A stretch of DNA of 34,111 nt from a virus. The stretch is taken from the IMG/VR virus record IMGVR_UViG_3300044950_000563, positions 1-34,111 of that record; one strand, 5' to 3'. A program made the translations under genes and the position numbers. The notes below the pieces were generated by a model. That model saw only the letters and a list, made by a program, of their open reading frames with translations. It did no database searches and had not been told where the DNA came from. Within the stretch, counting starts at the first letter, position 1, and each line of letters opens with the position of its first letter. Shown here piece after piece: positions 1 through 34,111 of this stretch.

Positions 1-74
1 GGAAACTCACTGAACAGCCACCGTATCCGCTCAAGCCCAGCCTCCATGACGTTTTTGGTTCCGTAGATTTTCAT
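1..74 (-). CDS. PAPS-reductase-like (IbrA/DndC-type) protein, N-terminal fragment
   Basis: The first 24 codons of a gene run off the left edge. The ATG at 74 overlaps the stop of the glycosyltransferase gene by 4 nt (ATGA). The visible residues (MKIYGTKNVMEAG, then LERIRWLFSEF) match the usual start of phage and bacterial phosphoadenosine-phosphosulfate-reductase-like proteins, in which a similar N(V)xEAxLERI...FxEF stretch immediately precedes the SGGKDS nucleotide-binding loop. That loop would lie just outside the window. Family members include IbrA, found beside the ParB-like IbrB, and the DndC-like ATP pyrophosphatases. The ParB-domain gene three genes upstream fits this pairing. The assignment rests on 24 residues and family knowledge, so it is tentative. 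Confidence 0.6.
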   Translation of the reverse strand, partial: MKIYGTKNVMEAGLERIRWLFSEF

Positions 75-685
75 AGGTATGCGTCCTCAGCGTTTGTGGG
101 CATCATGAGCGTTACCGTGGCCAATGCCCGGCGCACACGCGGCCTATTGGGGTGTATCTCTGACAGCCCCACCCGGTGGTCAACCAGTGACGGGGTGTGC
201 ATCCAATACTGCATCCCCCGGCTTGCCATGAAGTCCGCCATGAGCCAGTCATACCCAGTTGGGGCCTCAAAGCGTCTGGGCCATACCTTATAGTAAGCCA
301 CAAGATCGTACCCGAGGCCGGGGGGTACGTAGAAGCACTGGTTCATGCTGAATGTTGATCCTGCCCGGTGCCCGCTACCGTCACGAAGGTCTCGCGACAT
401 ACGGCTGAAGAACTGGATAAATTCGTCAGGGTGCTGCCTGACCGCGCTCGACACCAGCCCATCGAACCCCTCGCAGATCAGTATGTCGTCCTCAAGGTGC
501 ACGGCCCCCGTGTCACTCGACATACGTATGGCGGCCAAGAAGGTGCTCATAGCGTTTCTGTCTGTGTCCATGCAGAACTCAGCACGCTCTGGAAGAACCC
601 TGCGTAGGTACGGCCCATACTTCGCCAAACGTGCGTCAGTAGCACGGACTATCAAACGGGGTGTCGTGATGGCGTCCCCACTCAT
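71..685 (-). CDS. Glycosyltransferase-like protein
   Basis: A 204-aa protein. It resembles small phage and bacterial glycosyltransferases: an acidic metal-binding-like motif LEDD is at residues 64-67 (context AVHLEDDILI), and the C-terminal part has GYDWLMADF followed by PSLVDHRVG, a pattern common near the acceptor side of these enzymes. Aromatic and His/Met residues are frequent, as in GT-A folds. No signal peptide or membrane segment is visible. The start overlaps the methyltransferase stop by 4 nt, and the stop overlaps the next gene by 4 nt, so all four genes of this operon are probably translationally coupled. The substrate could be modified DNA bases, a nucleotide or a surface glycan. 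The neighbouring ParB, methyltransferase and PAPS-reductase-like genes favour DNA or nucleotide modification, but that is inference. Confidence 0.6.
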   Translation of the reverse strand: MSGDAITTPRLIVRATDARLAKYGPYLRRVLPERAEFCMDTDRNAMSTFLAAIRMSSDTGAVHLEDDILICEGFDGLVSSAVRQHPDEFIQFFSRMSRDLRDGSGHRAGSTFSMNQCFYVPPGLGYDLVAYYKVWPRRFEAPTGYDWLMADFMASRGMQYWMHTPSLVDHRVGLSEIHPNRPRVRRALATVTLMMPTNAEDAYL

Positions 686-1536
686 ACCACTCTCACGCGC
701 TTGCGGATAGCCGGGCGCTCACCCACGATCAGGGTGTACCCGTTGCCCGTGTCGATACGGTCACCCGACAGAAGGTCGGGGGGATGGTGCCAGTAGGTTT
801 GTTTGACCTTGGGGTTCGCGTCGTGCACCACGGGCACGTATCCCTCGTTCTGCAACATCACCAGATACGTCCCGCCCTGAGCGACGTATGACGGTATACG
901 CTTTACCTGCTCGGCGGGCAGGTAGTTTGCCACCCCGAACAGGCACAGGACGTAGTCAAACCGCTCAACGGTGTGGAACTCTTCCATGCCAGCCTTGAAG
1001 GTTGAGAACCCTTCCCCGAGTTTCCCGAACTTCTGTGTGATGCGGTCCAGCATGGCGTAGCTTGGGTCAAACCCTACATACCGCTCAGGCGCGATATAGT
1101 CCAAGGCCAAGCCCGTGCCACACCCGATATCAAGAAGACTGGCAACTTCGACGGGCACGTACTCGAAGACGCGGTTGTTCTCCTCTTGGAACTTGGCCTC
1201 GTCGTAGATGGCGTCGTATTGCTCGGCCACCTCGTCGTAGCTTGCCCGCTTGGATCGCGGGATGACCGCACGGTTCAGCACGATTGTCTCGCCCACGGGT
1301 GCGCCCATAGTCCAGTATCGCTGCCCGTTCAGGTTCAGATAGTGGAACGTGCGGGTACCCCAGTTGTCGGTATAGCCGTGCTCTCTGATATAGAACACCA
1401 CGTCGTCAAAACTGATAGCGTGCTCCCACTTGGCCCGTACCACGTAGTAATGAGGTATCTGCGGCATGGTCTTGGCGAACACAAACTGCTGACTTAGCAG
1501 GGCCTCTGCAATTGCGGTAAAGGTGTGCCCGGTCAT
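682..1536 (-). CDS. Class I SAM-dependent methyltransferase with N-terminal extension
   Basis: A 284-aa protein. The Rossmann-type SAM-binding motif I, LDIGCGTG, is at residues 135-142, followed by VGFDPS (motif II region), YVLCLFGVANYL (motif IV/post-I region) and a GGTYLVML strand. About 100 residues precede the catalytic domain and include FAKTMPQIPHYY, YIREHGY and QRYWTMGAPVGETIVLNRA. This conserved-looking extension is one I associate with phage methyltransferases of this type, and it may bind the substrate. The target (DNA base, nucleotide or protein) cannot be read from the sequence. No DNA-methylase DPPY/NPPY motif is visible, so a standard N6-adenine or N4-cytosine DNA methylase is unlikely. 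It overlaps the ParB-domain gene and the glycosyltransferase gene by 4 nt each. Confidence 0.8.
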   Translation of the reverse strand: MTGHTFTAIAEALLSQQFVFAKTMPQIPHYYVVRAKWEHAISFDDVVFYIREHGYTDNWGTRTFHYLNLNGQRYWTMGAPVGETIVLNRAVIPRSKRASYDEVAEQYDAIYDEAKFQEENNRVFEYVPVEVASLLDIGCGTGLALDYIAPERYVGFDPSYAMLDRITQKFGKLGEGFSTFKAGMEEFHTVERFDYVLCLFGVANYLPAEQVKRIPSYVAQGGTYLVMLQNEGYVPVVHDANPKVKQTYWHHPPDLLSGDRIDTGNGYTLIVGERPAIRKRVRVV

Positions 1537-2126
1537 TTCTTGAACTCGCCTTCTTGGATGCGGAAGTCACCACCACAGTGTGGGCAGGTGACGTCTAGCA
1601 GGTTCTGCTGCCCTGCTGTCGTGTACCTGTCCGCTAGCCCCGCATTGGCCCTGTCCACCTCAGCCTGCGTGAATTCGGAAGACGCTTTGCCCGGCGCAAG
1701 TGATGGGGTGTAAGCGTCCCCGATGCTGACCAGCTTCCTCAAGGCCTCGTCGTCCATACCCGTAAGGTGCAAGTCAAACCCTGCGTTGTTCAGGTAGTGC
1801 AGTTCTTGGCGAAGCACTGCATCATCCCACCCCGCGTCCTCGCTCAAGCGGTTATCGGCAATGACATACGCCCGGCGCTGAGCCTCGTTGAGGTGTGTGG
1901 CCAAGATGCATGGCACGCTGTCAAGACCCAGACGGGTGGCTGCCTGCACGCGGGCGTGCCCCGCGATAATGGTTCCGTCCTCTGCCACGATCACAGGGTT
2001 GATAAACCCAAACTCGGTGATGGCTGCCATAATCTTGGCAATCTGGGCTTCCGTGTGGGTTCGGCTGTTGCCTTTGAAGGCCTGTAGCTTACTCGGGTCC
2101 ATATAGGTGATGGCAAGAGGGGTCAT
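1533..2126 (-). CDS. ParB/Srx-domain protein (IbrB-like)
   Basis: A 197-aa protein. The N-terminal half is a ParB/sulfiredoxin-type domain: DPSKLQAFKGNSRTH, a helix ending in FGFINPVIV, then GTIIAGHARVQAATRLG, which carries the family GHxR signature near residues 55-66, and VPCILATHLN. The domain is followed by a helical region and a C-terminal CPHCGG knuckle that could bind zinc with additional ligands. ParB-type domains are CTP- or ATP-using modules, and small phage versions accompany PAPS-reductase-like proteins (IbrA/IbrB pairs). The start has a clear RBS, GGAGAAGAC. A box A repeat lies just upstream at 2150-2160. This gene heads the four-gene overlapping operon at the left edge. A chromosome-partition role is unlikely, as no ParA is visible. 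Confidence 0.8.
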   Translation of the reverse strand: MTPLAITYMDPSKLQAFKGNSRTHTEAQIAKIMAAITEFGFINPVIVAEDGTIIAGHARVQAATRLGLDSVPCILATHLNEAQRRAYVIADNRLSEDAGWDDAVLRQELHYLNNAGFDLHLTGMDDEALRKLVSIGDAYTPSLAPGKASSEFTQAEVDRANAGLADRYTTAGQQNLLDVTCPHCGGDFRIQEGEFKK

Positions 2127-2149
2127 GTCTTCTCCGCTGGTCTGTTACC

Positions 2150-2160
2150 GCACCGGGTGC
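2150..2160. promoter_or_regulatory. Box A inverted repeat, intergenic
   Basis: GCACCGGGTGC, flanked by C and G to give the full 13-bp CGCACCGGGTGCG. It lies between the stop of the 140-aa gene and the ParB-domain gene, 24 nt before the latter's start. A possible -10 (TAACAG, plus positions 2142-2147) abuts it, but no -35 hexamer stands at the correct distance. Confidence 0.75.
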
Positions 2161-2165
2161 GCCTG

Positions 2166-2588
2166 CTATTCAATAACCCTAATGTGCCTCGGCTTCAACC
2201 TGATTTCGGGACCATCGTGTATGGGGCGCTCAAGTAGCCTGCCCGTCCCAGCTATCACCTCGTCTTGGGTGGTGGGGAGCATCGGCTTAGGCGGTGGCTT
2301 TGGTTTTGGGTGGCTTCGCTGGTCTAGGAAGAACGCAATGACTAGTGGTCCGTCCTGACCGAAGCCAAACGGGTCTCTATCCTGCCTACTCTGCTCCTGA
2401 ACGCGCAGGACGTCCTTGCGCCCATGGCACTCCGCCACCAGCGTAAGCGTGCGTTCACCGTGAGCCATGTACATATCCACGAACATCACGATTTTGTCTG
2501 TTTGCTTATTGCAATGGGCACAGTGCCCAAGAACGGGAAGTCCGCTATGGTATGGCTCCCCGTCTGGGCTATATTGCGTCAACGACAT
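2166..2588 (-). CDS. Hypothetical protein with CxxC motif
   Basis: About 140 aa; function not recognised. The N-terminal part has GHCAHCNKQTDK, a CxxC knuckle, and a later Cys-His (ECHGRKD) could complete a zinc ribbon. The middle is basic and polar. A proline-lysine stretch, PKPKPPPKP, precedes the C-terminal GTGRLLERPIHDGPEIRLKPRHI. I chose the ATG at 2588, which overlaps the upstream stop by 10 nt; a GTG at 2597 is the alternative. The stop is 6 nt from box A. The length and zinc knuckle resemble small phage accessory proteins, but no function is claimed. Confidence 0.7.
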   Translation of the reverse strand: MSLTQYSPDGEPYHSGLPVLGHCAHCNKQTDKIVMFVDMYMAHGERTLTLVAECHGRKDVLRVQEQSRQDRDPFGFGQDGPLVIAFFLDQRSHPKPKPPPKPMLPTTQDEVIAGTGRLLERPIHDGPEIRLKPRHIRVIE

Positions 2589-3088
2589 AGCAACCACGCC
2601 CCGCGCGCGGCGGCCATAACCGCGCTGAGTGGTACCGGGTCTTGCCGGGTTGCAAGCACATAGTCCCCACGCAGCACGCTAGCCTCCCAGCCCTGCACTG
2701 TGCGCCGCAGTGCCAATACGTGGCCGCGCCGTCCGATAGGGTGGGTCATCCGCTTGGGTGTTGCCCAAGTCACGGCCATGCCCACCCGGTTGGCATAAGC
2801 CATGATCCTCGGCGGGTCTATGGATACGTTGTGGTCTGCGGCTCTGGCCTCCTCGTCCGGGTAGGTCCAGCACATAAACAACCGGTGCGTGGCCAGTGTC
2901 AGTTCTTCTCGAATTTCAAGCTGCTCTGCTGTTTCATGGGCCTCAATGCGCTGCGCCGTAGGTTTGACCCTACGGCGCATTTGTGCCTCACCAAAGTTTG
3001 CAGCAAAGGAAGAGGCGCGTTTGGCTCCTGCCACGGTCACCACAAGGCACTTATGCCCCAAGTCGGATATGATTGCAATAGGGTTCAA
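2579..3088 (-). CDS. Hypothetical protein, TTG start
   Basis: 169 aa, not recognised. The first 36 residues include a short hydrophobic stretch (KCLVVTVAG) and are followed by a basic MRRRVKPTAQR segment; the rest is mixed alpha/beta in character. The frame opens with TTG at 3088, overlapping the upstream stop in a TTGA arrangement. An internal ATG at 2980 (MRRRVKP) has a better RBS (GGTGAGG) and could be the true or a second start; using it would leave an untranslated gap of about 100 nt in an otherwise gapless operon. The operon position, between an XRE regulator and the ParB operon, gives no specific hint. Confidence 0.6.
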   Translation of the reverse strand: MNPIAIISDLGHKCLVVTVAGAKRASSFAANFGEAQMRRRVKPTAQRIEAHETAEQLEIREELTLATHRLFMCWTYPDEEARAADHNVSIDPPRIMAYANRVGMAVTWATPKRMTHPIGRRGHVLALRRTVQGWEASVLRGDYVLATRQDPVPLSAVMAAARGAWLLCR

Positions 3089-3546
3089 TACAGCACCGGG
3101 GCTTTCCGCATCCTAGCCCGCGCTTCCGTGACCGGCCTTGTTGTGTCTGACAATATGCGGAAGGCGTCTATGAACGCGCCCTTGTGCTTCTTGATGAAGC
3201 GCAGTGTTCCCTCAAGCGTGACTCTGTACACCGCGATGGTGGTGTTATCCAGCCTGAGCAGGAACCCCATGGTGGTGTCTCCGGGCACCCCGTGCGGCGT
3301 GTGGACACAGCACCGGATCATGTCTCCGGGCTTCAAGGCTCCGCTGGCAATGGGGTCTCGGGGTGTCCCCAAGTCCTCACGCCACCCTTCGTATATATAC
3401 CCACTACGGGCTGCATGGGTCTGGGAGGGCGGTGCGGCTTTCACAGGCGCGGGTGTAGGGGCGGCTGGCCTTTCCCTCTTCCTGATCGGCACGGGCATCA
3501 CGCCATCAATCTGGGCTACGGGACGGGTCCGCTTACGAAACTCCAT
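3085..3546 (-). CDS. Hypothetical protein
   Basis: About 153 aa; function not recognised. The start is basic (MEFRKRTRP), followed by an Ala-Pro-rich linker (RPAAPTPAPVKAAPP, roughly residues 26-42) and a compact C-terminal domain containing GALKPGDMIRCC, TTMGFLLRLDN, TIAVYRV and GTLRFIKKHKGAFIDAF. This alternation of beta strands suggests a small beta-rich domain. I chose the ATG at 3546, overlapping the upstream XRE gene by 14 nt; an upstream in-frame start at 3573 would overlap more deeply. It is co-transcribed with its neighbours. Confidence 0.65.
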   Translation of the reverse strand: MEFRKRTRPVAQIDGVMPVPIRKRERPAAPTPAPVKAAPPSQTHAARSGYIYEGWREDLGTPRDPIASGALKPGDMIRCCVHTPHGVPGDTTMGFLLRLDNTTIAVYRVTLEGTLRFIKKHKGAFIDAFRILSDTTRPVTEARARMRKAPVLY

Positions 3547-3874
3547 GGCTACCAACCCCCACCACCGCCTCAACGGCCATCACGGCGCACAGTTCTGCGG
3601 CGGTGATGGCAGGCAAACTGCTGGATATCGCCTTGATCAGTTCAAGGGACAGGGGCTTCTCACCGCGCAGCACCTTGTAGATAAACTGTCGAGACATACC
3701 GCATCGCTCAGACAGGGATGCAACGCTGACCCCCTCAGCCTTCATGCGGGCATCCAGATAGGCCGCCGACAAGCGCTGCCCCTCGTCAAGTGCCACCGCT
3801 TGCAACGTGGCGGCGGTGATACCGTCCAACGCGTGGACTAGGGCGGAAATGTGGGCGTCAGTGTCGGTACTCAT
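3533..3874 (-). CDS. XRE-family helix-turn-helix regulator
   Basis: A 113-aa protein. A lambda-repressor-type HTH occupies about residues 38-86: AAYLDARMKAEGVSVASLSE, then RCGMSRQFIYKVLRGEKPLSLELIKAIS, with the classic recognition-helix register at SRQFIYKVLRG. The C-terminal tail is hydrophobic (ITAAELCAVMAVEAVVGVG) and may dimerise. The start overlaps the zinc-protein stop by 4 nt (ATGA). It is the second gene after the promoter at 4332-4360, which itself carries box B, so autoregulation is plausible. It is a candidate reader of box A or box B; which one is not determined by the sequence. Confidence 0.8.
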   Translation of the reverse strand: MSTDTDAHISALVHALDGITAATLQAVALDEGQRLSAAYLDARMKAEGVSVASLSERCGMSRQFIYKVLRGEKPLSLELIKAISSSLPAITAAELCAVMAVEAVVGVGSHGVS

Positions 3875-4308
3875 GTCAGGCGTCCTTTCAATATGTTTGC
3901 CGCGAACATGCCCCACGCGGTGATAGATACAACGTCATCGGCGTCTTGTGCATACACCGCGAAGCCCTTGGCCACAAGCTGCCTAGCCCGAGACCTCTGA
4001 CCGTGTGTGCTCATTTGCACGTACCCGGTGGCCTTGGACAGGTTCATCAGCATCTTCAAGACCTCCACGCTTACCGACAGTCCGTCAACGGTTTTCCGTG
4101 CGTAAAACATAGCCTGCTCGCAGAAGCGCATACTGTCGGGAATGGTGCGGCATGTGTACCCGGACAGATAGGCCCCGTCTTGGGCAAGGCCGGTTGTCTC
4201 GCCGCATGTGAACGTCACTTTGCCGCCCGCTGACGGGTTTGTCGTGTTGCTGGTTATCTCGGTGCAACCGCATTGCGGGCACATGGTCAGTGTCTTTGCT
4301 TGTGGCAT
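3871..4308 (-). CDS. Hypothetical zinc-ribbon-like protein
   Basis: 145 aa. The N-terminus has CPQCGCTEITSN (Cys at residues 9, 12 and 14) followed about 20 residues later by FTCGET and GYTCRTI, which could form a zinc ribbon. The remainder is helical, with RFCEQAMFYARK, EVLKMLMNLSKATGY and a C-terminal VVSITAWGMFAANILKG. The function is not recognised; nucleic-acid or protein binding through the ribbon is possible. It is the first gene after the promoter at 4332-4360 and has a strong RBS (AGGAGAAGAC). It overlaps the next gene by 4 nt. Confidence 0.7.
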   Translation of the reverse strand: MPQAKTLTMCPQCGCTEITSNTTNPSAGGKVTFTCGETTGLAQDGAYLSGYTCRTIPDSMRFCEQAMFYARKTVDGLSVSVEVLKMLMNLSKATGYVQMSTHGQRSRARQLVAKGFAVYAQDADDVVSITAWGMFAANILKGRLT

Positions 4309-4331
4309 GTCTTCTCCTACTCATTGGCTAT

Positions 4332-4360
4332 GGTATAGCCGACCGGTAGGGGTTTGTCAA
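4332..4360 (-). promoter_or_regulatory. Sigma70-type promoter for the left operon
   Basis: On the minus strand, TTGACA (4360-4355) and TATACC (4337-4332) are separated by exactly 17 bp. The predicted transcript starts near 4325, in front of the RBS and ATG at 4308. The -35 overlaps a box B at 4356-4373. The spacer contains CTACCGGTCGG, a weak echo of box A. Confidence 0.85.
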
Positions 4361-4373
4361 CCTTTAGGGTTAC
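4356..4373. promoter_or_regulatory. Box B inverted repeat at the 4.3-kb promoter
   Basis: On the minus strand the sequence is GTAACCC-TAAA-GGTTGAC. The right half shares five bases with the -35 TTGACA. The left half covers the TAA stop codon of the upstream 265-aa gene. Confidence 0.7.
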
Positions 4374-5167
4374 GTCTCTATGACCAAGACGGTCAAGCCG
4401 GAAGGCTGGTTAGCAGGTGACAGCAGGTAGGCCCCTTCGCCCGGTGCGAGGGTAAACGCGTGGCCGGGCTGTACTGGCTCTGCGTATACAAACTCGCTGT
4501 CAACGTGCCCCGGCACGGGTACAGTGGAGAACTGCCCTAGGGCCTTACCAAGCGCGGCCACCAGTGCGCCCACCTCGTCGCCATGCTTGCCGCATACCTG
4601 ACCCATGGTATCCGGGGCCATGGTCTCAAGTGTTGCAAGCATGGAGGACAACGCGTCTTGATTGTCTCGGGGCAGGCAGACTATGCCGTATCCGTCAAGT
4701 GGTATGACCACCCGGTTGAAACGGAACGGGTCAAGCGTCATAACCTGCCCACGGCTCAGGGTGTGCGTGAACACCCTGCAACGCTCGGGCACATGGTATA
4801 GCAAAGACCCCATCAGCCCGTCGCCTAGATATTCAGGTGCACCCGGTGCGGGCAGGTGGATTGACGACCGGTGGGGGGCCATGGTCAGCCGGGCGAGCAC
4901 CACGGTGGTCGGGCCGGATGGGCTTGTCATACGCAGCGTAGGGCCTGAAATGACCACGGACCCTCTCGGTAGGTGCACGGGGCCAACTCCGGGGACTTCC
5001 ACGTCAACGCCTGAGTAGCCCGTGACGGCTGCCACCTGCGGACGCCCCCACATTGACCCATCAGTAGCGCCAAGGTGTAATGTCCGCACCTCCTCAGCGA
5101 GGTGTGTGGTGGTGTTGCCCATGCCTGTAGGGTGCAGAAGTCCTCTGTCGTCGCGGGCAACACGCAT
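4370..5167 (-). CDS. Hypothetical protein
   Basis: 265 aa, not recognised. It is rich in short beta-type segments, for example VDVEVPGVGPVHLPRGSVVI, PTLRMTSPSGPTTVVLARL and GYGIVCLPRD. A helical stretch (ALSSMLATLETMAPDTMGQV, about residues 170-190) follows, then a C-terminal beta region with LAPGEGAYLLSPA. The composition resembles phage-encoded beta-sandwich or virion-associated proteins, but no motif fixes a role. A box A repeat inside the gene (4839-4849) encodes PAPGAP. It is last in the 8.0-kb operon; the TAA stop lies inside the next promoter's box B. Confidence 0.65.
   Translation of the reverse strand: MRVARDDRGLLHPTGMGNTTTHLAEEVRTLHLGATDGSMWGRPQVAAVTGYSGVDVEVPGVGPVHLPRGSVVISGPTLRMTSPSGPTTVVLARLTMAPHRSSIHLPAPGAPEYLGDGLMGSLLYHVPERCRVFTHTLSRGQVMTLDPFRFNRVVIPLDGYGIVCLPRDNQDALSSMLATLETMAPDTMGQVCGKHGDEVGALVAALGKALGQFSTVPVPGHVDSEFVYAEPVQPGHAFTLAPGEGAYLLSPANQPSGLTVLVIET
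4839..4849. promoter_or_regulatory. Box A inverted repeat, intragenic
   Basis: GCACCCGGTGC inside the 265-aa gene, encoding part of PAPGAP on the minus strand. The 13-bp form has one outer mismatch (T instead of C at 4838). Confidence 0.6.
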
Positions 5168-5170
5168 GGC

Positions 5171-5917
5171 TCAAGCCTCCCGCCGCCGACGCGTCTTTGA
5201 CTGGGTAGCCGTTGCCTCAGTGCGGGCGGCCTCAATCTCCGCGAGGTGGGGGGATAGGATGCGCAGAAACGCGGCGCTCTTTGTTGGCAAGCTGTGTGTT
5301 TGACGTAGCTGCTCAAGCACAATCTCAGCCGCATCGCGCTGAGCCAGTGTCATTGACAGCGTGAGGGTGACGGTGTCGCTCTGCCCAACGGCCACACCCT
5401 TGTCTGCCGACTTACTGACCGGTGACACCGGGGCCTTGTTTTTGTCAACCTTGATCGTATCCCCGGTCAGTGCTTGCAGCGCACGGTCGTCAAATCCAGT
5501 TAGCACGGCGAGGTCGGACGGCGGGAGTTTCAGCGCCTGCACTTCGACACGCAGCTTTGTCATGTCCCACTCAGCCAACTCTGCGGCCTTGTTCACTGAC
5601 AACCGGAACGCCTTGATTTGCTCGTCGGACATATCGTCAACAACAAGGCACGGGAGTTCGGCCATACCTAGGCGCTTGGCCGCCTTCAGGCGCAGGTGCC
5701 CGTCAACCACACGGTAGCGCCCGTCTGGCATGGTCCGAACCAGCACGGGTACGCGGAAGCCATGGGTACGGATGATTGACGCCATCTGCTCCACTGCGTG
5801 GTCGTTGACGCGCGGATTGTTCTCGTAGGGCACGAGGTCATTGATGCCCACGCTAATCAGGCTTTCCTCGTTGATCTGCACGGGACGTGTGGTGGCTTGC
5901 GGCTTGGTCTTTGTCAT
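5171..5917 (-). CDS. ParB-domain protein (second copy)
   Basis: 248 aa. The ParB/Srx-type domain spans roughly residues 20-115: VGINDLVPYENNPRVN, then MASIIRTHGFRVPVLVR, YRVVDGHLRLKAAKRLG with the GHxR signature, and LPCLVVDDMSDEQIKAFRL. Next come a helical AELAEWD...VLTGFDDRALQALTG segment and a Lys/Arg-rich C-terminus (TKTRRRREA end type) likely to contact nucleic acid. It differs from the shorter ParB protein at 1533-2126, so two diverged ParB-domain proteins coexist. It overlaps the XRE gene by 4 nt and is followed with a 3-nt gap by the 265-aa gene. A role in transcription control or DNA modification is more likely than partition. Confidence 0.8.
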   Translation of the reverse strand: MTKTKPQATTRPVQINEESLISVGINDLVPYENNPRVNDHAVEQMASIIRTHGFRVPVLVRTMPDGRYRVVDGHLRLKAAKRLGMAELPCLVVDDMSDEQIKAFRLSVNKAAELAEWDMTKLRVEVQALKLPPSDLAVLTGFDDRALQALTGDTIKVDKNKAPVSPVSKSADKGVAVGQSDTVTLTLSMTLAQRDAAEIVLEQLRQTHSLPTKSAAFLRILSPHLAEIEAARTEATATQSKTRRRREA

Positions 5918-6315
5918 GGTCTGTTCCTCTTTCTGATCTTGGCTCGTGGCCGTATGTCCATCAACGTGGCGAGCAGTATGAGGGCGAAGGGTAGTCGGTA
6001 CCCATAGGCCAGCGCTTGCACCGTCCGTATTCCGGGGTTTTTCTGCATACCGTTCTCGTAGAACGCCAACTGCGACCGCGATATCCCCGACCTTCCATAG
6101 ACTTGATATATGGTCATGCCGCTGCGCTTACGCGCCTCAACTAGCAGGGGGCCAAGGCCACGGGCGGCGGGATTGACGGGGCGTAGGTCGCCTATCCCCT
6201 TCACGAGTTGGGCCACTTCCGGGCGAATGCCGTGCATGTCTGCCAATGACAGAAGCAGGTGCTTCGCCTCAAGTTCCTCACCGATCACATAGGGGGGCAC
6301 GGGCTTATCCGTCAT
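5914..6315 (-). CDS. XRE-family helix-turn-helix regulator with N-terminal extension
   Basis: 133 aa. The HTH lies in the C-terminal half (about residues 54-110): LGPLLVEARKRSGMTIYQVY, then GRSGISRSQLAFYENGMQKNPGIRTVQALAYGYRLP, a good XRE match with the recognition helix around ISRSQLAFYENG. It ends with a hydrophobic stretch (PFALILLATLM) and a basic tail (RPRAKIRKRNRP). The N-terminal 50 residues are unlike typical small XRE repressors. It is in the operon served by the box B promoter at 8017-8045 and directly precedes the ParB-domain gene with a 4-nt overlap. It is a candidate reader of box A or box B. Confidence 0.8.
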   Translation of the reverse strand: MTDKPVPPYVIGEELEAKHLLLSLADMHGIRPEVAQLVKGIGDLRPVNPAARGLGPLLVEARKRSGMTIYQVYGRSGISRSQLAFYENGMQKNPGIRTVQALAYGYRLPFALILLATLMDIRPRAKIRKRNRP

Positions 6316-6336
6316 GCGGATAGCCTCACGGCGTCT

Positions 6337-6795
6337 TTAGGCGGTTGTGGTCTGCCCTGCACGTTGTCTCTTCCTTACCAGTACAGGCGCACCCGGTGCG
6401 GGTGTATCTGCCCGTGTTCGCCTACGTATGGTCGGTACCATACCGAGGGCCGCGCGCATACTGATAGCCAATTTTCTAGCCACTGACAAGCCCAAGTAAG
6501 CATGGCACTTCCCTTGCTCCATGAAGACGTTTGGAACCACCGGCGAGTGGATACGAAACACCCCGCCTGCACTGTCAATTACCAGTCTGTTGCACATGCG
6601 TCCCGGCACGAAGTCCTCAGCGTCTTCTGGGTTCCCACACCCGAAACGCTCGGCGTAACGGTCAAGCTGCGCTATGGCTGCCTGTGTGTCTAGGGTGCTC
6701 AGGCTCAAGGTTCCACCCCCATCCTCCTTGTTGTGATCCATGACCATGATAATGGTCTGTCCGTGTGAAGCTATGGAGAAATGGTACGTCGTCAT
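6337..6795 (-). CDS. Hypothetical protein
   Basis: 152 aa, not recognised. It begins MTTYHFSIASHGQTIIMVMDH and has a central FGCGNPEDAEDFVPGRMCNRLVI. A hydrophilic, basic C-terminus (RKRQRAGQTTTA) follows TPAPGAPVLV, which is encoded by a box A repeat. The protein is probably a soluble alpha/beta domain with a disordered tail. The RBS GGAGATACCC lies at a normal distance. It sits between the HNH-AP2 endonuclease and the XRE regulator in one operon. Confidence 0.65.
   Translation of the reverse strand: MTTYHFSIASHGQTIIMVMDHNKEDGGGTLSLSTLDTQAAIAQLDRYAERFGCGNPEDAEDFVPGRMCNRLVIDSAGGVFRIHSPVVPNVFMEQGKCHAYLGLSVARKLAISMRAALGMVPTIRRRTRADTPAPGAPVLVRKRQRAGQTTTA
6389..6399. promoter_or_regulatory. Box A inverted repeat, intragenic
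   Basis: GCACCCGGTGC, full 13-bp form at 6388-6400, in the 3' part of the 152-aa gene, where it encodes PAPGAP, the same peptide as at 4839. Confidence 0.65.
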
Positions 6796-6804
6796 GGGTA
6801 TCTC

Positions 6805-7404
6805 CTAGAAAGGTACGTCGCCTTGTGTACGGTACACTACTTCGTTCTGAGGTGCACCCCATTCCAGTATTCCGGGGCAGACATAATTGGTCAGGGGGAA
6901 GTTCGTATCTGCCGCCAACCCGTACAGGTTCACGGCTGCTCGGTCATAGGCCTTGGCTGCCTCCTCGGCTGTAGCAAACTGCCCTAGGAGTACCCGGCCC
7001 GCCACGGTGGTTATGCGGGCGCGGTATGGCTTCCGCCCTACGTCGTCGGCTAGGTTAGGCGATCTTCTATCCACGCCTGCGAACTTCACAAGCCCCTTGT
7101 CAACTCTGAGGACCGTCGTGTTTGCCCGGTGCGTCGCTAGGTGCATATTTCCACGCCTACAGTTCAGGGTGTCGCCGTCTAGGTGGTTTACCACCATCCC
7201 GGTGGGGGCCTGCATAATCTCCCGATGCAGGTATTTGTTCGTCTTAGTTCCGTCCTCACGCCTATACGACCTGACAGCGTACATTGATCCATCACCGTTG
7301 TAGCGCCATCTGAACTTTCGCACCCATGCTATATCACATTCCGACACATAGGCCACGCGACCCTTGGTCAGATACACTGGGAACCCCGGCTCTTCCTGTG
7401 TCAT
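6805..7404 (-). CDS. HNH homing-type endonuclease with AP2 DNA-binding domain
   Basis: 199 aa. The HNH nuclease core runs from about residue 57 (KYLHREIM) through VVNHLDGDTLNCRRGNMHLAT (residues 71-91), with His60, Asn73-His74 and the downstream Asn81/Asn86 as expected for HNH. An AP2-type DNA-binding domain follows at about residues 107-163 (KFAGVDRR, YRARITTVAGRVLLGQF, AEEAAKAYDRAAVNLYG). This two-domain plan is typical of free-standing phage homing endonucleases. The start overlaps the upstream gene by 4 nt and the downstream gene follows closely, so it is fully embedded in an operon, with no intron or split gene visible. It is probably a selfish mobile gene. Confidence 0.9.
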   Translation of the reverse strand: MTQEEPGFPVYLTKGRVAYVSECDIAWVRKFRWRYNGDGSMYAVRSYRREDGTKTNKYLHREIMQAPTGMVVNHLDGDTLNCRRGNMHLATHRANTTVLRVDKGLVKFAGVDRRSPNLADDVGRKPYRARITTVAGRVLLGQFATAEEAAKAYDRAAVNLYGLAADTNFPLTNYVCPGILEWGAPQNEVVYRTQGDVPF

Positions 7405-7997
7405 AGGGCGGGCGTAGTGTTGACGATCTGTACGCGGCTCAACTTGGTCTGTGCCACCCCCTGATACTCCACGTGATCAAGCACGCTGGCAACGATTGTC
7501 ATCCAGTCGCCTACCGCCCATGCGGTGCCCCCGGAGTAAACCACCTGATGACCCTCGACCGTCTCACCCACGTTTACGAACCCATCCCCACGCGCCGACC
7601 TGTAGGGTACTGACCGCAAGACGTACACTTGAAACTCCCCGCGAAACCCACGCTCAAAGGCGTAGCCGGTGGTCTCGCGGTTTGCCTCGGCTACTACCTC
7701 AGACGTGGACTGTACGAACCTATCCATCATGCTGAGGCCCGCCTCAACCTGCCTAGGGGTAAGCCGACCGTAGTGACCCAGCGCATTGCGGAGTGACCTG
7801 TAGAACTCTGACGACTTGTCGTTCCCTAGGACCGCTTTGATTGACGGGTGTAACGGCTCTTCATTGGCCATGTTTGGGGCGTACTCCCCGAGTATATTCA
7901 ACCAGTTCGACAACTCCTGTACCCGCTCAGCGTAAAGCGCGTCAGGGGTGGGGTCGTCTGGCCATACATGGACTGTCATGGTTGGGTGGCTGGTCAT
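7401..7997 (-). CDS. Hypothetical protein
   Basis: 198 aa. The N-terminal two thirds is helical (ALYAERVQELSNWLNILGEY, SEFYRSLRNALGHYGRLTPRQVEAGLSMMDRFV). The C-terminal third is beta-rich (YVLRSVPYRSARGDGFVNV, HQVVYSGGTAWAVGDWMTIVASV). The helical part resembles small domains found in phage SSB-like or replication-accessory proteins that carry a TPRQ..A...M motif, but I do not assign a function. It is first after the promoter at 8017-8045 and has a clear RBS (AGGAGAAGCAGC). It overlaps the HNH-AP2 gene by 4 nt. Confidence 0.65.
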   Translation of the reverse strand: MTSHPTMTVHVWPDDPTPDALYAERVQELSNWLNILGEYAPNMANEEPLHPSIKAVLGNDKSSEFYRSLRNALGHYGRLTPRQVEAGLSMMDRFVQSTSEVVAEANRETTGYAFERGFRGEFQVYVLRSVPYRSARGDGFVNVGETVEGHQVVYSGGTAWAVGDWMTIVASVLDHVEYQGVAQTKLSRVQIVNTTPAL

Positions 7998-8016
7998 GCT
8001 GCTTCTCCTGCGGGGA

Positions 8017-8045
8017 GTTGTAACCCATACGGGCTACACTTGCAA
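8017..8045 (-). promoter_or_regulatory. Sigma70-type promoter for the 8.0-kb operon
   Basis: On the minus strand, TTGCAA (8045-8040) and TACAAC (8022-8017) are separated by 17 bp. The spacer is almost filled by box B at 8020-8037. It lies immediately downstream of the coiled-coil gene and 20 nt before the next ATG. Confidence 0.75.
8020..8037. promoter_or_regulatory. Box B inverted repeat at the 8.0-kb promoter
   Basis: On the plus strand, GTAACCC-ATAC-GGGCTAC: the most symmetric copy, with 6 of 7 positions paired between arms. One arm shares bases with the -10 hexamer. Confidence 0.75.
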
Positions 8046-8053
8046 GCCCGCTG

Positions 8054-8488
8054 TCACGGGTCGTCCCTAAGAACCTGCTCCAACTCAGCGAGCATATCCG
8101 GCTTGACCATGTCAGGGCGGTGCGCGCCCTTTCCCGCTGCTGACAAGGCGCGTGAGGTGGCCTCCTGTAGCGTGCCCTCCACCATGCGGCCATACAACAC
8201 GTGGCTTGCCGGTCGTCCCTCAGCGGCGCTCACGGCTAGCTTGCGCATGAGGTCTCTCTTTAGCATGGTGAACGAGTTGAAGACTACCCTCAGGACGTCG
8301 GCATGTGACCACGCTGCGGTTCCTACTTTTGTCCGTATGAACTCGGAAAGAGTGCGTGCGTGTGCCTCAGCTTCTTCGCGCTTGGCACGCTCCTCGTGCA
8401 CCATGCGCTCAAGAGAGTTTACGCGGGCACGCAGGCCCATTAGGCCGCCTGACATGTTGCCTTGTTCCGCGTTGTCATTACCCTGCAT
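8054..8488 (-). CDS. Hypothetical coiled-coil protein
   Basis: 144 aa. A heptad-like coiled coil covers about residues 17-52 (LRARVNSLERMVHEERAKREEAEAHARTL). A helical domain (DVLRVVFNSFTMLKRDLMRKL) and a C-terminal acidic helix (MLAELEQVLRDDP) follow. No enzyme motif is visible. It follows the large terminase with an 8-nt gap and has an RBS-like GGAAGGT, so it is probably expressed with the packaging genes, perhaps as a packaging accessory or portal-adjacent protein; that role is inference from position only. Confidence 0.6.
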   Translation of the reverse strand: MQGNDNAEQGNMSGGLMGLRARVNSLERMVHEERAKREEAEAHARTLSEFIRTKVGTAAWSHADVLRVVFNSFTMLKRDLMRKLAVSAAEGRPASHVLYGRMVEGTLQEATSRALSAAGKGAHRPDMVKPDMLAELEQVLRDDP

Positions 8489-8496
8489 CTGTCGCG

Positions 8497-10422
8497 CTAC
8501 CTTCCCGGTGGTCTGATGCGATTGCCTTTACCGTCTGTAAAGTAAATCTGGGTTCGGTACAAACGGGAACTGCTAGCAGAGTAGGCCGCACCGGCCAAGG
8601 CGTCTGCTATGTCCTTGCTGCCCTTGGGAGGGTGGTCAACCTTGCCGCTCTTCTCGTCACGGTCCAACTGTACCAATTCAAGCGTGAGCACATCGTTGTC
8701 TGGGTAGTCAAGACGGTCCTGATATAGAGCACGTTTGACCATTTGGTATGCCTCGTCCGACCGATCCATTGACACAACTTCGGACCTTATACCTATCTTG
8801 CGCAAGGCCTGCACACTCTCGGCTGAGTTGAAGCCGTCGTAGCTGACCATGTATATGGGGACGCCGTGTTGCGCCTGTAGCTGTACTACCCAGTTACGAA
8901 CCTCGGCAATGTCCAATTCCTTGGCCTGCGACGGCTGGATGCTGACGGCCAGTTCAACCACATAGTAGGGAACGCGTTCAAACACGCCCGCCTCAAGTTC
9001 GACCTCGACCATCTTGTCAACGCGAAGCATGACAATACCGCACCGGTCCTTTGACTTCGACAAGTCGATATGTACGAAGCGCGGGGTGGTTATGTCTGCG
9101 TCCAACAGGTCTGGATTGATCACCGGCATACCATGCTCGGCTAAGTCCACGTTAGCCCGGCGCACCGGGTTCGCGTTGCCCCCCTCGCGCCATCTGGTAA
9201 CGGCCTCAATTATCTTGTGGCGCTGCGTTATGAATGGTGACAGGTTCACCGTGCTGATGCCACATACGTCACGCAATGCGTCCTCTGGTCTGTGTGTGAA
9301 CTCATAGCGGTAGTTCTCCGGTACGCTCTCCACCACCCCGTTCTCGGGGTAGTGGATACCGGGCAACTCGTCGTCCTTCAGTATCCGGGTCGCATATGTC
9401 GCGGTACCCACGAGCAGGCGGAAGCGCGTCTTGCTGAAGCGGCCCTCGGGCTGCACCTCGTATTGCTTGTGTCGGAAAATCATCACACCGTACTCGCCTG
9501 ACGCACGTACTTCGGCTATGCGCCGGTCAAGAAAATCGTCGTTGTATCTGGTTGACGAGGATAGGATGACCATGCCGGGCACGGGCAGTCTGGCGCTAAA
9601 ACGCGATTTTCTACGTAGCTTCACCGCCCGATAGAATAACTCAGCTTGGTCGTAAGTGCCCTGCCTGCCATCCCCTTTTTGGGCGCGCGAGGACTTGGTC
9701 ACCACTGACATAAAGTTTGCTTCGTCCACATGGCTGGATATGATGGCTTTACCTATGATACCCTGCGTTGTGGCGATGACCGGCTCAACTGCCACCCCGT
9801 TGTCAAACTCAATCACGCTGGTCTTGTCCTTGTTCCACCGTGTGTAGCGCCGGAAGAAAGGCATAGTCCCTATCATCGCGTAGAACGGTTTGAACAGCAC
9901 GTCCATGGTGGTGCCAATGCCGCTTGACGTCATACTGAACACGATAGGGGTGTGTGCGGCTAGGCCGTAGGTACGCTGAGGGTGGGCTAGACACTGCACA
10001 AGGTAAAGCTGGTAGGCCGTGGTTATGTGGGCCTTCGCGGTCTTCCCCGTGCCGGTAGCCCCGCTGTCTATATACTCCGCGACCTGATCGTCAATACCTG
10101 AGAACGGGTCACGGTTCACGGCTATGACGTCGCGCTTGATCTGTGCCCATACGTCCATGTCCACACCGCCAAGAAAGTCTTTGCTTTCAATGAACTCCTC
10201 AATGGACACGGGCACGCGCTTCATGGCCGCGAGGTATTGGAACATGCGGTCGTCGTTGTTCTCGAACAAGCTGGTGCATACCGTTGACCAAACCTCGTGC
10301 ACACGTGTCTTCCCGTGCGTGGACATGATCCTAAGCTGTTTCTCCGCGATGCGCTTCATTGCGTCAAGGCGCGTTAATCGTTCCTGAGCAAGCCTGCCTA
10401 TGATATCCAGATCAACTCCCAT
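8497..10422 (-). CDS. terL: Terminase large subunit
   Basis: A 641-aa protein, the usual size for TerL. The ATPase has Walker A GATGTGKT (residues 121-128) and a Walker-B-like ending in HVDEAN (residues 231-236), followed by LSSSTRYND as the coupling motif. The C-terminal RNase-H-like nuclease carries HIDLSKSKDRCG (Asp453), VSYDGFNS (Asp529) and GSKDIADALA (Asp604/607), the acidic triad that cuts the packaged concatemer. It acts at the capsid portal with the small subunit encoded just upstream; the stop and start overlap as TGATG. The ATG at 10422 is preferred to the GTG at 10425. No deviation from a functional enzyme is seen. Confidence 0.93.
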   Translation of the reverse strand: MGVDLDIIGRLAQERLTRLDAMKRIAEKQLRIMSTHGKTRVHEVWSTVCTSLFENNDDRMFQYLAAMKRVPVSIEEFIESKDFLGGVDMDVWAQIKRDVIAVNRDPFSGIDDQVAEYIDSGATGTGKTAKAHITTAYQLYLVQCLAHPQRTYGLAAHTPIVFSMTSSGIGTTMDVLFKPFYAMIGTMPFFRRYTRWNKDKTSVIEFDNGVAVEPVIATTQGIIGKAIISSHVDEANFMSVVTKSSRAQKGDGRQGTYDQAELFYRAVKLRRKSRFSARLPVPGMVILSSSTRYNDDFLDRRIAEVRASGEYGVMIFRHKQYEVQPEGRFSKTRFRLLVGTATYATRILKDDELPGIHYPENGVVESVPENYRYEFTHRPEDALRDVCGISTVNLSPFITQRHKIIEAVTRWREGGNANPVRRANVDLAEHGMPVINPDLLDADITTPRFVHIDLSKSKDRCGIVMLRVDKMVEVELEAGVFERVPYYVVELAVSIQPSQAKELDIAEVRNWVVQLQAQHGVPIYMVSYDGFNSAESVQALRKIGIRSEVVSMDRSDEAYQMVKRALYQDRLDYPDNDVLTLELVQLDRDEKSGKVDHPPKGSKDIADALAGAAYSASSSRLYRTQIYFTDGKGNRIRPPGR

Positions 10423-11267
10423 CACAACACCTGCGTCAGGTCTTCTATGCTGAGCCTGCTAGAGGTTAGCTGCCCGGTTTGTGCCATGTAGTCGATTTCT
10501 TCCTTGTGTAGTTCTGGGTCCATGATTGCTGCCATAGCCTGACGTAGTATGCCCATATCGTCGTCAACAGTCTCGTCGTCTACTTTAGGGTTCAGGCGCA
10601 CGCTATCATAGAAGCCCGCACGGGTAAGGAAGTCATGCTTGTGGCGCTCTGCCACCATGGCAAGGGCAAGGTAGCGCGCCCGGTCAACGTGTTGCTGGTT
10701 GACTGTCAAGCCGTCTGCATTGCGCAACGCCGTTCCGCGTATCTCGTCATAGAAGGCCATGGTCTTCCCGGCTAACAGCCCCATGTCGATACTGCCCGCC
10801 TCTTTGCTCAAGCGTCCGAACAGTTCCTTGCGCAGGGTGTATGCCTCTTGCGGGGTAAGGTCCAGAGCAGACGCCACTTGAGCCATGTTCGCTTGGCGTA
10901 GAAGCAGGCGGTGCATAAGGCGAAGCTGGTGCTCTTTGCGGTAGGCGTTCTCCGCGTCTATGCGATAGCTTGACGTGTACCCGTCAACGGCTATGGACGC
11001 GAACGCACCGGGTGCGGCGGCGTGGTCTATGGCCGGGTTACCATGGGGTGGGGGTGCGTGGTCGGTGTAAGCGAAGTCAATGGTGACACGGGTACCTGTA
11101 TACCGTTCTATCAGGTCGTCAACCGTGTGTGCTGGCACTGCCTCGGTAAACTGGGAAACGGCCTCGGTCAGGACCTCGTCACGGATTGGCGCAACCTTGC
11201 GTGGGGTGGTTATCGCGATGCCACCGGTAGCGCGTTGACGCTTTCTAACTTTTACGTCCTCGGCCAT
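10422..11267 (-). CDS. terS: Probable terminase small subunit
   Basis: 281 aa. A helix-turn-helix-like stretch lies near the middle (RLMHRLLLRQANMAQVASAL, then DLTPQEAYTLRKELFGRL), consistent with DNA recognition by TerS. Helical oligomerisation-type segments follow (YLALAMVAERHKHDFLTRAGFYD) and then an acidic stretch (DDETVDDDMG) before a C-terminal tail. The basic N-terminus (KVRKRQRATGG) is also typical. Identity is supported mainly by its position directly before terL with a TGATG overlap. The RBS GAGGGCGGAT lies before the ATG, just after a terminator hairpin that separates it from the upstream unit. A box A repeat (11005-11015) lies within the gene. Confidence 0.7.
   Translation of the reverse strand: MAEDVKVRKRQRATGGIAITTPRKVAPIRDEVLTEAVSQFTEAVPAHTVDDLIERYTGTRVTIDFAYTDHAPPPHGNPAIDHAAAPGAFASIAVDGYTSSYRIDAENAYRKEHQLRLMHRLLLRQANMAQVASALDLTPQEAYTLRKELFGRLSKEAGSIDMGLLAGKTMAFYDEIRGTALRNADGLTVNQQHVDRARYLALAMVAERHKHDFLTRAGFYDSVRLNPKVDDETVDDDMGILRQAMAAIMDPELHKEEIDYMAQTGQLTSSRLSIEDLTQVL
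11005..11015. promoter_or_regulatory. Box A inverted repeat, intragenic
   Basis: GCACCGGGTGC, full 13-bp form at 11004-11016, inside the small terminase gene, encoding APGA. Confidence 0.65.
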
Positions 11268-11293
11268 ATCCGCCCTCTGAGAATATCATTCGG

Positions 11294-11320
11294 GTTGTGA
11301 AAGGCCCCCGTCAGGGGGCC
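11294..11320 (-). terminator. Intrinsic terminator after the repeat-rich protein gene
   Basis: The minus strand reads GGCCCCC-TGAC-GGGGGCC, a perfect 7-bp GC stem with a 4-nt loop, followed by TTTCACAA. The U tract is short, so termination may be partial. It lies between the 392-aa gene and the terminase genes. Confidence 0.7.
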
Positions 11321-11348
11321 TAGCACTTAGCGCGTGGGTTGCCGCGTA

Positions 11349-12527
11349 TCAGGCTGCGCGGGCTTTGGCTGCGCGGGTCTTTGCCGGTGCGGCCACGGTC
11401 TCGGCCACCTCGGGCTGCTCTTGTTCGTCGCCTTCAAGCTTCAAGGTCAGGCCGTAGCGGGCGTTCAAGGTGTCGATGGCCATTTCCACCGGCACGTCCT
11501 GCTCCTGCGACTGCATCCAATCGTTCATGGCATAGAACAACGCCTCGGCCATGTTATCGACCTCATAGGTTGTCTGTGCCTGCGCCACCGCCTTCGAGAA
11601 GGCTTCGCCCTGATCCGCAAACATTTTGAAGCCGGGGAACTTCGTGAACTTCGTGGCGTTGGCGTCAGTGGGGCTGGCCTTGCCAACGCGGGCGGCCTTC
11701 ATGTCGTCAACCAGTTCGTCACGGGTCATGCGCTTGGCTTTGGCCAACAGAGCCGTCTTGTTCTCTGCGGTGATGTTCCCGAGCAGCGCCCGCAACTTCG
11801 TCCATCCGATGCCTTCGATCTGTTTCAACGTCACACCGGCGTCGGTCAGTTCGGCGTACAGGCGCATATAGTACTGGCCAGTCCGTTCCTTGATGCTCAA
11901 CTCAGCCTCAAGGTAGGCGGGCATGTCCGCATACCCTGCGTGCTTGAAGGCCGCGTTGTCGCGGATGAAGCACAAGAGGCCACCCAAAGAAAACACGGTC
12001 TGCTCTTCCTGCTCGCGCAAGCCATTCAGCGTCTCGGCTACGCGCTTTGCATTGGACAGCGCGTCTTCAGCCGTGCCCACCATATCGCGGATGGTTTCAA
12101 TCAGCACAAGCGTCTTCGCAGGTTCTGCGGCCTTGGCCGGTGCGACTTTGGCCGGTTCTGCGGCTTTGGCCGGTGCGACTGCCTTGGGTGCAGCGGCTTT
12201 GGGTGCCTTGGGTGCGGTCTTGGCGGGCAGAGTTGCGACCGGTGCGGCTGCCTTTGCAGGCTCAGCGGCTTTGGCCGGTTCTGCCGCGCGGGCACGGGAG
12301 CGTTTGGGGGCCTCTTCAGCAACGACCTCAGCGATTTCTTCGAGTTCCTCAAGGAACACGTTGTCGGCGCGGGTGGGGTCTGCCACCGAGCGGACGTTGT
12401 AGCTGTCGTCTTCCTCGACGTAGCCCAACACTTCCACTTCTTCCCCAGCGGTCAAGATCGGTTCTTGGTCCGTGGCCAGTTCGCCGTAGTTGGTGAAGCG
12501 GGCTTTGCCGCCAACAGTGATCGCCAT
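11349..12527 (-). CDS. Repeat-rich protein of unknown function
   Basis: 392 aa. The N-terminal 60 residues look like a small beta barrel (GGKARFTNYGELA, GEEVEVLGYVEEDDSYNVRSV), a pattern seen in phage proteins adjoining replication genes. Residues about 80-135 form a low-complexity linker of AEPAKAA/APKA repeats that recur at the DNA level (about 12110-12300). The central helical region has FSLGGLLCFIRDNAAFKHAGYA, ELSIKERTGQYYMRLY and IEGIGWTKLRALLG, an arrangement reminiscent of HTH-containing DNA-binding proteins of the DUF3102/KfrA style, though I cannot confirm this. The C-terminus is acidic and then Ala/Lys-rich (AKTRAAKARAA). It has its own promoter, a strong RBS (AGGAGACTGAC) and a terminator, so it is a separate, perhaps highly expressed, unit. 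Confidence 0.75.
   Translation of the reverse strand: MAITVGGKARFTNYGELATDQEPILTAGEEVEVLGYVEEDDSYNVRSVADPTRADNVFLEELEEIAEVVAEEAPKRSRARAAEPAKAAEPAKAAAPVATLPAKTAPKAPKAAAPKAVAPAKAAEPAKVAPAKAAEPAKTLVLIETIRDMVGTAEDALSNAKRVAETLNGLREQEEQTVFSLGGLLCFIRDNAAFKHAGYADMPAYLEAELSIKERTGQYYMRLYAELTDAGVTLKQIEGIGWTKLRALLGNITAENKTALLAKAKRMTRDELVDDMKAARVGKASPTDANATKFTKFPGFKMFADQGEAFSKAVAQAQTTYEVDNMAEALFYAMNDWMQSQEQDVPVEMAIDTLNARYGLTLKLEGDEQEQPEVAETVAAPAKTRAAKARAA
12110..12300. repeat. Imperfect direct repeats encoding Ala-Lys-Pro linker
   Basis: Repeated GGCCGGTGCGACTT/GGCCGGTTCTGCGGC units on the plus strand correspond to AKVAPAKAAEPAK-type repeats in the protein on the minus strand. Copies near 12135, 12163 and 12270 are nearly identical over 15-20 nt. 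Confidence 0.7.
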
Positions 12528-12589
12528 GTCAGTCTCCTATGGGTTGGCGTTCTCGCATATTCGCGCGTCATGCGCCTTGCTGCGTTACC

Positions 12590-12619
12590 CTTATATGGCG
12601 CACCGGGTGCGGCGTGCAA
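12590..12619 (-). promoter_or_regulatory. Promoter with box A in the spacer
   Basis: On the minus strand, TTGCAC (12619-12614) and TATAAG (12595-12590) are separated by 18 bp, and box A (12600-12610) fills the spacer. The transcript would begin near 12583, before the RBS and ATG at 12527. No box B is recognisable here. Confidence 0.65.
12600..12610. promoter_or_regulatory. Box A inverted repeat in a promoter spacer
   Basis: GCACCGGGTGC with the full 13-bp form at 12599-12611, located between the -35 and -10 hexamers of the promoter for the 392-aa protein, the placement expected for a repressor operator. Confidence 0.75.
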
Positions 12620-12638
12620 GAGGATTTTGCGACCTGAT

Positions 12639-13232
12639 CTAAAATTTATGCACCGGGGTGCGCTTGCGAATACCCGATGCCCGGTCTGGGCGTGGGAACG
12701 GCATAGGAAACGCCGGAAGTATCTTTGCCATTGCCAAGGTTTTCGTCTTGTCAAGAGGGGTCTTGAACCACCACGCGCGGGCCGTGTCTGCGAGGTGCAA
12801 CACATCTGCCTCGTTGTCGTCTATGCCTCTTACACCGAATTGCTCGCAAGCCCGTCGCACCATTTCAGGCTTCTCCGCTGCACCGCTACCCGTGGCGAAT
12901 TGCTTTAGCGTCTTGGGCGGGACTATGAGGGCTATGCAGCCCCGGTGACGCAGAAGGGCTAGCTTCACTGCCCCGGTGTACTCGGCTATGTCATACTTCC
13001 TGCCGAGGGTGCCCATGGCGTACCCCTCTATCGCCACAATGAACCGCGTGCCGGGGCGGCTATCCACCTCGTGCATCACGCTCTTTTCAAGGGTGTCAAC
13101 GCGGTTGCTGCCTTTGAGGGTACCCACTTCGGGAACGAAGTAGTCAACCACTGTGCGGTCTGGTGTGATAAGCGCTACACCTGTAGCCCGCAATGACAGG
13201 TCAAGCCCTAGGAACAGCACGGGCGCGGTCAT
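12639..13232 (-). CDS. ruvC: RuvC-like Holliday junction resolvase
   Basis: 197 aa, close to the usual RuvC length. The RNase-H-like acidic residues are in place: GLDLSLRATGVAL (Asp11), VAIEGYAMG (Glu69) and IDDNEADVLHLADTA (Asp138/139, Asp143), the normal spacing for RuvC. TGAVKLALLRHRGCIALIVPP and KPEMVRRACEQFG are also family-like. The enzyme would resolve four-way junctions before packaging. Its start overlaps the Fe-S nuclease gene by 4 nt, making it the last gene of the recombination operon. The C-terminal RTPVHK is encoded by a box-A-like variant at 12650-12661. Confidence 0.88.
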   Translation of the reverse strand: MTAPVLFLGLDLSLRATGVALITPDRTVVDYFVPEVGTLKGSNRVDTLEKSVMHEVDSRPGTRFIVAIEGYAMGTLGRKYDIAEYTGAVKLALLRHRGCIALIVPPKTLKQFATGSGAAEKPEMVRRACEQFGVRGIDDNEADVLHLADTARAWWFKTPLDKTKTLAMAKILPAFPMPFPRPDRASGIRKRTPVHKF

Positions 13233-14161
13233 CGTGTGGCCACGCACTCTGCCCACACCGGGCACGACTTCTTGAAGACGTCTTGGTTTGCGATACACGC
13301 TGCGCACTTGGCGGGCACGGTGTTGCTTGCACGGGCTTCAGCGTAAGTCTTGGCTATAGCCCTCCCGGCCTGCACGTCTGCGGTCACTTGGGCCATGAGT
13401 GTGTCGGTGGGGGTGAATGCCTTGTACCACTTGCGCATGTCAAAGTCCTTGAGGACGTACAGGATCACGGGCTTATCGTGCATAGGAAGACCGTTGCGTC
13501 TGCCTAGGTGTACGTAGTGTGACGCCTGCTCAACGTGCTTTGGCATGGGCGCTGAAATGGTATCAAACCCGGCTGCGTTTGGGGTGGTCTTCGCCTTGAT
13601 GGATTTGATTTCAAGCGCGGTGTAATGCGTGCCCTGCTTCAGGTACATATCGGCGTTCCCTACCAGCAAACGGTCGTCGTCGTGCATGGCGAGTTCTGCG
13701 TAACGGTCAGGCTTAGTGCCGCACCGGGTGCAGCTTGGTGCCGATGGGGAGTAGTGACCACGAACCACGGTCGTCTTACACCGGCACTCCCAGTTCCCGT
13801 AGGCGTCTGCCTTGACCTTCTCGTTCAGTAACAAGGTCTCCCGCACATGCCGCTCAGCCGCCCGGCCATACGCCCACACTAGGCGCATGTTACCATAGGG
13901 AACCTCGTCAAAGGACACACCCTCTTCACGCATTGACTGCGCTAGGTAATGCAAGCGGGCGCACGGGTTCGCGTTTATCACGCCCGACACGTGCAACAGG
14001 TCATCACCTGTTCGGCGCGGCTCTCTCCGTCTGTCCCCCGCATACAGCACTTTCAAGAACTGTTCTTGGTCTGGGCCGGTGGCCGGGGTGGTGGGCTGGA
14101 CGTCGCGCCGCCTAACCCTTATCGCGTTCTCTCTCAAGACCTGCATTGCTGGTATGGGCAT
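13229..14161 (-). CDS. Cas4/RecB-like PD-(D/E)XK nuclease with probable Fe-S cluster
   Basis: 310 aa. The nuclease core has VGNADMYL (Asp171), TALEIKSIKA (Glu184-x-Lys186) and EQASHYVHL (Gln212), the RecB/Cas4 motif order. Five cysteines sit where Fe-S nucleases keep theirs: Cys67 before the core (NPCARLHYL) and Cys286, 289, 300 and 306 at the C-terminus. A separate ECRC...CTRC set (Cys126, 128, 144, 147) looks like an inserted zinc knuckle. The ATG at 14161 has a good RBS (GGAAGGTGGCAG) and overlaps the upstream gene by 50 nt. The likely role is 5'-3' end resection feeding RecA-mediated recombination. A box A repeat overlaps the TRC codons. Confidence 0.85.
   Translation of the reverse strand: MPIPAMQVLRENAIRVRRRDVQPTTPATGPDQEQFLKVLYAGDRRREPRRTGDDLLHVSGVINANPCARLHYLAQSMREEGVSFDEVPYGNMRLVWAYGRAAERHVRETLLLNEKVKADAYGNWECRCKTTVVRGHYSPSAPSCTRCGTKPDRYAELAMHDDDRLLVGNADMYLKQGTHYTALEIKSIKAKTTPNAAGFDTISAPMPKHVEQASHYVHLGRRNGLPMHDKPVILYVLKDFDMRKWYKAFTPTDTLMAQVTADVQAGRAIAKTYAEARASNTVPAKCAACIANQDVFKKSCPVWAECVATR
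13721..13731. promoter_or_regulatory. Box A inverted repeat, intragenic
   Basis: GCACCGGGTGC inside the Fe-S nuclease gene; it encodes part of CTRCG, so it also forms half of the zinc-knuckle cysteine pair. One outer base deviates from the 13-bp form. Confidence 0.55.
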
Positions 14162-14528
14162 CTGCCACCTTCCTTATCATTTCTTCAAAGTCGTCTTCTC
14201 TAACGACATACAGGCCCACCAGCCTAGCCCCGTTGGGGTCCAGAAACTCCACGTGCATGGCTGGTATCTCAACGTCGGCTGTCAAGGTGGCTGCGTTGGT
14301 TATCTTCTCAATCATTTCAAGGGTCACAGAGAAGGACTTCTTTCTGGTGCACTTGGCCTCAACACGCAGCACGCCCTTGACCCGTACATCGCCTTTTTCC
14401 GATTTGGACCCTGAGGCGGAAGTGGTGCGGCCCCCTAGTTTCGCAGCTAGGGAGCGTTCTTGCTTCGGTGCCCGACGCTTGCTTGGGTCCGTAACCTTCG
14501 TCCTGTCAGCGCGCTTCACCGGAAGCAT
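14112..14528 (-). CDS. Small PD-(D/E)XK nuclease, Hjc-like resolvase
   Basis: About 138 aa. RSLAAKLGGRTTSASGSKSE, then KGDVRVKGVLRVEAKCTRKKSFSV and MIEKITNAA match small archaeal/phage Holliday-junction-resolvase-like nucleases: Asp47 (GDV) and Glu57-x-Lys59 (VEAK) form the PD-(D/E)XK site. The C-terminal PAMHVEFLDPNGARLVGLYVV is the final strand pair. The ATG at 14528 begins 2 nt after the recA stop; a GTG at 14540 is possible. With RuvC two genes on, the phage would encode two structurally unrelated junction- or branch-acting nucleases, so this one may act on a different substrate. Confidence 0.75.
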   Translation of the reverse strand: MLPVKRADRTKVTDPSKRRAPKQERSLAAKLGGRTTSASGSKSEKGDVRVKGVLRVEAKCTRKKSFSVTLEMIEKITNAATLTADVEIPAMHVEFLDPNGARLVGLYVVREDDFEEMIRKVADAHTSNAGLERERDKG

Positions 14529-14530
14529 GA

Positions 14531-15700
14531 CTATGGCCACCGCAATAGGTAGTCGTCAACAGGTAGACGCGTCATGCCCACGCGCTGCCGGTGGTAGGAT
14601 ATGATCAGGCGCTTGATATCCATGGCCTCTGCCGGATGGTCTTCAAGCCAATCAATCCCTTCGTCCATCTTGCCGAACACCTCAGGGTACATGGTGAACT
14701 TCTGCGCCTTGCCCGCACCGGTCCAAAGTCCGATCTTCTTGGCCTGTGCTAGGATGGTGCCCGCCTCGTCATAGCTGCCTATGGGTAACGGGTGGTCAGC
14801 GCCGACAACCACACTGTACTCGCCCTCACGTAGGCTTGACGGTCCTTTGCTGCGTTTGACAATAAACACGTGCTCAACGACATACGGGGTGGTGTTCTCC
14901 GTCTCGTCGCGCTGTTGCACCACCTTGGCCTTGAACTCAATGTGGGTTGAGCAATAGTGCTTCAGTTGTATGCCGCCCGGTATGACCTTCGTGTCCATTC
15001 TCGGCATCCCGCCGATGGTGGTCCGATACTGGTTGATGAACACCTGCGTAACCGGGAGCCATCCTTTGTTCCTGCGGTCGGCTTGCGCTGAGGTCAGGCT
15101 TGAGCATAGCCGCCCCATAAGCCGGGCACGCAACGCCACGTTCACGTCACCAACGCTCTCGTCATACTCCTTCATGGGCGTAAGCTGGTTGACGCTGTCC
15201 AGCACGAGGATGCAAAGTTCCTCTGCGTTTGCGACGGCGGTTTTCATGAGGTCCGCTGCGTCCTCCCCGGTAACCGTGCTCACGAGGTGCAGGCGGTCAA
15301 GGTCCACACCGTGCGAGGCCGCCCACATAGGGTCAAAGGTCTGCTCTGCGTCGATCCACAGGGCGTGATATCCGGGATACTTCCTTTGCGCCTGTGCCAC
15401 CATGCGCATGGCTTGCGTGGTCTTGCCCGCCCCTTCCTTGCCCAAGAACATCGCCGCCCGTCCTTCAGGCAGGCCGCCTAGGGTACAGAGGTCACCGATC
15501 AGGTGGCCGAAAGGGATATGCTTAATGAAGCTGAAGGCGTTGACTGCCATGGTCATGGTACCCGCGCCGTACTGTTTATCAGCCGCACTGCGAAGGCTGT
15601 CCAAGTAACCACCTGTCGGCGCGGCTGGGGCGGTGCGTGCCATGGGGGCGGGGGCGGGGGCGGGGACAGGCCCCGTTGGTCTGGTGCGCTTTTGGGTCAT
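14531..15700 (-). CDS. recA: RecA/UvsX-like recombinase
   Basis: 389 aa. After a Pro/Ala-rich N-terminus (residues 10-30) come Walker A GKEGAGKT (87-94), DAEQTFD with the catalytic glutamate (117-123), Walker B ILVLDSVNQL (164-173) and FINQYRTTIGG followed by VIPGGIQLKHY in the L2 region. It would form filaments on single-stranded DNA and promote strand invasion. The RBS GAGGA lies about 12 nt before the ATG. It is flanked by a 135-aa unknown protein and a small nuclease and followed by the Fe-S nuclease and RuvC, which gives a full recombination pathway. The N-terminal Pro-Ala tract is encoded by a G-rich hexamer repeat on the plus strand. Confidence 0.93.
   Translation of the reverse strand: MTQKRTRPTGPVPAPAPAPMARTAPAAPTGGYLDSLRSAADKQYGAGTMTMAVNAFSFIKHIPFGHLIGDLCTLGGLPEGRAAMFLGKEGAGKTTQAMRMVAQAQRKYPGYHALWIDAEQTFDPMWAASHGVDLDRLHLVSTVTGEDAADLMKTAVANAEELCILVLDSVNQLTPMKEYDESVGDVNVALRARLMGRLCSSLTSAQADRRNKGWLPVTQVFINQYRTTIGGMPRMDTKVIPGGIQLKHYCSTHIEFKAKVVQQRDETENTTPYVVEHVFIVKRSKGPSSLREGEYSVVVGADHPLPIGSYDEAGTILAQAKKIGLWTGAGKAQKFTMYPEVFGKMDEGIDWLEDHPAEAMDIKRLIISYHRQRVGMTRLPVDDYLLRWP
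15643..15667 (+). repeat. GGGGGC tandem microsatellite with G-quadruplex potential
   Basis: The plus strand has four consecutive G-tracts of 4-5 bases separated by single Cs, within the 5' end of recA. This strand is the template for recA transcription. On the coding strand it gives Pro-Ala repeats (PAPAPAP). Confidence 0.7.
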
Positions 15701-15708
15701 GATGCTTG

Positions 15709-16116
15709 TCAGTCCTCAAAGTACTGCTGGGCATCTTCTTGCGCGTCTGCAAGCCGGTCCTGCACCCACGCGGTCGCGTGCTCGTACACACGATCAAGGG
15801 TCTCCAACTGCTCGTTGGTCAGTGGGCCTGTAACCGCGCCGGGCAGTATCACGTCCACCTCAAGACCGATATCGCGGCGGAACGAGGAATAGTTACCCAT
15901 GTTCAGGGTCAGACCATCCACCACCTTGACGCGGGCCACCATGACCATATCGGCGGGCATGGCGAAGGGCTGCTCTGTGGAAGCGCTTGACGGCTTGTGC
16001 GTGACGTTGGTGTGTTCGGACACTGGTTCACGCATAGCGCGCTGTTCACCAGCATCTTGGTTGGTGTGCGGCCTTGCGCGTGTACGATGTCTGGGCTGTT
16101 CCGTGGCGGTCGTCAT
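15709..16116 (-). CDS. Hypothetical protein preceding recA
   Basis: 135 aa, not recognised. The first 50 residues are polar, rich in Thr/His/Arg/Gln and probably disordered. A compact region follows (MVMVARVKVVDGLTLNMGNY, DIGLEVDVIL), then an acidic C-terminal helix (RVYEHATAWVQDRLADAQED) ending QQYFED. The strand pattern GNYSSFRRDIGLEVDV looks like those in small phage proteins adjoining recombination genes. The ATG at 16116 overlaps the upstream stop by 4 nt (ATGA), which strongly supports this start over upstream options. The acidic tail and position suggest a recombination accessory factor; this is inference. Confidence 0.65.
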   Translation of the reverse strand: MTTATEQPRHRTRARPHTNQDAGEQRAMREPVSEHTNVTHKPSSASTEQPFAMPADMVMVARVKVVDGLTLNMGNYSSFRRDIGLEVDVILPGAVTGPLTNEQLETLDRVYEHATAWVQDRLADAQEDAQQYFED

Positions 16117-16568
16117 AGGTGGGCCTCCCTGAGTTGGCTTCTGGCTTCTCTGATTTGTTCTAGCATGCTTTGGTACTGAATTGCAAACCGGGGGTCTTCC
16201 GCCCGGCGCGTCTCCCACCGCCTGAAGGTGGTCATTGTCCAGCGGATAAACGACACAAGCGCGTCTGCCTCTGGGTAGGTATAGACACTGGCCACCCGGC
16301 CACACCGCGCGCCATAGCGGGGCACGATTGCAGAGAAGACGGGCGGCGGTAAGGTGCCCAGTGCGGTGCGTCTAGCCACCGCGTTCAGCCTGCACGGGAC
16401 GGTCTTCGTTATGTCCTGCACGGTGTAGGTCACCATATTGATACGGCTCTCGTCGCCTAAGACTACTGTGCGCACCATGCCTGTATAGGACAAGGGCAGG
16501 CCATCTAGCGTGACGCGGGTACCCGGCGCATAGGCACACACCGCAAATCTGTCAGGGTCCAAGAACAT
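16113..16568 (-). CDS. Hypothetical protein
   Basis: 151 aa. The N-terminal half is beta-rich (FAVCAYAPGTRVTLDGLPLS, VRTVVLGDES, MVTYTVQDI) and could be a small barrel. The C-terminal half is helical (ALVSFIRWTMTTFRRWETRR, MLEQIREARSQLREAHL). No catalytic motif is visible. It overlaps the SF2 helicase stop by 17 nt and the next gene by 4 nt, so it is translated as part of the recombination operon. Its function is not recognised. Confidence 0.65.
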   Translation of the reverse strand: MFLDPDRFAVCAYAPGTRVTLDGLPLSYTGMVRTVVLGDESRINMVTYTVQDITKTVPCRLNAVARRTALGTLPPPVFSAIVPRYGARCGRVASVYTYPEADALVSFIRWTMTTFRRWETRRAEDPRFAIQYQSMLEQIREARSQLREAHL

Positions 16569-17961
16569 GGGCTAGTTCCACTTTCTTAACCGTTATATTC
16601 GGTAGCTTGTTCACGCTGGATATCCTCTGGAAGTAGGCCCCCTCAAAAGACTTGACTGCCCGGTCCCTGATTGTCACCCAGACCGCTTTAGTCTTTCCGG
16701 GGTAAGCGCGGCGTATCCGGCCTAGAACCTGCTCAAAGTCGGAACGTGGTGTGCAATCCATGCCCCTATCCAGCTTGGGTATATCTATGCCCTCCTTCAT
16801 CATTCCAAAGGTGGCAATGAACACTGAGGCGTGCTTCTCTGCCCAGTCAAGATATTCCTTGGTTGTGGTGCTCATGACCCCGTCAACGGTCTGCCCGCCT
16901 GTGTACAGCCCGATCTTGTTTTCAGGGATGCCGCTGGCCATGAACATTTTGTAGAGGATTTCCGCGTGGTGCACGTGGTCTGTCACGAACAGCGGGCAGT
17001 GTCCCTCTCGGTACCACTTGCGAGCAATGTCACTGATGATCTTGTTTCGCTCGAAGTCATGCGCCAAGGCCAGTAGCTTTGACGCCTTCTTTGTCCCGGT
17101 GGGCGGCTTCTTGGACGTGTAGCTTAGCACCTGTACCTCGGTGTCAACGGCCTGCATCGACCGGACAAACGCGGGCTTGCCGAAGTAAGAGTGGTACACC
17201 CTGTCCCCCCCGTCTCGGCGCACGTCCGTTGCGGTGATGGCCAGCTTGTATCGCGCGTTGAACCTGCCTTGTGTTCTAGCGCTCATGAATGCCCCAAGGT
17301 TGTGGGTCTCGTCGTACACCACGAACCCGAAAGCCTTGTAGAACTCGGGCGGGTACTCGCGCATGGCAACGCTCTTCATCATGCCAACAACGATATCGCG
17401 GCCCCATTGGCACTTGGGTCCGACCACCTCCCCGATGCACGAGCGTGGCACCCCGAGGTGCTGCTCTATCTGCTTGATCCACTGGTCTTTCAGGCGTGAC
17501 AACGGCACAAGAACTAACGTCCTGACGCCTAGGCGTGCGGCTTGGTCAAGTGCCACCACGGTCTTACCGGACCCAGTCTGGGCTTTGGCCAGAACGGTGT
17601 ACAGGTTGTCAAGCGCGTCGGTGGTTTCAGCCATAAACTCGCGCTGCCCCGGTGCGGCTAGGGGATGGTCTGGGTCTGGGCGGCGGGTCCAACTCATGAA
17701 GGGCACACCGTCAGACAGGGCCTCAATGATGTTGTCGGTTGGGTAGCTTTGCATCCCGTCTGCGATTGGTAGGCCGATCATGCCGGGGAACTGCGGATCG
17801 TTCTCACGGAATATCTCTATCGCTTCGTAGGTGGGCTTGCCGGTCATGTAGTCAATGCCGCGCTTCTCCACTGTGTACTGTTCCCGCACCCGGTGCGGGT
17901 CAACGTCTGCCAACGGAACCCAGTACATGGCCCCGATTACGCCTTTTGATACCTTGGTCAT
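16552..17961 (-). CDS. Superfamily 2 DEAD/DEAH-type helicase (UvsW/RecG-like role)
   Basis: About 469 aa from the ATG at 17961. Walker A AQTGSGKT (residues 127-134) is followed by VRTLVLVPLSRLKDQW (motif Ia), VVYDETH (DExH, 215-220) and LAITATD (motif III). The second RecA-like lobe has ASVFIATFGMMKEGIDIPKLD (motif V) and FEQVLGRIRRAYPGKTK (motif VI). The order resembles T4 UvsW and other phage branch-migrating or ssDNA-translocating enzymes. An in-frame ATG at 17994 lies at the centre of a perfect inverted repeat and is less likely to be the start. Box A at 17886 encodes HRVR. Confidence 0.87.
   Translation of the reverse strand: MTKVSKGVIGAMYWVPLADVDPHRVREQYTVEKRGIDYMTGKPTYEAIEIFRENDPQFPGMIGLPIADGMQSYPTDNIIEALSDGVPFMSWTRRPDPDHPLAAPGQREFMAETTDALDNLYTVLAKAQTGSGKTVVALDQAARLGVRTLVLVPLSRLKDQWIKQIEQHLGVPRSCIGEVVGPKCQWGRDIVVGMMKSVAMREYPPEFYKAFGFVVYDETHNLGAFMSARTQGRFNARYKLAITATDVRRDGGDRVYHSYFGKPAFVRSMQAVDTEVQVLSYTSKKPPTGTKKASKLLALAHDFERNKIISDIARKWYREGHCPLFVTDHVHHAEILYKMFMASGIPENKIGLYTGGQTVDGVMSTTTKEYLDWAEKHASVFIATFGMMKEGIDIPKLDRGMDCTPRSDFEQVLGRIRRAYPGKTKAVWVTIRDRAVKSFEGAYFQRISSVNKLPNITVKKVELAHVLGP
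17886..17896. promoter_or_regulatory. Box A inverted repeat, intragenic, extended
   Basis: GCACCCGGTGC, extended to a 17-bp palindrome with a central C at 17883-17899 (CCC flanks GGG). It encodes DPHRVRE in the SF2 helicase, a third codon phase compared with the other sites. Confidence 0.65.
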
Positions 17962-17982
17962 GTGCCTGCCCCATAAGGTGGC

Positions 17983-18004
17983 TAGGGGGGCCATGGCCCC
18001 CCTA
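17983..18004. repeat. Perfect 22-bp palindrome between ssb and the SF2 helicase
   Basis: A TAGGGGGGCC half is followed directly by its exact complement, giving a 10-bp arm around a central AT. In the mRNA this would be a very GC-rich stem. There is no U tract, so it is not a standard terminator; it may be a processing, stabilising or attenuating hairpin, or a protein site. Confidence 0.75.
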
Positions 18005-18012
18005 ACTTCTGG

Positions 18013-19116
18013 TCAAAACGGGATTTCAGTGTCACGGCCACCGCGCCGTCGCCGGGGTGGCGAGGCCTCCTCGTGCGTCACTTCCGCGTCTTCCACTTCG
18101 TCATTGGCCGGTGAGGCTGCACGGCGGCGGCGGGAACTGGTGGTGTCAGCGGGCGGTGGCTCTTGCTCTTTCTCGCGGCCCTGCGCGGCGCGCTGGGAGC
18201 GGGTGCGTGGGGGCGGTGCGTCCACGCGGCTATTACCCCCCGCCTCCTCGTCGCTCCCTGTGTCAGCCCCGCCTCCACGACGACGGCGGCCCACGCGGCT
18301 CGTGCCAGTGGTTTCGTCTTGCTCGTCCTCGCTGCCCGTGGATGCGGGCAGGTTGTACAGCTTGCGCAAGACCTTCTGGTCAGGCGGTGCCAGCGCGTCT
18401 TCATAGTCCACCGGCTCAATGTCCTCGCCATCGGGCTTGATCACCTTGCCATCGCGCTTCACTTCTTCGTTGGCGTACTCGTCCAGTTCGTCATCGGGCA
18501 TGTAGTCGAACAGCATCCCGGTATCCATCATCTGGGGGATACCACACCGCGCGTCCTGTTGCTGCGTCTTCGTCAGGTTCATGATGATGCCGCGCGTGGT
18601 GCCGTGCATCTTCTTGCCCAGTTCAAAGATTTTCATGAAGGTGCCCACGCTGGCCTGCGGGATAACCATCAGCTTACGCGTTGCGTCAATGGTCTGCCCT
18701 TTGCGCGCCCCGTTCTGGATCACGTAGGGGGTAAGGTCCAGAACCGTGACATACATATTGTAGGCGGGGTGTTTGAACTCTTCGCCAAGGTTCTGCTCGC
18801 GCGCCCGGCAAAGCACGCAGTTGTCGATTTCGTCAACGCAGATATGGTTGCGTGCCTCGGCGAAATTGTTGCCGGGTCCGGGCACGGTGTGCTCGTGCGC
18901 GAAGGGCGCTTGAGTTGCGTCGTCGTCAAGCACCACCACCTCGTGCATGGCATACTTGTTCTTGTTCTTGGGGTCTTTCCCGATCCAGAACCGGTAAACG
19001 CCGTTTGACGCGGCTTCGCGCCGGGCCTCAGCTTTTTCTTGTTCTTGCTTCAAGGTCTGCATGGCGGCATCGCCGCGTTTCAGTAGGGGATTACCCGCTT
19101 TCCGTGCATCAGCCAT
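18013..19116 (-). CDS. ssb: Single-stranded DNA-binding protein with SSB-type C-terminal tip
   Basis: About 367 aa, resembling phage gp32-type SSBs. A core begins near GVYRFWIGKD (residue 39), includes a zinc-binding-like set (His91, Cys93, Cys100, Cys103, then EFKHPAYNMYVTVLDLTP), and continues with KMHGTTRGIIMNLTKT. Residues from about 255 are a disordered tail with alternating acidic blocks and RRRRG/RRRR clusters. The final residues DTEIPF match the acidic-Ile-Pro-Phe tip by which bacterial SSBs recruit partner enzymes. It overlaps the upstream gene by 8 nt if the ATG at 19116 is used; a GTG at 19128 is the alternative. Neighbours are primase and helicase. Confidence 0.85.
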   Translation of the reverse strand: MADARKAGNPLLKRGDAAMQTLKQEQEKAEARREAASNGVYRFWIGKDPKNKNKYAMHEVVVLDDDATQAPFAHEHTVPGPGNNFAEARNHICVDEIDNCVLCRAREQNLGEEFKHPAYNMYVTVLDLTPYVIQNGARKGQTIDATRKLMVIPQASVGTFMKIFELGKKMHGTTRGIIMNLTKTQQQDARCGIPQMMDTGMLFDYMPDDELDEYANEEVKRDGKVIKPDGEDIEPVDYEDALAPPDQKVLRKLYNLPASTGSEDEQDETTGTSRVGRRRRGGGADTGSDEEAGGNSRVDAPPPRTRSQRAAQGREKEQEPPPADTTSSRRRRAASPANDEVEDAEVTHEEASPPRRRRGGRDTEIPF

Positions 19117-19414
19117 TTTTCTGTCCACTTCGTTGAGTGCCTATCTTGCCTCTCAGGGCGTCTATCAACCTACACACAAACGCAGCCCGGCGCAAGCTGA
19201 ACCTTCCGGCCAGAAGTGTGGTTACGCTGGCCACACTGTCGTGCCGCAAGACCACGCTTTCACCCACGGTTGTGGTGATAAGCAACGCCGGTCCCCCCAC
19301 CTCTACCACGTAGAACGTGGTGCCTAGGCACGTGAACTCAGCGACCTTGCCTTGTTTGATTGAGTTGCGAACGTACCCCGCGAGCGTGGAAAGGTCGGGC
19401 TTACTGTCCGACAT
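19109..19414 (-). CDS. Hypothetical small protein between primase and ssb
   Basis: About 101 aa, not recognised. It starts MSDSKPDLSTLAGYVRNSIK, has a beta-rich centre (AEFTCLGTTFYVVEVGGPAL, LITTTVGESVVLRHDSV) and ends with a basic helix (AAFVCRLIDALRGKIGTQRSGQKNG). The ATG at 19414 overlaps the primase stop by 14 nt; an ATG at 19462 would add 16 residues and a deeper overlap. Lying between primase and SSB, it may assist the replisome, which is inference from location. Confidence 0.6.
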   Translation of the reverse strand: MSDSKPDLSTLAGYVRNSIKQGKVAEFTCLGTTFYVVEVGGPALLITTTVGESVVLRHDSVASVTTLLAGRFSLRRAAFVCRLIDALRGKIGTQRSGQKNG

Positions 19415-20402
19415 TTCGTTTGCGCCTGCGTACAAACTGTGTGGTGTTCCTGAGCATTTCAAGAACCATATCGTCTGTTAGATCGTCGGGGTCTTGGATA
19501 CGTCCGGGGTAGGTGACGTAGTAGGTTGGCAGTGCCCGTGCCAGTAGGTGCACCGCCCCCTCGGTGCCCTTCTTCTCGTCGCCCCACGTGCCCAACTTAC
19601 CGGCCTTGTCCCCGTCAAGGAACAGGATCACGGGCTGCCCCACTTGTGCCAACAGGTCAGCTTGCTCGAAGGACATAGCCGAACCCATGGCGGCCACCAC
19701 GTCCATGCCCAACTCGTCTTGGATATTCATGTCGTGTAGACGGGCATAGAACATCAAACCCTCCACCACGACTATGGGTCTTTCGCATGTGCACAGTTCC
19801 GCACCTAGCAGGTGGCAAGACTTGTCAACACCTTTCAGGTTCCAGACCTTGGCCTTCACGTCGGGCATATAGCTTCGCCCGGTCCAGCCGTACAGTTTGC
19901 GGTCAAAGCCCCTTATCGGGAACATGACCCGCCCGTCCTCAGGCCAGCTTTTCACGCCTATCAAGTTGGCGGTGTCCACACTGATGGTGCGGCTGTTCAG
20001 GTAGCGCCATGCAGGCTCGTCATCAAGCACGGGCACGAACAGGTCACCGTAGACTTCCTCGGCTAAAGGCTCAAGGGCCTCAAGAACCTCAACGGTCTCT
20101 GCCTCAACCACAAGTCCTGTTGCCTCGGCAATCAGGAACTCCCGCGACAACTCCTCATGCCCGCCGTCTAGCAGGGTGCCTAGGTCTTTTGGAAGGTCCA
20201 CGAATAGCCCCTTTGATTTGCACGCGAGGCAGTTATACACGCTTTTCGATCCGACCTTAACCCCAAATGATGGTGCTCTGTCAGTGCCCCTCCCGTGCCG
20301 TGTGGTTGCGAATGGGCACCGTGCCTGCACCCACTCGCCGGTGAAGCCCGTGGGGGCAACACCTAGCTTGTGCAAGGCTTGTTCGATCTGGTTGCGGTTC
20401 AT
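19401..20402 (-). CDS. DnaG-type DNA primase
   Basis: 333 aa, shorter than bacterial DnaG and lacking a C-terminal helicase-binding domain. The N-terminal zinc-binding domain has CPFATTRH (Cys29, His36) and YNCLACKSKG (Cys58, Cys61). A DnaG-like RNA-polymerase region precedes the Toprim fold, with RPIVVVEGLMFYARLHD (Glu214) and VILFLDGDKAG (Asp263, Asp265). The end has YPGRIQDPDDLTDDMV, typical of primase Toprim C-termini. It would make primers for the adjacent family A polymerase. The ATG at 20402 lies 2 nt after the previous stop. The separate DnaB-like helicase gene means primase and helicase are not fused as in T7. Confidence 0.88.
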   Translation of the reverse strand: MNRNQIEQALHKLGVAPTGFTGEWVQARCPFATTRHGRGTDRAPSFGVKVGSKSVYNCLACKSKGLFVDLPKDLGTLLDGGHEELSREFLIAEATGLVVEAETVEVLEALEPLAEEVYGDLFVPVLDDEPAWRYLNSRTISVDTANLIGVKSWPEDGRVMFPIRGFDRKLYGWTGRSYMPDVKAKVWNLKGVDKSCHLLGAELCTCERPIVVVEGLMFYARLHDMNIQDELGMDVVAAMGSAMSFEQADLLAQVGQPVILFLDGDKAGKLGTWGDEKKGTEGAVHLLARALPTYYVTYPGRIQDPDDLTDDMVLEMLRNTTQFVRRRKRNVGQ

Positions 20403-20404
20403 GG

Positions 20405-20857
20405 CTACCGTCTCTTGGCTGCGCTCTTGGCCTTCACTTCGAGGTACGGGGTGCTCTTGCTTGACGTCGTGATAGCCGCCAAGGCGTTTTCGGTTGCGAA
20501 CTTCTTGGCAGCCGTCATGCCAACGGAAACACACTGGTCAAACTGCTCTGCGGTCACCAGCTTTTTGAACCCGGCCACGCTGATGACGTTGGTGGTCTTG
20601 GTCATGAACTGTGCCTCAATCGCGGGCCGTTCACGCAGGCCCTCAACCGAAACGGTGTTCTTGTGCTCACGCAGCATACGCGTCTCAAGTTCTTCCTTGC
20701 TCTTCTCGAAAGCCTTCTTTGCCTCGTCTGCCGCGACCTTCAGCTTCCATACGTGCAGAAGGTCGTCCTCAATGCTGGTTCCGGGGACCACATGCGGGGC
20801 CGCGTCAATGACGCGGGCTTGGCGCGTGCGGATGCGGGGCGATGGTGTGTCAGTCAT
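20405..20857 (-). CDS. Hypothetical coiled-coil protein, first gene of the replication/recombination operon
   Basis: 150 aa. A charged helix (LLHVWKLKVAADEAKKAFEKS, KEELETRMLREHKNTVSV, about residues 28-70) suggests a coiled coil. A compact region (FMTKTTNVISVAGFKKLVTA) and a basic tail (KAKSAAKRR) follow. I chose the ATG at 20857: it has the RBS AAGGAGATTGCC and lies downstream of the promoter at 20883-20911, while the longer in-frame start at 20911 would lie upstream of the transcription start. Its function is unknown; as the promoter-proximal gene it should be strongly expressed. Confidence 0.7.
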   Translation of the reverse strand: MTDTPSPRIRTRQARVIDAAPHVVPGTSIEDDLLHVWKLKVAADEAKKAFEKSKEELETRMLREHKNTVSVEGLRERPAIEAQFMTKTTNVISVAGFKKLVTAEQFDQCVSVGMTAAKKFATENALAAITTSSKSTPYLEVKAKSAAKRR

Positions 20858-20882
20858 GGCAATCTCCTTTTGCTGCTGTTTC

Positions 20883-20911
20883 GTTATAGGCGCACCCGGT
20901 GCGCTTGTCAA
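20883..20911 (-). promoter_or_regulatory. Sigma70-type promoter with box A spacer and box B
   Basis: On the minus strand, TTGACA (20911-20906) and TATAAC (20888-20883) have an exact 17-bp spacer, which contains the 15-bp palindrome GCGCACCGGGTGCGC. Box B (20907-20924) overlaps the -35. It drives the primase to ruvC operon. It is nearly identical to the promoter at 31623-31651. Confidence 0.9.
20892..20902. promoter_or_regulatory. Box A operator in promoter spacer
   Basis: GCACCCGGTGC in its longest symmetric form (15 bp at 20890-20904), placed between the -35 and -10 elements, where a bound protein would block RNA polymerase. Confidence 0.85.
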
Positions 20912-20924
20912 CCGTTAGGGCTAC
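20907..20924. promoter_or_regulatory. Box B inverted repeat at the 20.9-kb promoter
   Basis: The minus strand reads GTAGCCC-TAAC-GGTTGAC. The right arm shares TTGAC with the -35 hexamer. Confidence 0.7.
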
Positions 20925-20927
20925 AAG

Positions 20928-23621
20928 TTAATTCCTCATAACGTAGTTTGGCTCAAGGTCGGCCTCAGCGTTATACCATGCCGGGGCCACGCTTGGCATC
21001 TTGACTTCTTCCATTTCGGATAGGCGGTCACCAACGGACACGTCAGACACGATAGGTAGCGGAAGTTGCAGGCCGTACCACCGCTCAAGTGGGTTGTTCT
21101 CCATGTAGAACCGCACTGCGCTCCCTGCCTCCTGCACCATGTCCTCACGCACGTACATCACCAAAGCGTCGTGGATAAATGCAACTGGCATGATGCTGTC
21201 TTGCGGTGCATCCCGGCACATGCGCCATAGCGCGGTGATACCCAAGTCAGACGCAAAACGCTGCACGGGGCTGTTGATCGCTTGGCGCACGGCTTCGCTG
21301 CGGACGCTCTTCTTAATCGAGTAAATCGACGGCAAGTGTCTGACCGCGCCGTGAAGGGACCGCACGTAGCCATGGGTGTACACGAAGCGCTCCACCGCGT
21401 TGTGCCACTCTAGCAGGCCGGGGTAGGCGTCGAAGAAGTTGTCTCGCGCGGCCATGCTCTCCTGCTCGGTGTACTCCACGCCGTACTCAACCTTGGCGTA
21501 GGTCTTGAACCCTCGCCACTGCATCCCGTACAGGAACCCAAAGTTCACGGCCTTGGCTTGATACCGCAACTGGGCTATGAAGTCTGCCACGGTTGCCGTG
21601 CGCCGCTCGCCGGGGTTCAGCTTCCTGAGGAAGTCCCCAGACCCGGCAAAATTGTTGGCCACGTCTAGCAGAATGTCCTGAGATTTCTTGTTCCTGATAA
21701 TGTTCTGCAAGTCGTTGCCGCTCACGGCGCAAGCGGTGTTGGCGTGAATGTCCACACCCTCCCGATATAACCTTATCATGTTCTGCTCGTTTGCCTCACA
21801 GGCGGCAATGCGCAATTCAGCCTGCGACAAGTCGGCTTCAATAATCTTGTAGCCGGGCGGGGCCACGAATATGGATCGGAAGGCCTTGGCCAGTTCCCCG
21901 CGCTTGGGGAAGTTCTGGGCGTTTGGGTTGCTTGAGGACGTCCGACCGGTCACTGTGCGATGCAGGAAGAAGCTGGGATAAATTCGCCAATTTTCCCCCT
22001 TCCTGACAAGGTGCTGCCAGAACCCGGTGGGGCCGCCCTTTTCGGTGTCGTGCTCTCTGCCGACGTAGGTTGTGCGCATCTTGTCCAGCTTTGACCATCG
22101 CATAATCCCGTCAACCAGCGGCTCGCTGGCAAAGTAGATCAGGTGCGTCTTGGCACTGGTGCTAGGTATACGCTCGTCACCAGTCTTGTGCCGGGTGCCT
22201 TTCGTAAACTCGACGGGGGTGAGGTCTAGGCCGTTGGGTCCGAACAGGGCGTCAGCCACAAGGTCTCGGCGGGTTAGGCTAAGACCGGCCTTCAGGTGCT
22301 CGCGCCGTAGTGCAGCCGGTATCTCTGACAGGACGCGGGTGTGGGTTTCCTTGGTGTCGCGCTCAATCTGGATTTGCAGTTCTGCCAGCCGGTTACGGTC
22401 AATCACAAGCCCGGTCGTCTCGACCCTGTCAGCAAAGGCCTGCAACGCGGGAAGCTGCGTACACCTGTAGGTGTTCCACTGCCCCTCGTCCACCTGCGCC
22501 AAGCGCATAAGCGCCCGCGCCGCCCGGTAGTTCGCGTCTGTGTCCCCGCCCGCGTAACGCAGAAACTTGTCCTTGTCTGTGGCCAGCAACTCAAGCATCT
22601 TGCTCTTGTCAACGCTGGCATTGAACGCGTCCGCATATCCGGCCATTTCAGGAACCCACCGGCGTGTGACCTCGTCAAGGCTCTTCTCGCGCATGTTCTC
22701 GTCAACCACGAAGGCCAACTGCTGAGTGTCCGCTTGCCAATTCTGCACCGTTATCTTCATACTCTCGCGTATCTGGTGATGGTCAAATTTGAAGTTGTGG
22801 CCGATCTTGTTGATGGTTGGGTCTTCCAGCAACTTCCTGAGTTGCAGTTTTGCCCGGCCCACCTGCCTGCGTAACGCGTCTTCAGTCATGTCTGGGAACA
22901 CAATCTTGGCCGCGCGCATGTCCACTGGCACGACGTATGATTGGCCAACGCGCCGGGTAAGCTGGACTGTCAAGACCCTCACGTTAGGGTCGGTCCAGTT
23001 GAGGCCGGTGGTCTCTGTGTCAACGGCCATCCATGACGGGTGGTCATTCAGTATCTCGGACAGGTCCAGTGTCCAACGATAGTCAGTGTTGCTCTCGGTG
23101 GCCTGTTCCAAGCATGTCTGGTCATAGTCGTTGTCTGCTAGGGTGGCGATCATATGGAAGTCGGTGGTGAACAGGCTGATGTTCTCTGGGAACCATAGGC
23201 ACTGCCTTACCCCACTCATAGGCAGTACCGGGAAGCGCATGTCAGGCAGGTCAGCTAGGCGTCCGCGCGCCTTGCCTATCTGGGCTGCCCGGCCCGATAC
23301 CTGCCTTAGGGCATGCTTCCCAAGGGTTACCACCATGCCCGGACTACACGTCCTGAACAGCCGCAAGAACTCCTCTCGATACGTGGCTAGGTGGGCGGAC
23401 TGGTCACGGTCGCCCACGCAGTCTTCAGGCATTGGCGCGGCGCATGGCAGGAAGCAGAAGTCTTCCATGGTGAAATCATAGCCACCTGACACGCTGGCAA
23501 AGAACCGGCGCTCAAGGTCCGTCATGGCATCGCCCACCGCGAAGGCTCCTTCATCTGGGGGTTCGCAGATCACCAGTACAGGTGCGTTCCGCTGCCCCAC
23601 TATGTATAGGTCATTCGTCAT
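20928..23621 (-). CDS. polA: Family A DNA polymerase with 3'-5' exonuclease and N-terminal UDG-like domain
   Basis: 897 aa. Residues 1-170 resemble a uracil-DNA-glycosylase-superfamily fold (VLVICEPPDEGAF, MVVTLGKHALRQVSG), without an obvious catalytic HPS motif. The exonuclease carries DTETTGL (201-207), GHNFKFD (274-280) and YAGGDTDANY (356-365), all DEDD residues present. The polymerase has motif A EADLSQAELRIAA (595-607), motif B from Arg686 and Lys690 to YG (698-699), and motif C FIHDAL (815-820). The usual HDE of motif C is HDA here, so the second acidic residue is missing while the essential Asp818 remains. It overlaps the helicase gene by 4 nt. It is the replicative enzyme by context. 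Confidence 0.93.
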   Translation of the reverse strand: MTNDLYIVGQRNAPVLVICEPPDEGAFAVGDAMTDLERRFFASVSGGYDFTMEDFCFLPCAAPMPEDCVGDRDQSAHLATYREEFLRLFRTCSPGMVVTLGKHALRQVSGRAAQIGKARGRLADLPDMRFPVLPMSGVRQCLWFPENISLFTTDFHMIATLADNDYDQTCLEQATESNTDYRWTLDLSEILNDHPSWMAVDTETTGLNWTDPNVRVLTVQLTRRVGQSYVVPVDMRAAKIVFPDMTEDALRRQVGRAKLQLRKLLEDPTINKIGHNFKFDHHQIRESMKITVQNWQADTQQLAFVVDENMREKSLDEVTRRWVPEMAGYADAFNASVDKSKMLELLATDKDKFLRYAGGDTDANYRAARALMRLAQVDEGQWNTYRCTQLPALQAFADRVETTGLVIDRNRLAELQIQIERDTKETHTRVLSEIPAALRREHLKAGLSLTRRDLVADALFGPNGLDLTPVEFTKGTRHKTGDERIPSTSAKTHLIYFASEPLVDGIMRWSKLDKMRTTYVGREHDTEKGGPTGFWQHLVRKGENWRIYPSFFLHRTVTGRTSSSNPNAQNFPKRGELAKAFRSIFVAPPGYKIIEADLSQAELRIAACEANEQNMIRLYREGVDIHANTACAVSGNDLQNIIRNKKSQDILLDVANNFAGSGDFLRKLNPGERRTATVADFIAQLRYQAKAVNFGFLYGMQWRGFKTYAKVEYGVEYTEQESMAARDNFFDAYPGLLEWHNAVERFVYTHGYVRSLHGAVRHLPSIYSIKKSVRSEAVRQAINSPVQRFASDLGITALWRMCRDAPQDSIMPVAFIHDALVMYVREDMVQEAGSAVRFYMENNPLERWYGLQLPLPIVSDVSVGDRLSEMEEVKMPSVAPAWYNAEADLEPNYVMRN

Positions 23622-24955
23622 TCTGGAACCTCCACGCGTCTTGGTTGTGTGCCGGGCTGGGTGCGTACAGTCTCGGCAATAAACGCGTCACGGCCCTGCC
23701 TAATGGCTGCCTCGCGCGTTGGGATCGGCGCACGCAGCCCGATGTTTGTTGGCTTGAAGCTGAAGGTAAGGCCTATCTCAAAGTCTTCGGGACCGTGCCG
23801 GTTCTTGGTCACGTTGGCCACCCTGATTGACGGGTCGTCGCGGTGCCTGCGTACCATAACCACCAGTGACGCGTCTTGCGATAGCGCGTCTGTTCCGTAC
23901 AGCCCCTCGGTGCCCACAATCTTTGACCGGTTCTGCTGCCATGTGGCCAGCATAGCGGTGCGGGTTACCTGCGCGCCCTCACGCAACTCTCGCACCAACT
24001 GGGCAAGCCGCTCTGTTTCACTGCTGAAGCTTTTTCGCTCGACCGGCCTCAAAAAGTAGGTTCCGTCAACGTCGGTAAGGTCGGGGCTGTACTGCCTAAT
24101 TGCCGCCTGCACGTCACCGGTGGTGCGGATATCCAGCGAGTTTGGTATGATGATGTTGCGCAGCAATCTCTCAGGAAGGCCCTCGCGCAAGCGCTCCTCA
24201 ACCTCGCGGTAGGCTCGCGTTGACACACGGCGCTGAACACCCAAGCTGGGGTCAAGTCCGTAGTACATGCAAAGAATACGGTGCACATACTGTTCTTCAC
24301 TCATTTCCTTCGTGATTGCCAGCACGCGTTCCCCAGCTAGGGCTAGGTGCATGGCCCCGGCGATCTGCAAATACGTCTTACCCACGCCGGGGCGGGCCGC
24401 GATAACGCCAAGGTCTCCCCTCTTCAAGCCACCAACCTCGTCGTCAAGCCCCACGATGCCGGTACCGACAATGGCACGCAGGCTGTTCATCGGCTCAAGG
24501 GACTGCAAGAATGTGGTCTGCATGTACTGCATATCCACTGCGGTCATGGTGGACTGCGCTATGAGTTCCCGGCGCTCGGACAGGACTGTGGCAATCTCCT
24601 CTCCGTCGTCTTGCTCAATGGCGTCCTGAAGCCGCATGATGACGTCAGCGCCTTGGCGTATCCTGACTTGGTTCACCAGTGCATCGCGGTAAAAGGCCAG
24701 AGGCTCCGGTGCCTCGGGTAGCTGGATGCGGCGTTCCTCAAGCGTAGTCTCTGTCGGGAAGGATTGATGCCGGTGGTAGTGCTGACCCACGAACTCGTAA
24801 ACGGCTTGCTCCTCCTCGGTCAGCGTGTCACGTGGCACGCTGTTGAAGGCTGAGAAGTTGCGGTCTTCCAGTATACGGCGGAGCAGGCGCAGGGGTGTGC
24901 TGGTAATGGCGCGACGGACCCGGCGTCTTGCTGATGGGCGTACAGGTTCAAGCAT
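23618..24955 (-). CDS. dnaB: DnaB-like replicative helicase
   Basis: About 445 aa. The N-terminal helical domain (EEQAVYEFVGQHYHRHQSFP) is followed by the RecA-like motor: LDDEVGGLKRGDLGVIAARP and GVGKTYLQIAGAM, with Walker A ARPGVGKT at residues 187-194, and VLAITKEMSEEQYVHRI (motif H1a). PDLTDVDGTYFL stands at Walker B, and TAMLATWQQNRSK followed by DASLVVMVRRHRDD carries the H3/H4-like glutamine and basic residues. The Walker B region differs from the canonical IDYLQL. The ATG at 24955 overlaps the upstream stop by 1 nt (TGATG). It is preceded by a probable loader and followed by the polymerase. Confidence 0.87.
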   Translation of the reverse strand: MLEPVRPSARRRVRRAITSTPLRLLRRILEDRNFSAFNSVPRDTLTEEEQAVYEFVGQHYHRHQSFPTETTLEERRIQLPEAPEPLAFYRDALVNQVRIRQGADVIMRLQDAIEQDDGEEIATVLSERRELIAQSTMTAVDMQYMQTTFLQSLEPMNSLRAIVGTGIVGLDDEVGGLKRGDLGVIAARPGVGKTYLQIAGAMHLALAGERVLAITKEMSEEQYVHRILCMYYGLDPSLGVQRRVSTRAYREVEERLREGLPERLLRNIIIPNSLDIRTTGDVQAAIRQYSPDLTDVDGTYFLRPVERKSFSSETERLAQLVRELREGAQVTRTAMLATWQQNRSKIVGTEGLYGTDALSQDASLVVMVRRHRDDPSIRVANVTKNRHGPEDFEIGLTFSFKPTNIGLRAPIPTREAAIRQGRDAFIAETVRTQPGTQPRRVEVPE

Positions 24956-26700
24956 CAATCTTCCCCCATATACCCGCTAAGGTCTTCTGTTGGCGGAAGC
25001 GTGTCGTCGTCTCGTTGTGCCATGCGCGCTTGCCTCACCTGCTCTTGTGCAATTCTGGTTTGTAGCACTTGACGGTACCCGGTGCCATAGGCTCGTCTCA
25101 GCCGTCGTGCCAGTTCTCGGTTCTCGTCGCGGGCCTCAAGAACCGCCTGTGCCTCCTCGTCGTTCTGTGCCAAGCGCTGCACAAGTTCTTCGAGTTCATC
25201 CGGTCGCATGTTGCGCGTGGACAGGTTGTCATACCCCACCGCGTGCGTCTCGGTTAGGCGCTCCATGGCACGGTCATGGCGGTTGCGGTCCAGACGTGCC
25301 CGCTCCTCGTCTTCGGGTGTGTGCCCACCCCCATGGAATGCTAGGGCATAGGCCTCCACGTACTGCGTGGCGAAGTGCGTCAACAGGCTAAGGCTTGGCC
25401 GGGCGTCTAGGATGCTTTCGCGCTTGTCAGGGTTGCTGAGCATAAACGGAATGGCCAGCGCCGTTGCGGTACCAAAGTCACGTGCGACCCAGTCAAACAG
25501 GTAGCCCCACCGCATGGCCTTGTCGGGCAACTCAATGCTCTTGATCCGGTGCTTGATCATCCCGCGCTCTTTGGGGGTCCAGACCGGTGGGCGGTATCCG
25601 CCGCACTTGGACGCTATCGCATTGCTCCACGCCTGCTCAAGGTCTTCAACTTTGACCACGGCCTTGGCTAGGCGTTTGCTGCGCTTGGCGGCCATGGCGT
25701 GCACCGCCGCGTTGAGAACGTCGTCAATCGCCGTACCAGTGCCCGCACCGGGTGCGCCGGAAAGCCTCGCGTGTACCCTGTCAGCCGTGCTTTCGGCGGG
25801 CAAGTCGTCACCGTGGCGTAGGGCAAACTCAATCACCGGGCGGTTTACCACGTCAATCGCCACCTCGCGGCGCACTCGCCGCGTGCGCTGCCTCCATCCC
25901 GTGGTGGGCACTTCGTGCTCCTCGGGCTTGTTGGTTTTACCTTGTCGTCTCCCCGGTAGTGTCGCCACCGGCGAAGCCTCAGGCAAGACTGAACGTAGTG
26001 AAGGATTGGCTGAAGGCTTATGTTCCTTCTTTATAGGTAAAGTTTCTTTACCAGTTTCACTGTCGTTACCCTCTGTTTCACAGGTGTTTTCGCTCACCTC
26101 GCTGCACCGGGTGCGCCTGCGTATTGGTAGCTGAACCACGTTGTTATCCTCCCTCACAGGCCCTAGCAGGGCCATCCACGCGTCCCGTGCCTCTTGTGTC
26201 CTCGTTGCCCGGTAGTGCGCCTCGGCGGCCACGATGGCGGCCCTCTGGGCCATGCGTAACGCGTCTGCCATGGCACGGGTCTCTACCCTTGCCGCTTCAC
26301 GGGTATAGGCCGGGTCGGACGCGGTGCCCATCACGCTGAGGTTCACGGCGTAACGGCGCGACTGCCCAACGGCACGGCGTAGAATGTACCCCTCAGAGGA
26401 AAGCCGTTCAAGCGCTTTGAATATGGTGGGCCTACTAAGCCCGGTTCCCGCGAAGTGCAGTGTTTTGCCGTCACTGTGCGGTATCCCATGCTGTAGGTGT
26501 CGAGTTGGTATGAGTTCCCACATTTTCCCCCATGCGACCGTGCGGGCGAAGACGGCGCTCAACACTTTGTACTCACTGGGGGTAAGGTGCCCGGCCCACA
26601 CGTTGGTCAGCCATTGGTGAAACACGTGTTCTTCAAAAAAGGATATTTTTCTCGTCGTTTTCGTTCGCGGGCTATTGACGCGTATAGCGGGCTGGGGCAT
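24955..26700 (-). CDS. Winged-helix replication initiator / helicase-loader protein
   Basis: 581 aa. The N-terminal 125 residues resemble phage replication protein O/RepA-type winged helix domains: VWAGHLTPSEYKVLSAVFAR, then GTGLSRPTIFKALERLSSEG and YILRRAVGQSRRYAVNLSV (recognition helix at SRPTIFKALERL). Long charged and low-complexity linkers follow (about residues 200-300), then helical C-terminal regions (MERLTETHAVGYDNL, ELEELVQRLAQNDEEAQAVLE) that could contact the helicase. Its location directly before dnaB, with overlap, supports an initiator or loader. The start at ATG 26700 has only a weak RBS-like GAGACGAGAG. Two box A repeats lie inside the gene. The gene-free region upstream may contain its binding sites. 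Confidence 0.75.
   Translation of the reverse strand: MPQPAIRVNSPRTKTTRKISFFEEHVFHQWLTNVWAGHLTPSEYKVLSAVFARTVAWGKMWELIPTRHLQHGIPHSDGKTLHFAGTGLSRPTIFKALERLSSEGYILRRAVGQSRRYAVNLSVMGTASDPAYTREAARVETRAMADALRMAQRAAIVAAEAHYRATRTQEARDAWMALLGPVREDNNVVQLPIRRRTRCSEVSENTCETEGNDSETGKETLPIKKEHKPSANPSLRSVLPEASPVATLPGRRQGKTNKPEEHEVPTTGWRQRTRRVRREVAIDVVNRPVIEFALRHGDDLPAESTADRVHARLSGAPGAGTGTAIDDVLNAAVHAMAAKRSKRLAKAVVKVEDLEQAWSNAIASKCGGYRPPVWTPKERGMIKHRIKSIELPDKAMRWGYLFDWVARDFGTATALAIPFMLSNPDKRESILDARPSLSLLTHFATQYVEAYALAFHGGGHTPEDEERARLDRNRHDRAMERLTETHAVGYDNLSTRNMRPDELEELVQRLAQNDEEAQAVLEARDENRELARRLRRAYGTGYRQVLQTRIAQEQVRQARMAQRDDDTLPPTEDLSGYMGED
25745..25755. promoter_or_regulatory. Box A inverted repeat, intragenic
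   Basis: GCACCGGGTGC, full 13-bp form at 25744-25756, in the initiator/loader gene, encoding GAPGAG within a linker. Confidence 0.65.
26104..26114. promoter_or_regulatory. Box A inverted repeat, intragenic
   Basis: GCACCGGGTGC in the initiator/loader gene, encoding RTRC in a basic linker; one outer base deviates from the 13-bp form. It is 360 nt from the previous copy, the closest intragenic pair in the window. Confidence 0.6.
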
Positions 26701-26887
26701 GGTGCTCTCGTCTCGTTATGGGCTGGGGCTGGTAATTCTGTCTCGTGGCGGGTCGTCTCATACTGGGGCATACGGTGCGTCTAGGTGCACGTGGGTTCTG
26801 GCTAACTCGTTCTGGCGGATGGTTGGCAGTGTATGGGTGTCGAGGTACGGCGGTCCCTCGGCTAGACTAACTCCCTGTTGGTCACTT

Positions 26888-26914
26888 GGCCCTCGCTTCG
26901 GCGGGGGCCTTTTT
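26888..26914 (+). terminator. Plus-strand intrinsic terminator
   Basis: GGCCCTCGC-TTCG-GCGGGGGCC forms a 9-bp stem (one G-U pair) closed by a stable TTCG loop, followed directly by TTTTT. It works only for rightward transcription, although every recognised gene in the window is leftward. Confidence 0.85.
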
Positions 26915-26992
26915 CATGGTGTAGCCTACCTATTGAGCCGTAGCCTGTCCAGCCACTACATATGGTAGCCCATACTGCATCAGGCACAAGCC

Positions 26993-27003
26993 GCACCCGG
27001 TGC
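26993..27003. promoter_or_regulatory. Box A inverted repeat, intergenic
   Basis: GCACCCGGTGC, full 13-bp form at 26992-27004, 34 nt downstream of the 40-aa gene and upstream of the initiator leader. A possible minus-strand TTGTGC with TACCAT at 16 bp lies just beyond it, but the match is weak. Confidence 0.7.
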
Positions 27004-27036
27004 GCTAGGTTTTGTGGGGTCTTGCCCGTTTTCGGA

Positions 27037-27159
27037 TCACCTGCGGGTGAACTGCATCCATGCGCCGTACAACTGGGCGGGCGGTGTTGACTCTTGCGCC
27101 ATGCCTATTGCCCCTCCGTCAACGGCTACGACAAGCCACCCCTCTGGGTCCAGATACAC
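27037..27159 (-). CDS. Small hypothetical protein, 40 aa
   Basis: A GTG start gives VYLDPEGWLVVAVDGG, AIGMAQESTPPAQ and LYGAWMQFTRR before TGA. An RBS-like GGGGGGAGGA precedes the start, which lies just after the TAA of the 32-aa gene (TAATGTG). The sequence has the composition of a folded small beta protein (alternating WLVVAVDGG). It is the last gene of the 28.6-kb operon. Its function is unknown; existence is supported by packing, RBS and protein-like composition. Confidence 0.55.
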   Translation of the reverse strand: MYLDPEGWLVVAVDGGAIGMAQESTPPAQLYGAWMQFTRR

Positions 27160-27160
27160 A

Positions 27161-27259
27161 TTAGCTGCGTCCTCCCCCCTCAGGCCCTATGGCTGCAAGA
27201 AGGTGCTCCACGTACATAAGGCACAGCCCGTATTCAAGCCCTACGTCGCCTTTCATCAT
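27161..27259 (-). CDS. Small hypothetical protein, 32 aa
   Basis: ATGATG start; the protein reads MMKGDVGLEYGLCLMYVEHL followed by LAAIGPEGGGRS. It begins 4 nt after the preceding stop and ends beside the next start. A short amphipathic helix (LEYGLCLMYVEHLLAAI) is predicted by eye. No clear RBS exists, so it probably depends on coupling. Its function is unknown. Confidence 0.5.
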   Translation of the reverse strand: MMKGDVGLEYGLCLMYVEHLLAAIGPEGGGRS

Positions 27260-27263
27260 AGCG

Positions 27264-27551
27264 TCACCCGTTCAATCTTGGGAGGTACCGGTTCACCGCC
27301 ATGCCGTCACCAACCCCTAGGGTCAACGCGGCTGACAGCTTTGCGGCCATATCTGGGATCAATTCACGACCGGGGGCACATGCCCCCAAGGAAAACCCGG
27401 AACACATGGCCAGTAAGGTGGCCACGTTCTCCGGGCTTGCGTCGATGCCATGGTATTCGCACACGCCGGAAAAGTGCTGGAACACACCTAGCGCCAGTTC
27501 CTCGCTAAGGATCAAGCCGCCTCCGGTCGATACCCGTAGATGCTCGCTCAC
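27264..27551 (-). CDS. Hypothetical protein, 95 aa
   Basis: Starts with GTG, overlapping the preceding stop by 4 nt (GTGA). It is helical: LSEELALGVFQHFSGVCEYH, SPENVATLLAMCSGFSLGA, IPDMAAKLSAALTLGVGDGM. No motif is recognised. It is one of a run of small proteins behind the box B promoter at 28.6 kb, the usual setting for phage host-takeover or accessory proteins; that interpretation is inference. Confidence 0.65.
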   Translation of the reverse strand: MSEHLRVSTGGGLILSEELALGVFQHFSGVCEYHGIDASPENVATLLAMCSGFSLGACAPGRELIPDMAAKLSAALTLGVGDGMAVNRYLPRLNG

Positions 27552-27925
27552 AGTATCCCCTCGTTCATCATCAAGGCCAGCACGGCCTGCTCACCGTAGA
27601 TAGCGTCTTTGTACGTCGGGAACAAGGCCGCTGACATAGCGTTCACTCCTGCCCACCCCCGCACACGCGTTGAGGCTGCCTCTCCGGGGGGTGCAGTCTC
27701 GGTGGCTGCAAAGTACTGGCCAAAGGTTAGTCGCTTGCCACGGTACCGCGCAGGCGCGCTGTCGCGATACTCCACATAGAACAGTTGCAGGGTCTCGTCA
27801 AACAGTACCTCAGAGAACCGGACGATGCTCTGCCTGCCCATCTTGGACAGGTCAATCGGGTTGGTGTCCGTGTAGGCTGATACAGGCCTACCAAACAGGT
27901 CTATCATCACGCGTTGCTCGGTCAT
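27548..27925 (-). CDS. Hypothetical protein, 125 aa
   Basis: Has the RBS AGGAGAGCGTC before the ATG. The sequence has a beta-rich middle (QSIVRFSEVLFDETLQLFYV, YRDSAPARYRGKRLTFGQYF) and a C-terminal helix (AIYGEQAVLALMMNEGIL). No conserved motif is recognised. It is followed by a 4-nt overlap with the next gene. Confidence 0.65.
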   Translation of the reverse strand: MTEQRVMIDLFGRPVSAYTDTNPIDLSKMGRQSIVRFSEVLFDETLQLFYVEYRDSAPARYRGKRLTFGQYFAATETAPPGEAASTRVRGWAGVNAMSAALFPTYKDAIYGEQAVLALMMNEGIL

Positions 27926-27934
27926 GACGCTCTC

Positions 27935-28228
27935 CTATGCGCTCCCATTAAGCACGGTCAAGGCCGCCTGTACAGCCGCCTCAGGGCAAGCGTGCACGCT
28001 GATTATCTTGGCACGGATGCCAGACCGTATATCGGCGTCAGACACCGTGGCCGCGTCACGCAGACGATAACACATGCCTAAGCTGCGATCCTGCTCAACA
28101 GTGCGGGTCTCGCACACTGCGAACCGTTTTTGAGTTCCGGGCACGTAGGCCATGGCGATTTCAGTACCCTTGACCAATTCGTGTCCGGGCGGCACGGCTA
28201 GCGTCTGCCACTCAAGGTTAGCGGTCAT
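27935..28228 (-). CDS. Hypothetical protein, 97 aa
   Basis: The ATG at 28228 lies within the end of the 67-aa gene (11-nt overlap). The protein is an alpha/beta type: LEWQTLAVPPGHELVKGTEI, RFAVCETRTVEQDR and a C-terminal KIISVHACPEAAVQAALTVL helix. Its function is not recognised. The stop is 9 nt before the next gene, so this is one operon. Confidence 0.65.
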   Translation of the reverse strand: MTANLEWQTLAVPPGHELVKGTEIAMAYVPGTQKRFAVCETRTVEQDRSLGMCYRLRDAATVSDADIRSGIRAKIISVHACPEAAVQAALTVLNGSA

Positions 28229-28421
28229 TGGTTACTTCCTCCAATTTGTCGATCCTATAGCCACCGGTCATAACCGCGACGTAGTCAGACATACCTATGT
28301 CAATCGACACGGACGCCACGACTATGTCTCCGTATGTCTGCACCCACGCCACGGTCCCCGTGCGGCCACAATACAGGCAGGCAGGGTCTATGATCCTCAC
28401 GGCGGTTCCTACGACTATCAT
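28218..28421 (-). CDS. Small beta-barrel-like protein, 67 aa
   Basis: Strong RBS (GGAGGACAGACC). MIVVGTAVRIIDPACLYCGR, TGTVAWVQTYGDIVVASVSI and DYVAVMTGGYRIDKLEEV look like a KOW/SH3-type barrel: a valine-rich strand, a turn with CLYCGRTGTV, then strands. Such folds bind nucleic acid or ribosomes, but this is only a structural impression. A CxxC pair is present. Confidence 0.65.
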   Translation of the reverse strand: MIVVGTAVRIIDPACLYCGRTGTVAWVQTYGDIVVASVSIDIGMSDYVAVMTGGYRIDKLEEVTNDR

Positions 28422-28438
28422 GGTCTGTCCTCCAAGGG

Positions 28439-28546
28439 CTACAGGGTCAAAATGTATGTGGTAGCACGGAAGGCGCTGTCAAAGACCTCGCGCGTGCCTG
28501 CGTGTTCAACTACCCATTTCCCGTTCTCTGTGTAGGCGTGCGGCAT
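28439..28546 (-). CDS. Small hypothetical protein, 35 aa, first gene after the 28.6-kb promoter
   Basis: The ATG at 28546 is preceded by GGAGGATACG, an excellent RBS. The protein reads MPHAYTENGKWVVEHAGTRE, then VFDSAFRATTYILTL, and ends with TAG 17 nt before the next gene's ATG. It is promoter-proximal. Its function is unknown. The RBS, spacing and composition make it a convincing gene despite its size. Confidence 0.7.
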   Translation of the reverse strand: MPHAYTENGKWVVEHAGTREVFDSAFRATTYILTL

Positions 28547-28571
28547 CGTATCCTCCATTGCTGTTACTGAA

Positions 28572-28600
28572 AATGTAAACCTAAAGGGTTACAGTGTCAA
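28572..28600 (-). promoter_or_regulatory. Sigma70-type promoter for the small-protein operon
   Basis: On the minus strand, TTGACA (28600-28595) and TACATT (28577-28572) are separated by 17 bp, and box B (28575-28592) fills the spacer. It directly follows the terminator of the upstream operon. Confidence 0.85.
28575..28592. promoter_or_regulatory. Box B inverted repeat at the 28.6-kb promoter
   Basis: The minus strand reads GTAACCC-TTTA-GGTTTAC. It occupies the spacer and shares TAC with the -10, the same geometry as the copy at 8020-8037. Confidence 0.75.
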
Positions 28601-28614
28601 GCCCATCGCGCAAT

Positions 28615-28641
28615 AAAAAGGGGCGACCCTAAGGCCACCCC
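28615..28641 (-). terminator. Intrinsic terminator after the DUF2997-like gene
   Basis: On the minus strand, GGGGTGGCC-TTAG-GGTCGCCCC forms a 9-bp stem with two G-U pairs, followed by TTTTTATT. It closes the AAA/DUF1257/DUF2997 operon. Confidence 0.85.
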
Positions 28642-28648
28642 CATCGCC

Positions 28649-28659
28649 GCACCCGGTGC
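28649..28659. promoter_or_regulatory. Box A inverted repeat, intergenic
   Basis: GCACCCGGTGC, full 13-bp form at 28648-28660, between the stop of the DUF2997-like gene and the terminator. It is not inside a promoter; on the transcript it precedes the terminator stem. Confidence 0.7.
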
Positions 28660-28665
28660 GGGTGG

Positions 28666-28896
28666 TTACCAGCCGGTCACGCCTTGAGTTACGTTACCGG
28701 TCTCATACATTTCCGGCTTGGGTTCGGACGTGTCACGGGCACCACCGCCGACCGCCCGGCGCAAGGCTTCACCCATAGTGGAGCATGTGGCCCCTTTGAA
28801 GTTCTTGCCTTCAATGGCCACCACGCCAAACTTGTCAATGGTGACCTCAGTGTACGGCTTGGCATCAAGGCCCGTGGTCAGATCAGTTGTGAACAT
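28666..28896 (-). CDS. DUF2997-like small protein
   Basis: 76 aa. The core YTEVTIDKFGVVAIEGKNFK, then GATCSTMGEALRRAVGG matches, by memory of the family, the DUF2997 pattern of two strands (I..dG.v..e..g..G) followed by a conserved Cys and a helix. The C-terminus adds KPEMYETGNVTQGVTG. The RBS GAGGAG lies before the ATG. In bacteria such proteins lie next to DUF1257 and Ycf46-type AAA genes, exactly as here. The molecular role is unknown; assignment strength is moderate. Confidence 0.65.
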   Translation of the reverse strand: MFTTDLTTGLDAKPYTEVTIDKFGVVAIEGKNFKGATCSTMGEALRRAVGGGARDTSEPKPEMYETGNVTQGVTGW

Positions 28897-28906
28897 AGCG
28901 CGCTCC

Positions 28907-29350
28907 TCAGTTGTGAATGGCCATGACCAGTTGCCCGGTCGGATTCAAGGTGTGGGTAAACGAAGCGCCTTGTAACAGCGCCTCATGCTTGATGGCTTCA
29001 AACGCATAGGCCTGCATCAGCTTTCCGATGTGGCACAATGTTTGCTCGGCAGGGGTCTTTGCGATTTCCTTGCCCTGTCCGAGGTGGGTGTACAGTTCGT
29101 AGCCATGCGCGTCGAAGACCGGCACGAGGCCGTTGCCGTCCTTGGCCTTCTCGAAGCCAACGTCAAACCGGCATCCCTGCACAGTGACGACGGCCTCGCA
29201 GCGTTGTTTCGCAGACCCCCATAGGCGGCAATCAGCGTCCTTCTTCAGGGTCAGCTTGCCGTTCATGGTTACGTTCATGGCGGCAACCGCTGCCTCAAGC
29301 GCTGTCACGTTATGCACGCGGATATCCTGTACTCGGGTAGTATGGCTCAT
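28907..29350 (-). CDS. DUF1257/Ycf35-like protein
   Basis: 147 aa. It begins MSHTTRVQDIRVHNVTALEAAVAAM, the characteristic MSHxT...I.d..aL..A start of the DUF1257 (Ycf35) family, and continues with RCEAVVTVQGCRFDVGFEKA, DGNGLVPVFDAHGYELYTHLGQ and a C-terminal AYAFEAIKHEALLQG helix. The RBS AAAGGAAACATC is good. Function in cellular organisms is unknown. The conserved company of a Ycf46-like ATPase and a DUF2997-like protein supports the call. Confidence 0.7.
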   Translation of the reverse strand: MSHTTRVQDIRVHNVTALEAAVAAMNVTMNGKLTLKKDADCRLWGSAKQRCEAVVTVQGCRFDVGFEKAKDGNGLVPVFDAHGYELYTHLGQGKEIAKTPAEQTLCHIGKLMQAYAFEAIKHEALLQGASFTHTLNPTGQLVMAIHN

Positions 29351-29369
29351 GATGTTTCCTTTGCTGCCA

Positions 29370-29960
29370 TTAAAGTTCGATAACGCGGTGACGACGGCGT
29401 ACCGTCACCATATGTTCAATACCTGCGTCGTCAAGGGTGCGGGTGGCTTTCACGGGTGCCCCGGACATGTGCCCCTTCAGGCCCACCCCCAGACGCGCCC
29501 CGTCAATGGCCGGGTTAAAGGCCATTGTTTCTTTGAAGTAGTTCCCGAAGTGTCTCTTGGCTTCTGCCGTGGTCAACAGACGCACCGGCCCGCGCAACAG
29601 CGTCACGCTTCCATTACCGACACGCATGTCAATGATGCCGTCCTCAGCCTCGACACTGGCGAGCAGGTACAGGTTCTTGCGGATGGGGTCGTACCCGCCG
29701 CCTGACTTGCTCATGCTCATTTCGATGTACACCGGCTCTCGTCCAAGGGCAAAACTTGTGATCTTTCCAACGGACTTTTCGCCAAGCAACAGAGGCCCAC
29801 CGGTAATGAACCGCATCCCAAGGGATTGCGCCGCCGTGCCCTTCAGCGGTATGCTCGCGCTCCCGCCGCTGGCCTGTGTGGTGTACATCGCATTGAAGGT
29901 GCAGTGTGCCATGGGCGCTTCCACGGTCCTCAGGCTGGCAATGTCCAAGCGGCTGCGCAT
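29370..29960 (-). CDS. Hypothetical protein linked to the AAA/DUF1257 cassette
   Basis: About 196 aa from the ATG at 29960, preceded by GAGAGGATTAAG. It is beta-rich, with SGGSASIPLKGTAAQSLGMR, GKITSFALGREPVYIEMSMS, KNLYLLASVEAEDGIIDMRV, and a basic C-terminus (ATRTLDDAGIEHMVTVRRRH). No motif is recognised. It lies between the AAA ATPase and the DUF1257-like gene, so it may be a partner or substrate of that system, by context only. An upstream in-frame start at 30059 would overlap the AAA gene by 86 nt and lacks support. Confidence 0.65.
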   Translation of the reverse strand: MRSRLDIASLRTVEAPMAHCTFNAMYTTQASGGSASIPLKGTAAQSLGMRFITGGPLLLGEKSVGKITSFALGREPVYIEMSMSKSGGGYDPIRKNLYLLASVEAEDGIIDMRVGNGSVTLLRGPVRLLTTAEAKRHFGNYFKETMAFNPAIDGARLGVGLKGHMSGAPVKATRTLDDAGIEHMVTVRRRHRVIEL

Positions 29961-29973
29961 GTTCTTAATCCTC

Positions 29974-31596
29974 TCACTGTACCCTACGGCGCGGGCGGAT
30001 GCCCGGTTCCTGCGTGTCACGCGCGGCCACCACGTAGGGTGAACTGCTCGGCGTTGCATTCTCGTTGCACCAGTCCTCCATCGCGGAAAACTGTGCGGCC
30101 ATGCGCTTGCTCAAAGGCTTAATGTTTCCAAGCGCCTGAAGCAAGTGTTCTTCACGTACACTGGTGCCTTCATTGTAGGCCAGCAACCGCGCCTCACTGG
30201 CAATGCCTTCAAGTTCCGCACCCACGAAGCGCTCGGTCATTTCAGCAATGCGCTCAATCCCGTCCACACTGGACACGTCAACCTTGCGCGCTGCCAAATG
30301 GATACGCAAGATTTGCTCCCGCTCGCGCACATTCGGGACAGTAACCCCGAACACTTGGTCAAGGCGACCTGTTCGCAGAAACTCAGCGGGCACGTTCTCG
30401 GTGCGGTTCAGGGTCGGAACCCAAAAGATAGGTGCTTTGGTCTCCTGCATAAATGTCAGGAGGGTGCCAAGCACCTTCTGGCTCGTGCCCCCATCGCCGC
30501 CACCGCTTGTGCTGATCGCCTTGTCAACCTCGTCAAGCAACACCACGCAGGGCGCAAGCCCCTCAAGCATGAACAGCGCCTCGCGCATGTTCTTCTCAGA
30601 CGACCCCACAAGGCCGCTGAACACGCTGGCCAGATCAAAGCGGATTGTTGCCACGCCCAACACCGAACCAATGACCTTCCCGCATAGGCTCTTCCCAGTA
30701 CCCGGAGGCCCCACAAGGGCGCACCCACGGGGCTTGCTTACACCGGCTTCCCATGCCTCAGGCGACATAGCCCCCACACGGGTCTGGACCCACGCCATCA
30801 GCTTGTCTAGGCCGCCAACGTCCTTCAGGCTGACGCTGCTCATTACCTCAAGGCTTGGAATACGGCGCACCATCTGGGCCTTCTCGTCCAGCATGTCGCG
30901 GCGCACCTGTTCAGGCTGAGGGTGTGCGTTCTGGTCCGTGGTGCGGGCGATGACGCGGGACAGGGCCGCTTCAAACTCAGGGAGGATCATGCCCACCCCG
31001 GCCTGCGCAATGCGCCGGTGCTCGGTCATTGACAGTTTGTCGATCATACGCGGGTACAGCTTGGCATAGCTGTCAAAGCACGCGCCTGACGCTTCTGCCA
31101 GCACCTCAATGCTCGGCGGTGCGTCGTCAATGAGCGGGATCAACTCCTGCAACTCGGCTGGGAACTGAAAGGATGGTGGCACGGTCAAGATCACGCGGCG
31201 CTTCTGCAAGGGCAACTGGTAGGCCATCAACGAAAGAAGCTGCACGACAAGCGGGTGCGGCTCGTTGTTCTTGATGTACAGGTGCGGGTTCATAAAACAG
31301 AACAGCGCGTTTTCGGGCATATCAATCAGTTCTTCAGGTTTTGGCGCGGCCAACACTTGCCGGAACACCCCAAGAATATCCAGACTTGCGGTCTTGTCGG
31401 CACTCTTGCCGGTGACCGGGTCATCACCCACGATCCACCCACGGGCACAATCCCACAAGCGCAGCGGACGGGCGTTTGCAACGCAGTATGCCGAAACTTC
31501 GGAGGCGGTTGACATGGGGTCACGGGTACGCACTGCAACCACCCCCACCCCAGAGCGCACGTACTCACGCAGTGTCTTCGTAAATTCAAGGGCCAC
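29974..31596 (-). CDS. AAA+ ATPase, Ycf46-like
   Basis: 540 aa from a GTG at 31596 with RBS AAGGAGAATACC. The N-terminal 250 residues resemble Ycf46: YVRSGVGVVAVRTRDPMSTA, NPHLYIKNNEPHPLVVQLLS and RRVILTVPPSFQFPAELQE form a degenerate P-loop-like fold. The AAA core has Walker A GPPGTGKS (296-303), Walker B VVLLDEVDK (351-359), a sensor-1 Asn at 397 and arginine fingers in RTGRLDQVFG (408-411). No protease or membrane segment is present, so it is not FtsH. The longer in-frame start at 31635 lies inside the promoter and is excluded. It heads the operon. Confidence 0.85.
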   Translation of the reverse strand: MALEFTKTLREYVRSGVGVVAVRTRDPMSTASEVSAYCVANARPLRLWDCARGWIVGDDPVTGKSADKTASLDILGVFRQVLAAPKPEELIDMPENALFCFMNPHLYIKNNEPHPLVVQLLSLMAYQLPLQKRRVILTVPPSFQFPAELQELIPLIDDAPPSIEVLAEASGACFDSYAKLYPRMIDKLSMTEHRRIAQAGVGMILPEFEAALSRVIARTTDQNAHPQPEQVRRDMLDEKAQMVRRIPSLEVMSSVSLKDVGGLDKLMAWVQTRVGAMSPEAWEAGVSKPRGCALVGPPGTGKSLCGKVIGSVLGVATIRFDLASVFSGLVGSSEKNMREALFMLEGLAPCVVLLDEVDKAISTSGGGDGGTSQKVLGTLLTFMQETKAPIFWVPTLNRTENVPAEFLRTGRLDQVFGVTVPNVREREQILRIHLAARKVDVSSVDGIERIAEMTERFVGAELEGIASEARLLAYNEGTSVREEHLLQALGNIKPLSKRMAAQFSAMEDWCNENATPSSSPYVVAARDTQEPGIRPRRRVQ

Positions 31597-31622
31597 GGTA
31601 TTCTCCTTTGCTGCCTTCCCGT

Positions 31623-31651
31623 ACAGTAGGCGCACCCGGTGCGCTTGTCAA
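31623..31651 (-). promoter_or_regulatory. Sigma70-type promoter with box A spacer and box B
   Basis: On the minus strand, TTGACA (31651-31646) and TACTGT (31628-31623) have a 17-bp spacer holding the 15-bp box A palindrome. Box B (31647-31664) overlaps the -35. From the spacer through box B the sequence is identical to the promoter at 20883-20911. It drives the AAA operon. Confidence 0.9.
31632..31642. promoter_or_regulatory. Box A operator in promoter spacer
   Basis: GCACCCGGTGC as part of the 15-bp palindrome 31630-31644, between the -35 and -10 of the AAA-operon promoter. Confidence 0.85.
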
Positions 31652-31664
31652 CCGTTAGGGCTAC
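31647..31664. promoter_or_regulatory. Box B inverted repeat at the 31.6-kb promoter
   Basis: The minus strand reads GTAGCCC-TAAC-GGTTGAC, identical to the copy at 20907-20924. It abuts the U tract of the lysis-operon terminator. Confidence 0.7.
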
Positions 31665-31698
31665 AAAAAAACACCGCGACCAATCGGGCACGGTGTTT
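31665..31698 (-). terminator. Intrinsic terminator of the lysis operon
   Basis: On the minus strand AAACACCG pairs with CGGTGTTT across an interior loop of about 14 nt, and the run of seven Ts follows at once. It lies after Rz1. Confidence 0.85.
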
Positions 31699-31728
31699 GT
31701 CATGTAGTCTGGCGTATATGGTGGGGGG

Positions 31729-31953
31729 CTACTGCGCTGAGGTACCGCGACCCGTGGCCACCTCAAGTCTGGCCGCGCATTCGCGGAGTGCCGATCTATC
31801 CCGCCCCCAGAACACCTCTATCTCCTGATCGTTCAACCCACGCTCCGGTAGTGCAACCGGTTCAGCGCACGGTTGCGGCTTGGCGTTAACGCTTATTGAG
31901 CCGCAAGACGCGAGAGACAGGCAAACCGCAATCAAGGGTAGGTACATTCGCAT
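31729..31953 (-). CDS. Rz1: Rz1-like outer-membrane spanin lipoprotein
   Basis: 74 aa. The signal sequence MRMYLPLIAVCLSLASC ends in a lipobox (LASC, lipidated Cys17), followed by a short Pro-containing periplasmic part. The gene starts inside Rz in another frame, a classic overlapping spanin arrangement with 68 nt shared, and extends beyond it. The RBS GGAGGATC precedes the ATG. With Rz it fuses inner and outer membranes in the last step of lysis of Gram-negative cells. The mature part is longer and less Pro-rich than in lambda. Confidence 0.85.
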   Translation of the reverse strand: MRMYLPLIAVCLSLASCGSISVNAKPQPCAEPVALPERGLNDQEIEVFWGRDRSALRECAARLEVATGRGTSAQ

Positions 31954-32152
31954 ATGCTTGATCCTCCAACGCCCGGTTCATCATTCTGTTGGCTTCCTCA
32001 AAGGCCCCCAACTCGGCAAGGTCTTTATCCGCTTTTCGCTCGGCGGCCAGAGTTGCCGCGACGTTGCGGGACTTTTCATCGCCACGGCCCTTGAGGTAGC
32101 TTGCCCCCATAGCTGCTACGAACACGAGGGCAATGATCGCATAACGGTTCAT
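31886..32152 (-). CDS. Rz: Rz-like inner-membrane spanin
   Basis: 88 aa. One N-terminal membrane helix (YAIIALVFVAAMGASYL, residues 4-20) is followed by a periplasmic helical segment rich in Ala, Lys and Glu (NVAATLAAERKADKDLAELG, AFEEANRMMNRALEDQ). It overlaps the endolysin stop by 4 nt and contains the Rz1 start. It is shorter than lambda Rz but has the correct topology. Confidence 0.82.
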   Translation of the reverse strand: MNRYAIIALVFVAAMGASYLKGRGDEKSRNVAATLAAERKADKDLAELGAFEEANRMMNRALEDQAYANVPTLDCGLPVSRVLRLNKR

Positions 32153-32694
32153 AGGCTGGCCTGCCAGTGCATCCCGTCACAGCGGCGCTCGTCCGAGGTC
32201 AGGCCGTTGCCGTTCCAATCCCCGCCCCACTTCCAGCCCTCGGCTGCGAATGCGCGCAGGACAGCGGGGAACTCGGCAAAACGTGGGGTCTGATCGTTCA
32301 GGCCGTTGCGCGCCGGGTCCAGATCAATAGCCGCGCCATAGCTGTGGATTGACAAGACGTTCAGGCCGCGCATCAAGCGGTACTGCACCACGCCACCGAA
32401 TACACTGACCCCCCAGTGATCCAGTAGCGTCTGTGGCTTCTGGGGGTTCTCGACTTTGGCCGCCGTGAGCAGGTTGTGTAGCACGCGCAACAGAGAGGCT
32501 GCACAGTGCTTGTGCACCCTGATTGATTTCACAGGCTTGCCCGCGTAGGACATCGCGAAGGGTGGGGTAATTCGCGTGATGTTATCGGTCTCCCACTTGG
32601 GAGACATTGCTGATGGGTCGCGCCCGCGTGGGTCGCCGTATACCGAATTGTTGCTCAGGATTTCTGCCTGCGTTGGCCATACCGGTTTGGTCAT
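32149..32694 (-). CDS. Endolysin, M15-family peptidase
   Basis: 181 aa. The zinc peptidase motifs of family M15 are clear: HSYGAAIDLD (His117, Asp124) and GMHWQ (His176), plus FAAEGWKWGGDW. The enzyme would cleave peptide crosslinks of peptidoglycan (L-Ala-D-Glu or D-Ala-type). There is no signal peptide or membrane segment, so it needs a holin. The start overlaps the upstream holin-like gene by 4 nt. It is followed by Rz/Rz1, completing the lysis cassette. Confidence 0.9.
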   Translation of the reverse strand: MTKPVWPTQAEILSNNSVYGDPRGRDPSAMSPKWETDNITRITPPFAMSYAGKPVKSIRVHKHCAASLLRVLHNLLTAAKVENPQKPQTLLDHWGVSVFGGVVQYRLMRGLNVLSIHSYGAAIDLDPARNGLNDQTPRFAEFPAVLRAFAAEGWKWGGDWNGNGLTSDERRCDGMHWQASL

Positions 32695-33032
32695 TTGGCA
32701 CCCTTTCGCCTCTTGTTAAAATACTCTTCCCGCTTCGCGTCGTACTCATTGCGGGTGTCTAGCCAGATACCACATATGGTCATCGGGAGGCTCAGGGCCA
32801 GCACAATGTCCCCAGTGCCTAGGACGATGTCCCCGAATAACGTCCCGACGACCCCCAGCAACAGCCCGATCCCCACCAGCGTACTTGAAGAGCACGCCAT
32901 CCACATGCCAATTAGCGTCAGCTTGTGCCGTCCGAGTATCGTCAGGCGGTCCAACAGCGCCATACAGCCGAGGCCCGAAATTATCATCAAGGGCGCTATA
33001 ATCTGGTAAGCGGAATTGTAGAGTTCAATCAT
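32691..33032 (-). CDS. Putative holin-like membrane protein
   Basis: About 113 aa from the ATG at 33032. Three hydrophobic segments are visible: IIAPLMIISGLGCMALL, LIGMWMACSSSTLVGIGLLLGVVGTLFG and GDIVLALSLPMTICGIWL. A charged C-terminus follows (DTRNEYDAKREEYFNKRRKG). It overlaps the preceding membrane-protein gene by 8 nt and the endolysin by 4 nt. Position and topology fit a holin or antiholin; which of the two membrane proteins is the holin cannot be decided. Confidence 0.65.
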   Translation of the reverse strand: MIELYNSAYQIIAPLMIISGLGCMALLDRLTILGRHKLTLIGMWMACSSSTLVGIGLLLGVVGTLFGDIVLGTGDIVLALSLPMTICGIWLDTRNEYDAKREEYFNKRRKGAK

Positions 33033-33408
33033 CTTTCTTACCCCCCACACGGTCGTTGACAGCGCGCTTCACTAGGTGCGGTAGAGCCGCGCCAACCATT
33101 TGCATCGCACGAAGGGCAGGCACAGAGAATGACCCAGCCGTAGCCATGACGAGTGATGGGTGCCATGCGTCAATACCCATGGGGAGGTGTGGCTGAGCCA
33201 TGGCTGCGATGATGCACACAAAGGCCGCCGCAATCGGGATCAACCATGCCTCGGCCCGGCTTTCGCTGGGGGTGACTGCCCGCATCAGGTACGACCCCAT
33301 CATACCCATACCGACACCGACACCGAACACGTCAGGCCGTATTGCCACGATACCCAGCGCGCTTAGGCCCCAGACTACCGCAGCAGTTACGGAATTGCTG
33401 TCACTCAT
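33025..33408 (-). CDS. Putative holin-like membrane protein
   Basis: About 127 aa from the ATG at 33408 (RBS AAGGGGGCAACC). Segments AAVVWGLSALGIVAI, VFGVGVGMGMMGSYLMRAV and AWLIPIAAAFVCIIAAMAQ are membrane-like; a C-terminal basic region ends RVGGKKDD. An in-frame TTG at 33519, with GGAGG 10 nt before it, would add 37 Ser/Gly-rich residues. Dual starts are known for holins, but that is speculation here. Confidence 0.65.
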   Translation of the reverse strand: MSDSNSVTAAVVWGLSALGIVAIRPDVFGVGVGMGMMGSYLMRAVTPSESRAEAWLIPIAAAFVCIIAAMAQPHLPMGIDAWHPSLVMATAGSFSVPALRAMQMVGAALPHLVKRAVNDRVGGKKDD

Positions 33409-33694
33409 GGTTGCCCCCTTCTTGGTGGATTTGTTGATATCACAGCTAGTCAACCCCCATGGGACAGACACACGCCCGGACGAAGAACTCCCAACTATCG
33501 CAGAACCAAAGCCAGCCAACTTTGAAGTTCCTCCGCCGAGTGACCGTAAGCTACCTCAATCGGGGGTGTGAAGCAATGTCGTATAACCCGGCGCACCGGG
33601 TGCGCCACCGGCGGCGTTCCCGCCCGCAGCCGTAAACAGCTTAGCGGACAGGGAACGTAACACCAAGGCTGAACACAGTGCTAGCCCCACCCGC
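33409..33694. other. Intergenic region with box A and ambiguous short frames
   Basis: 286 nt on the minus strand between the tail-associated gene and the holin-like gene. It holds box A at 33593-33603, with a TATACG (33585-33580) nearby but no good -35. Three short open stretches compete: a 17-codon in-frame extension of the upstream gene beyond its TAG, ending at 33641; a Gly-rich GTG frame of 35 codons (33663-33556; core LFTAAGGNAAGGAPGAPGYT); and the TTG extension of the holin-like gene. None is compelling alone. No terminator was seen. Confidence 0.5.
33593..33603. promoter_or_regulatory. Box A inverted repeat, intergenic
   Basis: GCACCGGGTGC within a 15-bp palindrome at 33591-33605, the same long form as in the two composite promoters. 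It lies upstream of the lysis genes; a -10-like TATACG is adjacent, without a recognisable -35. Confidence 0.75.
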
Positions 33695-34111
33695 CTAAGC
33701 CCCGAGCACCGCGAGGGTTTCAGTGAATGTCGTCAAGGCCGCAGCAACGCCCTCGGGGGTAGTAGCTGCTTGCACGTTGGCACTAGCCGTGAACCGCGCG
33801 TGTTCGATCAGGCAGGCAACCGCGACCCACCCGTCTGACATGTTTAACCACACCTGCGCAAGCTGGTCAGCAGAGGGGGCCGTAACCCCGACTTCTGCTT
33901 GCAGGAACGGAAACTGTGGCAATGATGGGTTTGTTGTTTGCAACCAGTTCTTTGCTTCCTCTGCCTTACGTTGATAGATCATGTCCTGCCCCGGAAGGTC
34001 CGAGACAAAGTACCTGCGTATATTCCCTACCGTGTTGTCAATTACACGCACCGCCTCGGCCCGAACGGGTTCAATGTCTGCAAACGCCACCGACCCATTA
34101 ATGACACGAAG
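33695..34111 (-). CDS. Tail-associated hypothetical protein, 5' end missing
   Basis: The frame is open to the right edge, so the 138 visible codons are the C-terminal part. VRAEAVRVIDNTVGNIRRYF, PGQDMIYQRKAEEAKNWLQ and the helical ADQLAQVWLNMSDGWVAVAC plus SANVQAATTPEGVAAALTTF resemble the C-terminal region of tail-fibre-associated or DUF4376-like proteins, where a GQxxxYxxKxxEA motif is common. A GTG at 34090 could be read as a start, but the frame continues upstream without a stop. It ends at TAG (33697-33695); the frame then stays open for 17 protein-like codons to a TAA. Confidence 0.6.
   Translation of the reverse strand, partial: LRVINGSVAFADIEPVRAEAVRVIDNTVGNIRRYFVSDLPGQDMIYQRKAEEAKNWLQTTNPSLPQFPFLQAEVGVTAPSADQLAQVWLNMSDGWVAVACLIEHARFTASANVQAATTPEGVAAALTTFTETLAVLGA

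Follow-up and report, generated by a model that had tools for sequence, protein, structure and literature searches.

Phage DNA hypermodification and IbrA/IbrB gene pairs are both already known kinds of system. The IbrA/IbrB pair, made of a DUF3440 PAPS-reductase-like protein and a ParB protein, joins the same two families as neighbours in phage and prophage genomes, and its annotation is that of a co-activator acting on prophage genes. The cassette described here differs from it by placing a small domain, called here the N-domain, and swappable enzymes between the first ParB gene and the IbrA gene. The CmoA-CmoX-CmoY 5-carboxymethylcytosine system resembles the cassette in being a phage DNA hypermodification, in the ATP-dependent adenylation of a handle and in its frequent ParBc neighbour, ParBc genes being common beside the proven hypermodification genes CmoX/CmoY (PMC12783734). 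It uses, however, a C5-methyltransferase with Cx-SAM and an asparagine-synthetase-type ligase, neither of which was recognised among the recurrent neighbours of the cassette.

The Dnd and Ssp systems (DndC, SspD) share with the cassette a PP-loop/PAPS-reductase-like enzyme, which in their case acts on DNA, and Dnd also has a ParB-superfamily partner. The cassette, in contrast, lacks conserved cysteines, DndA/D/E and SspB/C were not seen among its recurrent neighbours, and sugar, methyl and acyl enzymes are present instead. T-even 5hmC glucosylation and thymidine hypermodification (5hmdU kinase, aGPT-PPlase, JBP-like) also lead to glycosyl or other groups on phage DNA; the ORFs scanned in the incomplete contig studied here gave no match to a dCMP/dUMP hydroxymethylase, an aGPT-PPlase or a 5hmdU kinase. 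Mom, a GNAT DNA modification enzyme, is comparable at the level of the GNATs that occupy the tailoring slot of 14 relatives, and we know of no need of Mom for IbrA. The literature searched, to which most subscription papers do not belong, yielded no description of a cassette that unites IbrA/ParB with the N-domain and with exchangeable tailoring enzymes.

Gene anatomy at the left end of the window

The window is the whole 34,111-base virus record IMGVR_UViG_3300044950_000563 (58.9% G+C). Its left end encodes, on the (-) strand, a ParB protein of 197 aa (1533-2126), a methyltransferase of 284 aa (682-1536), a glycosyltransferase of 204 aa (71-685) and the first 24 aa of an IbrA-type protein cut by the contig end (1-74). 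The first-pass annotation had read these as four genes with successive 4-nt overlaps, which the ORF coordinates confirm for each adjoining pair (1533-1536, 682-685 and 71-74, 4 nt each). Megablast of the whole window against 50,697 phage records gave no match, and an exact search for contigs overlapping its left edge found none. The features are the following:

1..74, (-) strand: 5' end (24 codons) of an IbrA-type PAPS_reduct/DUF3440 gene, MKIYGTKNVMEAGLERIRWLFSEF, recognised by the IbrA profile; the contig end cuts the rest
71..685, (-) strand: GT-A-fold glycosyltransferase-like protein, 204 aa (phrog_854, AlphaFold2, Foldseek/VIA)
682..1251, (-) strand: class I SAM methyltransferase domain, residues about 96-284 of the fusion protein (Methyltransf_12, AlphaFold2, VIA)
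1252..1536, (-) strand: N-domain, residues 1-95 of the fusion protein, FAKTMPQIPHYY...YWTMGAPVGETIVLNRA (N-domain profile, co-occurrence with IbrA)
1533..2126, (-) strand: ParB-N domain protein with a C-terminal CPHCGGDF zinc-ribbon-like tail (PF02195, phrog_620, PADLOC)
5171..5917, (-) strand: second ParB-N protein, 3 kb upstream of the cassette (PF02195, 2.2e-11)

The first ParB protein carries a ParB-N domain (ParB_N PF02195, 8e-7, 29.5 bits for a cut-off of 26.3) and is homologous to phage ParB proteins of phrog_620 (7.9e-49). Its best PADLOC match is the ParB part of the DNA methyltransferase model MTase_II (2.8e-38), and its CPHCGGDF-type tail is found also in the viral loci L003 and L005 and in ParB3 of Microbacterium phage Hendrix. 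The second ParB protein is a possible further member of the cassette; most relatives have two or three such genes (85 of 108 IbrA loci). Its gene shares 4 nt with the neighbouring gene of an HTH regulator-like protein (5914-6315). Further along the window, the 642-aa product of positions 8497-10425 is a doubtful candidate for the viral terminase: its one match, a weak one, is to a terminase-large family (phrog_9, 5e-6), and Pfam gives no hit.

The methyltransferase had been singled out for a special N-terminal extension and for lacking the standard motifs of DNA amino-methylases, and both statements hold. Its SAM domain (Methyltransf_12, 2.5e-10, residues 135-222) is preceded by the N-domain, with no Pfam match over residues 1-95, and alignment A4 displays the class I motif LDIGCGTG and no DPPY/NPPY-type motif IV. 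An AlphaFold2 model of the fusion protein, computed with 27 related sequences as input, has a pLDDT of 93.9. VIA matches its residues 97-277 to NodS (Z 18.0), TylM1 (16.8) and CmoM (15.9), within rows made up mostly of small-molecule N/O/C-methyltransferases. The fold matches of the full model are taken up by the methyltransferase domain. A PADLOC match to 'mad2', which spans the generic SAM domain only, was set aside.

The N-domain is about 95 aa long, with the conserved pattern FAKTMP...PHxY...YWTMGAP...INRA, and has no credible match by sequence in Pfam, PHROG or PDB. Its profile retrieved from PDB sequences two interferon-gamma chains only (E 0.007-0.01), taken as spurious. The same profile matches the window at 1.3e-33, the window sequence being one of its seeds.

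The neighbouring gene, called glycosyltransferase-like on first reading, gives a weak sequence match (phrog_854, 6.8e-5), and its AlphaFold2 model (pLDDT 87.0) supports that assignment with Foldseek/VIA matches to GT-A enzymes, the best VIA match being 5ggi (Z 14.6, 3.2 A over 179 residues). A conserved EDD at residues 65-67, with an invariant D67, provides the acidic metal/nucleotide motif of GT-A. The nearest folds are protein/polysaccharide GT-A enzymes, and the fold matches listed include no T4-type DNA glucosyltransferase. Hendrix gp154 shares 28% identity with the protein (E 2e-16).

Recurrence and modular swapping of the cassette

A recurrent cassette of ParB, N-domain, tailoring enzymes, IbrA, ParB and terminase is present in other, unrelated virus contigs. 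In L003 and L005, which were found through their ParB, this gene is accompanied by the N-domain with a methyltransferase, an IbrA containing SGGKDS and another ParB. Scans that used the N-domain as query, either by itself or together with its methyltransferase, yielded 69 non-redundant virus loci, with IbrA nearby in 60 and ParB in 58; where both flanks reach at least 2.5 kb, IbrA is found in 41/46. None of the 18 bacterial N-domain copies has either gene. A separate scan for the glycosyltransferase family used a query alignment built from cassette members, with hits not selected for IbrA, and gave 66 non-redundant loci (IbrA in 57, ParB in 57, N-domain in 39). This closer alignment found viral relatives, whereas the window glycosyltransferase sequence used alone found none. 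For comparison, IbrA is matched in 215 of 50,697 phage records, a yardstick rather than an exact test because the collections differ.

Among 157 gaps between adjoining core genes the 4-nt overlap is the commonest (47). The terminase large subunit lies downstream in the four relatives tested, with the small subunit in two and the portal in one. IbrA and ParB occur without tailoring enzymes in some phages (FCL-2, FPSV-D35, CHPC1230). The N-domain exists also outside the cassette (L150, L155, L153, L162-L165 and L001:5968-7758), fused to DUF6994, an endonuclease/exonuclease/phosphatase domain, an AAA_23/SMC-type ATPase or an unassigned stretch that by eye looks DUF488-like.

Tailoring genes stand directly upstream of IbrA, at least one being found in 104 of the 108 IbrA loci; the set seen in the window (N-domain, methyltransferase and glycosyltransferase) recurs in 5 of them. 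The slot can hold a small-molecule-type class I methyltransferase, fused to the N-domain or beside it, and the N-domain also occurs alone. Relatives of DPPW-type N6_N4 DNA methylases are present in 35 loci (best Pfam 8e-8), with P-P-W in 31-32 of the 35. Another 29 loci encode HxD...H proteins, whose residues H85, D87 and H131 are found in 29/29 and suggest an Fe(II)/2OG or cupin oxygenase; Pfam returns for them Cupin_2 only (0.044), and tblastn no match in cultured phage records. The slot also accommodates GNATs, other glycosyltransferases and an NDP-sugar epimerase (L170 and L171, 1.3e-44). In a single case (L085:5925-6458) a pyruvoyl-dependent arginine decarboxylase (PF01862, 1.4e-48), which could be a source of agmatine, is found between a DPPW methylase relative and IbrA. 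The product of L186:7148-8011, adjoining IbrA, belongs to a small family (5 sequences, mostly 280-340 aa) with no Pfam or PHROG match.

Presence and absence were mapped on an IbrA tree of 105 rows, a quick tree without confidence interval, on which changes may be gains or losses. They number at least 23 for the glycosyltransferase, 24 for DPPW, 15 for the methyltransferase and 17 for the oxygenase-like gene, so the parts of the cassette have been exchanged often.

Two cultured phages carry a version of the cassette. The right end of Hendrix encodes two glycosyltransferases (gp154, gp153), an N-domain with methyltransferase (gp152, N-domain profile match 3e-16), a GNAT and IbrA, and its left end three ParB proteins followed by TerL. 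Since the Hendrix genome is circularly permuted (PMC7302621), the cassette genes of both ends are contiguous. Microbacterium phage Leaf has a Hendrix-like version in which several genes are glycosyltransferases by annotation or by match. The divergent N-domains of both phages emerge by profile only, tblastn giving no N-domain match in cultured phage records. We found no published DNA chemistry for Hendrix or Leaf.

IbrA family and its predicted chemistry

The left-edge gene had been described as PAPS-reductase-like, and its sequence now places it in the IbrA family: the 24-residue fragment scores 25.2 bits over positions 1-24 of an IbrA profile derived from sequences of other viruses, and it is identical at 19/24 positions to the IbrA start of L052, a member of phrog_2302 (3.8e-82). 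Relatives combine PAPS_reduct PF01507 with DUF3440 PF11922, as in L003 (4.9e-16 and 3.8e-6) and Leaf gp159 (1.2e-12 and 2.5e-9). Because the window copy is cut to 24 residues, the chemistry of IbrA is deduced from these relatives. The PP-loop S[GA]GKDS is found in 165/169 of them, the corresponding stretch of the window gene lying beyond the contig, and GxRxxE[ST]xxR in 162/169. The PAPS-reductase catalytic motif ECGxH is present in none of the 169, and the window copy ends before that position. No cysteine is invariant across 117 IbrA sequences, the best column reaching 79/117.

The closest solved relatives by sequence are CysD (1e-6) and the PAPS-reductase-like domain of FAD synthase (2.6e-5), both adenylyl transferases, with sulfate and FMN as substrates. 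PADLOC matches IbrA to DndC (5e-11) and SspD (3e-4). The lack of ECGxH, the cysteine columns and the kinship to CysD and FAD synthase make adenylyl transfer or activation the likelier predicted activity over sulfur reduction; both PAPS reduction and backbone phosphorothioation were set aside on the cysteine evidence. The first-pass proposal of DNA hypermodification is supported: its gene set is a recurrent cassette, often with a DPPW-type DNA methylase in the tailoring slot, and lies just ahead of the packaging genes in relatives. Its sulfur option has become less likely.

Probable substrate and role of the cassette

We lean towards a phage-encoded, post-replicative DNA hypermodification system of the IbrA type, probably acting on the phage's own DNA. 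The DPPW methylases, the relatedness of ParB to DNA methylases, the location close to the packaging genes and the ParBc precedent beside CmoX/CmoY point to DNA as the substrate. We infer the following course, from the base and its chemistry to the order of the steps and the final protection. The ParB protein(s) would bind phage DNA and locate the target. IbrA, as a PP-loop enzyme of CysD/FAD-synthase type, would carry out ATP-driven adenylation of a group on the DNA or on a partner substrate, an activation readying the target for attachment of a small group. The N-domain may serve as a shared adaptor that brings the tailoring enzyme to the IbrA/ParB target. In the window virus the fused methyltransferase would add a methyl group and the GT-A glycosyltransferase a sugar, and, ahead of packaging, the modified genome would be concealed from the nucleases of the host.

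An acceptor other than DNA is conceivable, given that the methyltransferase resembles small-molecule enzymes and the glycosyltransferase protein/polysaccharide GT-A enzymes. The phages that have IbrA and ParB but no tailoring enzymes also count against our reading. The main rival, which we hold to be unlikely, is that RNA or free/signal nucleotides are adenylated by IbrA and decorated by the methyltransferase, glycosyltransferase or GNAT, with ParB as an NTPase, for counter-defence or tRNA modification. It fits the adenylation of small substrates (sulfate, FMN) by the best structural relatives of IbrA, the proximity of the methyltransferase to the tRNA-modifying CmoM and to small-molecule enzymes, and the nucleotide degradation suggested for ParB-superfamily proteins (PMC10853773). 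It does not account for a DNA methylase family (DPPW) in the tailoring slot, for a ParB whose best match is the ParB portion of a DNA methyltransferase model or for the place of the cassette before terminase. Decoration of capsid or tail proteins or of the host surface by the glycosyltransferase and methyltransferase, IbrA and ParB being mere neighbours, appears quite improbable: the glycosyltransferase family accompanies IbrA in 57/66 loci and is found in alternation with genes for DNA methylases and oxygenase-like proteins, and no part in a pathway of this kind is known for ParB or IbrA, even though the GT-A fold is nearest to protein/polysaccharide enzymes and the sugar-type methyltransferases TylM1 and CalS10 are among the nearest methyltransferase folds.

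Two sulfur-related explanations have very little probability in our view. Dnd/Ssp-like phosphorothioation of the DNA backbone with extra decoration draws on the DndC and SspD profile matches of IbrA, against which stand the missing invariant cysteine in 117 sequences and the absence of DndA, DndD and DndE from the recurrent neighbours. The other, for which we see equally scant likelihood, takes IbrA as a helper of sulfur metabolism (a cysH auxiliary metabolic gene) or as the IbrA/IbrB co-activator of gene expression, the methyltransferase and glycosyltransferase being unrelated to it. Current annotations of IbrA-type phage genes do read PAPS reductase or IbrA co-activator, and published surveys assign phage cysH to sulfur cycling (PMC9301287) and phrog_2302, to which the L052 IbrA belongs, to host metabolism (PMC11318856); yet ECGxH is absent from 169/169 relatives, and the tailoring enzymes of 104/108 loci would be left unexplained.

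A bolder and tentative version of the DNA hypermodification reading, rather unlikely at present, is that IbrA-type phage 'PAPS reductases' are DNA-base adenylyltransferases that link a base of duplex DNA to an amine or another nucleophile, after which N-domain-docked enzymes would methylate, glycosylate, acylate or hydroxylate it. TilS, which attaches lysine in tRNA (lysidine), provides the analogy. Such a handle would be unlike 5-hydroxymethyl, 7-deaza or carboxymethyl bases; at the one locus L085, the arginine decarboxylase encoded beside IbrA could supply agmatine. If so, many reported phage cysH 'sulfur' genes would be DNA-modification genes.

The cassette predicts a widespread and chemically diverse viral route of DNA modification centred on an enzyme at present classed as a sulfur gene, one of the 'core' auxiliary metabolic genes, together with an unnamed domain, and Hendrix and Leaf make this prediction directly testable. 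If it holds, the ecological interpretation of viral cysH would have to be corrected, and the known enzymes that decorate DNA would gain a new set.
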